DNA of 64,000 bases from an uncultured Bryobacteraceae bacterium (GCA_938027685.1 CALJAM010000006.1:62001-126000), one strand, 5' to 3'; positions 1 through 64,000 are shown, counted from the stretch's first letter. Notes: generated from the letters alone by a model not told the origin. A program made the numbers and translations.

Positions 1-423
1 TTCCAAACCTGCTTTCAGTCTGGGCCGCTGGAAGAAGGTCGCCGCGATCGCGTCTTGGAGGCAAGTCGGGAAGGACTGCATCTGCGTTCCTTCACCGCGC
101 TGAGGGAGCGCATTGACGATATTTCCACGAAGGCGGTCGTGCTGAAAATCCGCGGCCGGCCGGAGACCCGCCTTACCGTTTCGCTGGAGGCGCCGGCGCG
201 GGTCAGCTTGACGCAAACCCTCGGGCAACTCGCCGAGAGCTCGGAAATGCTCTTCACGGGCGATTTTCCGAAGGAGTCAGCGATGCTTCACCGGCTGGTT
301 TTCGCCGATCACTACCGCACTGCGTTCAGCCTGACGGACGAAGGCGCCGGAGATACGGCGGACTGGTATTACCTGCGGGTTTTTCAGGCCAACGGGCAAA
401 TGGCCTGGTCGAGCCCGATTTGA
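1..423 (+). CDS. C-terminal fragment of a protein entering from the left edge; possibly CehA/McbA-like PHP metallohydrolase C-terminus
   Basis: Frame 1 open from base 1 to TGA at 421-423; ends ...DTADWYYLRVFQANGQMAWSSPI, a C-terminus typical of CehA/McbA-type proteins. Confidence 0.5.
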   Translation, partial: FQTCFQSGPLEEGRRDRVLEASREGLHLRSFTALRERIDDISTKAVVLKIRGRPETRLTVSLEAPARVSLTQTLGQLAESSEMLFTGDFPKESAMLHRLVFADHYRTAFSLTDEGAGDTADWYYLRVFQANGQMAWSSPI

Positions 424-529
424 GTGGAAAAGAGCAGAGCCCGGCCGCGACTCCGCCTTCGGCGACGCCAGGACGGGGCGCAAGCCCCCTTTCAGCCTGG
501 GCCACGATCGGCTATGATGAAGCCAGGGG

Positions 530-1546
530 GTGGCCATGGACGATCCGACCCGCCGGGAGTTCGCGGTCATTCTACTGCCGGGCGGCATCTTCGCCCGGCC
601 AAGCAAACCCGTGCCTACGATGCTTCGCAAGGACTTCGAGCCGGCGTACCTGAAGCTGGAACGCACCGGGGAACTGGCCGAGCGGGCCCGAGCCTTGTGG
701 GCGATCTACAAGAGCTGCCGGCTCTGCCCGCGCCAGTGCGGCGTCAACCGCCTGAAGGGCGAGAAAGGCGTCTGCCAGGCAACCTCGCGAGTGAAGGTCG
801 CCTCGGCCCATCCGCATTTCGGCGAGGAACGACCGCTGGTAGGACGTTGGGGCTCCGGCACGATCTTCTTCAGCCACTGCAACCTGCTCTGCTGCTTCTG
901 CCAGAACTGGGAGATCAACCATCGCGGGGACGGCAGTTACATGAGCGACGAGATGTTGGGGCGCCTGATGGTGCAGATGCAGGAGCTGCGTTGCCACAAC
1001 GTCAACCTGGTGACGCCCACGCACGTCGTTCCCAATATCGTGCAGGCGCTGCGCACCGCCATCCGACTCGGTTTGCGCATCCCGCTCGTGTACAACTGCG
1101 GCGGCTACGAACCGGTGGAGGTCATCAAGCTGCTCGATGGCATCGTCGACATTTACATGCCCGACTTCAAGTACATGGACGGCGAGATGGCGGCTAAGTA
1201 CTCATCGGGCGCCGGCGACTATCCGGAGCGGGCCGCCGCCGCCATCGAAGAGATGCACCGGCAGGTGGGCGAGCTGGTGGTGGACGAAAACGGCATTGCT
1301 CTACGCGGGCTGATCATCCGGCATCTCGTGCTGCCCAACAACATCGCCGGGACGGATAAATTCATCAAGTGGGTCGCGGAGAAACTGACTAAGTCCACCT
1401 ACGTAAACATCATGGCGCAGTACCGCCCCGAGCATAAGGCCTTCCAGTATCCCGAGCTCGCGCGACGCATCACCTGGGCCGAGTACCAACAGGCGCTGCG
1501 CTGGGCTCGTGAAGCCGGCCTGACGCGTTTGGATCGGGATTCTTGA
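530..1546 (+). CDS. Radical SAM protein, PflX/COG1313-like (pyruvate formate-lyase activating enzyme homologue)
   Basis: YKSCRLCPRQCGVNRLKGEKGVCQA followed by GSGTIFFSHCNLLCCFCQNWEINH (CxxxCxxC). Confidence 0.85.
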   Translation: MAMDDPTRREFAVILLPGGIFARPSKPVPTMLRKDFEPAYLKLERTGELAERARALWAIYKSCRLCPRQCGVNRLKGEKGVCQATSRVKVASAHPHFGEERPLVGRWGSGTIFFSHCNLLCCFCQNWEINHRGDGSYMSDEMLGRLMVQMQELRCHNVNLVTPTHVVPNIVQALRTAIRLGLRIPLVYNCGGYEPVEVIKLLDGIVDIYMPDFKYMDGEMAAKYSSGAGDYPERAAAAIEEMHRQVGELVVDENGIALRGLIIRHLVLPNNIAGTDKFIKWVAEKLTKSTYVNIMAQYRPEHKAFQYPELARRITWAEYQQALRWAREAGLTRLDRDS

Positions 1547-1742
1547 AGAACAGACCGCCGGGCGTCACCGACGACAGGATTCCTCATTTAGCCGAAGCCA
1601 TGCGCCATCTCGGCTATGTGCAGAAGTTTGGCGTCGGCATCGCGCCGGCCCGGAAAGCACTTCGTGACAACGGCAATCCTCCCGCTGAGTTCCTCGTCGA
1701 AGACAGCCGCGTCGTAACCCCGGTCCGGAGGCGCCCGCGACG
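1543..1742 (+). pseudogene. Residual C-terminus of an ATP-binding AlbA_2/HATPase_c_4 (Schlafen-like/RecG-like) protein
   Basis: RIPHLAEAMRHLGYVQKFGVGIAPARKALRDNGNPPAEFLVEDSRVVTPVRRRP matches the C-terminal pattern of this family; no N-terminal part is present. Confidence 0.55.
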
Positions 1743-2748
1743 AGGCCCGTCATCGCCTTTCTCAACAATACGAGAGGCGTGGGCAAGACGTCGTTGGTCT
1801 ACCACCCGGCCTGGATGTGAGCCGACTTGAGCCCTCCCGTCGTTGCCGTCGACCTGGATCCCCGAGACTAACCTCCCAGCCATGTTTCTCGATGAGGAGC
1901 GGTCGGAACAGATATGGGAGGGAACGGACTCCAGACCTACCGTGTGCGGCGCCCGCCGGCCGCTGGTCCGGGGCGTAGGATATGTCGTTGACGACCTGCA
2001 CGTGGGAGAGATTGAGGAGCAGCTGGGTCCCCTGGTCGGAGATCTGCGTCTCTCCGAATTCGAGGAGGACCTTTCCAGGCAGTGGCCGATGGCGCTGAGC
2101 CGAAATAAGCGTGCTTTTGAGGTTCTTTCTGCTTTCTGGTGTTTGGCGGAAAGCACCGCGCGACGGCGCGACCCGCGGCGGATACCCGTGGACCTCGGCC
2201 TCAATCTCGGCTCGATCAACCGTGCGGGCCTCATTGCTGCCGATTGGGTCGTAATTCCTCGATCCCCCGGACTTGTTCTCGCTCCAGGGTCTGCGCAACC
2301 CGGGGCCGACTTTGCGGCGCCGGAGGGAGGAGTGGACGGACCGTCTGACGGGCAGGCCGCCCATCGATCTTGAACTGCCGCAGGGTCGCATGGAGCAAGC
2401 CGAATACGTGGTCTTACAGCAGGCCGTCCGCCTCGATCGCCCGGAAAAGGCGTACAAGAAATGGATCGCGCGGAGCCGGCAAGAATGCCGGTGGCACGTG
2501 CCGGAGCTGAAGGAGCCCTTCGCCGACCCCGTCGATCCGCAAAACGATCCGTATTGTCCAGCTCTGCTGAAACTTTACAGGGGTCTCATGCCCTTGGCGC
2601 AAGAGGCGCGCAAACCCATCTTCCATTTGAAGCCCGCGGACGGCGCCATCGGCGCGCACGCCCTCGCGGCGCAACACGTTTACCGCCAGTTAAAGCCCTC
2701 GCCGAAAAGATTGCCCACCGCGCCGGCCCAGCGCTTGCGCGCCCCTAG
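1743..2748 (+). pseudogene. Frameshifted ParA/AAA-type ATPase pseudogene
   Basis: Frame 3: RPVIAFLNNTRGVGKTSLVYHPAWM* (TGA 1818-1820) ADLSPPVVAVDLDP; frame 1: ETNLPAMFLDEERSEQIWEG...AGLIAADWVVIP; frame 2: LFSLQGLRNPGPTLRRRREEW...MPLAQEARKPIFHLKPADGAIGAHALAAQHVYRQLK; frame 1: ALAEKIAHRAGPALARP* (TAG 2746-2748). Confidence 0.75.
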
Positions 2749-2804
2749 GCCTGAGGCGTGCTCTAGGCCGCCTCCGACCGCGCGCCTTTGCGGCTGAGCG
2801 CTGC

Positions 2805-3962
2805 TCAGCCCACCTTATATTTCCGGATCCGCTCCGCGCTCACTTCGGTGCCCATGCCCGGCTCTTCCGGCGCCGGCATCTCGCCGTCCACGAGCTTTTG
2901 CGGACCGCTGGTCTCCATGTAGATGGCGTTGGGCATGGCCAGGAGCATGTTCAGATTCGCCCCGCCACCGCCGTGGCTGGCCAGCTCCAGCCCGAAGGCG
3001 TCGGCCACTGCCGCGATCTCCATCCACTCGCAGACACCGCCCGCGCGCCGGTTGTCGGGCTGCACCACGTCCGCCCCCCGGCGCGCGATCAGATCCGCGA
3101 ACTGGTACTTGGTGTACAGATTCTCGCCCGTAGCGACGCGGATATCGAGCGCCGCAGCCAGCTCTGCATACCCTTCCATCTCGTGGGGCGGCAGCGGCTC
3201 CTCGTACCAAAAGCAACCCATCTGCTGATAGAGCCGCCCGCGCCTGAGGGCCTCGTTGCGGTTGAACGCCTGGTTGGCGTCAACCATCACGCGACGCCCA
3301 CGACCGGCCAGATCCAGCGCCAACCGGATGCGCCGCTCGTCGTCGTCGACCGGGCCGCGTCCCACCTTGATCTTGACCGCGCGGTAGCCCTGCTCGAACG
3401 CAGTCTCGAGCGAGCGCCGGTACTCGGAGAGATCGCGATCGCCCTCGTAGTACCAGCCACACATGGAATAGACCGGCATGCGGTCCCAGCAAGCGCCCAG
3501 GATTTTATAGACGGGGACACCCAGCGCCTTGCCCAAGATATCCCAGAGGGCGATGTCCACGGCGGCCAGCGCGAACTGCACGATCCCGGTCACGCCATGG
3601 TATTCGAGCGCACGCCACAGTTCGGCGCGGATCCGCCGCGGGAAAGCCGGATCCTTGCCCAGCAGGAGCGGCTTGACTTCTTCCTCGAGAATCGTCTGCA
3701 ACACGCGTGGGCCGCCTTCGACGGTTCCAAACGAAGAAGAGGCCCACCCCGTAATGCCTGCGTCCGTACGCAACCTGAGCACCACGGCGCCGCTGCCGGC
3801 GCCGAACTCATGGATCGCATCGTAGTAACGCCGGCCCGGCGGCATGCGCAGCCTGTCCGTCTCGAGCGCCGTGATCTTCATCTGCCGAGCCGCCGTCTCC
3901 GCCGCGCGCAAAGCCGCGGCCGTCCATGCGCATCCACCTGCCAGAAACGTTCTCCGTCGCAT
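2805..3962 (-). CDS. Mandelate racemase/muconate lactonizing enzyme family protein (enolase superfamily), with N-terminal Tat-like signal
   Basis: MRRRTFLAGGCAWTAAALRA signal; YRAVKIKVGR...VMVDANQAF...YEEPLPPHEM...ATGENLYTKYQF. Confidence 0.88.
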   Translation of the reverse strand: MRRRTFLAGGCAWTAAALRAAETAARQMKITALETDRLRMPPGRRYYDAIHEFGAGSGAVVLRLRTDAGITGWASSSFGTVEGGPRVLQTILEEEVKPLLLGKDPAFPRRIRAELWRALEYHGVTGIVQFALAAVDIALWDILGKALGVPVYKILGACWDRMPVYSMCGWYYEGDRDLSEYRRSLETAFEQGYRAVKIKVGRGPVDDDERRIRLALDLAGRGRRVMVDANQAFNRNEALRRGRLYQQMGCFWYEEPLPPHEMEGYAELAAALDIRVATGENLYTKYQFADLIARRGADVVQPDNRRAGGVCEWMEIAAVADAFGLELASHGGGGANLNMLLAMPNAIYMETSGPQKLVDGEMPAPEEPGMGTEVSAERIRKYKVG

Positions 3963-4012
3963 GGCGCCATTGTAACGCCCTGTTGCGAGAATTCCGCGAT
4001 AGACTGGCTTCC

Positions 4013-5182
4013 ATGCAACGCAGCCGGAACTGCCTGGCCAAGCTCGAGCGCATGAACAGGGCCCTGCGCCACCAGGAAGCGGATCGGGTGCCGGTCAGCG
4101 ATTTCTTCTGGAGCAGCTTCCTGCAGCGCTGGCGCCGGGAACTCGGCCCCGCGCCGGACACCGACATCTATCGTTACTACGATCTGGACTGGGTGGTCAC
4201 CATCCCCAACATGGACCCCCACATCAAGCCCTTCGAGATCCTGCGACAGACGGATGAGGAAGTCATCGTCCGCACAGGCTTCGAAGCCGTCATCCGCAAG
4301 AAGTTCGACTCACCGATGCCGGCGTTCCTCGCTTTCGAGACCAACACTATCGAGAAGCTGGAAGCCTTCCAGTTCGACGATCCCTGGGACGAACGGCGGT
4401 TCTTCGCGGCGGGCGACAACCAGATCGCGGGCGTGGGCGACAGCTTCGAGCGTAACAGTCCGCCATGGATCGAAACCGTCAAAAACTGGCACCCCGACTT
4501 TCCCGTCTACGGCAGCGTTTGCGAGGCGCACGAGATGCTGTGGCGCATCGTCGGGCCGGAGAACGTGCTGCTGTGGATCGGCCTGTACCCGGAGCGGCTG
4601 GCGCGCTTCATCGAGCGGCTTCATGAATTCAACCTGGAGCTGCTGCACGCGCAGATCCGCGCGGCCGACGGCCTGCTCGACGGCATCGTCATCTGGGGCG
4701 ACGTGGCCTATCACAAGGGGACGCTGTTCTCGCCGGCGTACTGGCGCAAGCATTTCAAGCCGGGTGTGAAGGCCATGGTGGATCTGGCGCACGAGCACGG
4801 CCTGCCGGTGATCTACCACGGCTGCGGCAACGTGAGCCGCATTTTCGAAGACTTCATCGAGATTGGCGTGGACGCGTATAACCCGCTGGAAGCGAAGACG
4901 GGGCTGGATGTCGTCGAGTTGCGCCGCCGCTACGGGCACCGCATAGCCTTCTGCGGGAATATGGACGTGCGGTTGTGGGCGGAGGCCGGTCCCGAGGAGC
5001 TGGAACGCGCGGTTATGTACCGGCTGAACGCGGCCAAAGGCGGCGGCTACATTTTCCAGTCGGATCACTCCGTGCCCAGCAACGTGCCGGGCCCGAGCTA
5101 CGATTACGTGGTCCGCCTGGTGCGCGAGCGCGGACGTTATCCCCTCGACCTGGGCGAGTACGATCTGCCCGAGGTGAGCTGA
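4013..5182 (+). CDS. Uroporphyrinogen decarboxylase (URO-D) family protein
   Basis: ATG at 4013 (MQRSRNCLAKLERMNRALRHQEADRVPVSDFFW); VIYHGCGNVSRIFEDFIEIGVDAYNPLEAKTGLDVVELRRRYGHRIAFCGNMDV. Confidence 0.85.
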   Translation: MQRSRNCLAKLERMNRALRHQEADRVPVSDFFWSSFLQRWRRELGPAPDTDIYRYYDLDWVVTIPNMDPHIKPFEILRQTDEEVIVRTGFEAVIRKKFDSPMPAFLAFETNTIEKLEAFQFDDPWDERRFFAAGDNQIAGVGDSFERNSPPWIETVKNWHPDFPVYGSVCEAHEMLWRIVGPENVLLWIGLYPERLARFIERLHEFNLELLHAQIRAADGLLDGIVIWGDVAYHKGTLFSPAYWRKHFKPGVKAMVDLAHEHGLPVIYHGCGNVSRIFEDFIEIGVDAYNPLEAKTGLDVVELRRRYGHRIAFCGNMDVRLWAEAGPEELERAVMYRLNAAKGGGYIFQSDHSVPSNVPGPSYDYVVRLVRERGRYPLDLGEYDLPEVS

Positions 5183-5192
5183 GTCGCGGCCC

Positions 5193-6038
5193 TCAACCCC
5201 GAAGCCGCTCCAACAGCTGCACGGCCATGCGGATGTCGGCCAGCCGCTGTTCGCGGTCCTCGATTTCGCGCTCGATATTCAGGGTGCCGCGGTAGCCGAG
5301 CTGCTTGAGCTTCTGGATGAAGCGTTCGATGCCGACCGAGCCCTGGCCCAGCGGCCGCTCCACGCCCAACGCCCCAGGGCGATCGCGCGGCGGCCAGTCG
5401 CCGTCCTTGCAGTGCACCGAGATCACGAGAGGTCCGAGCAGGTCGAGCGCTTCGATGGGATCCCCGGTGCCGTACAGGATCATGTTGGCCGGATCGAAGT
5501 TGATGCGTACGTTGGGCCGCGCGACGTCCTCGATGAAGCGCAGCAGGACGCGGGCCGGCTCCTGACCCGTTTCCAGCGCGAAGGTCTGGCCGTGACGCGC
5601 GGCGTAGTCGGCCACGCGACGCACCATCTCGCGCACCGCTTTGTAGTCCGGGCTTTCGGTGTCGTCCGGCACGAACCCGATGTGGCAGGCTATCGAAGGC
5701 ACGCCCAGCGCCGCCGCGAAATCGCTGATCGCATACGTGCGCGCCTCCCGCTCGGCGCGCGTAGCGGGAGGAATAAAACCGACGGTGCGCTGCACGGTGG
5801 GAATGTCGGCGTAGCTCTCGCCCTCGTAGGCGGCGAACACGGTGACGAGCGTGAATTGCTCAGCCTCCAGCGCCTGTTTCCAGGACGAGGCCGTGGCTTC
5901 ATCCAACGGGAGGGAGCCCGGCACGCCGAGCTGGCCGACGCGAACGCCTAGCGACTTGACCTCCCTCAGCGTGGCCCGGGGATCGCCTCCCGCCCAGAAC
6001 ATGACGCCGATTTCCATCTCACGTAAGGGTTGCATCAC
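5193..6038 (-). CDS. Sugar phosphate isomerase/epimerase (xylose isomerase-like TIM barrel)
   Basis: IACHIGFVPDDT, FALETGQEPARVLLRFIEDVARPNVRINFDPANMILYGTGDPIEAL, VHCKDGDWP. Confidence 0.88.
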   Translation of the reverse strand: MMQPLREMEIGVMFWAGGDPRATLREVKSLGVRVGQLGVPGSLPLDEATASSWKQALEAEQFTLVTVFAAYEGESYADIPTVQRTVGFIPPATRAEREARTYAISDFAAALGVPSIACHIGFVPDDTESPDYKAVREMVRRVADYAARHGQTFALETGQEPARVLLRFIEDVARPNVRINFDPANMILYGTGDPIEALDLLGPLVISVHCKDGDWPPRDRPGALGVERPLGQGSVGIERFIQKLKQLGYRGTLNIEREIEDREQRLADIRMAVQLLERLRG

Positions 6039-6161
6039 GATGCTGTCTCCGTAGCGCCCGGACGGACGCGCCGCCGCCCCGGCAGACGCCCAAGCCGCCG
6101 GCCGCCTGCCGGCCTATTATAGTTGGGCCGGCGAGGCGGGTGCCGCGGCGGTTGCCTCGCC

Positions 6162-6191
6162 TTGACGCCCGCTCGCAGGGCGGCCTAGAAT
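6162..6191 (+). promoter_or_regulatory. Sigma70-like promoter, TTGACG-18-TAGAAT
   Basis: TTGACG 6162-6167 and TAGAAT 6186-6191, 18-nt spacer, ~40 nt upstream of the GWxTD gene start. Confidence 0.5.
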
Positions 6192-6230
6192 TAAGGTAGC
6201 TCGATAACCGTCGCAGTCCGGAGAGGGCAT

Positions 6231-7898
6231 ATGAGCCTGCGCGGGTGGCTGGCATGTTTCGGAGTCCTTAGCCTGCTTTGCGGCGGAGAGGCTCGGGCCC
6301 AGGAGCGTCAGCGTCCTGCCGGCGTTCCCAATCGCGGCACGCGTCCGCTCACCGAGAAGGAACAACGTCGGCGGGAGGAAAGGCTGCGGCGCGAGCTGGA
6401 AAGCCCTTATCGCAAGTGGCTGAACGAGGACGTCGCCTACATCATCACTGACGAAGAGCGCGCTGCCTTCAAGCGGCTCTCCACCGACGAGGAGCGCGAG
6501 CAGTTCATCGAACAGTTCTGGCTGCGACGCGACCCAACTCCGGACACGGCGGAAAACGAGTTCAAGGAAGAGCACTACCGGCGGATTGCCTACGCCAACG
6601 AGCGCTTCTCCTCGGGCATTCCCGGCTGGAAGACCGATCGCGGGCGCATTTACATCATGTATGGCCCGCCGGACGAGATCGAGTCGCATCCTTCGGGCGG
6701 CACCTATGAACGACCCATCGAGGAAGGCGGCGGCACCACCTCGGTCTTTCCTTTCGAGAAGTGGCGCTACCGTTACATCGAGGGCATCGGCACCGACGTG
6801 ATCATCGAGTTCGTGGACCCCACGATGACCGGCGAGTACCGCATGACGATGGATCCCTCGGAGAAGGACGCCCTGCTGTATGTACCCAACGCCGGTCTGA
6901 CGCTTTATGAGCAGATGGGGCTGACCACGAAGGCGGACCGCTTCAACCGCACAGACGGCACGCGACTGGGCGTCGGCGACATGCCCCTGCCGGCACGCAT
7001 GAACCAGTTCGAGCGCCTCGAGCAGTACGCCAAGCTGCAAAAGCCGCCCGCCATCAAGTTCAAGGACTTGGAAGCCGTCGTCACGTCGCGGATCACCTAC
7101 AACTTGCTTCCCATCAAGGTCCGCGCCGATTTCATCCGCATCACGGACTCGACCATCCTGACGCCGATCACCATCCAGGTGGATAACAAGGATCTCCAGT
7201 TCGAAAACAAGGAAGGCGTGGCGCGCGCGACGCTCAACATATACGCGCGCATCACGTCCATGTCCCGCCGCGTGGTGAACGTCTTCGAGGACGTCGTCAC
7301 CGTGGAGACGCCGCCGCAGATGCTGGAGGCGGCCACCCGGCGGTCTTCGGTCTACCAGAAGACGGTGCCGCTGGCGCCGGGTCTGTACCGCCTGAACGTC
7401 GTCGTCAAGGACGTGGTCGGCGGCAACATGAACAATTACGAGATGGCCTTGCGCGTGCCCTTCTACGAGGAGGAAAAGCTGGCCTCCTCCAGCCTCATCC
7501 TTGCGGATCTCATCGAGAAGGTTCCCACGCGGTCGATCGGATCGGGGCAGTTCGTCATCGGCGCTTCCAAGGTACGGCCGCGGGTGACCGAGACCTTCCG
7601 CCGCGACGAGCGGTTGGGCATTTACATGCAGCTTTACAATTTCAAGCCGGACGAGAAGACGCAGAAGCCCGAAGGGACCATCGTCTACGAGATCATCCGT
7701 AACGGCACGAACGAAAAGGTTTTCGAGTATACCGAGGAAGTCGCCTCGATCGAAGGGGCCTCCGCGCAGCAGGTGACGATCGAGAAGCTGCTGCCCCTGA
7801 AGAGCTTCGAGCCTGGGCAGTATACCTTGCGTCTGAAGGTGACGGATCGGGTCGGCGAACAGACGTTGACCCAGAGCGCCACGTTTACGGTAACCTAA
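6231..7898 (+). CDS. GWxTD domain-containing secreted protein
   Basis: N-terminal signal; WLNEDVAYIITDEERAAFKRLSTDEEREQFIEQFWLRRDPTPDTAENEFKEEHYRRIAYANERFSSGIPGWKTDRGRIYIMYGPPDEIESHPSGG. Confidence 0.9.
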   Translation: MSLRGWLACFGVLSLLCGGEARAQERQRPAGVPNRGTRPLTEKEQRRREERLRRELESPYRKWLNEDVAYIITDEERAAFKRLSTDEEREQFIEQFWLRRDPTPDTAENEFKEEHYRRIAYANERFSSGIPGWKTDRGRIYIMYGPPDEIESHPSGGTYERPIEEGGGTTSVFPFEKWRYRYIEGIGTDVIIEFVDPTMTGEYRMTMDPSEKDALLYVPNAGLTLYEQMGLTTKADRFNRTDGTRLGVGDMPLPARMNQFERLEQYAKLQKPPAIKFKDLEAVVTSRITYNLLPIKVRADFIRITDSTILTPITIQVDNKDLQFENKEGVARATLNIYARITSMSRRVVNVFEDVVTVETPPQMLEAATRRSSVYQKTVPLAPGLYRLNVVVKDVVGGNMNNYEMALRVPFYEEEKLASSSLILADLIEKVPTRSIGSGQFVIGASKVRPRVTETFRRDERLGIYMQLYNFKPDEKTQKPEGTIVYEIIRNGTNEKVFEYTEEVASIEGASAQQVTIEKLLPLKSFEPGQYTLRLKVTDRVGEQTLTQSATFTVT

Positions 7899-7931
7899 GG
7901 AGGTGGCCGAAGCCGCCGGCGAGAGCCGCCC

Positions 7932-9728
7932 ATGAACGCGCGCAGAGCCAGCCTGCTCAGCATCGGCGCGAGCCTTCTGATCTGCGTAGCGACGGTTCGC
8001 GCGGCTGCGCCCGTCCCCGCCAAGCTCTCCGGCAGCATCAGCGGCGTGGTCAAGAACGCGGCGGGCGTGCGCCAGATGGGCGCAGTGGTGATACTTTACA
8101 ACCGCAGCGAGCGGCCCATCCAGCGGACGCTGACCAACGAGAGGGGCGAATTCAGCTTCGACTCTCTGTTGCCCGACGTGTACTCGATCCGCGTGACGCT
8201 GGCGACCTTCCTGCCCGCCCTCAAACGCAACATTGCGGTGCAGCCCGGCATGCAAAGTCTGCTGGAGGTGAACCTGGCCAGCGTCTTCAGCTCGATCGAA
8301 CTGGTGGGACTGGCGCCGGGCCCCGCGGCTGTGATCTCCGACGAATGGAAGTGGGTGTTACGGGGACCGCGCGACACGCGGCCGGTACTTCGGGCGCTGC
8401 CCGAAGTGGCGAAGGCGCCCCGGCGCAACCGCGCCGCCTTCGGACTCACACGGGGCATGGTGAAGGTTTCCGGCGGTGACGAAGGAACCGTCTCTACCCT
8501 CGGTGCGGAACCCGACCTGGGCACGGCGTTCGCACTGGCCACGACGCTGTTCGGAGCCAACCACCTTCAGTTCGCGGGCAACGTCGGTTATTCGGTGGAA
8601 GCGGCGGCTCCCGTCGCCGCCTTCCGCACCAGCTTCCGACGCGAACTGCCCGGAGGCGTCGCGCCGCAGTTCGGCCTCACCATGCGGCAACTGGATCTTC
8701 CCGTCCGCATGGCCGCCGGACAGGCCCTGCTGGCAGGACAGCGTGTCGGCTTCCCGCCGTTGCGCGCCGTCTCTGCGACGCTTTATGACCGTAACAACCT
8801 GAGCGACGGGCTTACTTTCGAGTACGGGGCCAGTCTGGATTCGGTAGCGTTTTTCGATCGTCTCAACTACGTGAGCCCGTTCGCACGGCTCAGCTACGAC
8901 GGCGGCAGCAAGGGGGTTTTCCGGTTCAGCTACGCCTCGGGAACCCCACCGGCCGAACTGCTCAAGACAGGTTTGGAGAACACGGCCGAATTCGAACATG
9001 ATCTGGCCCTGCTGGCCCTGTTCCCGCGCGTCTCTCTGTGGGGCGGCCGCGCACAGGTGCAGCGAGCCGCCAGTTACGAAGCCGGCTACCGGGTCCGCAC
9101 AGGATCGCGCACCTTTAGCGCCGCAGCTTACACGGAGACGGTCAACCACGCCGCTCTGACGCTGGCGGCACCCTCGGGCCTGGCCTCGGGCGCCGATCTT
9201 CTTCCCGATCTGTTCACGCGCGGCTGGGTGCTCGACGCCGGCTCCCTGTGCCGCACGGGCTACGCAGCCTCGGTGACCCAGCATTTGGGCGAGAACCTGG
9301 AGGTTACTTTCGGGTTCACCGGCAGCGGCGCTCTTACGACGGCACGCAGCGCGCTGGATCGCGGCGACTCCGAAGAGCTGCGGTCGATCCTGCGGCCGGG
9401 TCGCCGCCACTCGCTGAGCGCCCGTGTCGCCGGGACGGCCCCTGTTACAGGCACTCGGTTCGTTGCCAGCTATCAGTGGGCCAGTTTGAATTCCGTCGTG
9501 CCTCCGCACGTGTACACGACGCAGCCCCTGCGCGAAGGCGTGGGCCTCAACGTGCTTGTGCGACAGCCGATACCTTCCCCGGGCGCTTGGCCGGGCCGTC
9601 TGGAGGCCAGCGCCGAGCTGCGCAACATGCTGGCGCAGGGCTACGTGCCGCTCAGTCTCAGCGGACGCAAGGCCTGGCTGGTGCACACGCCGCGCAGCGT
9701 GCGCGGCGGTCTCAGCTTCATTTTCTGA
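7932..9728 (+). CDS. Carboxypeptidase-regulatory-like domain / TonB-receptor-like outer-membrane protein
   Basis: Signal peptide; SGSISGVVKNAAGVRQMGAVVILYNRS...TNERGEFSFDSLLPDVYSIRVTLATFLP plug-like domain, then a beta-rich C-terminus ending in aromatic F (SFIF). Confidence 0.75.
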   Translation: MNARRASLLSIGASLLICVATVRAAAPVPAKLSGSISGVVKNAAGVRQMGAVVILYNRSERPIQRTLTNERGEFSFDSLLPDVYSIRVTLATFLPALKRNIAVQPGMQSLLEVNLASVFSSIELVGLAPGPAAVISDEWKWVLRGPRDTRPVLRALPEVAKAPRRNRAAFGLTRGMVKVSGGDEGTVSTLGAEPDLGTAFALATTLFGANHLQFAGNVGYSVEAAAPVAAFRTSFRRELPGGVAPQFGLTMRQLDLPVRMAAGQALLAGQRVGFPPLRAVSATLYDRNNLSDGLTFEYGASLDSVAFFDRLNYVSPFARLSYDGGSKGVFRFSYASGTPPAELLKTGLENTAEFEHDLALLALFPRVSLWGGRAQVQRAASYEAGYRVRTGSRTFSAAAYTETVNHAALTLAAPSGLASGADLLPDLFTRGWVLDAGSLCRTGYAASVTQHLGENLEVTFGFTGSGALTTARSALDRGDSEELRSILRPGRRHSLSARVAGTAPVTGTRFVASYQWASLNSVVPPHVYTTQPLREGVGLNVLVRQPIPSPGAWPGRLEASAELRNMLAQGYVPLSLSGRKAWLVHTPRSVRGGLSFIF

Positions 9729-9766
9729 ATCGCTGCGCCCCGGCAGACGGTTTCGTATCATAGGCA

Positions 9767-10738
9767 GTGATGAGTCAGGGGCAAGCGACTTGCGCCCGCC
9801 CGCCCGCACTCGAGCGGCTGCCCGCCCTGGAGGCTGCGTTGGGTTCGGCCATACGTGGAAAGGCCGAAGTCATTCGCCTGGCGCTAGTTTGCCTGTTTGC
9901 CAAGGGCCATCTGCTGGTGGAGGACGTTCCCGGCGTAGGCAAGACTACCCTGGCTCAGGCGCTGGCCCGCGCGGTTAGTTCCACCTTCCACCGGCTTCAG
10001 TTTACGGCCGACATGCTTCCGAGCGACGTGCTGGGCGTCACCGTTTACAACGCCCGTACGGGCGCTTTCGAATTCAAGCAGGGGCCGATTTTCACCAATT
10101 TCCTGCTGGCGGACGAAATCAACCGCACGCCCCCCAAGACCCAGTCCGCCCTTCTCGAGGCCATGAACGAGCGCCAGGTCACCGTCGACGGGCGCTCCTA
10201 TCCGCTTGCGGAACCATTCATGGTAATCGCCACGCAGAATCCGGTCGAGCATCACGGCACATATCCGCTGCCGGAGTCGCAGCTCGACCGCTTTCTGATG
10301 CGCATACGCATCGGCTACCCGGATCCGGCCAGCGAGCGCGAGATCGTGCGGCGCGCGGGGCAGATGCCGGCACTCGAGATCCGACCGGTATTGAGCGCGG
10401 AGGAAGTCGTGCAGATCCAGTCCTGGGTTCCGCACGTGCGTGTGGACGAGGCGCTGGTCGATTACATGCTGGCGGTGGTCGAGAAGACGCGCTCACACGA
10501 GTCCATCACCCTGGGCGTCAGTCCGCGCGGGGCGCAGGCCCTCTACCGAGCCACTCAAGCGCTGGCCATGATCGAAGGGCGCGACTATGCCATCCCCGAT
10601 GACGTCAAGCGGCTCGTCATCCCGGTTTTCGCGCATCGCATCGTGGTCAACACGCGGCTGGTCGTAGCCCATCGCTCCGCCGACTTGAACGACCGCATCC
10701 TCGCCGAGCTGCTCACAATGGTCGAAGTGCCGCTGTAA
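9767..10738 (+). CDS. MoxR family AAA+ ATPase
   Basis: GHLLVEDVPGVGKTTLAQALA; ADEINRTPPKTQSALLEAMNERQVTVDG; ATQNPVEHHGTYPLPESQLDRF. Confidence 0.93.
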   Translation: MMSQGQATCARPPALERLPALEAALGSAIRGKAEVIRLALVCLFAKGHLLVEDVPGVGKTTLAQALARAVSSTFHRLQFTADMLPSDVLGVTVYNARTGAFEFKQGPIFTNFLLADEINRTPPKTQSALLEAMNERQVTVDGRSYPLAEPFMVIATQNPVEHHGTYPLPESQLDRFLMRIRIGYPDPASEREIVRRAGQMPALEIRPVLSAEEVVQIQSWVPHVRVDEALVDYMLAVVEKTRSHESITLGVSPRGAQALYRATQALAMIEGRDYAIPDDVKRLVIPVFAHRIVVNTRLVVAHRSADLNDRILAELLTMVEVPL

Positions 10739-10757
10739 GCACGGCAAGGGCCTCGCG

Positions 10758-11828
10758 ATGCGCACCGCCATCATCGGGCTCCCGCAAACGGGCAAAACTT
10801 CGCTGTTCAGTATCCTCACGGGGGCGCAGCAGGCGACCCGTCTGGGTTCTCTCGCCGCGCGGGTGGGCGTAGCCCGCGTGCCCGACGCACGGCTGGACGC
10901 CGTGGCCGCCGTTTTCCGGCCTGCCAAAGTCACCCACGCCACTATCGAGTATGTGGATACTCCACCCGTCTCACGTGAAGCGCTGCGCGATCCCGCCTAC
11001 CTGGCAGGTCTGCGCATCGTGGACGGGTTCGCTCACGTGCTGCGCTGCTTCCAGGACGAGCGTGTGCCGCACGAACTGGGCAGCGTCGATCCCTTACGCG
11101 ATCTGGTCCATGTGGAAACCGAGCTGATCCTGAGCGACCTCGTGGTGGTCGAGAAGCGGATCGAACGGCTGGACAAGGATCGTAAGAAGGTCAAGAGCCA
11201 GGAGCTGGAGCAGGAAGCGGAGCTGCTGCAGCGGCTCAAAGAGCCGCTGGAAGGCGGCCGGCCCTTGCGCGAGGTGGAGCTCTCTGATGACGAGCAAAAG
11301 CGGATCCGCGGCTTTCAGTTCCTTTCGCAAAAGCCCATGCTGTGGGTGTTGAACCTCGGCGAGGAGGATGCGCCGCGTCTGCACGAGATGGAAGCTGAGT
11401 TCCGCGCTCGACTGGGCCCGAAGCCGCGCACGGCGATCGTGGCGGTTTGCGGCAAGATCGAGGCCGAGCTAAGCGAGCTGCCGGCTGAGGAAGCGCAACA
11501 GTACCGCGCCAGTTTCGGCCTCCCGGATTCAGCGCTCGAACGCATCACTTCGGCCACCCTGTCCTTGCTGGGGCTGATATCGTTTTTCACCGGGTCGCAG
11601 CCGGAGGTGCGCGCGTGGACCGTGCCCCGCAACACGACGGCGCTGAAAGCTGCCGGAGCCATTCACAGCGATTTCGAGGAGCGCTTCATCCGCGCAGAGG
11701 TCATTCCCTGGCAGGCCTTGGTGGAGGCCGGTAGCGTGGCGGCAGCGCGCGAGAGGGGCCTCCTGCGACTGGAAGGCAAGGATTACATCGTGCAGGACGG
11801 CGACGTCCTGCAAATCCGTCACGGCTGA
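10758..11828 (+). CDS. Divergent YchF/Obg-like P-loop protein with C-terminal TGS-like (DUF933) domain
   Basis: MRTAIIGLPQTGKTSLFSILTGAQQ; C-terminus HSDFEERFIRAEVIPWQALVEAGSVAAARERGLLRLEGKDYIVQDGDVLQIRHG. Confidence 0.8.
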   Translation: MRTAIIGLPQTGKTSLFSILTGAQQATRLGSLAARVGVARVPDARLDAVAAVFRPAKVTHATIEYVDTPPVSREALRDPAYLAGLRIVDGFAHVLRCFQDERVPHELGSVDPLRDLVHVETELILSDLVVVEKRIERLDKDRKKVKSQELEQEAELLQRLKEPLEGGRPLREVELSDDEQKRIRGFQFLSQKPMLWVLNLGEEDAPRLHEMEAEFRARLGPKPRTAIVAVCGKIEAELSELPAEEAQQYRASFGLPDSALERITSATLSLLGLISFFTGSQPEVRAWTVPRNTTALKAAGAIHSDFEERFIRAEVIPWQALVEAGSVAAARERGLLRLEGKDYIVQDGDVLQIRHG

Positions 11829-11832
11829 TCTC

Positions 11833-13290
11833 TCAGCCGCGGTAGCGCGGAATCTGAGTGCCTACGATGGCGGCCGCGGCCGCCAGCCCGCACAGTACGA
11901 CGAACCAATCGCCCCACCGCGTATACAACGTCCGCTCGCCCGTGAACGAGAAGCTCACTCCCATGGCGGCCTGGGCGAAAGCGGGGAGCTCCCGCCGCAC
12001 GTGTCCCGAGGGATCCACCACCGCCGTGATGCCGTCGTTGGTCGCCCTCAACAGCCAGCGACGGTTCTCCACCGCACGCATGCGTGCGATTTTCAAGTGC
12101 TGCCGCCGAGCCGCCGTCCGCCCATACCAGCCGTCATTGGAGAGATTCACCAGCAATTCGGCGCCCGCGTCCGCGAAGCGGCGGACCAGCTCCGGAAAAA
12201 CAGCCTCGTAACAGATGAAAGCCCCGATCCTCCGCTCGCCGGCGGAGAGAACGACGAGCCGGGTACCGGGAACAAAATCGCCCGCCTCGTTCGTGATCTT
12301 CTCCATGAACCGGAAGGGCCGCGGCACGTACTCACCGAACGGAACCAGCTTCATCTTGTCGTACCGACCCGCCGGCGCACCCTCCGGCGAGACCAGCAAC
12401 GCGGAGTTCATGGGCGAACCCTCGGCCGTGTGGGGAACGACGTTCAACAAGATCCAAGCGCCTGTCCGTCGCGCGAGCCCGTTCACCATCTCGCGGAAAC
12501 GTGCATCGGCGTCGTAGTAGACGGGAGCAGGCACCTCGGGCCATACAATCAGCACGGCCGGGCGGCCCGCTCTCGCGGCGTGCTCGGAGAGAAAGACCAG
12601 GCGCTCGTGCTGCCGCTGGGTCCAACTGTCGGTCCAGTCTGCGATCTCGGAGATGTTGGGTTGCACCAGCACCGCCGTGTACTCGCCCTCGGAGGGCGCG
12701 GGCAGCCGCGGCAGGGCGTAGAGGATCGCCAGCAAAGCCGCGGGTGCAAGCTGTATCAGCGGTCGCCGCCGGATCACCATGGCGAGAGCGGTGCCCATTA
12801 GGGCCAGAACGAACGAAACGCCATGCACTCCCGCCAGGGGCGCCAGACGCACGGGCAGGTCCATGTCGATGCCCGCGTTCCCTAAGGCCAGCCACGCGAA
12901 GCCCAGCGGACCGTGGCTGCGTTCGATCGCCGCCCACAGCGCAGGAACCGCCAGCAGCGCCCAACGGCTCGCTAGCGCCACCGCTGCCAGCCATGCAAAT
13001 ACTCCGAAATGCAGCCCCTTGATCAGGGAAAACAAGGCCACTGCTCCCCACGCCAGCACCTGGGGCATGCCGCCGTGAACGGCCAGCGGGTAGTGGATCC
13101 AATAGCAGGTCCCGCCCCAGAAGATCACGCCCGCCAGGTACCCCAGTAGGAACCGCCGCAGCCGGCTCGCCTCGCGGTCCAGGGCAACCAGCAGGGGGGC
13201 GAGCGCGAGCGGAGCAAGCCAGCTCACGTCGAAGCGAGGGAAGGAAAGCACCAGCAACGAGCCGCTCGCGGCGGCGAGCAGCCAGTTCAC
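11833..13290 (-). CDS. lnt: Apolipoprotein N-acyltransferase
   Basis: N-terminal multi-TM region, then nitrilase-like domain: VLIVWPEVPAPVYY, YDKMKLVPFGEYVP, IGAFICYEAVFPELVRRFADAGAELLVNLSNDGWYG. Confidence 0.93.
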   Translation of the reverse strand: MNWLLAAASGSLLVLSFPRFDVSWLAPLALAPLLVALDREASRLRRFLLGYLAGVIFWGGTCYWIHYPLAVHGGMPQVLAWGAVALFSLIKGLHFGVFAWLAAVALASRWALLAVPALWAAIERSHGPLGFAWLALGNAGIDMDLPVRLAPLAGVHGVSFVLALMGTALAMVIRRRPLIQLAPAALLAILYALPRLPAPSEGEYTAVLVQPNISEIADWTDSWTQRQHERLVFLSEHAARAGRPAVLIVWPEVPAPVYYDADARFREMVNGLARRTGAWILLNVVPHTAEGSPMNSALLVSPEGAPAGRYDKMKLVPFGEYVPRPFRFMEKITNEAGDFVPGTRLVVLSAGERRIGAFICYEAVFPELVRRFADAGAELLVNLSNDGWYGRTAARRQHLKIARMRAVENRRWLLRATNDGITAVVDPSGHVRRELPAFAQAAMGVSFSFTGERTLYTRWGDWFVVLCGLAAAAAIVGTQIPRYRG

Positions 13291-14165
13291 GGGCGTCCCT
13301 CCGCAGCCGTCGCCTCTCGCAGAACCTGTTCCGCCATGTAAGAGCTGCGTACGAAGGGGCCGCTGAAGACGGCCGCAAAGCCGAGCTTCAAACCTGTGTC
13401 GCGATATTCCTCGAACCGCTCCGGAGCCAGGTACTCGGCAACGGGCAGATTGCGGCGGGTGGGTTGCAGGTACTGGCCGATCGTGAGTATGGCTACGCCC
13501 GCCTCCCTCAGATCTCGCATGAGCGCGTGCACCTCGCCCGGCGTCTCACCCAAGCCCACCATCAAGCCGGATTTGACCAACGCGCCGCCGCCATGACGGC
13601 TCGCAAAGGCGAGCACCGCCAGAGAACGGTCGTAACGCGCTTGCGGCCGGACCAGCGGATACAGGCGCGGCACGGTCTCGACGTTGTGATTGAACACATC
13701 AGGCCCGGCAGCAAGGACCGTCTCTACGGCCCGCAGATCGCCCATGAAGTCCGGCGTGAGAACCTCGACGATCGCACCCGGCAAGGCCCTGCGGATCTGG
13801 CGGATCGTGGCGGCGAAATGAGCCGCACCGCCGTCGGCGAGGTCGTCGCGGTTCACGCTGGTGACAACGACGTGGCGCAGATTCATTCGGCGTGCCATGT
13901 CGGCGACGAGTTCCGGCTCCCGGGGATCGGGCGTGGGCGGGTGACGCGCCTTGGGAACGGCGCAAAAACCGCAGCCGCGCGTGCACAGATTGCCCAAAAT
14001 CATGAAGGTGGCGCTACCGCGGTGAAAGCACTCGTGGATGTTAGGGCACCGCGCTGATTCGCAGACCGTGTGCAGATTACGGCGACGCAGCTCGCGCTTG
14101 ATTTCGTGTAGCGCGACAAAGTCCGTCTGCGGTTTGCGCAGCCAAACTGGCAGGCGCGGCCGCAC
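13287..14165 (-). CDS. lipA: Lipoyl synthase
   Basis: CESARCPNIHEC and CTRGCGFC clusters; in-frame GTG start at 14165 follows the TGA of the upstream SPOR gene; the longer ORF to 14663 overlaps that gene. Confidence 0.93.
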   Translation of the reverse strand: MRPRLPVWLRKPQTDFVALHEIKRELRRRNLHTVCESARCPNIHECFHRGSATFMILGNLCTRGCGFCAVPKARHPPTPDPREPELVADMARRMNLRHVVVTSVNRDDLADGGAAHFAATIRQIRRALPGAIVEVLTPDFMGDLRAVETVLAAGPDVFNHNVETVPRLYPLVRPQARYDRSLAVLAFASRHGGGALVKSGLMVGLGETPGEVHALMRDLREAGVAILTIGQYLQPTRRNLPVAEYLAPERFEEYRDTGLKLGFAAVFSGPFVRSSYMAEQVLREATAAEGRP

Positions 14166-14166
14166 C

Positions 14167-14796
14167 TCAGTACCTGCGCACGTAAGTGGAGCGGAATCCG
14201 GCTTCCTCGAGTCTCTTTCTCGTCCTGCCGATTTCTTCCTCGTCTTTGAGCGGACCCACAAGCACTCGGAAGAGCGTCTCGCTAGGCCCCGGCGCCACTC
14301 GCGCGGGAAAGCCTTTCCGCTTGAGGACATCCGCCAGCAGTTCGGCCTCGTTGCGCCGAACAGCCGCCACCTGCACGAAAGTCTCGCCTGGGGAGGGCTC
14401 GGCGACCGCCGGCGATTCGGCGGCCGGCGCGGTAGGGGTCTGTGGCGCACCGGCAGCCGGCGTTTGCAAGGGCTCCGCCGCGGCCTCCTTCGCGATCGCC
14501 GGGGCTGCGGCCTCCGTCGCCACCTTGGCTTCGCCCGGCGCGAGCGGGGCCGTGACCTCGGGCGGCGTAGGTTGCGCAGCAGGAGCACCGGTCCGCTGTG
14601 CGACGCCGCCGCCTGTTGAAGTCGCGCCCTTCCCCACCTCCTCCGGGACGGAGGCGACCTCACCGCCGGCTGTCCTGCCCAGGAAGTAGCCCGCCGAGAA
14701 CACGACCCCGAGCAGAACGATCAAAATGAAGATCACGCTGAGCAGCTGGGGCGTACCCAGCACCAGTTCGTATTCGCCTTGCTCGTTACGCGGCAT
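14167..14796 (-). CDS. SPOR domain-containing membrane protein
   Basis: Single TM helix (LLSVIFILIVLLGVVFSAGYFLG), Ala/Pro-rich linker, C-terminal FVQVAAVRRNEAELLADVLKRKGFPARV...RVLVGPLKDEEE. Confidence 0.85.
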   Translation of the reverse strand: MPRNEQGEYELVLGTPQLLSVIFILIVLLGVVFSAGYFLGRTAGGEVASVPEEVGKGATSTGGGVAQRTGAPAAQPTPPEVTAPLAPGEAKVATEAAAPAIAKEAAAEPLQTPAAGAPQTPTAPAAESPAVAEPSPGETFVQVAAVRRNEAELLADVLKRKGFPARVAPGPSETLFRVLVGPLKDEEEIGRTRKRLEEAGFRSTYVRRY

Positions 14797-14799
14797 GGC

Positions 14800-15585
14800 T
14801 CATGCGGTGCTTCGGCCTTCAGCAGAGGCCAGCCGGTCCAGCACGCTCTTGACGCCGGTGATGATGTCGATCGGGATGGGAAAAACGACCGTCGTGTTCT
14901 TCTCGGTCCCGATCTCCACCAGCGTTTGCAGGTACCGCAACTGCAGGGCAACCGGCTGGCGCTGGATCATCTCGGCGGCCATGGTGAGCTTTTCCGCCGC
15001 CGTGTACTCGCCCTCGGCGTGTATGATCTTGGCGCGGCGTTCGCGCTCGGCCTCGGCCTGGCGCGCGATCGCGCGAATCATCTGCTCGGGCAGATCCACC
15101 TGTTTGATCTCCACCATGGTGACCTTGACGCCCCAGGGTCCCGTGTGCTGGTCCAGCACAGTCTGCAGGCGCAGGTTCAGTTTCTCGCGCTGGCTGAGCA
15201 GCTCGTCCAATTCCACTTCGCCCAGCACGCTCCGCAGTGTGGTTTGTGCCAGCTGTGAGGTGGCGTAAAGGTAATTGGCCACCTCGATCACGGCCCGCGT
15301 GGGGTCGATCACGCGGAAGTAGACCACCGCATTGACCTTCACCGTGACGTTGTCGCGCGTCACCAGGTCTTGCGGCGGCACCTCGAGCGTCTCGATTCGC
15401 AGCGAAATGCGGACCATGCGGTCAATAGGAGCAAAGACCAGTATGATGCCCGGTCCCTTGGGCTTAGGCAGCACCCGTCCCAGCCGGAAAATCACTCCCC
15501 GTTCGTACTCGGCCAGGATCTTGATCGAAGAGAGCAGGTAAAGACCCACGATCAGGGCGGCAAACCACCAAATGGAAAACTCCAT
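14800..15585 (-). CDS. SPFH/Band 7 (slipin/stomatin-like) membrane protein
   Basis: [46 protein letters not shown]...[18 protein letters not shown]. Confidence 0.92.
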
Positions 15586-15586
15586 T

Positions 15587-16873
15587 TCAGTCCCCCTTGT
15601 CTTGTTCGACGGGCACGACGTGCAGCGTCAGCCCGTGTACGTCCACGACCTTGACCGGCTTGCCTGCTTCCACCGGCTCGCTCGCCACCGCATTCCAGAG
15701 CTCCCCGTGAACGAAAACCTTGCCTGCGGGCGACAGACTGGTATACGCCACGCCTACTTCGTCGATCATCCCCGAGGTTCCCGTAGTCACCTTCTGCACG
15801 CGGGCCCGTACGACGAGAGTGACCAGGAACGAAGTGATCAGCGCGAAGGGCAAAGCTAAGCCGACGGCCACCGGCAGTTTGATGCGCATTTCCGGCAGCG
15901 GGCTTTCGATCAGCAGCAGGGCGCCCAGCACCATCGAGACGGCCCCGCCCGCTCCCAGAATCCCGTGGGAAGCCAGCTTCGCCTCCAGCACGAAAAGGAT
16001 CAAGGCCAGCACCAACAGAGCGACACCGACCCAATTGATGGGAAGGACCGAAAGCGCCGAAAGGCCCAATAGCACCAGGATTCCGCCGATGACGCCCGGC
16101 GCGATCAGCCCCGGGGAGCTGAATTCGATGTAGACGCCGAGCGCACCGAGGACCAGGAGCGCCAAGGCAATGTTGGGATCGGCGATGGCGGCCAGGATCT
16201 CTTCGCGCAGCGAGCGCTCGTAAGTGATCACCGCGGGCTGCTCGAGCGTGATCCTGACCTTGCGCCCGTCAAAGCGCGTGATCTCCCGCCCGTTGAGCCT
16301 GGCGAGCAGATCCGCTTCGTCGCGCACGAGCAGGTCGATCAACCTGTTGTCCAAGGCTTCGCGATCCGTGAAGGATCGTGCCTCCACCACGGCCTTCTCC
16401 GCCAGGGCCGCGTTGCGCCCGCGCTTGCTGACGATGCTGCGCATGAAGGCGGCAGCGTCGCTCTGGACCTTCTCGCGCATCACCTTGTCCATCTCGCCAC
16501 CCAGCAGAACCGGACTGGCGGCTCCGGCGCGCGTGCCCGCGGCCATGGCGGCCACATCGCCGGCCTGCAGGATGAAGAAACCCGCCGACGCGGCTCGTCC
16601 CCCGCTCGGAGTGACGAACGTGACGACCGGCACCGGCGAAGCCAGGAGCTTCTCGACGATCTGGCGGGTAGCTTCGAACAGACCGCCGGGGGTGTTCAAC
16701 CGCACGAGCAACACTTCCGCGTTGTCGCGCTGCGCCTGCGCCAGGGCGTGTCCGATGATTTCAACCGTGATCGGGTGAACCACGCCGTCCACGTCGACCG
16801 CCATGACTTTTTGGACGGCCGAGGGAGCGCGGAGCGCGCACAACAACCCGGCGATCAGAAGCGCTGTTCGCAA
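15587..16873 (-). CDS. NfeD family protein (membrane-bound ClpP-class serine protease)
   Basis: [47 protein letters not shown]-terminal NfeD OB-fold; adjacent slipin. Confidence 0.9.
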
Positions 16874-16911
16874 TGCAATCCCAATATATCACCAGCGGCC
16901 GGGCGCGGCTC

Positions 16912-18168
16912 TCACTCGTAACGCAGCGCAACCACAGGATCCAGCCGCGCCGCCTTCATCGCGGGCCAGACGCCGAAAAACAGCCCCACGAAGACGGAAA
17001 CCAGCAGTCCGGTGACTAGCGCCCAGGCCGGCACCACCGACGGCAGCGACGGCACCAGTTTGCCAATAGCCATCGTTACCAGCAGCGCCAGGGCCAGTCC
17101 CAAAAGCCCGCCGCTGCCCGTCAGCGCCATAGCTTCCAGCAAGAACTGGGCCACGATGTCCTGGCGGCGCGCTCCAATGGCCTTTCGTACTCCAATCTCC
17201 CGCGTCCGCTCCGTGACCGAGACGAGCATGATGTTCATGACCCCAATACCGCCCACCAGCAGGCCCAGACCTGAAACCGCCAACGTGGCCAGCACGATCA
17301 GGCGAGTCATGCGATCGAACTGAGCAACGATCTGATCCGGCGTGGAGAGGGCGAAATCGTTGGGCTCGCCGGGCGGCGTACGACGGAGCTTGCGCAGGAT
17401 GTCCTCCACCTCCTCATAAGCTGCCTGCCGCATTCCGGGGCGGGCTTTGGCAGTGATTAGCACTTGGTCGCGCAATTGCGGATAGCGCAAACGGGCGGTT
17501 GCAAACGGAATCAGGATCTCCAGGTCCTGACGATTCTGGCCGAAGAAGCCCCCTTTGGCCTTCGCGAAGACGCCAAGAACTTCGTACTCGGCGCCGTCGA
17601 CGATGACCCTGCGCCCCACAGCGTCTCCGTCCGGAAAAAGGACCTCGGCGATGCCAGCTCCCAGCAACGCTACCCGGGCTGAACGATGTTCCTCTTCCGG
17701 CGTAAAGCTCCGCCCCATCGCCAACTCCCGAGGGGTGATCGAGAAGTAGTTGGCGGTGACGCCGGTGAGGAAAAGGTTGTCGGATTCGTAGCCTGGAACT
17801 CGGGCGGTGATAGGCCGGCGTCCGACCACGGGCGGGACGTAGAGGCTCACACTGGTGTCTTCCACCGACGGGCACAGGCGCCGTAGCAGATCGGCATATT
17901 CGGGCAGGATCGGTTTGCGCCGCTGCTCTTTCGGGGACGGGAATGAGCCCTGCGGATCGCCGCTGGTCTTATAGACGAAAATGTTGTCCGGGCCGAGCTC
18001 TTGAAAAAGAGTCACGATGCCCTGGCGCAGGCCGGAAAGCAGCGAGGCGACCGTGACCACGGTCGTGATGCCGACGACGATGCCAAGCACGGTGAGCGCC
18101 GAACGGAAGCGGTGCGTCCAGACCGCCGCCAGCGCCATGCTTAGATTCTCGCCCCAGCTCAGCCGCAC
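16912..18168 (-). CDS. ABC transporter permease (MacB/FtsX type)
   Basis: FRSALTVLGIVVGITTVVTVASLLSG...GGIGVMNIMLVSVTERTREIGVRKAIGARRQDI. Confidence 0.92.
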   Translation of the reverse strand: MRLSWGENLSMALAAVWTHRFRSALTVLGIVVGITTVVTVASLLSGLRQGIVTLFQELGPDNIFVYKTSGDPQGSFPSPKEQRRKPILPEYADLLRRLCPSVEDTSVSLYVPPVVGRRPITARVPGYESDNLFLTGVTANYFSITPRELAMGRSFTPEEEHRSARVALLGAGIAEVLFPDGDAVGRRVIVDGAEYEVLGVFAKAKGGFFGQNRQDLEILIPFATARLRYPQLRDQVLITAKARPGMRQAAYEEVEDILRKLRRTPPGEPNDFALSTPDQIVAQFDRMTRLIVLATLAVSGLGLLVGGIGVMNIMLVSVTERTREIGVRKAIGARRQDIVAQFLLEAMALTGSGGLLGLALALLVTMAIGKLVPSLPSVVPAWALVTGLLVSVFVGLFFGVWPAMKAARLDPVVALRYE

Positions 18169-18171
18169 GGC

Positions 18172-19437
18172 TTACTCCTGGCGCAGGGCAACCACAGGAT
18201 CCAACCTCGCCGCGCGGACGGCGGGGTACCATCCGGCCGCGATCCCTACGATTCCGGACACCAGCATGGCCAGCGCCGCATAATGCCAACGCACCGGGAG
18301 ACTGGTCTCGAGCAACTGCTCGAGCGCCCTCGCGCCCAGCAGGCCCGCGAGAAGCCCGAGGATTCCTCCCGCGCCGGTCAACAGTACCGCCTCGATCAGG
18401 AACTGCAAGCGGATGTCAAAGGGCCGTGCGCCGACGGACTTCCGGATTCCGATTTCCTGCGTGCGTTCGGTCACCGAGACCAGCATGATGTTCATCACCA
18501 CGATTCCCCCGACCACCAGCGAAATCGAGGTGAGCGGGATGGCTACCGACGAAATCATCCCGAGAATGTTTTGGGTGAAGCTGCGCACGGCCTCCGGGGT
18601 GAGGGTATCGAAACGATCCGGTTCACCCGGGCGCTGACGGAAGCGGGCGCGCAGCGCCGAGCGCGTGACGTCGAGAGCCTCATCCAGTGTGAGACCCGCG
18701 CCGGGACGGGCTCGGGCAAACAGGGTGATCGAATCGGGCGTTCCGAACATGCGTCGGTAAACGGTCACGGGTATGAAGACGGCGTTGTCGCGCAGGCCTC
18801 CCATCACACTGCCCAGCTTCTCCTGCACGCCTACCACGGTAAAGTCGAGGCCTTGCAGCTTGATCTTGCGGCCGATGGGCGAACCCGCGGGAAACAGGGC
18901 GACGCGCACATCTTCGCCAATCACCGCGACCGCTTGCCGGTTTCGTTCCTCCTCCTGCGTGAAAAATCGTCCTTCCGAAGTACTCACGTCGCGCAGAAAA
19001 GAGAGAGTCCAGGAAACACCCTGAACGAGTCCGTCATCAAAGATGCGATTTTCGGCTTTGACTTCGAGCGGCCGCGCCACGTAAGGGCTGTAAACCACCC
19101 GATCGCCGGTGGCGGCCTCCAGGTACTTCAGGTCATCCCAACGGACGGGCCGGTTGCGCCTGAGCTTTTCGTAATACTCCCGCCGGCCCACGGCGCCGGC
19201 CACCTGGGCCACAAGAAAGGTTTCCGTGCCGAAAGTCTTGGCGGCGCTCTGCTCGGCGTACACGCCTAGGCCCTCGACGGCAGCTCCCACGATGACCACG
19301 CTGGCCACGCCGATGATCACCCCGAGCAGGGTCAGGAAACTGCGTAGCTTGTGGGCGAGGACCGATTCCCTGGCCAGGCGCTCCGCCGAACGTATCAGTT
19401 CGAGTTCCCGCTGCCATTTCCCCCATCGCCCCGTCAT
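18172..19437 (-). CDS. ABC transporter permease (MacB/FtsX type)
   Basis: LRSFLTLLGVIIGVASVVIVGAAVEG...GGIVVMNIMLVSVTERTQEIGIRKSVGARPFDI. Confidence 0.92.
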   Translation of the reverse strand: MTGRWGKWQRELELIRSAERLARESVLAHKLRSFLTLLGVIIGVASVVIVGAAVEGLGVYAEQSAAKTFGTETFLVAQVAGAVGRREYYEKLRRNRPVRWDDLKYLEAATGDRVVYSPYVARPLEVKAENRIFDDGLVQGVSWTLSFLRDVSTSEGRFFTQEEERNRQAVAVIGEDVRVALFPAGSPIGRKIKLQGLDFTVVGVQEKLGSVMGGLRDNAVFIPVTVYRRMFGTPDSITLFARARPGAGLTLDEALDVTRSALRARFRQRPGEPDRFDTLTPEAVRSFTQNILGMISSVAIPLTSISLVVGGIVVMNIMLVSVTERTQEIGIRKSVGARPFDIRLQFLIEAVLLTGAGGILGLLAGLLGARALEQLLETSLPVRWHYAALAMLVSGIVGIAAGWYPAVRAARLDPVVALRQE

Positions 19438-19473
19438 CGCGTCCCATTACCATTATGACCGAGCGCGTTGAGC

Positions 19474-19505
19474 AAAAAAAGAAGGGCCGTCCTTTCGGAC
19501 GGCCC
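19474..19505 (-). terminator. Rho-independent terminator of the minus-strand TonB-type gene
   Basis: Perfect 9-bp stem GGGCCGTCC(TTTC)GGACGGCCC at 19484-19505; on the minus strand followed by a T-run (plus-strand GCAAAAAAAG). Confidence 0.85.
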
Positions 19506-19522
19506 CGTGCTATTAGCGAATT

Positions 19523-22500
19523 TCAGAAGCTCAGACGCAGACCGAAACGGAAGACTCGCTCGTCGACGCCTTCGCGGCCGGTGTTCCGCACGCCCGTCAC
19601 TTCGAAGACGCCGCTACGGAACGAGCCGTCGGGGTACAGACGCAGACCGTCAATGTTGTTGCTCGGGTTGGCGAAGTGCGGCGTGTTGGTGGCGTTGAAC
19701 GCCTCGGCGCGGAACTGCAATCGCATGCGCTCGCCCAACCGGAACTGGCGGAAAAGACCCAGATCCAGATTCACCAGCCCGGGCCCGCGCAGCAGGTTGA
19801 AGCCCGCCGTCCCAAAACGCGGCTCGGTGACGGGCCGGAAAGCCGTCCAGTCGTAAAAAGCCTGGCCAGGCCCCACGCCGCCGAGCTTCTTCGGTTTGGG
19901 CTTTACGACGTCGGCGCGCTGGCTGTTGAAGGGGGCGTTCAACGGACCGCCCGAGCTGACCACGCTGAAGGGGTTGCCCTTGTAGGCCAGGAAGATCGCG
20001 TTGACCTGCCAGCCTCCAAGCAGCGCTGCCGGCGCGCCGGAGGTCGCCCACCGCTTGCCGCGTCCGAACGGAAGCTCGATGATGCTGACCGTGCTGAAGT
20101 TGTGCGGCTGGTCCCAACCGCACAGGGCACGGTTCAGGTGGAAGTACTCCGGTATCTTGATGGCTGGCGAGTCTCCGCTATTGTTGATACCAGCGATACT
20201 CATGCACTTCGACCACGTGTAGTTGACTGCCAGATGGTAGCCGCCACGCAGTCGCCGCTCCAAGGTGGCCTGCAAGGAGTCGTAGTGGCTGTTGCCCACC
20301 GGTCCCACGATCCGCGTTGAAGCAGTCCGGCCGAAGGCGCGGAAGAATGGCTGGCTGGCCCTGCCGCCGCCAGGCCACCCATAGTTCTGCTCGGCAAAAC
20401 CCAGGATGCCGTTCTGGCGAGTGGCAACGTAGCCGGCCTGCATGGTGAAGTCACCCAGCTTTTTCTGGAGCATGAAATTCCACGACTGGATGTACCCACG
20501 CTTGAAGCGATCCTCGAGCGTGTTGACGTCCACAGTGCCGGGAATGTCGACAATGCCGTTGCCCAGGTCGGGCTGCCGAACGGCGGGAATGCCGTTCCTC
20601 AGCAGGCCCGCCGGCTGATAGGGATTGGGGCCGGTAATGGTCAACGACAGCAGCATGGGGTGATTGGCGCGCATGGGCCGAGCGATGTTCCACGGGTCGA
20701 TCGTGATGCCGTAGCCGGCGCGGATCACGAAAGTCTCCGTGGCGCGGTAGGCGACACCCGCCCGCGGCGCAAACAGTTTCGTGCTGACCTCGACGCCGCA
20801 ATTGCGGGGCACGACTCCGACGCCGCAGACGTGCATCTTGTTTGTAGCCAGGTTGTAGCGCTCCAGACCGCGATCCGGACGGACGGGCATGGGGAAGTAC
20901 TCCCAGCGCGTTCCGAGGCTCATGGTCAGCCTGCGGCTAACCTGCCAGCGGTCGCGAACGTACATGCTGTACATCGAGGTCCGGGTCCCGTACTCATCCG
21001 GGAACTGGAAGATCTTGCCGATCGTGCCGGGCAGGCCCAGCAGGAAGTCGGCATAGCCGTTCCACTGGTTGGCCGCAGGCCCGCCGCGCGTCGTGGTTAC
21101 GTTCCCGCTGAAAGTGAATCCGCCCGAGCCGCCGTGGCTTCCACCGTAAAACTCAGGCTGCGTGTGATTCAGATGTTGGAAAGAGATTTCGGTGCCGAAG
21201 CGCACGTCGTGCGGGCCCCGCAGCCAGTTCACATTGGCCTGGTAGTTCCACTGCGGATCGCGGCGGTAGTAAGGCATGTACGCTTCGGTCTCGCCGATAG
21301 TCGTGTGGCCGCCGATGATGAAGCGCGGCCAACCGCCTTCGAACCGTCGCGGCCCATTCGTGCCCGGGATGCCCAGGAAATCCAGGCCAAGCTTCTCGTT
21401 GATTTCGGCCTGCTCGGCGTTCGTGGTCATCTTTGTGAACCCGAAATTCGCATCGAGGATGAAAGTCGGGCTGAAGACGTAAGTGCCTGCGATGGTCAGG
21501 CTGTTGGTGGCTCCCCAGCCTTTGCCCGGGTTATTGAAGACGCGCGTAACGTAGGGCCCGGCCAGGCGGCCAAAAACGCGTGCCACGAACTGATCATAGT
21601 TGAGGTAGCCGTACCGCCCGTACATGGTGAACTTGTCGCTGGCGTTCCAGTTGATCTTGGCGTCAATGATGTGACGATCGAAGGGCCAGCGCCCGCCGCC
21701 GTAGAAGTTATTGGTGAAACGGTCGGGGAACGTGGGCATGGGCGTCAGCTGGACCAGCTTGAGCACGATGGGTTCGAACCGCGCCGGAGGAATGATGTTG
21801 CCCGGGAACGGCGTGCGGCCCGCCCCTTCGGCATCGCCCGTGGCAGGGTCATAAATCGGGCGATCGGATTCGGTCATGATTCCCTTCCGCGTCAGTTCGG
21901 TAGGCACCGTGTAAAGACCGGCCGCGAACTGGCGGATCAGCGTGCCCTCGTGGCTCACGAAATAGAACAACTTGTTGCGCTTGATCGGACCGCCCAGGGT
22001 GCCGCCGAACTGGTTGAAGATATCCTTCGGATTGCGTTCGCCGGCCGGCGTGAAGAAGGGCTTCGCCTTCGTCTTGTTGTTGTTATTGAACCAGAAGGCC
22101 GATCCGTGCAGCTCGTTGGTGCCGCTCTTGATTTGCACGTTAATCGCGACGCCGCCCGCCAGCCCCTGCTCGGCGTCGAAGCTGTTGGTGACGACGTTGA
22201 CCGTTTCGATCGCCTCCAGCGCGGGCACATAGGCCGTGATGTGCGGCAGCCAGATGTTGTACTGCGTGGCGCCGTCCAGCCTCACGTTGTTCGAGGCGGC
22301 GACGGTGCCGTTGGCCTCGAACATCAAGGAGCGCGACGGATTGGACGGCACTGAGTGCGCGTTGCGCGGCTGCGTGAAGCCGGGCAGCGTCGCCAGTATG
22401 TGCTGGTAGTTGCGGCCAGGCGGCACCGGCAGATTCTCCAGCGTCTGCCCGGCGACCTCCGCACGGACTTCGGCCCGATCGGTTTGCAGAACCGCCGCGC

Positions 22501-22903
22501 TGGCGGCTACGGTCACGCTTTCCGTCACCGCGCCTACCGCCAGTGTCGCGTCCACGCGGGAGATGCTATTGATCGTGACGATGACGTCACTTCGAGTGTA
22601 GGTCTGAAAGCCGCTCTTGGAAACGCGAACCTCATAGGTTCCAGTGGGCAGGTTGGGAAAGCTGTAACCTCCCACCTCGTTGGTGGTGGTGGTGCGACTC
22701 AGGCCCGTTTCGCGATGCGTGACGACGACCGTCGCGTCCGGAACCGGCGCCTGGGTCGGGTCAGTAACGTTTCCCACAATGGACCCGTACAGAACCTGCG
22801 CCGCGGCCGGTGTCGGCAACAGCACCGCCAACACCGCGCAGCCAATCACGAACAAGCTCAACGCCCGATGCTTCCTCGCCCGGGCGGCAGCGTACATGTT
22901 CAT
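19523..22903 (-). CDS. TonB-dependent receptor / Oar-like protein with N-terminal carboxypeptidase regulatory-like domain
   Basis: Likely start MNMYAAARARKHR at 22903; LYGSIVGNVTDPTQAPVPDATVVVTHRETGLSRTTTTNEVGGYSFPNLPTGTYEVRVSKSGF; RFGLRLSF C-terminus. Confidence 0.9.
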   Translation of the reverse strand: MNMYAAARARKHRALSLFVIGCAVLAVLLPTPAAAQVLYGSIVGNVTDPTQAPVPDATVVVTHRETGLSRTTTTNEVGGYSFPNLPTGTYEVRVSKSGFQTYTRSDVIVTINSISRVDATLAVGAVTESVTVAASAAVLQTDRAEVRAEVAGQTLENLPVPPGRNYQHILATLPGFTQPRNAHSVPSNPSRSLMFEANGTVAASNNVRLDGATQYNIWLPHITAYVPALEAIETVNVVTNSFDAEQGLAGGVAINVQIKSGTNELHGSAFWFNNNNKTKAKPFFTPAGERNPKDIFNQFGGTLGGPIKRNKLFYFVSHEGTLIRQFAAGLYTVPTELTRKGIMTESDRPIYDPATGDAEGAGRTPFPGNIIPPARFEPIVLKLVQLTPMPTFPDRFTNNFYGGGRWPFDRHIIDAKINWNASDKFTMYGRYGYLNYDQFVARVFGRLAGPYVTRVFNNPGKGWGATNSLTIAGTYVFSPTFILDANFGFTKMTTNAEQAEINEKLGLDFLGIPGTNGPRRFEGGWPRFIIGGHTTIGETEAYMPYYRRDPQWNYQANVNWLRGPHDVRFGTEISFQHLNHTQPEFYGGSHGGSGGFTFSGNVTTTRGGPAANQWNGYADFLLGLPGTIGKIFQFPDEYGTRTSMYSMYVRDRWQVSRRLTMSLGTRWEYFPMPVRPDRGLERYNLATNKMHVCGVGVVPRNCGVEVSTKLFAPRAGVAYRATETFVIRAGYGITIDPWNIARPMRANHPMLLSLTITGPNPYQPAGLLRNGIPAVRQPDLGNGIVDIPGTVDVNTLEDRFKRGYIQSWNFMLQKKLGDFTMQAGYVATRQNGILGFAEQNYGWPGGGRASQPFFRAFGRTASTRIVGPVGNSHYDSLQATLERRLRGGYHLAVNYTWSKCMSIAGINNSGDSPAIKIPEYFHLNRALCGWDQPHNFSTVSIIELPFGRGKRWATSGAPAALLGGWQVNAIFLAYKGNPFSVVSSGGPLNAPFNSQRADVVKPKPKKLGGVGPGQAFYDWTAFRPVTEPRFGTAGFNLLRGPGLVNLDLGLFRQFRLGERMRLQFRAEAFNATNTPHFANPSNNIDGLRLYPDGSFRSGVFEVTGVRNTGREGVDERVFRFGLRLSF

Positions 22904-22989
22904 CCTCGACCCCCGGAAGAAAGAAGTTTGGTTGGGCGGCGAGTATATCCCTCGCGCCAGCAGGAGCAACCCCTGCTCACCCGCGTTTC

Positions 22990-23018
22990 ACTATATCACA
23001 GATCGTAACTGTCGGCAA
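22990..23018 (-). promoter_or_regulatory. Sigma70-like promoter TTGCCG-17-TATAGT
   Basis: Minus strand TTGCCG (23018-23013), 17-nt spacer, TATAGT (22995-22990), upstream of the 22903 start. Confidence 0.55.
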
Positions 23019-23082
23019 CAGGGAATCGTGCGAGCGACGGACAAGTGGGCAAGGGGCGCCGAGCGAAAAAGACCGTGACGCT

Positions 23083-24201
23083 TCAGTCGCCGAAGGCCCG
23101 GCGAGGCGCGAGCACCCGCCAGCTCAGCCAGGCGCCCATCACTCTCCAGTACCTCCATTGCGTCCGCACGACCGAAAGCGCCAGCATCAGCAGGATGAAC
23201 GCAACCGCGACGACGGCCGTCTGGCCGATGGTCAGGTTCTCCTTCCAAAACCAAAACCAGCGTCCGTACATGAGCTCGATGTGCACCCAATAGACCAGCA
23301 ACGAGGTGAGGCCGAATTGCCGAACCCAGCTCCAACGATCTCGCACCACGTAGCTCATCCAGACGTACGCGAAGGCCAGCATCAGCAAAATGACACCCAG
23401 CTTGATGAGGATGAGGAGCGGGCTGTCCAGCCAAAAATCGGAGCCGGGATAAATGGAGTAGGGAATGTTGGCAAAATACTGACCGCCCAGGATCAGTGCG
23501 AACCCGAACACCGCGCTCCATTGCATGAGGCGCTCGATCTGCTCGAGCCGCACCAGCTTGAGGATGCTCCCTGCGCTTAGGCCGAAAGCGACGAAACTCG
23601 CCCAGGGGAAGAACGCGAAGTAGTAGTAATCGGGCGCCAGATAGGCCTTGACGAGCGGCGGTACACCCGACCAGTTCAGCCGCGAAACCAGCGGCGAGCA
23701 CAGAGCGATCGCCAAACCTGCCGCAGCCCCAAGTCGTGCGCGATCCGCCGTACTCCACAGGGCCAGCGGCGAAAGCACCGCGACCGCCAATCCCATCGCG
23801 TTCAGGATGTCCACCTTCAACAGGTCCGTCCAGGGGCTGGTAGGCCAGGCGAACAGCCACAACTGCAGCCGGAACAGGAACGCCAGCGCGAACAGGTAGC
23901 CCGCGCGTTTCAAGCTTGCCCGCCAGCGTGCCAGCGGAGGCAGACCCTTGCGCTCGCGATTGTCCATCAGGAACGCCAGCGTTACACCGACCAGGAAGAG
24001 AAAAATCGCCGGCGGCATTCCACCGACGAACTGCGACAGCACATAGGGACCGCTGGTCCGCAGTTCGGGCTTGGTAAACGAGTGGAATGCATGGCCCTGG
24101 ATCATGATCACGGCGGCCAGGCCACGCAACCAATCCAGATAGGCCAGACGAGGAGAACCGGCAGGAGATGCGGAGTTCATCGATGGGTACTTGGGCACCA
24201 T
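23083..24201 (-). CDS. Multi-TM acyltransferase, heparan-alpha-glucosaminide N-acetyltransferase-like
   Basis: RLAYLDWLRGLAAVIMIQGHAFHSFTKPE...GGMPPAIFLFLVGVTLAFLMDNRERKG, multiple TM helices. Confidence 0.75.
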   Translation of the reverse strand: MVPKYPSMNSASPAGSPRLAYLDWLRGLAAVIMIQGHAFHSFTKPELRTSGPYVLSQFVGGMPPAIFLFLVGVTLAFLMDNRERKGLPPLARWRASLKRAGYLFALAFLFRLQLWLFAWPTSPWTDLLKVDILNAMGLAVAVLSPLALWSTADRARLGAAAGLAIALCSPLVSRLNWSGVPPLVKAYLAPDYYYFAFFPWASFVAFGLSAGSILKLVRLEQIERLMQWSAVFGFALILGGQYFANIPYSIYPGSDFWLDSPLLILIKLGVILLMLAFAYVWMSYVVRDRWSWVRQFGLTSLLVYWVHIELMYGRWFWFWKENLTIGQTAVVAVAFILLMLALSVVRTQWRYWRVMGAWLSWRVLAPRRAFGD

Positions 24202-24219
24202 TTTAGCGCAGCCGGCCGC

Positions 24220-24906
24220 CTACTTTTGGGGATACTCGCGCCGCACGCCCTGTGGCAGTTTGAGCCGGCAGTCGGCATCCGAAAGGCCGGTGTTCAGCCG
24301 GATGTCGCGATAGCGGATCAGATAATAGTCACCGCCGGGTTGCCAGAAACGCTGCTGCACAGGATAACCCGCATCCTCCGGGATCCACAGCTCGATCTTC
24401 TCAACCTGTTCCCGCACTCTGGGGGACTTCGGCTCCAGTTGCAGCCGGACAACGCGCCGGCCGTCCAGCCGTTCCTCGCCCCCCAAGGCGATCGCGTAAT
24501 TCTTTTCCAGCTCGCGTCGCCGCGTGCCGAAACCGAGCAGGGAGAACTGATCCACCAGGGCCCGGTTCTTGCCCAGATCGTAAATCTGCACGGTCTGGAT
24601 TTTTGGGTAGTAGATCTGCGCGGTCGTGCCTTCCAGCGCGATCGCCCGCGAGTCGGGCGACACGATCTCTACCTTCATCAAGGCGCGGTTGCTGGCCCTT
24701 TTCATCCAGATCGTGCCGCTCTCCTGGCTGGACTCCGAGAGCACCGCCGTGTAGACCACCTTGGTGAGTCGCGCGGTTATATCGCGGAAGCCGGCCGCAT
24801 CGCGGTCCATGCGCTCGAGGATTGCGTCCAACTCCCGCGGGGCAGGCTGGGCCGCGGACAGAAGGGCGGCGAAGGCCGCGAATCGGACGGGGAAGCGCTT
24901 CTTCAT
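24220..24906 (-). CDS. LolA-like outer-membrane lipoprotein carrier protein
   Basis: LDAILERMDRDAAGFRDITARLTKVVYTAVLSESSQESGTIWMKRASNRALMKVE. Confidence 0.75.
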   Translation of the reverse strand: MKKRFPVRFAAFAALLSAAQPAPRELDAILERMDRDAAGFRDITARLTKVVYTAVLSESSQESGTIWMKRASNRALMKVEIVSPDSRAIALEGTTAQIYYPKIQTVQIYDLGKNRALVDQFSLLGFGTRRRELEKNYAIALGGEERLDGRRVVRLQLEPKSPRVREQVEKIELWIPEDAGYPVQQRFWQPGGDYYLIRYRDIRLNTGLSDADCRLKLPQGVRREYPQK

Positions 24907-25295
24907 GGGGTGTGTGCGGGTGCGCGCTCCGTGGCGGCAAAAGCGACGAAGCCGCGAATCTCCTGCTCGGAATCCGTGATGGGCTCGAGCCGCACGATCG
25001 ATAGCTTCTCGCCGGTCTGGAAGCTCAGCAAATCTTGCGCCTTCCGCAGGCGCTGGTCCTCGGGAACGCCTGCCAACAGCTCCGCCTCGATCCAGAAAAT
25101 AAGGGCGCCGCGCTCGGCTGGAAGCACGGCGATGCGGCTGGCCCGCGGGACGCGAGGCTGGTCGCGAAACCAGTCACGCGGAGTAAGAAAAATGAAACTC
25201 AGGATGAGCGCCACCATGACGTCGTACTGCCAGCCCGCACGCGGATAATCCCACAGTATGAAGCGCTTCAGGCCCTCCCATGCCGAGGCCCGCAT
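24903..25295 (-). CDS. Hypothetical membrane protein
   Basis: Start MRASAWEGLKRF; one TM helix (YDVMVALILSFIFL); 4-bp overlap with the LolA-like gene. Confidence 0.6.
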   Translation of the reverse strand: MRASAWEGLKRFILWDYPRAGWQYDVMVALILSFIFLTPRDWFRDQPRVPRASRIAVLPAERGALIFWIEAELLAGVPEDQRLRKAQDLLSFQTGEKLSIVRLEPITDSEQEIRGFVAFAATERAPAHTP

Positions 25296-25341
25296 ACTCC
25301 CATCAGTGTAACCCAGCCGGGCGCCTTCCCCGCCCTGCGGG

Positions 25342-26304
25342 TCAGACCTCCCGCGCAATCGAGACTACGTCGCTGAAGAGCCCGTAGGCCGTCTGTTCCA
25401 CACCGGGCGCCAGCGACATTACGCCGATAGTTCCCATCAGATCCGTGCGAAGGAGCAGCAGGTTGGAGGTTCCGCGCGTGCCCGCCAGCGGGTCAGTCAC
25501 CGGGAGGACCTCCGCTCGCACGCGCAGGCTGACGCCCCGCGGTGTGAGCTTGGCGCGGCTCACCAGCCGCACCGTCTTGCCTTTGCGCGCCAGTTCCGCG
25601 ACCCGGGCGGGCGTCAGGCGCCCGATACCTCTCGCCGGCACCTGCAGCGGCGTTACTCCCGCATCCATGAGGACGTTCGCCAGCGCCGCAGTCTTGGCAG
25701 CGGCGTCCCACCCGTCCACGTCGTAACGGGCGTCGGTCTCGGTGATTCCCAGTCTGCGCGCCCGCTCGATGCCTTCCTCGAGGGTGCATCCCCCTGCCAT
25801 GGCCTCGATGACGACCGTCGTCGTCGAGTTGAGGACGCCTGTGAACCCGAGCACGCGGACCCCAGGTAGGGTATAGCGGACGAGGTTGAAGACTGGGGTT
25901 CCATCCATCACCGTGGCTTCGAATCGAAACTGAACCCCGGCGGCCTCCGCCTCCCGCCTCAATGCCGGCCAGGCGTGGGCGATCGGCCCTTTGTTGGCGG
26001 TCACCACGTGCATCCCACGGGCGAAGGCGGCGCGGATCTGAGAGATGGCCGGCTCGCCGGTCAGTGGATTCAGAGGGGTGACTTCCACCATGAGATCGGC
26101 CTTGCTGCGCTCGAGGAACTCCTCGACGGAGCGCGCCGGGGGGCCGAAGTCCGGCTCGAGCGGCAGGCCCTTTTCACTCAAGGCAGTGCCGTGCCGAGCT
26201 GTGTGGATCCCGGTGATGCGAAAGGGGAAGGCGGCACGCTTGCTCTCCAGCAACCGCGCAAAGGCCCTTCCCACCCGACCGTACCCGACCAGCGCCAGCT
26301 TCAC
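25342..26304 (-). CDS. Homoserine dehydrogenase
   Basis: MKLALVGYGRVGRAFARLLES; VVTANKGPIAHAW; FEATVMDGTPVFNL; GFTGVLNSTTTVVIEAM; DARYDVDGWDAAAKTAALANVLM. Confidence 0.9.
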   Translation of the reverse strand: MKLALVGYGRVGRAFARLLESKRAAFPFRITGIHTARHGTALSEKGLPLEPDFGPPARSVEEFLERSKADLMVEVTPLNPLTGEPAISQIRAAFARGMHVVTANKGPIAHAWPALRREAEAAGVQFRFEATVMDGTPVFNLVRYTLPGVRVLGFTGVLNSTTTVVIEAMAGGCTLEEGIERARRLGITETDARYDVDGWDAAAKTAALANVLMDAGVTPLQVPARGIGRLTPARVAELARKGKTVRLVSRAKLTPRGVSLRVRAEVLPVTDPLAGTRGTSNLLLLRTDLMGTIGVMSLAPGVEQTAYGLFSDVVSIAREV

Positions 26305-26307
26305 GCC

Positions 26308-26721
26308 CTACTCGCCCATCACCTTGATGATCACCCGCTTGGGGCGCTGCCCGTCGAACTCCGCGTAGTAGATCTGCTGCCAGGGACCCAGATCCAGACG
26401 CCCCTTGGTGACCGGCACGATCACCTGGTGGTGCACCAGCAGGCTCTTCAAGTGAGCGTCGCCGTTCGTCTCCCCCGTGCGGTGGTGACGATAATCGCGG
26501 CGGAATGGAGCCAGCTTCTCCAGCCATTCGTCGATGTCCGCCAACAGGCCGTCCTCGGCGTCGTTGACCCACACGCCGGCCGTGATGTGCATCGCCGAAA
26601 CGAGAATCATTCCCTCCTGGATGCCGCTCTTGCGCAGGGCGGCATCGACCTGGGAGGTGATGTTGATGTACTCGCGGTGTTCCCTGGTGTTGAAGGTCAG
26701 ATACTCCGTGTGAAAACGCAT
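26308..26721 (-). CDS. Secondary thiamine-phosphate synthase family protein (YjbQ/UPF0047)
   Basis: [30 protein letters not shown]...[48 protein letters not shown]. Confidence 0.92.
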
Positions 26722-26764
26722 CAGCCCGATCATACTGCATCGGGCTGTGCGAGGGGGTTGGGGT

Positions 26765-26838
26765 GCCGGGGAGGTTTTTGCTTCAGGGGTCTTTAGGTTG
26801 GAGGTTAGTCTCGCTTTGGTGGGAGTTGCCTCCCCGGC
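26765..26838. repeat. Perfect 10-bp inverted repeat with 54-nt spacing in the intergenic region
   Basis: GCCGGGGAGG (26765-26774) and CCTCCCCGGC (26829-26838). Confidence 0.6.
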
Positions 26839-27007
26839 CTACTTCCAATTTTAGAAGGTCGCCCCACCGAATGCAACAAAAAATTGTAGGCCCAAGCCCA
26901 GCGTCGGCCCTTTTTGATGTATCTCATTGAAAATAAAGGAAAAATTTTCGGTCGACCCCTCCGATAGAGGCCCTCGCCCAGCGATACAATGCCTTTGGGG
27001 AGGATTC

Positions 27008-28255
27008 ATGGAACACCAGAAAGACGCCCTCGCCGGCCTCCGGCCACCCACGGCGGTGCTGACGCGGGGGTTCGACCCGCGACTTTCGGTCGGCAGTGCA
27101 CGCCCGGCTGTTTTTCGCAGCTCCACCTACGTCTTCACCAGCCCCGAGGCCGCCGAGCGGGCCTTCCAGATCGCAAGCGGACGGGCGGATCCGCTGCCCG
27201 GTGAGGACATCGAGCTCATCTACTCCAGGATCTCGCACCCCAACGCCGAAATCCTCGAGGATCAAATCGTCCCGCTGGAAGCGGGCGCGCGCGAGGCCGC
27301 CGTCTTCAATTCCGGCATGGCCGCCATCATGACGGCCCTCCTCACCTTCCTCAAGCCCGGCGACTCGCTCATTTATACGATGCCCAACTATGGAGGCACC
27401 CGCCACCTGATCCGCGAGTTCCTGGAGCCCTTCCAGATCCGCTCCATTCCCGTGCTCGCCGGGCAGTGGTCCGAAATGGAGCAGGCCATGGCCTCAGCGC
27501 AGCGACTCAGGGTTGTCTTTATCGAGACGCCCGCCAATCCCACGCTCGTGATGACCGACATTGCACGGACAGCCGAGGCTGCCGCCCGGCATCCGGACCG
27601 ACCGCTCGTCATGGTCGACAACACATTTCTCGGCCCGACCTTCCAGCACCCTCTGCGCCTCGGCGCGGACCTCGTGATCTACTCGGCGACGAAATATCTT
27701 TCCGGCTTCAGCGACATGCTGGCCGGCGTTGCACTCGCCTCTGACCCGGAACTGATCCGCCGCATGCGCGCCCGGCGCATCCTTTTCGGGAACATCCTCC
27801 AGCCGGACGAGTGCTGGTTGCTGGACGGACGGCTCCCCACCGTTCCCCTGCGCATGAACCGGCAGAGCAAGAACGCTCAGCGCATCGCTGAACGCCTGGT
27901 CGAGCACCCGATGGTCCGCACCCTACACTACCCGACGTTGTTCACCGACGCCGAACAGATCAAGATCCGCCTGGCGCAGTGCGAGCAGCCGGGCGCCATC
28001 TTTTCGATGGAGCTGGAAGGCGGCCGCCGAGGCGCCTTCGAGTTCCTGCGACGGTTGAAGATCGCGCGCAACGCGGTCTCGCTGGGCGGAGTCGAAACGC
28101 TGGCCTGTCATCCCCGCACCACAACCCACTCCAGCCTCTCCGAGGAGGAACTCGACCGCTGCGGAATCACCGACGGGCTGGTCCGCATCTCGGTGGGCAT
28201 TGAGGACTGGCACGATCTGCTCGAGGACTTCCGCCAGGCGCTGGATGGGATTTGA
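27008..28255 (+). CDS. Cystathionine gamma-synthase family PLP-dependent enzyme
   Basis: AAVFNSGMAAIMTALLTFL; VFIETPANPTLVMTDIA; VMVDNTFLGPTFQHPLRLGADLVIYSATKYLSGFSDMLAGV. Confidence 0.93.
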   Translation: MEHQKDALAGLRPPTAVLTRGFDPRLSVGSARPAVFRSSTYVFTSPEAAERAFQIASGRADPLPGEDIELIYSRISHPNAEILEDQIVPLEAGAREAAVFNSGMAAIMTALLTFLKPGDSLIYTMPNYGGTRHLIREFLEPFQIRSIPVLAGQWSEMEQAMASAQRLRVVFIETPANPTLVMTDIARTAEAAARHPDRPLVMVDNTFLGPTFQHPLRLGADLVIYSATKYLSGFSDMLAGVALASDPELIRRMRARRILFGNILQPDECWLLDGRLPTVPLRMNRQSKNAQRIAERLVEHPMVRTLHYPTLFTDAEQIKIRLAQCEQPGAIFSMELEGGRRGAFEFLRRLKIARNAVSLGGVETLACHPRTTTHSSLSEEELDRCGITDGLVRISVGIEDWHDLLEDFRQALDGI

Positions 28256-28280
28256 AGGGGGCGGGGAAAGGCGAAAGGTC

Positions 28281-29519
28281 TCAGCCCGCCGGCGGAACTT
28301 TAAGTGCGGGCTCGCGCGTCACGATCAGCGGTTCCAGACGAGCGAAGATCGACTCGATTCCCGCGCGCAACGCCTCCGGGTTGTCGAGCCATACCTGTAT
28401 TTCCGGGTCCTTCGGTCTGCCTCGGCCGTGCACCAGCAAGTTGCGCAGCTCCGTAAGGCGCCGGAAAGGCTCCCGGATCTCCGCCGGGCCAAGCATGCCC
28501 TCACGGATGGCTTTCTTGATCGCTTCGCGTTCCTCGATATCATCCGGATTAGCCCAAGGACCGCCTAGCGCCGTGATGACCGCTTCCTGAAGCAACGTGA
28601 CGGCACGGACCAGATCACCGCGCTCCCAAGCGGCACGCGCCAGCAGGTACTGGCGTTGGCCCGGCGTCGTGGCCTTCACGCGATCCAGCACCCGTTGCAA
28701 CGGAACGGTCAACAATCGCGCCGGCCCGGGCAGCCCGTGCTTCAGCACTGAACGCGCCTGGTTGAGCTGGTTCACCGCCTGCCCGAAGCGGCAGACCTGC
28801 TCATAAAAAGAAGCCTTGCGCAAGGCGACGACCAAGTCCTCCGGAAGGCCCGCCCCGGCCAACTCATGGGCCAGCGCGCCGTAATCGCCTCCTCCCTCGA
28901 AGCGAGCCACCGCTCGCGCCCAGTCCGAGATCGCCAGCAGGCCGGAGAGCTCCAGCACCGGCGCCGCATCGTCCACCCTCATATCCAGCGCTCCGTAGTA
29001 AACGCCGCGCACGCGCGCGCCGCGAACCGAGCCCACCAACACGGCGCTCACCAAGCCCAACATAGGCAGATGACGCAGGCCGTGGGTGACGTCCAGCGCG
29101 ACCTCGTCCCCCTGGCTGACCTGCTCGGCGATCCGCTCGAGAATCTCGGTCTGCTCATCCTGCGAACGCCCGTAAGGGATGCGCACCAGACGGACTTCGT
29201 ACCCAAGGCGCTCGCCGAGCATGAGGGCGGCCACGTCGAGGTCCTCTTGTGGAGTTCGGTCCGCGCGGCCCTCGGCTTCGAGCCGGCGTCTGATGGCCGC
29301 CTCCCGCCCACACGCTTCGGCCAGATCGAGCAGCGTGTGCCACATGCTGCCCGCGGTGCCGAGGATCGCGAGCCTCTGCGGCTTCAGCCGTCCGGCCAGC
29401 GCCAATCCGAAGAACGCCGCCTCGACCTGCTCCCCGTCAGCAAAGCGGTACCGCGCGCGGACGTAGCCGTCCTGACCTTGCGGCACGCGGCCCAAAAAGC
29501 TGACCTGCACCAGCGCCAT
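28281..29519 (-). CDS. csx2: Csx2/TM1812 (TIGR02221-like) CRISPR-associated CARF-HEPN protein
   Basis: VSFLGRVPQGQDGYVRARYRFADGE...LAILGTAGSMWHTLLDL; GDEVALDVTHGLRHLPMLGL; HEPN-like LRNLLVHGR (Rx4H); last gene of the csm operon. Confidence 0.85.
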   Translation of the reverse strand: MALVQVSFLGRVPQGQDGYVRARYRFADGEQVEAAFFGLALAGRLKPQRLAILGTAGSMWHTLLDLAEACGREAAIRRRLEAEGRADRTPQEDLDVAALMLGERLGYEVRLVRIPYGRSQDEQTEILERIAEQVSQGDEVALDVTHGLRHLPMLGLVSAVLVGSVRGARVRGVYYGALDMRVDDAAPVLELSGLLAISDWARAVARFEGGGDYGALAHELAGAGLPEDLVVALRKASFYEQVCRFGQAVNQLNQARSVLKHGLPGPARLLTVPLQRVLDRVKATTPGQRQYLLARAAWERGDLVRAVTLLQEAVITALGGPWANPDDIEEREAIKKAIREGMLGPAEIREPFRRLTELRNLLVHGRGRPKDPEIQVWLDNPEALRAGIESIFARLEPLIVTREPALKVPPAG

Positions 29520-29529
29520 CGCCCATCTC

Positions 29530-30585
29530 CTACTTCGGCTCCAGCAGCACCCAGCCGAAAGGCGCGAGGAGCTGGTTGCTGATCATGCATAGGGACCGCG
29601 ACGAGCCCATGCCTTGGATAGGTTGCCTGCGCTGCGCATTCCAGCCGCTGCGGAATTCGTCCACGGAGAGCGATTCGAAGTGCGAGAAGCGGCCGATGCG
29701 AAGGAGGATGGAACCCTGGGGCCACGAGGACGGGACCCAAGAACGCCCCGCCAGGAGGGGGAAGTTTTCGACCTCCTCGCGATGGCGCTTCCAGAAAAAA
29801 TAGCAGCACGACTCAATCACGAAATCCCACTGGAGCGGGCTCTTGACGGTCGCGCGATCGTCCAAGGCGATGCGAACATCGCACGAGGGCGGTTCCTTTC
29901 CGTCCGCTCGCGACAGCAATCGCTCGACGTGGAGCTGAATCTTTTGCGCCTGCGAAGCTTGGCCGCCGCGGTTCACGATCATAACGCGATCCACGCTCAC
30001 GGCTTCGGGGGGCAGTTCGCCGTCCGAGACGCGCACCATCCGCAGCGGATCCTGCTCGGTGAATCGCCTCTGGTATCCCAGCGCCTTCTCCTCTAGGGTC
30101 ATCCAGGCCGTCCCGCGGTTTTTCTGTAGGGCTTCCTTCACCGCAGGTCCCACCGAAGAGCGCTCATGGTGCGCGAGCACGCTCACCACCGCGGTGCGGA
30201 TTGCGCCCTTGATGGCCGAGCCCGGGACGATCACTTTGCCCGCGTGGAGGTTGCGCACGAAGGTGTGCACCTCCCCGGATTTCCTGTCAGGAGAGGCGTT
30301 CTGCAGTTCACGGCGTGCAGGTTCTCCTATTCGGGCACGGTACGACTGGAACTGCGCGCTCTGGGCGGCTGCGTGGACCAGCTTGCGTGCCTCGTCGAGC
30401 CGGTTCGCGGCGATGAACTGTTCAAACTGCCGGCGCTGGACAGGAGGCCAATCCAGGAGAAGCCTGTGCATGTTGATACGCACCAGCCAGTTACCTTGCA
30501 GGAAATATTCGTCCGGCGCGATCGTCTCGCCGGTGCCGATGTGTACCGGAGTCAGCGGGACGAGACGGAAGACACGTTCCTCCAT
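29530..30585 (-). CDS. csm5: Type III-A RAMP protein Csm5
   Basis: FRLVPLTPVHIGTGETIAPDEYFLQGN; VIVPGSAIKGAIRTAVVSV; position after csm4. Confidence 0.88.
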   Translation of the reverse strand: MEERVFRLVPLTPVHIGTGETIAPDEYFLQGNWLVRINMHRLLLDWPPVQRRQFEQFIAANRLDEARKLVHAAAQSAQFQSYRARIGEPARRELQNASPDRKSGEVHTFVRNLHAGKVIVPGSAIKGAIRTAVVSVLAHHERSSVGPAVKEALQKNRGTAWMTLEEKALGYQRRFTEQDPLRMVRVSDGELPPEAVSVDRVMIVNRGGQASQAQKIQLHVERLLSRADGKEPPSCDVRIALDDRATVKSPLQWDFVIESCCYFFWKRHREEVENFPLLAGRSWVPSSWPQGSILLRIGRFSHFESLSVDEFRSGWNAQRRQPIQGMGSSRSLCMISNQLLAPFGWVLLEPK

Positions 30586-30595
30586 ACACGCCTCC

Positions 30596-31531
30596 TCAAG
30601 ATCCCTCCGCTTCGCGATAGCCCACCGTCAGATGCCACGCGTTGTGACGGATTCGCAGGCCGTCGGGGGGCGAAGGGTGTACGTTATCGAGCAGTTCGCC
30701 GAAGGGGCCGTCGCCGTCCGGGCGGAACGTCGCCCCCGGCTGCAAAAGCAGCAACGGAAATTTGAACGGCTGCTCGCAGCGGGCCAGCCAATTGCCCAAG
30801 CGTCCGAGATGGGTCTCCGCGCGATAGAGCGGATCGAGCATGTTGGGCGTCAGCGAACCGTGCGAGAGACTCATTCGGCGGTTTCCGGTGAAGGCGAACA
30901 GCTCGTGTTCCTCTTCGACCGCAGTCACGCGGAAGCGGCCCCGCCCCCAGGTTGCGTCGCGGCCGTAGCCCGTCATACCCACGTGCTCGAACAGTCGCTT
31001 CAGCCGCTCGGCTGCGAGATCGGCGCCGATGTAAACGTCGAAAAACGCGTTCTCGCCCCGCGGCCAGCGCTCCTGCACGTAGTACAAACCGCCTTCCTCC
31101 AGGGTTTGAGCCGTTCGCCGGTCGATGCGGTTGTGGGGTAAAGATACCTGTTCGAGGCTCGGGGCGTCCGCCGCCCTTTCGTCCAGCGCAGCCGGACTCA
31201 CCGCAGCCCGCACCTTGAGGAAGTCATCGCGGCGGATCCACCGCGCCTGTTTGCGGGCCTTGATTTTTCGCAGGAACTCCCGTCGCTCCCTGGCGTCTGC
31301 GGGTATCGCTTGCCGCGGGCCGGGCGCCAGCAGCGGCCGCGGCAGCCACCCGGCGGGAAACCCGTCGGAGATGAGGAAAGGCTTTTCGCCGAGCCCATCC
31401 AGCCACGCCGCCAGCGAGTGCTCGCCCTCGAGTTCCCGCCAGGCCCAGCACAGATGACCGAAGAGCGTGCCCGAGTGGAGCGGCGTGGCCAGGGGGCTCT
31501 CCAGAGCCAATCGCACGCGATAATGGTGCAT
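30596..31531 (-). CDS. csm4: Type III-A RAMP protein Csm4
   Basis: YRVRLALESPLATPLHSGTLFGHLCWAWRELEGE; HVGMTGYGRDATWGRGRFRV. Confidence 0.88.
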   Translation of the reverse strand: MHHYRVRLALESPLATPLHSGTLFGHLCWAWRELEGEHSLAAWLDGLGEKPFLISDGFPAGWLPRPLLAPGPRQAIPADARERREFLRKIKARKQARWIRRDDFLKVRAAVSPAALDERAADAPSLEQVSLPHNRIDRRTAQTLEEGGLYYVQERWPRGENAFFDVYIGADLAAERLKRLFEHVGMTGYGRDATWGRGRFRVTAVEEEHELFAFTGNRRMSLSHGSLTPNMLDPLYRAETHLGRLGNWLARCEQPFKFPLLLLQPGATFRPDGDGPFGELLDNVHPSPPDGLRIRHNAWHLTVGYREAEGS

Positions 31532-31534
31532 CGC

Positions 31535-32302
31535 TTACCTCTCGAACAGGCGGATCGGCGGTTGTTGCAGGCTGGTCAGCGGCTGGATGGCGTCGAACTG
31601 CTGTTGGATATCGCGCTCGTCAAGCCGCAGACTGCTGAACCGTACCCGGCCGTAACCACGGGAGCCGGAACCGCCCAGCGCGTCATGCTCGAGCAGCTTT
31701 AGAGCCGTGACCAGCCACTCGATGGCCTCCCGATCGCGCGCTCCCCCGTCGCCGTTGACCGAGTACTCGCGGATGATCATCTCGACGCCAAAACGGGCGC
31801 CCGCGGGAACCCGCTCCATGGTGCGGGGGCCGATGTTGCCGGCCGCTTTGCCCTGCAGACGGTCGATGACCACCTCGGTCTTTTCCTCGGTCAGGTTCAG
31901 CCCCATGGCCAGCGTGTCTTTCTTCCACTGCTCGTCGAGGTAAGCGTCGCGCACGATCAGACGCGTGGGTCCGCCGCGCCACTTCTTGCTCGTGCAGCCG
32001 AACAGGCGCAGGATGACGTCGTTGGGGTCGTACTCCCGGTCCGCGTCGCTTCCATAAGGTAGGCCGTCGCTCTGCACCTTGCCGCAGGCCCACTCGAGCA
32101 GGCAGCGCAGCTTACCCTTCAGGCTGGAGCCCGGGATGTACGGCTCGTGCGTGTGCGGGTGCTTAATGACGGGACCGTCCAGGCCGCCGATCTCGACCGT
32201 CTCGCGCCCGGCCCCGATGTGCAGCCCCGTCTTGACTTCCAGCGTCGCCGTCAGCTTGTGCCACTTTTCGAACCGGATGGAAGCGCCGTTGTTCTTACTC
32301 AT
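31535..32302 (-). CDS. csm3: Type III-A RAMP protein Csm3
   Basis: TATLEVKTGLHIGAGRETVEIGGLDGPVIKHPHTHEPYIPGSSLKGKLRCLLEWACGK; candidate catalytic Asp in GLDGPVI. Confidence 0.93.
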   Translation of the reverse strand: MSKNNGASIRFEKWHKLTATLEVKTGLHIGAGRETVEIGGLDGPVIKHPHTHEPYIPGSSLKGKLRCLLEWACGKVQSDGLPYGSDADREYDPNDVILRLFGCTSKKWRGGPTRLIVRDAYLDEQWKKDTLAMGLNLTEEKTEVVIDRLQGKAAGNIGPRTMERVPAGARFGVEMIIREYSVNGDGGARDREAIEWLVTALKLLEHDALGGSGSRGYGRVRFSSLRLDERDIQQQFDAIQPLTSLQQPPIRLFER

Positions 32303-32787
32303 CGCTCCTCCTCCTTACCGTAGTACTCATGAAAAGCGACGACCGCCTGAAAATGGCGGCAAAATGCGTCGAAATCTCTCACGTTCTTGACCGCATGGGT
32401 GTGGTTCACAAAAAACTGCAGCAGTTCGTCCGGAAAGACCCTCCGGCTGCGGCCGTTGGCATAGTGAGCCTTGGCCTTCAGCATTACGAACTCGGCCCGC
32501 AGCCGATCGAAGGCCTCCTGACGCGGATCCGGACCCTGGATCTGCTCGGCCATCAGGTCGAGCCGTCGCTGCAGGTGCACGACCTCGTTGTAGTAGCGTC
32601 GCAATTGCGTCTTGTTGATCTTGCCGGCCAGCTTCTGTGCAAAGGCGCGAGCCTCACCGTCGAGCAACTCAAGTCGGATCTGACCATCCGCCCCGAAGTA
32701 GGCCACGCTCTGGGGCGTGAGGTCGGCGCGCCTCTGCGCCTGAGGGTTCGGGCCGGCAGACTGAGATTGAGGTCTGGGGTTGGGCAT
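32299..32787 (-). CDS. csm2: Type III-A small subunit Csm2
   Basis: Small helical protein (YYNEVVHLQRRLD...AEFVMLKAKAHYANGRSRRVFPDELLQFFVNHTHAVKNVRDFDAFCRHFQAVVAFHEYYG) between cas10 and csm3; ATGA overlap with csm3. Confidence 0.88.
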   Translation of the reverse strand: MPNPRPQSQSAGPNPQAQRRADLTPQSVAYFGADGQIRLELLDGEARAFAQKLAGKINKTQLRRYYNEVVHLQRRLDLMAEQIQGPDPRQEAFDRLRAEFVMLKAKAHYANGRSRRVFPDELLQFFVNHTHAVKNVRDFDAFCRHFQAVVAFHEYYGKEEER

Positions 32788-32792
32788 CGTCT

Positions 32793-35288
32793 TTACCTCC
32801 TTCGTTCTCCGGGATTCCGATTGCGATACAAAACCACGGTGACCGCCAGCTCGGGCGGCGCTGCCGGTTGCTGCTGCCGCAGATCGGCGTCGAGTCCGAG
32901 CAGGCGATTGCTGAGCTTGCGCAACTCTTCGGCCTCCTCTCGCTTGTCATCGGGGAGCCGGCGCAGGTGTCTGGCCAGGTAATAGCCCCAGCGCGCCGGC
33001 CAATCGGCGGCTTTCAACTCCATGGGCACGCCCTCAGCCAGGCGGCGTTGCCCCGCGAAGTACAGCACCCTGTGCAGGAAAAGGGAGTGGATCACATCTT
33101 CGCGGAACAACCGGTTCAGGGACTCCGCGTCCGCCAGGGCCTCGGCAAACACATCCCAGTCGAGGCCGCGGCTTACGATCGCGCACACGCGATCCCTCTC
33201 CTTTTTGGCCTCTTCCAGTCGCTCCTCGGCGCGGTTGACCGCGGGCCCGACCGGATGTTGCGACTTCAGCAGCTCGATGCCGGCCGAAAGCGTAACGTTG
33301 GGATTGTCGCCCGTCCACTGTCTGAACTTCGCGCGCAGGGCACTGGCCATCTGCAGGGTCTGGCGCCACGGGCCGATCAGAAGCATGTCATCGCCGCCCG
33401 CGTAAACCGTGTACATCGACGGGAAATCCCGCTCGAGCAGGTGCGGCAGATAGCCGGCGAAGAAGAAATCCATCATTCGCGACAGCGCGGCGAAGCGGCT
33501 GAGCGTCTGATCCCGAAGCCCGAAGGAAAAGATAGCGCCCAGACGATCGACGTCCGCCTTGAAGACCGCCAGCAGCGGCTCACCGAGGGGCTCCCCGTCG
33601 ACCGGCTCCAAGCCGTCCAGGGCGATGTGTTCGAACGTCTTGAGCTCACCGACCTCTACCTCGCGGGCTTCTTCGCTGAGCAGGCGATAGGCAGGCTTGC
33701 CGGCATCGGAAGCCTTGAGCCTGGGGACATAGCCGGCCAAAAAGCGGACCGGAAGCCGCTCGTCGGCTTCCGCGGCACGATATAAGCGGAAGGCCGAAAG
33801 CCAATCGGCGTGGGCGCGTTCAGCCTCGAAGCGCCAGTCGAGGTCGAGTTCCGCGAAAAAGCGGATCCTGCCCTGCCCCCGGCGGCGCCAGCAAAGCGCC
33901 GCCAGGCGCGGCAGCGCGCCGCCCAACTCGTGCTCCTGAGCACAGACCTCACAGCGACCTTCGTCTCCGGTATCCCGCGCCGGGCGCACGCCGCATGACT
34001 TGCATTCGCCGTGAGGATAGTCGAGCGGAAGCACGCAGGAAGATACGAACTCGAAGGCGCGCAGTTTGGCGGTTTCCACGGATGCGCGCAGCGAATCCAA
34101 CAAGGCCGGAAAGTTCTCGCGCAGCAGATCCTCCCCGCTGAAGGGCTCGCTGAGAGCCAACAGGAGTGCCAGGTCGCCGAGATAGCGTTCGTGCATCCAG
34201 GGATCGATCTGCCTGCGCAGTTGCGAGACGTGGTCGTGAACCTCGGGCAGGTCGGGGACCAGCAGCAGAAAGCGGCCGCCGGCGGTCTGGAGCAAACTGA
34301 AAGGCGGCAGTTCGAGCGCGCGGCGGCAGGCCAGGGCGCCCGCCTCCGCGGTGAGGGCAATCAGCAGCGAGCGGGCGCGCAGGATCTTGTTGAGGCCTTT
34401 GATCTGCTCGGCCGCCAGGCGGAACAGGGTCCGCTGGATGCCCGAAAGATCGCCGGCCAGGAAGCGGAATTTCTTCAGCCTGCGGTCACGGATTTTCCCG
34501 GCCGCCGTAAGCCCGTCGGCGTCCTTTTCGTGCCATCGGTAGAGGGCCGCGGCGACCGCGGCGGCCACCCGGTGATGATCGTGCAGCGAGATATCGGGCT
34601 GGTCCACGACGGAGGACGGAATCGCGAAGGTGTAGCGCTCCGAGAGCGACAGGGCGGCCTCCGCGAACAGATCGAAGGTCGGCAACGAGCAGGCGCGAAG
34701 GAAAGCGTCGAAGAAGTTCTGCCACAGCGTGCGGTAGCGCTCGGGGTAATCACCGGTGTCGACTTTCGGCTGCGGTAACAGCTCGTCCGCCGGCTTCAAT
34801 TCGCCCAGCGGAATCTGGGAGCCTGGGGACGCACCCAGACCGATACCGAGGTCCACGCCGTCGAACGGGTTCTTCAAAGGCGTCTGGAGATAGCCCGGCC
34901 GCACCCGGCCGTAGATCTCGGATTCCTGCATCTCATCCCGCGCCTTGCGATCCATGCCCGCGGCGAGGCGATCGGCTTCCGCCGCCAGCTCGCTCAAGGG
35001 GATGTTGGGCGAAGGTGCATGATGATAGACGGCGATCTCACGGACTTTTTCCAGGCGCACGCCGGGCAGGCGGGTGTGCCCGAGTTTCTCGAAGAAGGCG
35101 TCGGTCCAGAGAGCATGCCAGTGTGTCTGGCGGCCCTCGCGCGAAGGTAGGACGTCGGCGGCACGGCGTCGCACCTCGGGGTCCATCTCCTCCAGCGAAT
35201 CATGCGCCCTTTGCATGAATTTGCCTATATCGTGCAGGAACACGCCCAGAACGGTTTCCTCGATGGTGGGCAACTCGCGTGCGCTCAC
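32793..35288 (-). CDS. cas10: Type III-A Cas10/Csm1 with HD nuclease and GGDD cyclase motifs
   Basis: VLGVFLHDIGKFMQRAH (HD), CKSCGVRPARDTGDEGRCEVC (Zn-binding), MYTVYAGGDDMLLIGPW (GGDD). Confidence 0.96.
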   Translation of the reverse strand: MSARELPTIEETVLGVFLHDIGKFMQRAHDSLEEMDPEVRRRAADVLPSREGRQTHWHALWTDAFFEKLGHTRLPGVRLEKVREIAVYHHAPSPNIPLSELAAEADRLAAGMDRKARDEMQESEIYGRVRPGYLQTPLKNPFDGVDLGIGLGASPGSQIPLGELKPADELLPQPKVDTGDYPERYRTLWQNFFDAFLRACSLPTFDLFAEAALSLSERYTFAIPSSVVDQPDISLHDHHRVAAAVAAALYRWHEKDADGLTAAGKIRDRRLKKFRFLAGDLSGIQRTLFRLAAEQIKGLNKILRARSLLIALTAEAGALACRRALELPPFSLLQTAGGRFLLLVPDLPEVHDHVSQLRRQIDPWMHERYLGDLALLLALSEPFSGEDLLRENFPALLDSLRASVETAKLRAFEFVSSCVLPLDYPHGECKSCGVRPARDTGDEGRCEVCAQEHELGGALPRLAALCWRRRGQGRIRFFAELDLDWRFEAERAHADWLSAFRLYRAAEADERLPVRFLAGYVPRLKASDAGKPAYRLLSEEAREVEVGELKTFEHIALDGLEPVDGEPLGEPLLAVFKADVDRLGAIFSFGLRDQTLSRFAALSRMMDFFFAGYLPHLLERDFPSMYTVYAGGDDMLLIGPWRQTLQMASALRAKFRQWTGDNPNVTLSAGIELLKSQHPVGPAVNRAEERLEEAKKERDRVCAIVSRGLDWDVFAEALADAESLNRLFREDVIHSLFLHRVLYFAGQRRLAEGVPMELKAADWPARWGYYLARHLRRLPDDKREEAEELRKLSNRLLGLDADLRQQQPAAPPELAVTVVLYRNRNPGERRR

Positions 35289-36439
35289 TTTTGCGTCTCC
35301 TCGTCCTTAGATAAATAGTGAATTTGGTGAGGCTCGAGTTTCAGCTCGTAGCGCGTTTCGGGGCGGCGACCGCCGGCGTGAATCATGTAATCCTCGGCGC
35401 GACGCCCGAGGTGCCGGCGCAAAATCCTATGGAGTTTCGAGCGACGCTGCAGGAAGTAATTCTTGTCCATGCCGCCGCGCAAGGCCTTGGTCGTGCGGTC
35501 ACTGGGACCGAGGTTGTCGAAAGCTTGCCTGTACTCGGCCAAGAATTCGCTTGCGTAGTCCGGGTCTAAGTGGCCTTCTGTGGGACATTCCAGACCCGGC
35601 CGGCCTTGCAGTTTCCGGCGCGCGAACCAGCTCAAAAAAGCCAGCTCCGCCGGCGGCAATCGCACTTCGGTGCCTCCCGCCTCGATGCGGCGATCTCTTA
35701 GGTTAATGGTAAGCTTGGGCGGACCGAGCACGTTTTGCGCGGCACCGACCACATCACGGAAGCTGACACGGCCCGCCAGCAACTCCTCCGGCAAGCCGTG
35801 CCGGAGGCGCAAAAAGGGAATCTCGGCCAGGCTGACCGTGGCCTGCGCGGTATCCAGCGGGCGTTCGTCGGGCGGTCGCGTGTAAATGACGCGGCTGCGA
35901 GTAGTGGGATAGAAAAATTCCGGATGCGATTCGTAGGGCGGCGAGACCAACACATGCGAGAGCCGGTCCTGCGGTCGCCCGAACAACGACAGCGCATAGC
36001 CGAGGTAGAAGCCCATCGTTTTGCGGCCGCCGGCGATGGAGACGTGCAGGGCCGCGTCTTCGTCGCGCGTCAGCTCGCGCACCAGCTCCGTGATCCGGTC
36101 CGCCGTGCGCTCGTTGTCATCCACCGTACGGATGTCCGGCAACGGCCGACCCGAGCCGTCCTCCAGCACGTAAATGGTGGACTCGTCGAAACGGATCGGG
36201 GGTAAATCGTACTCCCTGCACAAGCGCCTGAACCAACCGGGCTCCTCGCTCAAAAGGCTGAGCCGCACGCGCTGGGCGCCTTCGGCGGTCGTCAGGACGT
36301 GAATCTCGGTAGGTACGAAGGGCGGCCGGCGCTCCACTGCCAACGCAAAGACCGTCTCGGTTACGACTTGCGGCGTCAGTCCGCAGGCCGTCAACAGAAT
36401 CCGTCGTGGATATTCGTGAGGATGATCCGCGTTGCGCAT
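35285..36439 (-). CDS. NE0113/TIGR02584-type CRISPR-associated CARF protein (ring-nuclease/Csm6-like) with winged-helix-like C-terminal region
   Basis: RRILLTACGLTPQVVTETVFAL; LHVSIAGGRKTMGFYLGYALSLFG; C-terminal LTINLRDRRIEAGGTEVRLPPAELAFLSWFARR. Confidence 0.8.
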   Translation of the reverse strand: MRNADHPHEYPRRILLTACGLTPQVVTETVFALAVERRPPFVPTEIHVLTTAEGAQRVRLSLLSEEPGWFRRLCREYDLPPIRFDESTIYVLEDGSGRPLPDIRTVDDNERTADRITELVRELTRDEDAALHVSIAGGRKTMGFYLGYALSLFGRPQDRLSHVLVSPPYESHPEFFYPTTRSRVIYTRPPDERPLDTAQATVSLAEIPFLRLRHGLPEELLAGRVSFRDVVGAAQNVLGPPKLTINLRDRRIEAGGTEVRLPPAELAFLSWFARRKLQGRPGLECPTEGHLDPDYASEFLAEYRQAFDNLGPSDRTTKALRGGMDKNYFLQRRSKLHRILRRHLGRRAEDYMIHAGGRRPETRYELKLEPHQIHYLSKDEETQK

Positions 36440-36461
36440 CGACTCCGTCCTTACGGCAATG

Positions 36462-37466
36462 TTATCCGCCAACCGTGGTCCCAGCTTGCGATGGCAAGCT
36501 TTCCGCACTTCGGGCGGGCAGCAATGCGTAGCGGCCCAGGCCCATCGTTGCTCCTTTGCCTGCGTGCAGAAACTGGCCCAGCCAGAGATAGGGCCAGAGC
36601 TGCCTCAACTGGGCCCCGGGCAGTTCGAAGGAGCCCAGCAAGCCGCCCATGAGCATCCTTTGTCGCTGTCGGGAGGAGTAACGCGCCCACTCCTCCCAGC
36701 GCAGATCCGCGCGCTCGATCTGCACGCGGCGGGACTGCTCGACCAGACCGGCGAAATCGGTCTCCAGCGGACGGCTGCCATGGAAGTACATGAGCAGCGA
36801 GCAGCGGCGGAGCAGGTTGGAAAACAGATCGGCGAAGCGGAAATCTTGCGGGCCGATGTAACGCTCGTCGATGCGAAGCCTCAGGGGCGTGATCAGCACG
36901 AGGCGGACGCGTTGAGGCGGCGCCGGGCAGACCGGCATTTGCGCAACCTCGGGCTGAAGCTTGCCGGCGGCGTCCATGATGCTACGCCAAGGCCCCCTGC
37001 CCGGCACGAGCTGCTGTTCGACCCCTTGGAGCTCGAACGGCCTCCGGAGGGGATGGATGCCATAGCGGGCCCCGCGAGCGAAGGCCTGCACGACGTACGC
37101 CAACATCTGGTTCGCGCGTCCGAACAGGGTTACGTTCAGCACGTAATCATCGCCGGAGGACGAGGCGGCCGGCAGCAGCACGAAGGGGTGCGGCGCGGCC
37201 GTGTATTTGCGCATCTTTTCGGCGCCCGGCGGAGGGGGTGTTTCGAATAAATACGAATAAATGCAGGTGTGATAGAGCAGACAGGCCGGGCACTCGACGT
37301 CGCGCACCGTGCACACCAGACGTTTCAGCGCCCAGCCGAAAATGCCGCGCCAGGCCGATCCGGTCCAGCGTTCCTGAGGAACGGCCGAAGCGGGCGAAAA
37401 ATGGAGCCGGTAGCAGCCGATTTCCAGCTCCGGTGATTCCGCTGCGTTGCCGAAATTCATCGTCAT
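36462..37466 (-). CDS. cas6: CRISPR pre-crRNA endoribonuclease Cas6
   Basis: ERWTGSAWRGIFGWALKRLVCTVRDVECPACLLYHTCIYSYLFET; C-terminal Gly-rich GKGATMGLGRYAL; operon position. Confidence 0.88.
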   Translation of the reverse strand: MTMNFGNAAESPELEIGCYRLHFSPASAVPQERWTGSAWRGIFGWALKRLVCTVRDVECPACLLYHTCIYSYLFETPPPPGAEKMRKYTAAPHPFVLLPAASSSGDDYVLNVTLFGRANQMLAYVVQAFARGARYGIHPLRRPFELQGVEQQLVPGRGPWRSIMDAAGKLQPEVAQMPVCPAPPQRVRLVLITPLRLRIDERYIGPQDFRFADLFSNLLRRCSLLMYFHGSRPLETDFAGLVEQSRRVQIERADLRWEEWARYSSRQRQRMLMGGLLGSFELPGAQLRQLWPYLWLGQFLHAGKGATMGLGRYALLPARSAESLPSQAGTTVGG

Positions 37467-37852
37467 TCCTCTCCGGCTTCCTCGGATTCGCCATTTTTAT
37501 CACACGACGGGCTCGGCTCCCGCAACTCTTCGTCTCCTTCCCCGTCACCCAAAAGTCCTCCCAGCAGTGGATCAGCCAGGTGCACGCCGTCCGGCAGGTA
37601 CAGGCGGCCCAGCGTCACAGCCTCGCACCTCTCGGGCAGGGGGTAAGCGCGGACGTCGTCCGAACGCGGGTCGATGCGCTGGTTGATCTCCGCCAGCAGG
37701 CTCACCAGGCGCCGCTCGCTCAGACGGACCAAGAACACCGAGTACTGCACCGGCATGGCATGCTTTTTCAGGAAAGCGTGGACGCGCTGCAGCCGGCGCG
37801 GATCAGTAATATCGTAGCTGATAAGATACAGCCTCACCTCCGACGTGCTCAT
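37463..37852 (-). CDS. cas2: Cas2 family protein (copy A) with extended acidic C-terminus
   Basis: VRLYLISYDITDPRRLQRVHAFLKKHAMPVQYSVFLVRLSERRLVSLLAEINQRIDPRSDDVRAYPLP. Confidence 0.9.
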   Translation of the reverse strand: MSTSEVRLYLISYDITDPRRLQRVHAFLKKHAMPVQYSVFLVRLSERRLVSLLAEINQRIDPRSDDVRAYPLPERCEAVTLGRLYLPDGVHLADPLLGGLLGDGEGDEELREPSPSCDKNGESEEAGEE

Positions 37853-38625
37853 CGTATTCCTCCCAGCCAGTACATGAAACGGTTCAGCAGCTGCGAGAGC
37901 CGACGATCGGTCTGTTCGCCGTGCCGCTCGAAGATCTCGACCAGCTGCTTGCGGAAATCGGGGCGTCCGGGCACGGGGCGGTCGGGCTCGGGCATCCCGG
38001 CCCAGTCACGCAACCAAACGTAGTGACCCCATGCCGCGATCCGCGTGCAGTCTGCAGGCAGATTCCAGCCGGGGCGACGGTCGATCAAAAGAGGCGCTTC
38101 AGCGCCCGCGTCCGCGAGCTTCGAGGCGACGCGCGCCGCCAGCAGTCCGTTCCAGTAGCGCAGCACGGCGCGAGCAGCTTCGCTCAGCCCGGGGGCAGCG
38201 GCTTCGAGCAACAGGGGCGCCACGCGGTCGGGGCGCAGATCGGTCACGCGCAGCTTCAGGCGCTTCAAAACGCCCAGGATCTCGCGCCGCTCCGCGGCCC
38301 GCCGCCAGTTCTCGTAGAGGGTGCGCCAGTCCGCGCGCTCGAGGAGCTCCTCTAGTCGGTCGTTCAACGGCTGCCGTCGCGGCTGCGCGGCGAGGCAGTA
38401 CGCGCGGGGGTCGCCCTCGGCGGTGAGAAACGTGACCGGGATGCCCTGGTCCAGGCAGCTCAGCAGAGCCTCCGCGTCCCACTCCACCGGGCCGCTGACG
38501 ATCACACGCGCCAGCAGGCGGAACGGGTACATGCCGTCGGCCCGGCCCTCGCTCACCACGCGCAGCGAAGGACCGTCGCGCAGCACCAGGGCGCGTCGTG
38601 CTCCATCAAGGTATAGACTCCTCAT
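37849..38625 (-). CDS. Divergent, apparently inactive Cas1-like protein
   Basis: Cas1-like N-terminus (MRSLYLDGARRALVLRDGPSLRVVSEGRADGMYPFRLLARVIVSGPVEWDAEALLSCLDQGIPVTFLTAEGD) but 258 aa and no HxxxxxxxSLxxDLxE block; sandwiched between cas1 and cas2A. Confidence 0.75.
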   Translation of the reverse strand: MRSLYLDGARRALVLRDGPSLRVVSEGRADGMYPFRLLARVIVSGPVEWDAEALLSCLDQGIPVTFLTAEGDPRAYCLAAQPRRQPLNDRLEELLERADWRTLYENWRRAAERREILGVLKRLKLRVTDLRPDRVAPLLLEAAAPGLSEAARAVLRYWNGLLAARVASKLADAGAEAPLLIDRRPGWNLPADCTRIAAWGHYVWLRDWAGMPEPDRPVPGRPDFRKQLVEIFERHGEQTDRRLSQLLNRFMYWLGGIR

Positions 38626-39586
38626 CCCTCTTGCCCTCCTTTGGCGTGAGATCGGGAAACTCCGCCTCGAGCGCGCGCACCACCAGGCGGCACATGCGTC
38701 GCAGCCGCCGGCGGATGCGCGAAGCCAGCGCCTCGTGCGTTTCGTAAAAGATGCGGCGCCCGGCTTTGCCCAACAGACAGGCGCCCCGCACCGTGCGGAA
38801 ATGCTCGCGCCGCAGAGTCCGGTGCCGGAACATTTCCCACACCCACTCGTCCAAACGCGGCCGCAGCGGTTCGATCAGATCGCAGGCCAGAGACTCGCGA
38901 TTCCAGGCCGGTTCGTGGTAAAAACCCAGATGAGGATCCAGGCCGACGGCCTGCACGGCTTGCACCGCATCGTAGTGCGCCAGCGTGTAGCAAAGGGAGA
39001 GACAGGCGTTGACCGGATCCTTAGGCGGGCGACGGTTGCGACCCCGGAATTCCAGCGCGGGCGGGAAGACCGCCGCGAGCGCACGGAAGTACACGCTCGC
39101 CGCCGCGCCCTCCAGGCCCATCAGGGCGGCCCGCTCCGTTTCGCCGGCCGCATGCGCCAGCCGCAGAATCTGCTCGATCGACGAGGCCAGGGTCGCCCGC
39201 CGGTCGGGCTGCGTGCGCATCAGGCGCCGCAGCGTACGCGCCTGAGCAGCCAGCTTGCTGCGCAGTAACCTCGCCGACCATCGCCGCCGCCACTGCTCGC
39301 TGAGGTACGCCTGATATTGCGCCAGGCGTCGGGTCGCATCGCCCATGGGCCCGCCCAGCAGGAAGGCGGCACGTCCTTCGCTTCGGCCCAGGATCACCAG
39401 CGCCACTCCGTGACGCGCCAACCAACTGATCAAACCGGTGGTCAGGGTCAGCGGAGCCGTGATCACGACGCGTTCCAATAAATTCAAAGGAATGCTGCGG
39501 CAATAACGCCGGTCTTCGTAAATACCCAGCGCCCGGCCCTGCGGCCGTAATTCCACGCTGCCCCGGTCCACGTACAACGTCGCCAT
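38606..39586 (-). CDS. cas1: CRISPR-associated integrase Cas1 (canonical)
   Basis: MATLYVDRGSVELRPQGRALGIYED...LMGLEGAAASVYFRAL...PVNACLSLCYTLAHYDAVQAVQAVGLDPHLGFYHEPAWNRESLACDLIEPLRP. Confidence 0.95.
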   Translation of the reverse strand: MATLYVDRGSVELRPQGRALGIYEDRRYCRSIPLNLLERVVITAPLTLTTGLISWLARHGVALVILGRSEGRAAFLLGGPMGDATRRLAQYQAYLSEQWRRRWSARLLRSKLAAQARTLRRLMRTQPDRRATLASSIEQILRLAHAAGETERAALMGLEGAAASVYFRALAAVFPPALEFRGRNRRPPKDPVNACLSLCYTLAHYDAVQAVQAVGLDPHLGFYHEPAWNRESLACDLIEPLRPRLDEWVWEMFRHRTLRREHFRTVRGACLLGKAGRRIFYETHEALASRIRRRLRRMCRLVVRALEAEFPDLTPKEGKRDEESIP

Positions 39587-39590
39587 GGTC

Positions 39591-39878
39591 TCACCCGAAA
39601 TAGAAGAAAGGCGTATCCTCAGGAGGCACCGCGATGCCCAGCGTCCGCACGCGGGAACGCGGATCGAGCCGCACCAGCAGAAAGCTGTCCTCCCCGCGCT
39701 CGATGACCTCGGATATCTCCGCCAACAAAGTCGCCCGTTCAGCCTCGGTCAGGAAACACTCGAAAACCGACTTTTGACCTCCGGTCGCGTAGGCCTTGAG
39801 CACCTGATGCGCGGCGCGCAGTCGGCGCGGCGCGCTAATGTCGTAAGCTGCGACATAGAGGTGCCGGGTAGCCATCAC
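39591..39878 (-). CDS. cas2: Cas2 (copy B)
   Basis: RHLYVAAYDISAPRRLRAAHQVLKAYATGGQKSVFECFLTEAERATLLAEISEVI. Confidence 0.93.
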   Translation of the reverse strand: MMATRHLYVAAYDISAPRRLRAAHQVLKAYATGGQKSVFECFLTEAERATLLAEISEVIERGEDSFLLVRLDPRSRVRTLGIAVPPEDTPFFYFG

Positions 39879-39978
39879 TTACATTAGACGGCGACTGACG
39901 GAAAGAAACACCTTCCGCAAGCTTGCCGATGCGCAGGGGGAATAGGCCGGCTGGAACTAAGCGGTCAGAGGTCCGGAA

Positions 39979-40995
39979 TCAGGCGGTGAAAGCCAGGCGC
40001 TCGCCGGCCCGGCTGCGCGACTCCACCATCAGACGAGTAAGTCTGACGGCTGCGGCCGACTCCTCCGGAGGGCAAAGCTCAGGCCAGACGTTTTTGCGAC
40101 AGCACTCGACGAAATACTCGATTTCGGCCTGGTACCAGTCGCTGCCGTTCGATGGCAAATCTTCCTTGCTGCCGCCGGCGCGGTACAGGACAGCGCCTCC
40201 GCCGGCCGAGCTGTATTCGAGGGTGCCCCTGTCGGCGACTACCGTGTATTCCATCGAAAAGGGATACTGGCCCACGTGATGCCAACCGCCCGTGACGGCT
40301 ACAAATCCGATGCCGGGATAGTCCAGCTCCGCCAGGATCACGTCTACGCCCTGCCGCAAGTCCTCATAGCCGGTAGCCGCCACCGAACGCGGAGGACCGA
40401 ACAAGTGCAGGCACATGTCGACGTCGTGAATCAACAGGTCGAAGACTCCGCCACCGCTTTTGGAGGCGTCGAACTCCCACGGCCCCCAGGTCGGCGCAGC
40501 ACAACGACGTCGAAAGATCGCCGAACGGACGGCGCCGAGTTCACCGCCCCGCAGCAAGTCGCGCAAGGCGCGGTAGGGAGGAATGAATCGCAGCACCTGC
40601 GCCACCATGAGCACGCGCCCGCTCCGTCGTGCCTCGGCAATCATTTCCTCGCAGGAGGGCCCGTCGAGCGCCATGGGCTTCTCGACCAGCACGTGCTTGC
40701 CGTTGCGCAGGGCGGCCAGCGTGGCCGGGGCGTGCAGGTGCGTCGGCAGGCAGATGTCGACCGCCTCGACATCCGGGTCCGCCGTCACTTCCTCGATCGT
40801 GCGATAGCGCCTCATGGCCGAAAAGTCGAAGCGTTCGCCGGGGCCGCCAATGTTGCCCTGAATGGAGCTCAGATCGCCCGAGAGGCGTTGCTCGTCCTGA
40901 TCCATCACAGCGATGACTTCCACGCCGCGAATCCTGCGCAGCGCCTTCAGATGGGTACTGCCCATGAAGCCCAGACCGAGAACTGCGAAGCGCAT
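39979..40995 (-). CDS. Gfo/Idh/MocA family oxidoreductase
   Basis: MRFAVLGLGFMGSTHLKALRRIRGVEVIAVMD; VDICLPTHLHAPATLAALRNGKHVLVEKPMAL; GGGVFDLLIHDVDMCLHLFG. Confidence 0.94.
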   Translation of the reverse strand: MRFAVLGLGFMGSTHLKALRRIRGVEVIAVMDQDEQRLSGDLSSIQGNIGGPGERFDFSAMRRYRTIEEVTADPDVEAVDICLPTHLHAPATLAALRNGKHVLVEKPMALDGPSCEEMIAEARRSGRVLMVAQVLRFIPPYRALRDLLRGGELGAVRSAIFRRRCAAPTWGPWEFDASKSGGGVFDLLIHDVDMCLHLFGPPRSVAATGYEDLRQGVDVILAELDYPGIGFVAVTGGWHHVGQYPFSMEYTVVADRGTLEYSSAGGGAVLYRAGGSKEDLPSNGSDWYQAEIEYFVECCRKNVWPELCPPEESAAAVRLTRLMVESRSRAGERLAFTA

Positions 40996-41201
40996 GGCGC
41001 TACGATCCTACCATAAGCAGGCCTCGCCCGGATCGCAGTCCTCGTGGGGCGCCGTGTCCCGAATGCACCGGTTCACTCGCCTGCGGCGCGCCCGCGCAGC
41101 GCATGGTTCGGCGCCCACGGGTTGGTCGGCGCACCCGGGCTTCGCTCCGGCGAAGAGGTCAGGGGAGCCGCGCTGCGTAAAGCTACCCGATCCGCGCGCG
41201 A

Positions 41202-43052
41202 TCAAGGCACGGCGCTCGCCGCTTGCGCCCGCCGTCGTTCTTCGCCGTGACCGGGCCGATCGCCGATCTGTTTCAGGAAAAGGCGGTAAAGCATCAAACT
41301 GCGCTCGCCGGCACCTTCGACCTCCGCGCGGCGCCCCTGCAAATAAATGACCCGAGGCCAGGCCAGGAAGTCGAAAGGCTGGGGGAAGCCGGCCACCGGA
41401 GTTGGCCACCGCCGGAGCCAGGGGCGAGCGTCCTGCTGCGATTCGGTTGCCGCCCAAGCCAGCAAAGAGGGCAAGATTTCACCTGGCGAAGGCGGCGTCC
41501 GCTCGAGCAGGCTGCGCAGCAGGGGGAAAGCCTCCCGCAACCGACCGCCGAGCAGCAGGGCGTAGGCCAAAGCGGTGTCGCGCAAGCCGGCTTCGCCGGC
41601 GTGAGGGAAGCTCGCTTCTGCGCGTCGAGCCCATTCGGCCGGCGGGGCATCGTCCTGGGCGAGAAACGCACAAACCCGCGCAAGTTCGCGCGCCTGGGGC
41701 GTGCCGGCCGTGCCCGCTTCCGCAGCGTGCCGGCGCGCCTGCCCGCGATCCCCTGCCTCGAGGCTCCACGCGGCAAGAAACCCGAATGTTAGAGCACGCA
41801 ATTCGCCCGGAGCAGTGCCGGCGGCGAACGCCAGCAACCGGGCCGTCGCCCGGCGCGACCGCCCGGTCAAATACTCCCATTGCGCCCGCCGGATTTCGAG
41901 GAACGGATCGCGCGCCTTCTCCCGCGCGGCCAAATACTCCGCCATATGTCGGTCGGCGCCGTCGCGATCGCCTTGCAACCAGCGCGCCCACGCCGCCTTG
42001 TAGAGCGCCCCGGCGCCTGCGAATTCCCGCGACATCTGCGCGGACTCGAGGTAATGGCTCTCGGCCGCGGAGAAATCGCCCTTTTGAAAGTGCACGTCTC
42101 CCAGCGAATCGGGAGGATTGGGGTCTGCGGGTTGCAACTGGCGATACCGGAGCAGGAGACCCAAGGCTTCCTCGAAACGGCCGTCGTAAGCCAGTGCGTA
42201 CGCGGCCTGGTTCAGCAGGGCGCCACTCTCGGGATCGCGCGCAAGGGCTTCCTGGTAAGCACGGGCCGCCCCTTCGTAATTGCGAGCGGCGAGGGCCCGC
42301 ACGGCCAGGCCCTGAAAGACTTCCGGATCGGCAGGCGTCAGGCGGGCCAGCGCCCGCAGGGCTTGTTCCTGCGCGGCCGCATCCCCTCGAATGCCGGCCA
42401 GCATGAGTTCTGCGCGATGCCGCGAGACGGGATCGACGTCAGCCCGCAGGGCCTTGCCCAGAACCGCTGAGGCGCTTTCGCGATCGCCGCGCGCGAGGTG
42501 CAGTTGCGCCAAGGCTGCGTAAGCCGCGAAAAAGCCGGGATCAGCCGCTACGGCCTGTTCCAGCAGGGGTCGTGGGTCGACTGAGCGCAAGGCCGTCCTG
42601 TAGGCTTCCAGGGCGCGGGCATCACGGTGCGCGACCGACCGTGCGCGCAACCCTAACTGGGCGGCCAGACGGTCCGCCGGCGGCGCCGGCCCCTCGCTAG
42701 GATCGCCCTCAACCGCCCACCTCCGACGGATCTGACGCCTGTTAACGTCTTCGAGCACAGCCTCGATGCGCAGGCGCTCACCCTGACGCATGAACGAGCC
42801 GTGCAACACATGTGTCGCGCGAACCGCCGGTGCCTCCCACCAGCTTTCGGCGCGCAGAGGATGCGCCACTTGGGAACCCGTCACCGCCTCGGCCAGCAGT
42901 TCCGCCAGCGCCCAGCCCCACGACTCGTAACGCGGCTCTCCCGTCAGGTTCTCGAAATGCGGGATCAGAAGCCTCTGAAACCCCGACTCGGTCCCCCGCC
43001 GGCACCCGCCGGCCCACAGCAAGGCCGCCAGCAGCGCGAACCTACAGCGCAC
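41202..43052 (-). CDS. TPR-repeat lipoprotein with FlgO/TolB-N-like N-terminal region
   Basis: Lipobox-like LLWAGGCRR; repeated TPR-like units (AAYAALAQLHLARGDRESASAVLGKAL, NYEGAARAYQEALARDPESGALLNQAAYALAYDGRFEEAL). Confidence 0.75.
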   Translation of the reverse strand: MRCRFALLAALLWAGGCRRGTESGFQRLLIPHFENLTGEPRYESWGWALAELLAEAVTGSQVAHPLRAESWWEAPAVRATHVLHGSFMRQGERLRIEAVLEDVNRRQIRRRWAVEGDPSEGPAPPADRLAAQLGLRARSVAHRDARALEAYRTALRSVDPRPLLEQAVAADPGFFAAYAALAQLHLARGDRESASAVLGKALRADVDPVSRHRAELMLAGIRGDAAAQEQALRALARLTPADPEVFQGLAVRALAARNYEGAARAYQEALARDPESGALLNQAAYALAYDGRFEEALGLLLRYRQLQPADPNPPDSLGDVHFQKGDFSAAESHYLESAQMSREFAGAGALYKAAWARWLQGDRDGADRHMAEYLAAREKARDPFLEIRRAQWEYLTGRSRRATARLLAFAAGTAPGELRALTFGFLAAWSLEAGDRGQARRHAAEAGTAGTPQARELARVCAFLAQDDAPPAEWARRAEASFPHAGEAGLRDTALAYALLLGGRLREAFPLLRSLLERTPPSPGEILPSLLAWAATESQQDARPWLRRWPTPVAGFPQPFDFLAWPRVIYLQGRRAEVEGAGERSLMLYRLFLKQIGDRPGHGEERRRAQAASAVP

Positions 43053-43902
43053 GGAACTCCATCTTCATCAGCTCCTGAAATTCGGGCAGTTCCCGCAGGC
43101 TGGCGAATTCCGGCTCCTCCATGAACTTCTGGCGGTCCTTGAATCCCTCCTCCAGCGCCTTGCGGATATAGATGAGGGCCCGCTCGTTCATGCCCGCCTG
43201 CGCATAAACCTTGGCCAGATAGTAGTGGAACCGGGCTCGTTCCTCGACGTTCCGCTCCTGCAGTAGCTGGCCGTAAGTGGAGCGATGCTCGAAAACGTCC
43301 GGGTCAAGCTCCAGGGCCTTGGCGTAAGCGATCGAAGCCTCCTTGTAGTTTCTGCGCGCGAAGTACGCGGTCCCCAGGTTACTGTAAATGGAAGCCGAAT
43401 TGGGACTGAACTTCAGCGCCTTCTTGTACTGGCCGATCGCGCGTCTATAACTCTTCTCCGCATAGTAAACCGTGCCGATATTGTTGATGGCCTCGGCATA
43501 ATTCGGATTCAGTTTTACGGCACGTTCGTAGTACCGTCGGGCCGTATCCAACTCCATTAACTGATGGTACGCGATGCCGATCTTGTTGAGAATGACCGCC
43601 AGCCGGCTGGCCGTTTGCTGATACGTACCGTCGTCCTTGCGCGGCTTGCGCGCGGGAAGTTTGGCGGCAAGCTCCTGCTCGACCTGACGGTAAGTTTCAA
43701 TGGCCTCGCGATACATCTTGCGGGCCATGTAAATATCAGCGCGTTTCTCCAGGGTCAACGGTTCCGAGGAGGACTGAGCGGTTGTGGGCGGATTTTGCGG
43801 CGGACCCGGATCACCGGGCGCAGCCTGGGGCGCCTGAGCCCCCGAAGCAAATATCGCCAACACCAGCAAGGGGAGGCACGGCAGTGCCCAGCGCATGGTC
43901 AC
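43042..43902 (-). CDS. TPR-repeat exported protein
   Basis: ARRYYERAVKLNPNYAEAINNIGTVYYAEKSYRRAIGQYKKALKFSPNSASIYSNLGTAYFARRNYKEASIAYAKALELDP. Confidence 0.88.
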   Translation of the reverse strand: MTMRWALPCLPLLVLAIFASGAQAPQAAPGDPGPPQNPPTTAQSSSEPLTLEKRADIYMARKMYREAIETYRQVEQELAAKLPARKPRKDDGTYQQTASRLAVILNKIGIAYHQLMELDTARRYYERAVKLNPNYAEAINNIGTVYYAEKSYRRAIGQYKKALKFSPNSASIYSNLGTAYFARRNYKEASIAYAKALELDPDVFEHRSTYGQLLQERNVEERARFHYYLAKVYAQAGMNERALIYIRKALEEGFKDRQKFMEEPEFASLRELPEFQELMKMEFRAL

Positions 43903-43938
43903 CTCCCTCGGCCCCCGGGCCGCAGGGGCCGGACGCTT

Positions 43939-46437
43939 TCATTTAAACACACTTAGCAGGCGACGAAAGAATCCTCTTTTCTCTTCCGGTGGGTGCTGGG
44001 GCGCGGCCGGCGGGGGGGCTTGGGGCTGCGGAGCAGCCTTGGCGACCCTGGCCGCCGGACGCTGCGGCCGCTCAGCAGGAGCCGGGGGTGCAGCCGGCGG
44101 TTGCGGAACCTCCCAAGACGCCACTTGCACTGCTCCGCCGTGCACCCGGCAGACGGTCGTCGGTTCGGTCCCTGAAATGAAGACCTCCACCCGCCGCAGG
44201 GGACAAGCCGGGGAGGCCAGTTGTCCAGTGGTGGGATCCACCTCAACGCTGACCACTCCGTCCGGCGGCTGAAATTCAGAAACGTTGCCGTAGTTCCGCA
44301 ACTGGGCCGCCCGCTTCATGAACTCGGTCCAGATGGGCAAGGCCGAGTGCGCACCCTCCAGATTGAGCTCGCGATTGTCATCGAACCCCACCCACACCAC
44401 GCAAATCAGCCGCGAAGTAAAGCCGGCGAACCAACCGTCATGAGAGGTGCCCGTCTTGCCCGCCGCGGGCAGCAGGAAACCCCTCGCTCGCACGCCCGCG
44501 CCCGTTCCGCTGCGCAGCACCTCTTCCATCAGGTTCACCATGATATAGGCCACGCGCGGATCCAGCACCGGACGCTGCACCGGCCGGTGCGTATGGATAA
44601 TGTTGCCCGCACGATCCCGCACCAGCGTGATCCAGTAAGGCTTCGAATAGATTCCCTGATTGGCGAACACCGTGTAGGCGCCTGCGATCTCGAGAGGCGT
44701 AACCTCATAGGCCCCGAGCGCGATGGCGGGTGTAGGCTGGATATGCAGATTCATGCCTGCACGTTCGGCGAGATCCTCGACCGCATGGTATCCCACCATT
44801 TCCGCCAGCTTCACGGTCGCGACGTTCATCGATTTGGCCAGCGCGTCGCGCAAGGTGACCTGCCCGTGGTACTCGTTCTTGTAGTTGCTGGGCGTGTAGG
44901 CGCGGTTGTCGTACCAGAACGTAGTCGGCTCGTCGGCGATCATGGTAACCGGCGTGATGATGGGAGGCATGCCCAGCACGGCTGTCTCCAACGCGGCGGC
45001 GTACACAAAGGGTTTGAAAGCGGAGCCTGGTTGGCGTCTCGCCAGCACCCGGTTCAACTGGCTGACACCGTAATTACGGCCGCCGATGAGCGCCTTCACC
45101 GCGCCGGTTTGCGGATCCAGCGCCACGAGCGCCACCTGCGGATCGGGCAGGTCGAGTTCCCGCCGGCGCCTCCGCCGGATGCGCTCGTCCACCTCCTGCA
45201 GGCCTACGCGGACAGCTTCGGCTGCCGCGCGCTGCAAGTTCATGTCGAGCGTGGTGTAGATGCGATAGGCCTCGTTCTGAAAGTCGTGCTCCTGGAACTG
45301 CCGGTTCAGTTCGTCGTTTACCAGGTCCACGAAATAGGGCGCATCGGTGGATTCCATCCCGGGCGGCGCCAGCTTCAGCGGAGTCCGGACCGCGTCGCGG
45401 TACTCCGCCTCGCTGATGAAACCGTTGTCACGCATCAGGGCCAGCACCACGTTGCGACGCTGCTTGGCGCGTTCGGGATTACGGTACGGATTGTAGTAGC
45501 TGGGACCGCGAACCATGCCCGCCAGCAGGGCCGCCTCGGGCAACGTCAGCTCTCGCACGTCCTTGCCCAAGTAAGCGGAAGCGGCTTCCCCGAAGCCGTG
45601 GATGTTGAAGCTGCCGTGCCGACCGAGCGGGATTTGGTTCACGTAATACTCGAAGATCTGCTCTTTGGAGAGCCGTTGCTCCAGGATCAGGGTGATGAGA
45701 ACCTCAGCTGCCTTGCGGCGCCACGTGCGCCGGTAATCCAGGAAGAAGCTGCGCGCCAGTTGCATACTGAGCGTGGAAGCTCCCTCCTGGATTCTCCGCT
45801 CCTTCAGATCGACGTAAGCCGCCTTCAAAACCCGAAGGGGGTCGAAACCCGCATGCTGGAAGAAGCGCTTGTCCTCGGCAGAAATGATCGCATCCACCAG
45901 GACCTTGGGCAGATCGGCAAAACGCACCAGCCGTCGCTTCTCGCGGTTACGGTCGGAGAGATTCGTGATCAGCTCGGGTTCCAACAGATACTCGGTCCGC
46001 GGCGTGTTGTCGCGCAAAGAAATGATCTCGACGACGCGTCCTTCGGCGAACTTGATGACGCCCGGTTCCTGGTCGAAATAGGAATCCGGCCCCGGGAAGA
46101 TCTCAACCGCGTCAGGCCGCTCGTGGTACCACCCCATGCGGCTCTGGCGCGATTCGCTGTATCCGCTGCGGCGCAGGTGGACCACGATTTCCTCGGGACC
46201 GACGGCGTCGCCCAGCCTCACCGCGCGCGGCGCCGCGAAGATCATCGAAGTGCTGGGGAACGGGCCGGACCGCAGCTTCCTGTCCACCAGCCGCGAGAAT
46301 TTCACGTAGTAGTAAGTGAAAAGCGAAAAGCCGGACAGCGCGCCGAGCAGCCCCACCGCCACCAACAGGCGCCCCAGCGGGTGCAGCAACAAACGTGCAG
46401 CCAGGGATCTGCGGGAAAACTGAATCCGCACCGCCAC
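43939..46437 (-). CDS. Class A penicillin-binding protein (PBP1-type transglycosylase/transpeptidase)
   Basis: ISAEDKRFFQHAGFDPLRVLKAAYVDLKERRIQEGASTLSMQLARSFFL; RQPGSAFKPFVYAAALE; GKTGTSHDGWFAGFT. Confidence 0.95.
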   Translation of the reverse strand: MAVRIQFSRRSLAARLLLHPLGRLLVAVGLLGALSGFSLFTYYYVKFSRLVDRKLRSGPFPSTSMIFAAPRAVRLGDAVGPEEIVVHLRRSGYSESRQSRMGWYHERPDAVEIFPGPDSYFDQEPGVIKFAEGRVVEIISLRDNTPRTEYLLEPELITNLSDRNREKRRLVRFADLPKVLVDAIISAEDKRFFQHAGFDPLRVLKAAYVDLKERRIQEGASTLSMQLARSFFLDYRRTWRRKAAEVLITLILEQRLSKEQIFEYYVNQIPLGRHGSFNIHGFGEAASAYLGKDVRELTLPEAALLAGMVRGPSYYNPYRNPERAKQRRNVVLALMRDNGFISEAEYRDAVRTPLKLAPPGMESTDAPYFVDLVNDELNRQFQEHDFQNEAYRIYTTLDMNLQRAAAEAVRVGLQEVDERIRRRRRRELDLPDPQVALVALDPQTGAVKALIGGRNYGVSQLNRVLARRQPGSAFKPFVYAAALETAVLGMPPIITPVTMIADEPTTFWYDNRAYTPSNYKNEYHGQVTLRDALAKSMNVATVKLAEMVGYHAVEDLAERAGMNLHIQPTPAIALGAYEVTPLEIAGAYTVFANQGIYSKPYWITLVRDRAGNIIHTHRPVQRPVLDPRVAYIMVNLMEEVLRSGTGAGVRARGFLLPAAGKTGTSHDGWFAGFTSRLICVVWVGFDDNRELNLEGAHSALPIWTEFMKRAAQLRNYGNVSEFQPPDGVVSVEVDPTTGQLASPACPLRRVEVFISGTEPTTVCRVHGGAVQVASWEVPQPPAAPPAPAERPQRPAARVAKAAPQPQAPPPAAPQHPPEEKRGFFRRLLSVFK

Positions 46438-46517
46438 GACAGTGCGCGCGCCTCCCTAGTTTATTCTCGCACGAGAGTGAAACGCGGACGCCTCTTTTTG
46501 ATCAAGCTCCGTCCGCC

Positions 46518-46859
46518 TCACGGGCTGCTCGCGCGGGGCCGGAAGTGTAGGTCCACGGTGTAAAAGGCGAAGTTGACCGGCGCCACGTAGCGAACTTCCA
46601 CCTCGAGCCGCCCGCCCGCGCGCTCCAGGCGCACTTGGTCGCTGCGCACAGGCAAACTCAGCTCGGCCGCGCGGTTCACCAACTGCGCACGCACCCATTC
46701 ATCGGCCCGCCCCCTGTGTTCCGGATGCGCAGCCACTTCGGCCACAAAACGGCCGAAACGCCACGCCTTCCAGTAAACAGGGGCCAACTGTGCACACACC
46801 ACGGCCGCCGCCGCGAGCACGAGTACCCCGGCCGCCCTCCGTACGGCCTTCGCGCTCAT
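46518..46859 (-). CDS. Hypothetical membrane-anchored protein
   Basis: MSAKAVRRAAGVLVLAAAAVVCAQLAPVYWKAWRFGRFVAEVAAHPEHRGRADEWV; overlaps the next minus-strand gene by 4 bp. Confidence 0.6.
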   Translation of the reverse strand: MSAKAVRRAAGVLVLAAAAVVCAQLAPVYWKAWRFGRFVAEVAAHPEHRGRADEWVRAQLVNRAAELSLPVRSDQVRLERAGGRLEVEVRYVAPVNFAFYTVDLHFRPRASSP

Positions 46860-47302
46860 CGGCGGGCCTCCTCGACGGATGTCAGCTCTTCCCAGATGTC
46901 TCCGTGAGCACGCCAATCCGCATGCTCAGGGCCTGCGATCTGCACTTCGGGCACTTCCAACGTCCCGTGCCCGTATGGGCAAATGTACTCGATGCGCGGT
47001 CGTCCGAATTGCAGCATGCTGCTCCAGGAGCCGGTCTCCACCGGCATGCGCAACCGCCGCAGGCATACACGGCAGCGATAGCGTTGGTCCAGCCAGGCAA
47101 GGTACAGCAAGCCACAGCCGACCAGGAAACAGGCGCCGGCCGCCAGCGTCCAGACCAGATCCCTCCCGAACGGTTGGCCGATGTACAGGAACGGGCGAGG
47201 CGGCGGCAGCAGCGACTTCACCAGCGGCCATAGACCGCGCATGGCCAGCGCGATCAGGGCCACCTTTACGCCCATGAAACCCCAGTACTTCATCCCTTTC
47301 AC
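46856..47302 (-). CDS. Hypothetical membrane protein with CxxC pair
   Basis: Two TM helices; YRCRVCLRRLRMP motif. Confidence 0.6.
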   Translation of the reverse strand: MKGMKYWGFMGVKVALIALAMRGLWPLVKSLLPPPRPFLYIGQPFGRDLVWTLAAGACFLVGCGLLYLAWLDQRYRCRVCLRRLRMPVETGSWSSMLQFGRPRIEYICPYGHGTLEVPEVQIAGPEHADWRAHGDIWEELTSVEEARR

Positions 47303-47339
47303 TGTGAAGACGCCGCTGGCAGGGCCGGGGTTCCCGGCT

Positions 47340-48254
47340 CTACCGCCGAAAAAGATTCTTCAACAGCAGAAGCAGGTTGGCAGGGTGCTCGGCCAGTCGG
47401 CGCATGAAGTAGGGATACCAGGCTTCGCCGTAGGGCACATAAAGCCGCAAGCGCAAACCGTCCTCCAGGAAGCTGCGCTCCAGGTCGCGCCGCACGCCGT
47501 AAAGCATCTGAAACTCGTAGCGGGACGCAGGGATGCCCGCCTCCCGCGCGTATTCGCGGATCCGGCGGATGAGAAACTCATCGTGGGTCGCAAAACCCGG
47601 GTAGACGCCACGGTCCAGCAAGATCCTGGCCAGCCTCAAGAAGTTTCCCCGGATCTCGGCTCGGGTCTGATACGCCACCGAGGCCGGCTCGCGGTATGCG
47701 CCCTTGCAAAGCCGCACCGGAATGCCGCGCTCGCACAACATCGCCAGGTCGTCATAGCTCCGCTTCAAATAAGCCTGGATCACGCCGCGCACGTTCCCGT
47801 GGGCTTCGTGCATGCGGACCACGAGGGCCAGTGTGCGGTCGACGTAACCCAGCGATTCCATATCCACCTCGACCGAAGTCGGCACGGACGCTGCACGACG
47901 CACTACGGACTCCACGCTGTCGTAGCAGAGCCTCTCGGAGAATCCCAGCCCGAACTGGCTCAGCTTAAGCGACACCGTGGAGCGCAGCCCCAGTCGCTCG
48001 ATACTGTCCAGCAACGCGTGATACGCCTTGCTAGCGGCCTCGACCTCCGCGACCGAAGTCACCTCTTCGCCCAGACAATCCAGCGTCACTAGCAACCCGA
48101 CGCCGTTCAGTCGCCGGCAGACGGCAATGGCATCCTCCAGATGCAGTCCGGCGATGAAGCGCCCGGTCAGCCGACGGGCCAGGGCGGAGGTCTCGACCCA
48201 ACGCCTAAGTGTTCGATTTCGCGAAAGAAACAGGAGGGCCGTGCGCAAGAGCAT
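47340..48254 (-). CDS. Proline dehydrogenase
   Basis: LLVTLDCLGEEVTSVAEVEAA; STVSLKLSQFGLGFS; VRLCKGAYREPASVAYQTRAEIRGNFLRLARILLDRGVYPGFATHDEFLI; YEFQMLYGVRRDLE. Confidence 0.93.
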   Translation of the reverse strand: MLLRTALLFLSRNRTLRRWVETSALARRLTGRFIAGLHLEDAIAVCRRLNGVGLLVTLDCLGEEVTSVAEVEAASKAYHALLDSIERLGLRSTVSLKLSQFGLGFSERLCYDSVESVVRRAASVPTSVEVDMESLGYVDRTLALVVRMHEAHGNVRGVIQAYLKRSYDDLAMLCERGIPVRLCKGAYREPASVAYQTRAEIRGNFLRLARILLDRGVYPGFATHDEFLIRRIREYAREAGIPASRYEFQMLYGVRRDLERSFLEDGLRLRLYVPYGEAWYPYFMRRLAEHPANLLLLLKNLFRR

Positions 48255-48371
48255 TGTTTCGCCCCGCCCTTTCCCACACTACCGCAACCCTACGCCCGGC
48301 GTCGGATCGGCAGCAGGCCGCCTGTGGTAAAGTTAAGGGGTCGTAGCCAGCACACCAGCAGGAGCAGCCTC

Positions 48372-48833
48372 ATGAGGAAAATCATCGCGCTCGCAGGCCT
48401 GATCGTCACGTCAGCATGGATCGCATTCGCCCAGAGCAAGCCGGACTTTTCCGGCACCTGGAAGCTGAATATCGCCAAGAGCAACTTCGGCGCTCTGCCG
48501 GCCCCGGATTCGGCCACCTTGAAGATCGAGCACAACGATCCAGCCTTCAAGATGATCTCCGTCACGGTGACCAGCTCGGGTGAGCGATCTTACGAGCTGG
48601 CGTTCACCACCGACGGTAAGGAATGCACGAACTGGGTCGGCAACGTGGAAGTCAAGAGCGTGCTGCGGTGGGAGGGCACCACGCTGGTCATGGAGCACAA
48701 GGCAGCCGGCGGCGAAGTGACGCTCAAGGATCAATGGGTGCTTTCTGAAGACGGCAAGACGCTGACCCTGACCCGTCACTGGTCGGGATCGCAAGGCGAG
48801 ACGACGCAGACGCTGGTGCACGAGAAGCAGTAG
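48372..48833 (+). CDS. Small exported protein, lipocalin-like
   Basis: Signal peptide MRKIIALAGLIVTSAWIAFAQ; KPDFSGTWKLNIAKSNFGALPAPDSATLKIEHNDPAFKM. Confidence 0.7.
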   Translation: MRKIIALAGLIVTSAWIAFAQSKPDFSGTWKLNIAKSNFGALPAPDSATLKIEHNDPAFKMISVTVTSSGERSYELAFTTDGKECTNWVGNVEVKSVLRWEGTTLVMEHKAAGGEVTLKDQWVLSEDGKTLTLTRHWSGSQGETTQTLVHEKQ

Positions 48834-48925
48834 GGGCAGGCCAGGCTCGCCGCCGGTGCGGCCGATGGCGTAAGTCCCGCAGTCTTCGCGGCTTGCGGAA
48901 GTGGAAAATTTGTGGAATTTTCTCC

Positions 48926-48954
48926 TTGACCGGCGCGCGTCCTCGCCGTATAAA
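48926..48954 (+). promoter_or_regulatory. Consensus sigma70-like promoter TTGACC-17-TATAAA
   Basis: TTGACC 48926-48931, TATAAA 48949-48954; palindrome GTACTAGTAC at 48961-48970 near the predicted +1. Confidence 0.75.
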
Positions 48955-48986
48955 AAGGCTGTACTAGTACCCCCGGAGTAGGAGCG

Positions 48987-49057
48987 GACGTTGCTCTGAC
49001 CGAGCGGAGTGGGGGAGCCGGCGGGCTGCCGGGAACCCGCCGGCGGCCTGAAACGTC
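48987..49057 (+). ncRNA. Candidate structured 5' leader (three-way-junction-like)
   Basis: GACGTT 48987-48992 pairs AACGTC 49052-49057, enclosing GCTC(tgacc)GAGC 48993-49005 and a perfect 9-bp hairpin GCCGGCGGG(ctgccgggaa)CCCGCCGGC 49017-49044. Confidence 0.4.
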
Positions 49058-49098
49058 AACGAATCAACGCACAGGGGAGCCACGGGAGGCAAGCAGAT

Positions 49099-49617
49099 AT
49101 GCCGGATATCACCGGATCCGCCGCAGCGAGCCCAATCCGTTCAGAGACCGGCCGGGAGGCCATCTTGCTGGTCAGCCCGGCCCCCGAAGACCACGCCTTC
49201 CTCGTGCCATTGCTCAGCGCGACGGGACGCAAGACGTACTCGGCTCGCACCTATCGGGATGCGGTGACGGTGTTGTGCCGGGACCGCATCGCCGTCGTGT
49301 TGTGCGAGCGGGATCTCCCTGATGGCAAATGGAAAGATCTGCTCAGCCAGGTGGCGCCTCTGTCGGACCCGCCGTGCCTCATCGTCACCTCGCGTGTGGC
49401 GGACGAGCACCTTTGGGCGGAGGTGCTGAACCTGGGAGGTTACGACGTGTTGGCCAAGCCCTTTGACGCGCAGGAGGTCAGGCGCGTCGTGACGCTGGCC
49501 TGCGAGTATTGGGCCCGGCAGCACGGCGCTGTAGTGCCCGGCGCTTCGTGGGCGAAACCCCGGGGCCGGGCCGAAGGCATCCCGACGCAAGTCTTCAAAG
49601 CGTCCGCGGGCGGGTGA
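49099..49617 (+). CDS. Receiver-like domain protein (degenerate phosphoacceptor site)
   Basis: AILLVSPAPEDHAFLVPLLSATGRKTYSARTYRDAVTVLCRDRIAVVLCERDLPDGKWKDLL...GGYDVLAKPFDAQEVRRVV; GGGAGG upstream of ATG 49099. Confidence 0.8.
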   Translation: MPDITGSAAASPIRSETGREAILLVSPAPEDHAFLVPLLSATGRKTYSARTYRDAVTVLCRDRIAVVLCERDLPDGKWKDLLSQVAPLSDPPCLIVTSRVADEHLWAEVLNLGGYDVLAKPFDAQEVRRVVTLACEYWARQHGAVVPGASWAKPRGRAEGIPTQVFKASAGG

Positions 49618-49666
49618 CCGCGGACCGCTGAGGCCTGGGTGACTGTGTGACAATGCACGGGTAGGG

Positions 49667-50851
49667 GTGCGTGTCCATTTCGTGCTTTTTGACGCCGGGG
49701 GCGGTCACCGAGCGGCAGCCACCGCACTGCAGGTAGCGATTCGCAGTCAGCAACGCCCCTGGGAGATCCGCATCTGGAATCTCCAAGATCTGCTGGATCC
49801 CCTCGATCCGGCTCGCAAGCTGCTGGGCATCCGCCTGCAAGATCTTTATAACTTGATCCTCAAGCAGAACTGGACGCTGGGCGCACGCTACCTGCTGCGC
49901 GTAATGCATGCACTGATCCGTCTGTATCATGCTCCCATGGTGCGCCGTCTGGAGAGCCACTTTCGTCGCGAGAAACCCGATCTGGTCGTCTCGCTGATCC
50001 CCCACTTCAACAGACCCATCTTCGACGGCCTACGCCGGGCGCACGACGACGTGCCTTACGTCACGCTGCTCACCGACCTGGCCGACTACCCGCCGCACTT
50101 TTGGATCGAACGTCAGCCGCAGTACTTCATTTGCGGCTCGGAACGAGCCGCGCAGCAGGCGCTTGCGCTGGGGCACCCGCCGCATGCCGTGTTCCGAGTC
50201 TCAGGCATGGTTCTCCATCCGCGCTTTTACGAGGTCGCGGAGGTGGACCGGGCTGGGGCGCGGCGGAGTCTCGGCCTCGACGTCGGCCTGCCCACCGGCC
50301 TGGTGCTCTTTGGAGGCCACGGCTCCCGGGTGATGCGCCGGATCGTCGCTGAGCTGGATCGCTCCGGCCTACCGCTGCAACTGCTCGTCATCTGCGGCCA
50401 CAACCGGCAGCTGCTCGACTCCATACGCCGCATGCGTACGCGCATGCCGGTGCACGTGACCGGCTTCACTCACGACGTGCCCGGTTACATGAGATTGGCG
50501 GACTTCTTCATTGGTAAGCCGGGCCCCGGCTCCATCAGCGAGGCCCTGGCCATGAAGCTGCCCGTACTTGTGGCTTCGAACGCCTGGACGCTGCCTCACG
50601 AGCGCTATAACGCGGAATGGATCCGCCAGCAGGGCGTCGGCCTGGTGGTGCCCAGCTATCGGCGCATCGCAGAAGGCGTGGCGGAGCTGCTATCGAACGG
50701 CAATCTGGAGCGCTTTCGGGCGCGCGCCGCGGCGATCGAGAATCGCGCTGTTTTTGAAGTGCCCGAGATCTTGGCCGAAATCGTCCGTCGCGGTCCCCTG
50801 TCCGCCTCGCCCTTGCCAGCCGCCCATCTTCGAACCTCAGGCCGACTCTAG
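49667..50851 (+). CDS. MGDG synthase-like glycosyltransferase (GT28 type)
   Basis: VHFVLFDAGGGHRAAATALQVAI; LVVSLIPHFNRPIFDGL; FIGKPGPGSISEALAMKLPVLVASNAWTLPHERYNAEWIRQQGVG. Confidence 0.85.
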   Translation: MRVHFVLFDAGGGHRAAATALQVAIRSQQRPWEIRIWNLQDLLDPLDPARKLLGIRLQDLYNLILKQNWTLGARYLLRVMHALIRLYHAPMVRRLESHFRREKPDLVVSLIPHFNRPIFDGLRRAHDDVPYVTLLTDLADYPPHFWIERQPQYFICGSERAAQQALALGHPPHAVFRVSGMVLHPRFYEVAEVDRAGARRSLGLDVGLPTGLVLFGGHGSRVMRRIVAELDRSGLPLQLLVICGHNRQLLDSIRRMRTRMPVHVTGFTHDVPGYMRLADFFIGKPGPGSISEALAMKLPVLVASNAWTLPHERYNAEWIRQQGVGLVVPSYRRIAEGVAELLSNGNLERFRARAAAIENRAVFEVPEILAEIVRRGPLSASPLPAAHLRTSGRL

Positions 50852-50912
50852 CCTCTGCGCCGCGCGCCGATAAGTGGACCAGGGGCGTCAAAGCCCGCCG
50901 GGAACGCAACCT

Positions 50913-51788
50913 ATGTTCGTGATCCTGGGTCTGGTGATTGTGCTGGCCGCCGTGGTGGGCGGTTATCTCCTGGAACATGGAAAGCTGCTCGTGCTTTACC
51001 AGCCGGCCGAGTTCGTCATCATCGGCGGCGCGGCCTTGGGGACGCTGGTGGCGGCCAATCCTCCCGCGGTCACCATGGGAATTTTCAAGGGCCTGCTCAA
51101 CCTGATCAAAGGCAGTCCGTACACGAAAGCGTTTTATCTGGAAACCCTGAAGATGCTTAGCGATCTGTTCAATCATGCGCGCAAAAATGGACTGGCCCGG
51201 CTGGAGCAGGACGTGGAGGAGCCCGCTAAAAGCCCGGTCTTCTCCAAGTACCCGAAGTTACTCCGCGATCATCATGCGCTGAGCTTCGTCTGCGACACGC
51301 TGCGCGTCCTGGTGGCGGGCGGCGTGCAGACGCACGATCTCGATCAGATGATGGAGCTGGATCTGGAAGTGCACCATCACGGCTCCACACAGCCGGTGGC
51401 CGCCCTGACCACGGTGGCCGACTCGCTGCCCGGCTTAGGCATCGTAGCGGCCGTGCTGGGCGTGGTCATCACCATGGGCGCTATGGGCGGTCCGCCGGAG
51501 GAGATCGGCCACAAGGTCGCTGCCGCGCTCGTGGGAACCTTCCTGGGCGTGTTAATGTGCTACGGCTTCGTGGGGCCCGTGGCCGCGCACATGCACAAAT
51601 TGGCCGACGCTGAGGCACAGTACTACAACGTTCTGCGCGCGGGCTTGACGGCTTTTGCCAAGGGCGTGCCGCCGCTGATCGCCGTCGAGTTCGCCCGCCG
51701 CACGGTGCCCGCCCATCTGCGGCCGACCTTCAAGGAAATGGAGAACGCTTTCCGCGGCGCCAAAGCCGCCACCGGAGCCGCCGCATGA
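50913..51788 (+). CDS. motA: Flagellar motor stator protein MotA
   Basis: MFVILGLVIVLAAVVGGYLLEHGKLLVLYQPAEFVIIGGAALGTLV; TTVADSLPGLGIVAAVLGVVITMGAMGGPPEEIGHKVAAALVGTFLGVLMCYGFVGP. Confidence 0.93.
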   Translation: MFVILGLVIVLAAVVGGYLLEHGKLLVLYQPAEFVIIGGAALGTLVAANPPAVTMGIFKGLLNLIKGSPYTKAFYLETLKMLSDLFNHARKNGLARLEQDVEEPAKSPVFSKYPKLLRDHHALSFVCDTLRVLVAGGVQTHDLDQMMELDLEVHHHGSTQPVAALTTVADSLPGLGIVAAVLGVVITMGAMGGPPEEIGHKVAAALVGTFLGVLMCYGFVGPVAAHMHKLADAEAQYYNVLRAGLTAFAKGVPPLIAVEFARRTVPAHLRPTFKEMENAFRGAKAATGAAA

Positions 51789-52579
51789 GCTCGCCGCAGA
51801 ACACGCCTGTCATCGTTGTCCGCAAGAAACGTGGACACGGAGGCCATCATGGCGGCGCCTGGAAAGTGGCCTACGCGGACTTCGTCACCGCCATGATGGC
51901 TCTATTCATCGTGCTGTGGCTGCTGGCCAGCGACGAGAAAGTGCGCAAGGCGGTAGGCGGTTACTTCCAGGATCCCACGGGTAAAGGCAACCTCATGGGC
52001 ACTACCCTTAGCGGCACCGGCGACGGCCTGGCGCTCAAACGCGAAGACATGGACAACCTCAAGGACAAGCTCCAGCAAGCGTTACAACAATCGGTCAAAC
52101 TCGAGCGCGTGCGTCAGAACGTACAGATCACCGTCACCGCCGAGGGTCTGCGCATTGAATTGCTCGAGGACGAGAAAGGCGTGTTCTTCGAAAGCGGAAG
52201 CGCGAAGCCTACTCCCAACGGTGAGGAGCTCATCATCCGGCTGGCCCAGGAGCTGGGTCAGTTACCCAACAAGGTCTACCTGGAAGGTCATACCGACGCC
52301 CGGCCGTTCAGCGGGGGTGGCGACTACACCAACTGGGAGCTCTCGGCTGACCGCGCCAACGCGGCGCGCCGCATCATGCAGGCCCACGGCCTCCGCCCCG
52401 ACCAGGTCGCGCAAATCCGCGGATACGCCGACCAACGGCTCCGCCTCCCCCAAGAGCCCACCCACCCCTCTAACCGACGTATCTCCGTCATCGTGCAGTA
52501 TCTTGCGGCGCCACCGGAAAGCTCTGCGCCCGCCCCTCAAACCCAGTCGCCTCCTTCACCGGTCCGACTTGCGCACTAA
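51785..52579 (+). CDS. motB: Flagellar motor protein MotB (OmpA domain)
   Basis: GGAWKVAYADFVTAMMALFIVLWLLAS; LEGHTDARPFSGGGDYTNWELSADRANAARRIMQAHGL. Confidence 0.94.
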   Translation: MSSPQNTPVIVVRKKRGHGGHHGGAWKVAYADFVTAMMALFIVLWLLASDEKVRKAVGGYFQDPTGKGNLMGTTLSGTGDGLALKREDMDNLKDKLQQALQQSVKLERVRQNVQITVTAEGLRIELLEDEKGVFFESGSAKPTPNGEELIIRLAQELGQLPNKVYLEGHTDARPFSGGGDYTNWELSADRANAARRIMQAHGLRPDQVAQIRGYADQRLRLPQEPTHPSNRRISVIVQYLAAPPESSAPAPQTQSPPSPVRLAH

Positions 52580-52711
52580 GAGTGGGTTGAATAAGCCCTT
52601 CAGGCTTGACTGTCGAGACTTACTAAGTCTTGCAAGCGATTAAACTCGGAAGGGGTAACACAGCAGCACGCCGGGGCGTCGCCGGGCCGGCACGAATTTA
52701 TCGACAAACTC

Positions 52712-53737
52712 CTAGCGCAGCCACTCGTGCAGATGCTCGCGCACGAAGTCGTCGTCATTCAGGTGCGGATAGGCCCGGCAGACGCGATCGATCTCCTCCA
52801 TCTGCCCCGGCGACAGATCTTCCGCCGGGTCGAGGCACCAGCGCCCCGCCATCAAGCCCTGACGCCTGAGAATTTCGTGGATCCCAGCGATGCAGCCGCG
52901 AAAGTTGTTGGCGGCATCGAACAAGGCTGCGTTGGCGTCGGTGATCTGCGCTGCCAGCGTCAGCAATTCGCCCGTGAGGGGCTCCTCTCCACGCATGACG
53001 CGGTGGGCGCGCTCGAGCTGCTCCACAGCCCGGCGCGTCCAGCAGGCCCAGTGGCCAAGCAATCCCCCCACGATGCGACACCGCACGCCATTGCCGAAGC
53101 GGAACTCCGTCAGCAGGTCCACCAGGATCGAATCGTCGTTGCCCGTGTAGAGCGCAATCTCGCCCGCCCGCCCGGACTCGGCCACGGCGCGAACTACGTC
53201 GAGGGTCTGGTAACGGTTGAACGGTGCGATTTTGACGGCCACCACATTGTCGATTTCGGCGAACCGGCGCCAGAAGCGGTACGGCAGCAGACGGCCGCCC
53301 ACCGCGGGCTGCAGATAAAAGCCGAAGACGGGCAGGACCGCCGCGACCGCGCGCACGTGGTCCAGCAGCTCATCGACGTCGGCGTCCTGGAGCGCCCCGA
53401 GACTGAGCAGAACCGCGTCGTAGCCGCACCGCGCGGCAAATTCGGCCTCGCGCACCGCCTGCTGCGTGGGACCGACGACGCCCGCCACTTTCACGCATTC
53501 GCGGCCGCGCAGCTCCTCCATCGTGAGTTCGAGCAGCGGCTGGAAGAGCCCGACCTTGGGATCGCGTATGGCGAACTGGGTGGTGTGAACGCCGATGGCC
53601 ACGCCCCCGGCCCCCGCCGCGAGGTAGTACCGCGTCAGAGCGCGCTGCCGTCGCTCGTCGAGCTTGCGCTCCGCCGTCAGCGCCAGCGGGTGGGCCGGAA
53701 TCACCGTACCGCGTCGGAGAATCTCACGCCACGTCAT
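52712..53737 (-). CDS. Dihydrodipicolinate synthase family protein (DapA superfamily)
   Basis: GTVIPAHPLALTAERKLDERRQRALTRYYLAAGAGGVAIGVHTTQFAIRDPKVGLF; VVAVKIAPFNRYQTLDVVRAV. Confidence 0.85.
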   Translation of the reverse strand: MTWREILRRGTVIPAHPLALTAERKLDERRQRALTRYYLAAGAGGVAIGVHTTQFAIRDPKVGLFQPLLELTMEELRGRECVKVAGVVGPTQQAVREAEFAARCGYDAVLLSLGALQDADVDELLDHVRAVAAVLPVFGFYLQPAVGGRLLPYRFWRRFAEIDNVVAVKIAPFNRYQTLDVVRAVAESGRAGEIALYTGNDDSILVDLLTEFRFGNGVRCRIVGGLLGHWACWTRRAVEQLERAHRVMRGEEPLTGELLTLAAQITDANAALFDAANNFRGCIAGIHEILRRQGLMAGRWCLDPAEDLSPGQMEEIDRVCRAYPHLNDDDFVREHLHEWLR

Positions 53738-53745
53738 CTTCCCAC

Positions 53746-54771
53746 TCAGAATTTCCCGTCCCGGACTTCAAAGTGAGTCGGCTTGTCCCAGAGCACGCCG
53801 CCCGAACGGATCCACTCGCTCACCCACTCGATCATCTGCTCGAGCGTGACCTCCGGGTAGCCGAACAGCAGGTGGCAGCGCGAGGCGTCGCTGAGCAGCG
53901 CGGTGGGAGCCTCCGTCCCTTCAAAAACGGGCTCGACGCCGAAACGCTCGCCGAATTTGCGGGCCAGCGAGCGGACGGAGACCGTCTCGGGACCGGTCAC
54001 GTTGAGCACAGCCGGCGGGGACTGACACAGGCCCAAGGCCCGCAACGCCACCGAATTGGCGTCGCCTTGCCAGATGACGTTCACCATCCCCATCGCGAGG
54101 TTCACCGGTCGTCGCTCGTAGACCTTGCGGGCAATGTCCACCAGCACGCCGTACCGCAGGTCAATCGCGTAGTTGAGTCGCAGCAGCGCTACCGGCGTGC
54201 CGTAACGGGCCGAGAAGTACTCGAACATGCGCTCGCGTCCCAGCACCGACTGTGCGTACTCGCCCACCGGCTCGGGCGCCGTGGCCTCGGTTGGCCCCCC
54301 GTGAAGGACGGGCACCAGCGGGTAGACGTTGCCGCTTGAAAAGGCCACGATGCGGGACCGCCGGAACCGGTCGGCCACACGTCCCGGGAGGTAGGTGTTC
54401 AGCGCCCACGTCAGGTACTCGTTGCCTGTGGTGCCGAACTTCCGCGCAGCCATGTAGATGACGTTTGGGAAGTCGGGCAGCGCGCGAAGCTGCTCATCAT
54501 CGAGCAGGTCCGCAGTGATCGTTTCCACGCCTGCCGCTTCCAGTTCCTGGCGCACGCGTGGGTTGGAAAACCGCGCCACGCCGACGATCCGCTTGCGAAC
54601 GCCGGCCTGCTCGGCGGCCCGCCGCGCCCGTCGCGCCAGGCTGGGCCCCATCTTGCCGGCCACACCCAGGATCAACAGATCGCCTTCCAGCTCGCGCAGG
54701 AAAGCCACATCGGCCGGGCTGGGCCGCGAGAGACGTTCCTCGAGTTCGACCTCGCTGCGGATCGCGGTCAT
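53746..54771 (-). CDS. NAD-dependent epimerase/dehydratase
   Basis: Start at 54771 (MTAIRSEVELEERLS); DLLILGVAGKMGPSLARRARR; VIYMAARKFG; VAFSSGNVYPLVPV. Confidence 0.88.
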   Translation of the reverse strand: MTAIRSEVELEERLSRPSPADVAFLRELEGDLLILGVAGKMGPSLARRARRAAEQAGVRKRIVGVARFSNPRVRQELEAAGVETITADLLDDEQLRALPDFPNVIYMAARKFGTTGNEYLTWALNTYLPGRVADRFRRSRIVAFSSGNVYPLVPVLHGGPTEATAPEPVGEYAQSVLGRERMFEYFSARYGTPVALLRLNYAIDLRYGVLVDIARKVYERRPVNLAMGMVNVIWQGDANSVALRALGLCQSPPAVLNVTGPETVSVRSLARKFGERFGVEPVFEGTEAPTALLSDASRCHLLFGYPEVTLEQMIEWVSEWIRSGGVLWDKPTHFEVRDGKF

Positions 54772-55250
54772 CGCTTGTAGCCGATTTTGCGGAGCAGCTC
54801 GTGACGCCAAGCCCGCCCCGCCTCGTCCTCGACGCCTTTCGGCGAGGATCCGTCCACCACGCCCAGCACGCCGCGCCCCTGCTCGGTCTCCGCTACGATG
54901 ACCTCGACCGGATTGGCCGTGGCGCAGAAAATCGAACAGACCTCGGGAACCTCTTTGATCCGCCCCAGGACGTTGATGGGGTAGCCCTCGCGCAAGGCGA
55001 TGACGAACGTGTGGCCCGCTCCGATGGCCTGCGCGTTGCGACACGCCAGCGCCTTCAGATCCTCGTCGTTTCCCTCCAGGCGTGTAAGGCAAGCGCCCGA
55101 AGCTTCGTTGAACGCGATGCCGAACTTCATCTGAGGGACCGTGTTCACGATGGCTTCGTAAAGGTCCTCCACCGTCTTGATGAAATGGCATTGCCCGACG
55201 ATGATGTTGCCGCCCTCAGGGATCTCCAGCCGAACCGCTTTCAACTCCAT
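54768..55250 (-). CDS. Adenosine-specific kinase family protein (PF04008-like)
   Basis: MELKAVRLEIPEGGNIIVGQCHFIKTVEDLYEAIVNTVPQMKFGIAFNEASGACLTRLEGNDEDL...GHTFVIALREGYPINVLGRIKEVPEVCSIFCATANPVEVIVAET. Confidence 0.88.
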   Translation of the reverse strand: MELKAVRLEIPEGGNIIVGQCHFIKTVEDLYEAIVNTVPQMKFGIAFNEASGACLTRLEGNDEDLKALACRNAQAIGAGHTFVIALREGYPINVLGRIKEVPEVCSIFCATANPVEVIVAETEQGRGVLGVVDGSSPKGVEDEAGRAWRHELLRKIGYKR

Positions 55251-55374
55251 AGCGCCGAATAGGATACTACGCGGGGCGACCTCGGGGAGCCGTTGCCTCC
55301 CGGCCTGAAGAACTGTTACACTGAGAAACGACCGCATGCCCGCGGCGCGCGGGCCCTTTCAGGAGCACGGTTCC

Positions 55375-55566
55375 ATGGCCAGAGTTTGCGAGATCTGCGG
55401 GAAACGCCCCATGACCGGACACCGCATCAGTCACGCCCACAACGTGACCAAGCGGCGCTTCTATCCCAATCTCCAGCGTGTCCGGGCAGTGGTTAACGGG
55501 ACGACCAGGCGGATTCGGGTTTGCACTTCCTGCTTGCGCAGCGGCCGCGTACAGAAGGCCGTCTGA
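55375..55566 (+). CDS. rpmB: 50S ribosomal protein L28
   Basis: [59 protein letters not shown]. Confidence 0.96.
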
Positions 55567-55690
55567 CCGCCCGGCTCCTATTGCGTAGGGCCCGGCTGGA
55601 AGAAACACGACAGCCAGCAAGGAAGCGATATTCTCCTACGCTGCGAAAGAAGGACTCTGCTTTTTGCGTCCCCAATTTTCACGACCGGAC

Positions 55691-56659
55691 ATGAATGGAC
55701 TGACGGTACTTGTATTGGCGGATCCCGGCGAACCCGAGTTGGCGCTGCTTGAAAGTTTGCCCGAGGGCACGCGCGTAGCCGCGGGCAAGGTCCCCGAAGC
55801 CTTCCAAAACCTTGCCCCCGAAGCCGACGTCATTCTCTCCTGGTTCGCCCCCCGTGAGCTGCTGCAGGCCGTCTGGAGCATTTCACCGCGCGTGCGATGG
55901 GTGCATAGCGCCAGCGCCGGCGTCGAGAATGTTCTGTTTCCCGCCCTGATCGAAAGTGACGTCCCGGTGACCAACGGCCGCGGACTCTACAGCGATTCCC
56001 TGGCCGAGTTCGTGCTCGGTGCGGTGCTCTTCTTTGCGAAGAACTTCAAGCGCATGCTGAACAGCCAGCGGGCCGGGCGCTGGGATCCCTTCGAGGTCGA
56101 ACTTATCGAGGGGAAATGGCTTGGCATCCTTGGCTACGGCGACATCGGTCGCGCCGTCGCGCGCCGTGCCCGCGCTTTCGGCATGAGGATCGCCGCTTTA
56201 CGACGCCGCGTCGAACCGGGCCAGGGCGACCCCGTGGTGGAACGTCTGCTGGGGCCTGCCGAGCTCGGCGAACTCCTCTCGCTTAGCGACTACCTCGCCG
56301 TGGCACTGCCGTTGACGCCCTTGACGCGCGGCCTGATCGGCGAGGCCGAGCTGGCCCGGATGAAACCCCATGCCGTCATCATCAACGTAGGACGCGGCGC
56401 CGTCATCGACGAGAACGCTCTGGTTTCCGCGCTTTCCAGCGGCCGTCTGCGCGGCGCCGCGCTGGACGTCTTCGAGCGCGAACCGCTCCCGACGAACCAC
56501 CCCTTCTTCCGCCTGGACAACGTACTGCTTTCGCCGCACTGCGCCGACCACTTCCCCGGTTGGAAACGCCGCGCCATGGAGTTCTTCCTGGAGAACTTCG
56601 AGCGCTTCCGTCTCGGCTTGCCCCTGCGTAACCTCGTAGACAAGCGGGCCGGCTACTAA
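55691..56659 (+). CDS. D-2-hydroxyacid dehydrogenase
   Basis: WLGILGYGDIGRAVARRARAFGMRI; MKPHAVIINVGRGAVIDENALVSALSSGRLRGAALDVFEREPLPTNHPFFRLDNVLLSPHCAD. Confidence 0.93.
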   Translation: MNGLTVLVLADPGEPELALLESLPEGTRVAAGKVPEAFQNLAPEADVILSWFAPRELLQAVWSISPRVRWVHSASAGVENVLFPALIESDVPVTNGRGLYSDSLAEFVLGAVLFFAKNFKRMLNSQRAGRWDPFEVELIEGKWLGILGYGDIGRAVARRARAFGMRIAALRRRVEPGQGDPVVERLLGPAELGELLSLSDYLAVALPLTPLTRGLIGEAELARMKPHAVIINVGRGAVIDENALVSALSSGRLRGAALDVFEREPLPTNHPFFRLDNVLLSPHCADHFPGWKRRAMEFFLENFERFRLGLPLRNLVDKRAGY

Positions 56660-56714
56660 GCGGGCTCGGGCCGTCCGCACCCGCGCCCGGCTGGAATTCG
56701 CGATAATCGTGGCC

Positions 56715-58001
56715 ATGCGGCTCGAGTGCATCCTACTGCTCTTTGCACTGGGTATCGACCTGACGGCTCAAACCTACCGCCCTTCGCCCGAAAACCTCAA
56801 GGCCCGCGAGTGGTTCCAAGACGCAAAGTTCGGCATGTTCATTCACTGGGGCGTCTACAGCGTCCTGGGCGATGGCGAATGGGTAATGCACAACCGAAAA
56901 ATGACCATCGCCGAATACGAGAAGCTTGCGCCCAAGTTCAACCCGACGGAATTCAACCCCGCCGAATGGGTCGCCCTGGCCAAAGAAGCGGGCATGCGCT
57001 ACATCACTTTCACCAGCAAGCATCACGACGGCTTCGCAATGTGGGGCACCAAACAAAGTCGTTGGAACATCGTTGATGCTACGCCTTATCGCAGGGATGT
57101 GGTCAAGATGCTTGCCGAGGAATGTCAGCGGCAGGGCATCAAGCTCTTCCTCTACCATTCGCACCTCGACTGGCACCATCCCGATTACTTCCCGCGTGGT
57201 CGCACGGGCCAGTACTCCGGTCGGCCGGAGACCGGCAACTGGTACCGGTATCTCGATTACCTCGATGCGCAACTCGAAGAACTGCTGACCAACTACGGTC
57301 CCATTGCCGGAATCTGGTTCGACGGCTGGTGGGACAAGCCCGACGCCGACTGGCGCCTTGGGAAAACTTACTCGCTGATCCACCGCCTGCAGCCGGGGGC
57401 GCTCATCGGAAACAATCATCACCGTCGGCCCTTCGAGGGCGAGGATTTCCAGATGTTCGAAAAAGACCTTCCCGGGCACAATACCGCCGGTTTCAACGCA
57501 GAAGCTGAGATCGGGGCCTTGCCGCTCGAAACCTGCGACACCATCAATCGATCCTGGGGCTACAACGCAAAGGACAACCGCTACAAGAGCGTTCCCGAGC
57601 TAGTCCATTACCTCGTCCGCGCTGCGGGTTACAACGCGAATTTCCTACTTAACGTCGGGCCCATGCCCAACGGCAAGATTCAGCCGGAGTTCGTCGAGCG
57701 CCTCCGCGGCGTCGGACAATGGTTGCGCGAAAACGGCGAATCGATTTTTGGAACGCGCGGCGGTCCGGTTCCCCCACGGCCGTGGGGCGTCACCACGCGC
57801 AAGGCGGACAAGGTCTACGTTCACGTCCTCGACTGGCCGGACGAGTGGCTGGCCCTGCCGGACATTCCGGGCATCCGCACCGCCCGCGCCTTCCCGCGGG
57901 GGACGCCGGTGGTCTTTCGTCGCGTCGAAGGGGGCCTGTTGCTTCGGCTCGCAAACGAAATCCGAAATCCCGTGGATACCATCGTCGTATTGGAGCCTTA
58001 A
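56715..58001 (+). CDS. Alpha-L-fucosidase (GH29), secreted
   Basis: WFQDAKFGMFIHWGVYSVLGDGEWVMHNRKMTIAEYEKLAPKFNPTEFNPAEWVALAKEAGMRYITFTSKHHDGFAMW; GIWFDGWWD; NFLLNVGPMPNGKI. Confidence 0.95.
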   Translation: MRLECILLLFALGIDLTAQTYRPSPENLKAREWFQDAKFGMFIHWGVYSVLGDGEWVMHNRKMTIAEYEKLAPKFNPTEFNPAEWVALAKEAGMRYITFTSKHHDGFAMWGTKQSRWNIVDATPYRRDVVKMLAEECQRQGIKLFLYHSHLDWHHPDYFPRGRTGQYSGRPETGNWYRYLDYLDAQLEELLTNYGPIAGIWFDGWWDKPDADWRLGKTYSLIHRLQPGALIGNNHHRRPFEGEDFQMFEKDLPGHNTAGFNAEAEIGALPLETCDTINRSWGYNAKDNRYKSVPELVHYLVRAAGYNANFLLNVGPMPNGKIQPEFVERLRGVGQWLRENGESIFGTRGGPVPPRPWGVTTRKADKVYVHVLDWPDEWLALPDIPGIRTARAFPRGTPVVFRRVEGGLLLRLANEIRNPVDTIVVLEP

Positions 58002-58263
58002 CCGGAGGCCGCTGATCTGTGCGCCGGTGCCGGCGTGGATCGAGCGTGCTGCGCTCCCGCGAGCTGCTACGGTCGCGCGCGGCTGTCTGTCCTTCCCAGT
58101 CAGCGCGGTTCGTTATGAGCAGGCGGCGCGCGCGGATCGCTATTGTCGGCTGGGCGCACTGCGGATAACCGGCTACCTGACCGATGGTCGCCGGCTTCGG
58201 CGCAGGCCGGCCCGTCGTCAGCGTCGAAACCTCGCTCCGGCCGGGCGGTCCCGCCGGCACCTC

Positions 58264-58292
58264 TTGACACCTCCCACCGCCCGTAATAGAAT
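58264..58292 (+). promoter_or_regulatory. Sigma70-like promoter TTGACA-17-TAGAAT
   Basis: TTGACA 58264-58269, TAGAAT 58287-58292, upstream of the 58338 TonB receptor gene. Confidence 0.7.
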
Positions 58293-58337
58293 CATTACCG
58301 CGCGAAGCGCACGAGCAGCCTCAGGGAGGGTTGGGTC

Positions 58338-61300
58338 ATGGCAGGAAAACTTTCGAGGCTTTGGATACACGCCTGTTTGCTTGCTGTCGGGTCCTGGGCC
58401 CAGGATACTGCCGCGTTGACCGGCACCGTCACCGACCCGACGGGCGCCGTCGTGGTGGGCGCTCAGGTCACTATCACAAACCTGGCTACAGGAGTCACCC
58501 TGAAAACGGAAACCAATGCGGAAGGAATCTATCGTGCTCCCTTCCTTCGGCCGGGAACATACCGCGTGACGATCGCCGCGCCGGGTTTTAAACGCTTTGT
58601 GCGCGACAACGTCACCTTGAGCGTAGGAGCCGCCGTTCCGGTCAACGCCGTTCTGGAGGTCGGAACGGTCACTGACGTCATCGAGGTGACCGCAGCCGTC
58701 CCGCTTCTGGAAACCGAAACCTCCTCCACCGGCACGCTGGTCAAAGGCGACTATTTCTACCGGATGCCGCTGTACCAGCGGCATGTGCGTTCCATCCTCT
58801 ACCTGACCCCGGGCGTCAACGTAGCCGGCTTTGGCTGGGGCGGCTCCTTGTCGAGCTTCCGCATCAGCGGCAATACCGCAGACCGCATCGGCTTCTTCGA
58901 GGACGGCATGTACGGCGTCCAGCCGATCGGCTTCAACACCACCGATACCATCCAGAACACCATCGAAGAAATCAAGGTGCTCACGACTGCGCTGCCGGCC
59001 GAGTACGGCCATTCAGCAGGGGGCGCCATCGTTGTAGTCAAGAAGACCGGGACCAACGAGTTCCACGGCCTGATTTCCGAGCTCGCCCGGACCAGCCCCA
59101 TGCAGCACCGGCGGTTCTTCCAGCTGGAAACCTTCAAGCAGGCGGGCAGTACCCTGCTCTTCATGCAGCCGGACGCCAACGTCAGCGGACCGGTCTTCAT
59201 ACCCAAGCTCTATGACGGCCGCAACCGGACGTTTTTCCTGTTCGCCTGGCAGAAGCTGATCGAGAAGCAGTCCCAACAGAGGATGTACACTGTGCCCACA
59301 CCTGAGGAGCTCAACGGCGACTTCAGCTATCAGGGCTCGGGAATCGCGCCCTATCCCATCTACGATCCGCGCACGACGCGCCTCGTGGACGGCCAGTGGT
59401 TCCGCGATCCGTTCCCCGGTAACATCATCCCCAAGAGCTCCTGGGACCCGGTAGCTCGCAACATTCTGGCCCAGAACATATGGGTTCAGCCTAACCGCCG
59501 AGGCACGGCCACGCCCACCGGTTGGGTCGATAACTTCATGGCCATGCCTTACAAGAAGGTCTTCTGGAACAATTACTCCCTCCGCATGGATCATAATTTC
59601 AGCCCGGGCCTCAGGATGTTCTATAACTACAGCTACAACGACCGCTGGGAGCGATTGCCCGACCTGAGCATCCTCAACCCCGCCTTCGATGCTACGCGGC
59701 GCGCCACCGAGAACGCCTGGACTACGACCGGCCTAGGCCTCACCCACAGCCTGGGCCCCAGCGTGGTAAGCGAGTCTCGACTCACTTATTTCCGCTACAA
59801 GGCCTACACGCCGTCGCCGGCTTACGGCAAGGACTGGGGGAAACTCTTCGGCATTCCCAACATCGAGGCCGGGAGCATGCCGGAGATCACCGGCGTCCCC
59901 TACGTGGCCAACCCCGCAGTGGACGTGCAGGAGCACTTCAACTTTCGCCAGGATGTGAGCAAGCTTTACGGCCGGCACGCCTTCAAAACGGGCTATGACC
60001 TGCTGCGCGTCCGGCGGAACAACTACACCGTCACTAATAACGCGGGGGTTTTCACGCTCGCTCCCACCAGCGGCCTGTATCCCAACGGCGCGACGATACC
60101 CAACACCGGAGGCAACGACCTGACCCGCCTGCTCACGGGCGCGGTCTCCTCCGCGACTTTCACGGTGAACCTCCTCAGCAACCTGCCCCGAAACTGGATC
60201 CACAGCCTTTACTTCCAGGATGATTGGAAGGTTCTCCCCCGCCTCACCCTCAACTTGGGCGTTCGCTGGCAGGTGCAAAGCGTGATGAATAATAAGTACG
60301 GCCAACAGTCCAGCTTCGATCCCAATGCTCCCGACAACGTGGTGCCGGGCGCCCGAGGCGTCATTACGCACCCCAAGGTCCTGCACAATAAGGACTGGAA
60401 CAACTTCCAGCCGCGCCTCGGTCTGGCCTGGCAGCTGGCCGACAAGCTGGTGATCCGCAGCGGCTTCGCGGTGGCCACGGTGGACGAACGGTTGCCGGTA
60501 CCTCCCACCGAGGAGTACGGATCCATCACCGCGCGTATCGACACACCATCCGGCGACTACCGGCCGCGATTCGTCCTGAGTGCGGGCCCGCCCTTGCCCC
60601 TGCCCTGGCCGCAAATTCGGCCGGATGGAACCATCCCCTTCCTGGGCCGCAACTACGCCGCCCGCTCGGCAAGCTGGGTCGACCTCAACCGCAAAAGCCC
60701 CTATGTGATGAACTGGAACTTCGGCATCCAGTACAACTTCAGCAGCAACTACCTGCTCGAACTGACCTATATCGGCAACAGGGGCGTTAACGGCTTCGAG
60801 TCGCAGCAGGTGAACCAGGTGCCGTATGACTGGGCCTGGAATCTTTTGCAGACCAACCCGGCGGAGTTCAGCAAGCTGGAAGGGAATCCGCAAATTTATC
60901 GCCCGTTCCCGAATTTCGGGACCATCAACTTCCTGACCAACGGGGCTAACTCAATTTATCATTCGGGCACGATCAAACTGGAGAAGCGTTATTCGCGCGG
61001 CCTATCGTTCCTGACCTATTACACCTATTCGAAATCCATTGACAGCAGCACCAACAATCAGTTGATTCCTCGTCACGTAGATCGCGCAAGGAGTAGTTTC
61101 GACCGTACCCATCAGTACACGGGATCCATGAACTATGAGCTCCCCTTCGGCAAGGGACGCAGGTGGCTGAATCGCGGCGGCCTCTGGGATGCCGTGTTCG
61201 GCGGCTACGACATGGTCTTCATTTACCGGATCGCCAGCGGGGAACCGCTGACCTTCACCTACGCCGGGAGTCCCTATAGATACATGCCCAGCAGCGTAGT

Positions 61301-61733
61301 GGCGTACCGCACGGGGCGCCCCGACAGCACCGGGCAACGAGCCCACCTGCGGAAGGGCTGGTCGGACCTGGGCGGCGATCGCTGGACCCGAGTCAATCAG
61401 AACAAGATGATCGTCTCCATGGATTACTTCCGGTATCCTGGTCCGTACAGGTTCGGCAACGTGGGCCGTAACACCATGGATCGCCAGCGGTTCATCGATC
61501 ACGAGTTCTCCGCATCCAAGCAATGGAAAATCCGCGAGCGTGTCACCATCCAGCTCCGCTACGACTTCCAGAACCCCTTCAAGTGGTATAACCTCGGCCC
61601 GCCGGACACCACGGTAAACTTCACGAACCCCAGCATCTTCGGCACCATCCTGCCTTCCACTGGAAACGAAGGGACCACGGCCAGCGGCGGCGGGCAGCCG
61701 CTGCAGAACATCACGCTGGCCATTCGCTGGTGA
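58338..61733 (+). CDS. TonB-dependent receptor / Oar-like protein with N-terminal carboxypeptidase regulatory-like domain
   Basis: ALTGTVTDPTGAVVVGAQVTITNLATGVTLKTETNAEGIYRAPFLRPGTYRVTIAAPGFKRF; C-terminal NITLAIRW. Confidence 0.92.
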   Translation: MAGKLSRLWIHACLLAVGSWAQDTAALTGTVTDPTGAVVVGAQVTITNLATGVTLKTETNAEGIYRAPFLRPGTYRVTIAAPGFKRFVRDNVTLSVGAAVPVNAVLEVGTVTDVIEVTAAVPLLETETSSTGTLVKGDYFYRMPLYQRHVRSILYLTPGVNVAGFGWGGSLSSFRISGNTADRIGFFEDGMYGVQPIGFNTTDTIQNTIEEIKVLTTALPAEYGHSAGGAIVVVKKTGTNEFHGLISELARTSPMQHRRFFQLETFKQAGSTLLFMQPDANVSGPVFIPKLYDGRNRTFFLFAWQKLIEKQSQQRMYTVPTPEELNGDFSYQGSGIAPYPIYDPRTTRLVDGQWFRDPFPGNIIPKSSWDPVARNILAQNIWVQPNRRGTATPTGWVDNFMAMPYKKVFWNNYSLRMDHNFSPGLRMFYNYSYNDRWERLPDLSILNPAFDATRRATENAWTTTGLGLTHSLGPSVVSESRLTYFRYKAYTPSPAYGKDWGKLFGIPNIEAGSMPEITGVPYVANPAVDVQEHFNFRQDVSKLYGRHAFKTGYDLLRVRRNNYTVTNNAGVFTLAPTSGLYPNGATIPNTGGNDLTRLLTGAVSSATFTVNLLSNLPRNWIHSLYFQDDWKVLPRLTLNLGVRWQVQSVMNNKYGQQSSFDPNAPDNVVPGARGVITHPKVLHNKDWNNFQPRLGLAWQLADKLVIRSGFAVATVDERLPVPPTEEYGSITARIDTPSGDYRPRFVLSAGPPLPLPWPQIRPDGTIPFLGRNYAARSASWVDLNRKSPYVMNWNFGIQYNFSSNYLLELTYIGNRGVNGFESQQVNQVPYDWAWNLLQTNPAEFSKLEGNPQIYRPFPNFGTINFLTNGANSIYHSGTIKLEKRYSRGLSFLTYYTYSKSIDSSTNNQLIPRHVDRARSSFDRTHQYTGSMNYELPFGKGRRWLNRGGLWDAVFGGYDMVFIYRIASGEPLTFTYAGSPYRYMPSSVVAYRTGRPDSTGQRAHLRKGWSDLGGDRWTRVNQNKMIVSMDYFRYPGPYRFGNVGRNTMDRQRFIDHEFSASKQWKIRERVTIQLRYDFQNPFKWYNLGPPDTTVNFTNPSIFGTILPSTGNEGTTASGGGQPLQNITLAIRW

Positions 61734-61880
61734 GCTCGGCCGCCGGGCGGACGCGCCGTCTCCGCCCGGCGCCCGGTGGGTAGGTTCTCGCTCCCGCACG
61801 CTGCCTAGTAGCCAAACCCAAGGCGCGGTCCGGGGCGACTCAACCGCGATTCGGCAATAATACAGGGTGAGGTCCAGCCG

Positions 61881-64000
61881 ATGAACAAGGCAGTCACGGT
61901 GTTTCTCTTCCTCCGCGCCCTCGCCCCTGCTCAGTCCGAGCATCCTCTCCTGCTCCAGAAACCAACCGTCAGCCGCACTCATGTGGTTTTTTCCTACGCC
62001 GGCGATCTGTGGATCGCCCCGCGCGAAGGCGGCGAAGCGCACCGACTCACCGTCGGCCTTGGGATCGAGACCGATCCCGCCTTCTCGCCCGACGGTTCCC
62101 TGATCGCTTTCACCGGCGAATACGACGGTAACGTCGACGTCTATGTCGTGCCGGCCGCCGGTGGCGTGCCCCGCCGGCTCACGTGGCACCCCGACCCAGA
62201 TCGTGTCGTCGGATGGACGCCCGACGGCAAGCGGATCCTGTTTCGCTCTCCCCGCCACAGCTTCGTTCGCACCAACCGGCTCTACGCCATTCCGGCGGAA
62301 GGAGGCTTCCCTGAAGAGATCCCGCTCCCGATGGCCGAGCAGGGAGCTTTTTCGCCGGACGGCACGCGTCTGGCCTACACGCCCCTCGCTCCGGCATTCC
62401 TTACCTGGAAGCGCTATCGCGGCGGGCGCACCTCAGCCATCTGGATCGCCGATCTCAAAGACTCCCGGATCGAGAAAATACCGCGCGAAAACTCCAATGA
62501 TTATTACCCGATGTGGGTGGGCAACAGGATTTACTTTCTTTCCGACCGCAACGGCCGCTTCTCTTTGTTCGCTTACGACCTCGGCAGCAAACGGATCAAC
62601 CAGGTTCTGCCCGATTCTGGTACGGACCTCAAATCCGCCTCGGCCGGGCCGGACGCCATCGTTTACGAGCAGTTCGGCTCGCTGCATTTGTATGATCTGA
62701 AAACCGGGCGCGCGCGCAGGATCGAGATCCGACTGGCGGGCGACTTACCGACGGTGCGCCCTCGCTTGGAAAGCGTCGCCCGCTCCGTCCGCAACGCAGA
62801 CCTCTCGCCTACCGGCGTACGCGCGGCCTTCGAGGCCCGGGGAGAAATCCTCACGGTCCCCGCCGACAAAGGCGACATCCGCAATCTCACGAACACCCCT
62901 GGCGCCGCCGACCGCGATCCCGCTTGGTCGCCGGACGGCGCGCGCGTCGCCTACTTTTCGGATGAGTCCGGGGAATACGCTTTGCACATCGCGGAGCAAA
63001 GCGGACTGGGAGCCGTCGACAAGATTCCGCTTGACGATCCACCGTCGTTTTATTATTCCCCCGTTTGGTCGCCTGACGGCAGAAAAATTGCCTACACCGA
63101 CGCCCGCCTGAACCTTTGGTACCTGGATCTGGAGAAGAAAACTCCGGTGCGTATTGATACCGACACTTATTCCAAGCCGGAGCGCACGTTGGATCCCTGT
63201 TGGTCGCCGGACAGCCGGTGGATCGTTTATACGCGCCAGCTTCGCAATCATTTTCGTGCGGTTTTCCTCTATTCGGTCGAGGAAAACAAAGCCCGCAAAG
63301 TTACGGACGGAATGAGTGACGCCCGTTACGCCGTCTTCGATCCCAACGGCGAGCGGCTGTATTTTACCGCCTCCACCGACACGGGTCCCGCCAGCGGATG
63401 GCTCGACATGTCGGGCTTCAACCGTCCGGTCTCGCGCAGCGTGTATGTGGTCGTTTTGCGCAAGGATCTACCGTCGCCTCTGGCGCCGGAAAGCGACGAG
63501 GAGAAGCCCGAAGAAGCGGCCAAGCCAAAGCAGCCCGCGAAGAAAGACGAAGCCGCTCAGCCCCTGCGCATCGATTTCGACAACATCTCGCAACGCATTC
63601 TGGCGCTGCCCATCCCGGCGCGCAATTATGTCGGCCTGTGGACCGGCAAGAGCGGTACGCTCTTTCTGGCCGAAGCCGAACCGGTTACGCAACGCACTCG
63701 TCAGACGGTGACCGTCCACAAGTTCGACCTCAAGACGCGCAAGACCGAACGCTTCCTAGAGGGCGTGCGCTTCTTCGACGTCTCGCGGAACGGCGAGAAG
63801 GTTCTTTACCAGCGGGGCGAGCAGTGGGCTATCGCCGGCGCGGCCCAGCCGCCGAAAGCCGGCGAGGGCCTGCTCAGGCTTGACGCCATGGAGGTCCGCG
63901 TGGATCCGCGCGCCGAATGGCGGCAGATGTACCGCGAAGTCTGGCGCATCCAGCGTGACTTCCTTTACGACCCAGGTTTGCACGGCTTGAATCTCGAGGC
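61881..64000 (+). CDS. Tricorn-like protease (WD40/PD40 beta-propeller N-terminal part), truncated by the window edge
   Basis: My translation from ATG 61881: MNKAVTVFLFLRALAPAQSEHPLLLQKPTVSRTHVVFSYAGDLWIAPREGGEAHRLTVG...DPAFSPDGSLIAFTGEYDGNVDVYVVPAAGGVPRRLTWHPDPDRVVGW...; open to the window end, so absent from the ORF track. Confidence 0.9.
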   Translation, partial: MNKAVTVFLFLRALAPAQSEHPLLLQKPTVSRTHVVFSYAGDLWIAPREGGEAHRLTVGLGIETDPAFSPDGSLIAFTGEYDGNVDVYVVPAAGGVPRRLTWHPDPDRVVGWTPDGKRILFRSPRHSFVRTNRLYAIPAEGGFPEEIPLPMAEQGAFSPDGTRLAYTPLAPAFLTWKRYRGGRTSAIWIADLKDSRIEKIPRENSNDYYPMWVGNRIYFLSDRNGRFSLFAYDLGSKRINQVLPDSGTDLKSASAGPDAIVYEQFGSLHLYDLKTGRARRIEIRLAGDLPTVRPRLESVARSVRNADLSPTGVRAAFEARGEILTVPADKGDIRNLTNTPGAADRDPAWSPDGARVAYFSDESGEYALHIAEQSGLGAVDKIPLDDPPSFYYSPVWSPDGRKIAYTDARLNLWYLDLEKKTPVRIDTDTYSKPERTLDPCWSPDSRWIVYTRQLRNHFRAVFLYSVEENKARKVTDGMSDARYAVFDPNGERLYFTASTDTGPASGWLDMSGFNRPVSRSVYVVVLRKDLPSPLAPESDEEKPEEAAKPKQPAKKDEAAQPLRIDFDNISQRILALPIPARNYVGLWTGKSGTLFLAEAEPVTQRTRQTVTVHKFDLKTRKTERFLEGVRFFDVSRNGEKVLYQRGEQWAIAGAAQPPKAGEGLLRLDAMEVRVDPRAEWRQMYREVWRIQRDFLYDPGLHGLNLE

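Follow-up and report, generated by a model that had tools for sequence, protein, structure and literature searches.

The window analysed here, a stretch of 64,000 nucleotides (64 kb) from an uncultured Bryobacteraceae bacterium, carries the four consecutive minus-strand genes cas2B, cas1, cas1' and cas2A, of which cas1' encodes a diverged Cas1 (Table 1). All four open reading frames lie where the earlier note had placed them, and the overlaps of 20 bp between cas1 and cas1' (38606-38625) and of 4 bp between cas1' and cas2A (ATGA), as well as the difference of about 70 residues between both Cas1 proteins (258 versus 326 aa, i.e., 68 aa), were found as described. The Cas2B span of 39878-39591 does correspond to an open reading frame with a GTG at 39878, but the assigned start probably needs a small adjustment: relatives conserve the next codon, an ATG at 39875, which is the more likely start. 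Cas1 matches Pfam PF01867 with an E-value of 1.8e-69, and the family matches of Cas2A and Cas2B reach 9e-18 and 3e-13.

Table 1. Position of the quartet, its neighboring genes and related loci. Plain numbers refer to the window; other positions are given with the locus or contig.
Feature	Position	Strand	Description
cas2B	39591..39878	minus	95 aa; its clade has a ATGGQKSVFECFLT motif and a conserved FYxG-type tail at the C-terminus
cas1	38606..39586	minus	326 aa; E159, H224, D236, E239 intact
cas1'	37849..38625	minus	258 aa; diverged Cas1, degenerate active site
cas2A	37463..37852	minus	129 aa; VQYSVF-type Cas2 with C-terminal extension
cas6	36462..37466	minus	PF10040; 4-bp overlap with cas2A end
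CARF-domain protein	35285..36508	minus	NE0113/Csx1 family (cOA-signalling effector), family matches
cas10/csm1	32793..35288	minus	NCBIfam Csm1, 532 bits
csm2	32299..32787	minus	NCBIfam Csm2
csm3	31535..32302	minus	NCBIfam Csm3, 210 bits
RAMP protein, csm4 position	30596..31531	minus	weak RAMP match; flanked by csm3 and csm5; L156 and L160 have homologues at the csm4 position
csm5	29530..30585	minus	NCBIfam Csm5
Type I-A-like locus of the window genome	L168, G000:C13:18000-27154		Cas3, DevR/Csa2-family Cas7, Cas1, Cas2; without Cas1'
Plasmid Cas2B-Cas1-Cas2A modules	L074:11986-13693; L075:5986-7586		two Cas2 genes flank one Cas1
Lone quartet-type Cas2B-Cas1 in G627	L159:2422-3754 (G627:C8)		without Cas1' or Cas2A, near contig start
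Cas1' with C-terminal extension	L024:18575-19528; L025:14335-15288; L026:2999-3934; L155:6850-7830		

Downstream of the quartet and in the same direction follow cas6, a CARF gene, cas10/csm1, csm2, csm3, a RAMP gene and csm5. As Cas10/Csm1, Csm2, Csm3, Csm5 and Cas6 are all present, the gene content identifies the operon hosting the quartet as type III-A (Csm). No CRISPR array was detected in the 64-kb window, nor in the greater part of its contig; three further contigs of this genome have arrays with the repeat GTTGGAACGCTGACCTGATGAAGAAGGGATTGAGAC, which belongs to the quartet-type class, at one end (end of C28, start of C33 and start of C34). The assembly breaks inside these arrays and therefore the full spacer content of the organism is irrecoverable from the contigs. 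The same genome contains a second CRISPR-Cas locus, which is type I-A-like judged by its genes and has no Cas1' (Table 1).

The relationship of Cas1' to Cas1 is only partly visible in a single-sequence Pfam search, which matched PF01867 with an E-value of 1.3e-5 and covered residues 13-79 only. In the HMM-HMM comparison proposed in the earlier note, a profile of 20 Cas1' sequences aligned globally with a profile of 17 Cas1 sequences (1-258 against 1-310, probability 99.6%, E-value 1.3e-23); a version of the Cas1' profile built from 11 sequences gave a probability of 98.7 over 1-196. The 11-sequence profile also matched solved Cas1 structures, among them 8d3l with an E-value of 1.1e-9 as well as 4wj0 and 4xtk over most of the length, and Pfam Cas_Cas1 matched 11 of the 11 Cas1' scanned. 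At the level of profile comparison Cas1' is homologous to Cas1 along its full length. An AlphaFold2 model of Cas1' calculated from two sequences only (window and L003) had a pLDDT of 40, too low for use. The length of Cas1' varies from about 250 to 320 aa across members, and the proteins of G555 and of a single genus group share a conserved C-terminal extension, GNLGRIPFGxRxSLRTSVRIxRxYL, which is absent from the Cas1' of the window (positions in Table 1).

A comparison of the active sites revealed that the canonical Cas1 keeps its catalytic residues, as the earlier note had claimed, and all four positions (E159, H224, D236 and E239 in window numbering) are retained in 19 of 19 partner Cas1 proteins. 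The corresponding residues in the window Cas1' are D133, D182, D192 and R195, and the full E/H/D/E set is found in none of the 20 Cas1' sequences, which agrees with the suggestion that this protein is apparently catalytically dead. Counted by position, the Glu-equivalent is acidic in 15 of the 20, the His is kept in three, the Asp-equivalent is acidic in 18 and the last acid is present in four; in the remaining 17 sequences D, E, W, F, G, A or L stands in place of the His. The (near-)invariant RxRRPPxDPVN segment of Cas1 is missing from Cas1'. Of these assignments, that of the Glu is the least secure because the position falls in a gapped stretch of the alignment. The view that the Glu-equivalent is always acidic in Cas1' was dropped at 15 of 20, once nine more sequences had been added. 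The active site of Cas1' is thus degenerate in every member, and the residues lost differ by lineage. The frequent acidic residues and the three retained histidines would fit a protein which is not fully dead but still has some metal-dependent nuclease activity, reduced or altered, such as the trimming of prespacer ends, but no Cas1' has all four ligands, the His is mostly replaced and the Glu equivalence depends on the gapped stretch, so that we regard such an activity as unlikely.

The loss of the active site, the shortening and the high divergence of Cas1' could also indicate a functionless, decaying duplicate of Cas1, which had been considered in the earlier note. In contrast to what is expected for drift, with dN/dS near 1, the dN/dS value of Cas1' between the window and L003 (NG86) is 0.14, compared to 0.17 for Cas1, 0.20 for Cas2A and 0.17 for Cas2B. 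L003, a contig of a Bryobacteraceae MAG, has all four quartet genes intact and in the same order, with an identity of 76% for Cas1'. Together with the conservation of Cas1' in 20 genomes from three classes of the phylum, these values argue for purifying selection on Cas1', and a decaying duplicate seems hardly tenable. The intact frames in this independent orthologue also led us to reject a sequencing or frameshift artefact, and a chance open reading frame was considered and rejected as well. The conservation is unevenly distributed: Cas1' is conserved better in its N-terminal region (0.49 versus 0.39), Cas1 in its catalytic region (0.70).

To judge how widespread the arrangement is, the neighborhood survey suggested in the earlier note covered genomes of a single phylum, presumably Acidobacteriota. 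A true Cas2B, which the Cas2B profile separates cleanly from the others (E<=1e-33 versus >=1e-17), is present in 21 genomes, and 20 of them have the order Cas2B-Cas1-Cas1'-Cas2A. These 20 genomes belong to several families and three classes. They comprise the window genome, L003, G122, G085, G196, G111, G344 (where the quartet is divided between two contigs), G460, G387, G444 and G224 as well as G555, G624, G612, G579, G636, G735, G520, G670 and G564. An identical order in 20 genomes is far above chance. G627 has a lone quartet-type Cas2B-Cas1 pair near a contig start (Table 1). A scan of the whole collection with the window Cas1' as single query matched only L003, and searches of related genomes yielded no full-length Cas1' outside a quartet. 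Two single-protein scans of viral contigs found no relatives, and plasmid searches with Cas1' gave either no matches or matches solely to genes with an ordinary Cas1 annotation.

The quartet is accompanied by III-A effectors in the window genome, G624, G612, G579, G636, G387 and G224 and by III-B effectors in G122 (Cas10/Cmr2 and Cmr4). Arrays with up to 106 repeats adjoin it in G387, G444, G224, G085, G612, G636 and G670, with almost no spacer repeated (in G224, for example, 103 of 105 are distinct). The exchange of the effector type in combination with adjoining arrays of nearly all-distinct spacers indicates that the quartet is a working adaptation module and not a part of the interference machinery. 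The effector exchange also bears on the possibility raised before that the dead Cas1-Cas2 pair is coupled to the type III effector. Cas1' shares an operon block with cas6, the CARF gene and the csm genes, and might link adaptation to the effector or to cOA signalling in order that spacers are selected from transcribed targets. As III-A and III-B effectors both accompany the quartet, this coupling is less likely, and according to a review (PMC9048733) direct adaptation in the type III systems tested so far requires no more than Cas1 and Cas2; we consider the coupling very unlikely.

A tree of 43 Cas2 proteins placed 13 Cas2A in one clade (support 97/82) and 13 Cas2B in another (100/98), with the single Cas2 proteins of ordinary loci outside of both. 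The internal groupings of the two subtrees broadly match, and Cas2A and Cas2B differ in their C-terminal tails. Two proteobacterial plasmids, of Sphaerotilus sulfidivorans (NZ_CP035707) and Aeromonas media (NZ_CP047963), carry Cas2B-Cas1-Cas2A modules, which share the Cas2A, Cas2B and Cas1 clades with the quartet but have no Cas1'. The Aeromonas module adjoins a toprim-domain gene and a III-B operon, and the Sphaerotilus module adjoins BREX genes. Since the plasmid Cas1 nests within the clade of quartet Cas1 proteins (support 100/99, with 97/99 at the inner node), Cas1' is, according to the tree, dispensable in some lineages. The simplest history would be that the paired Cas2 and Cas1' were both there early on and that the plasmid lineages subsequently lost Cas1'; a twofold gain of Cas1' is also conceivable.

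These data bear on whether the four proteins act together or in two separate complexes. The palindromic gene order, with Cas2B beside Cas1 and Cas2A beside Cas1' including the ATGA overlap, and the distinct clades and tails of the two Cas2 proteins would be in line with a Cas1-Cas2B integrase and a non-catalytic Cas1'-Cas2A DNA binder, which serves to capture or measure prespacers, or competes for them and thereby dampens acquisition. However, the plasmid modules retain both Cas2 types with a single Cas1 and therefore Cas2A is not tied to Cas1', and no Cas1'-Cas2A pair was found without Cas1-Cas2B, so that two complexes appear rather unlikely to us. A single complex is supported by the homology, the loss of the active site, the purifying selection, the strict order and co-occurrence, the separate Cas2 clades and the nearby arrays. 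The co-occurrence as such fits one complex or two alike, and the plasmid modules without Cas1' as well as the Cas2B-Cas1 pair of G627 count against a heteromeric integrase.

In known integrases a Cas1 dimer is bound at each end, with one catalytic and one structural protomer, and two identical Cas2 subunits form the bridge. These complexes are two-fold symmetric and half of their Cas1 subunits are idle, yet spacer insertion needs a defined polarity, and in type III systems the strand of the spacer determines whether immunity works. In Cas1 structures the N-terminal domain mediates dimerisation. The overall composition of Cas1-Cas2 integrases is four Cas1 and two Cas2 (PMC9048733).

On balance, we lean towards the assumption that the quartet encodes one heteromeric spacer-integration complex, in which Cas1' occupies the position of the idle Cas1 and which loses its two-fold symmetry through the pairing of Cas2A with Cas2B. 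Among the roles suggested before for a dead Cas1-Cas2 pair, heteromeric integrase assembly would fit the data best. The catalytic protomers would come from Cas1, and Cas1', with its N-terminal domain best kept and its active site lost, would take the idle protomer position, while the Cas2A:Cas2B heterodimer would bridge the ends of the complex. The opposite conservation patterns of Cas1' (N-terminal) and Cas1 (catalytic region) are expected if Cas1' was kept for assembly. A complex with distinguishable halves could help to fix the orientation of the prespacer or the leader-versus-spacer docking. We infer the complex, its stoichiometry and the role in orientation from gene order and conservation. 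More tentatively, the asymmetric heterohexamer of Cas1, non-catalytic Cas1' and Cas2A:Cas2B might imply that polarity in spacer capture or insertion is determined by the division of labour between paralogues, and not by host factors or a PAM alone. If true, the catalytic and idle roles of Cas1 as well as the two Cas2 positions are split into separate genes, each of which can be mutated alone, and it becomes directly testable what the idle Cas1 subunit does and how integration polarity arises. Given the dependence of immunity on the spacer strand, this would be of relevance for type III systems.

The existence of a diverged second Cas1 is already known, and in this respect the arrangement had partly been described before: PADLOC-DB contains the profile PDLC01185, named 'Cas1, diverged variant, second in the loci', which is the best PADLOC match of the window Cas1' (E-value 4.5e-16), and as the name implies, cas1' directly follows an ordinary cas1 in the window. 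The profile matches nine of the first 11 Cas1' at E<=1e-3, its five best matches among 396 genomes from the phylum are all Cas1' genes, and all 11 Cas1' also match general Cas1 profiles. PDLC01185 consists of a profile name only and is silent on function, the two Cas2 lineages and the fixed four-gene order. In the main texts of open-access papers we found no account of the quartet as a module, of its paired Cas2 lineages or of a function, and no report testing the function of the second Cas1. The main text of the 2025 classification (PMC12669027) mentions no second, paralogous or diverged Cas1, and its two matches to 'diverged Cas1' refer to Cas10.

Other incomplete Cas1 homologues differ from Cas1' in context or extent. 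Cas1-solo group 1 proteins also lack the full catalytic set (PMC9939771, PMC9755687), but they are encoded by stand-alone genes, whereas every Cas1' found is part of a Cas1-Cas2 operon. Thermus thermophilus HB27c likewise has extra incomplete cas1 genes near type III arrays, but these encode C-terminal fragments of 74-87 aa near non-adapting arrays (PMC7515739), in contrast to Cas1' with about 250-320 aa, a best conserved N-terminal region and purifying selection. The canonical heterohexamer of four Cas1 and two Cas2 resembles the quartet in that Cas1 and Cas2 homologues are located beside CRISPR arrays, and canonical complexes contain catalytically idle Cas1 subunits, too (PMC12259127). However, the canonical complex is encoded by one cas1 and one cas2 gene, whereas the quartet comprises two unlike Cas1, one without an intact active site, and two unlike Cas2.
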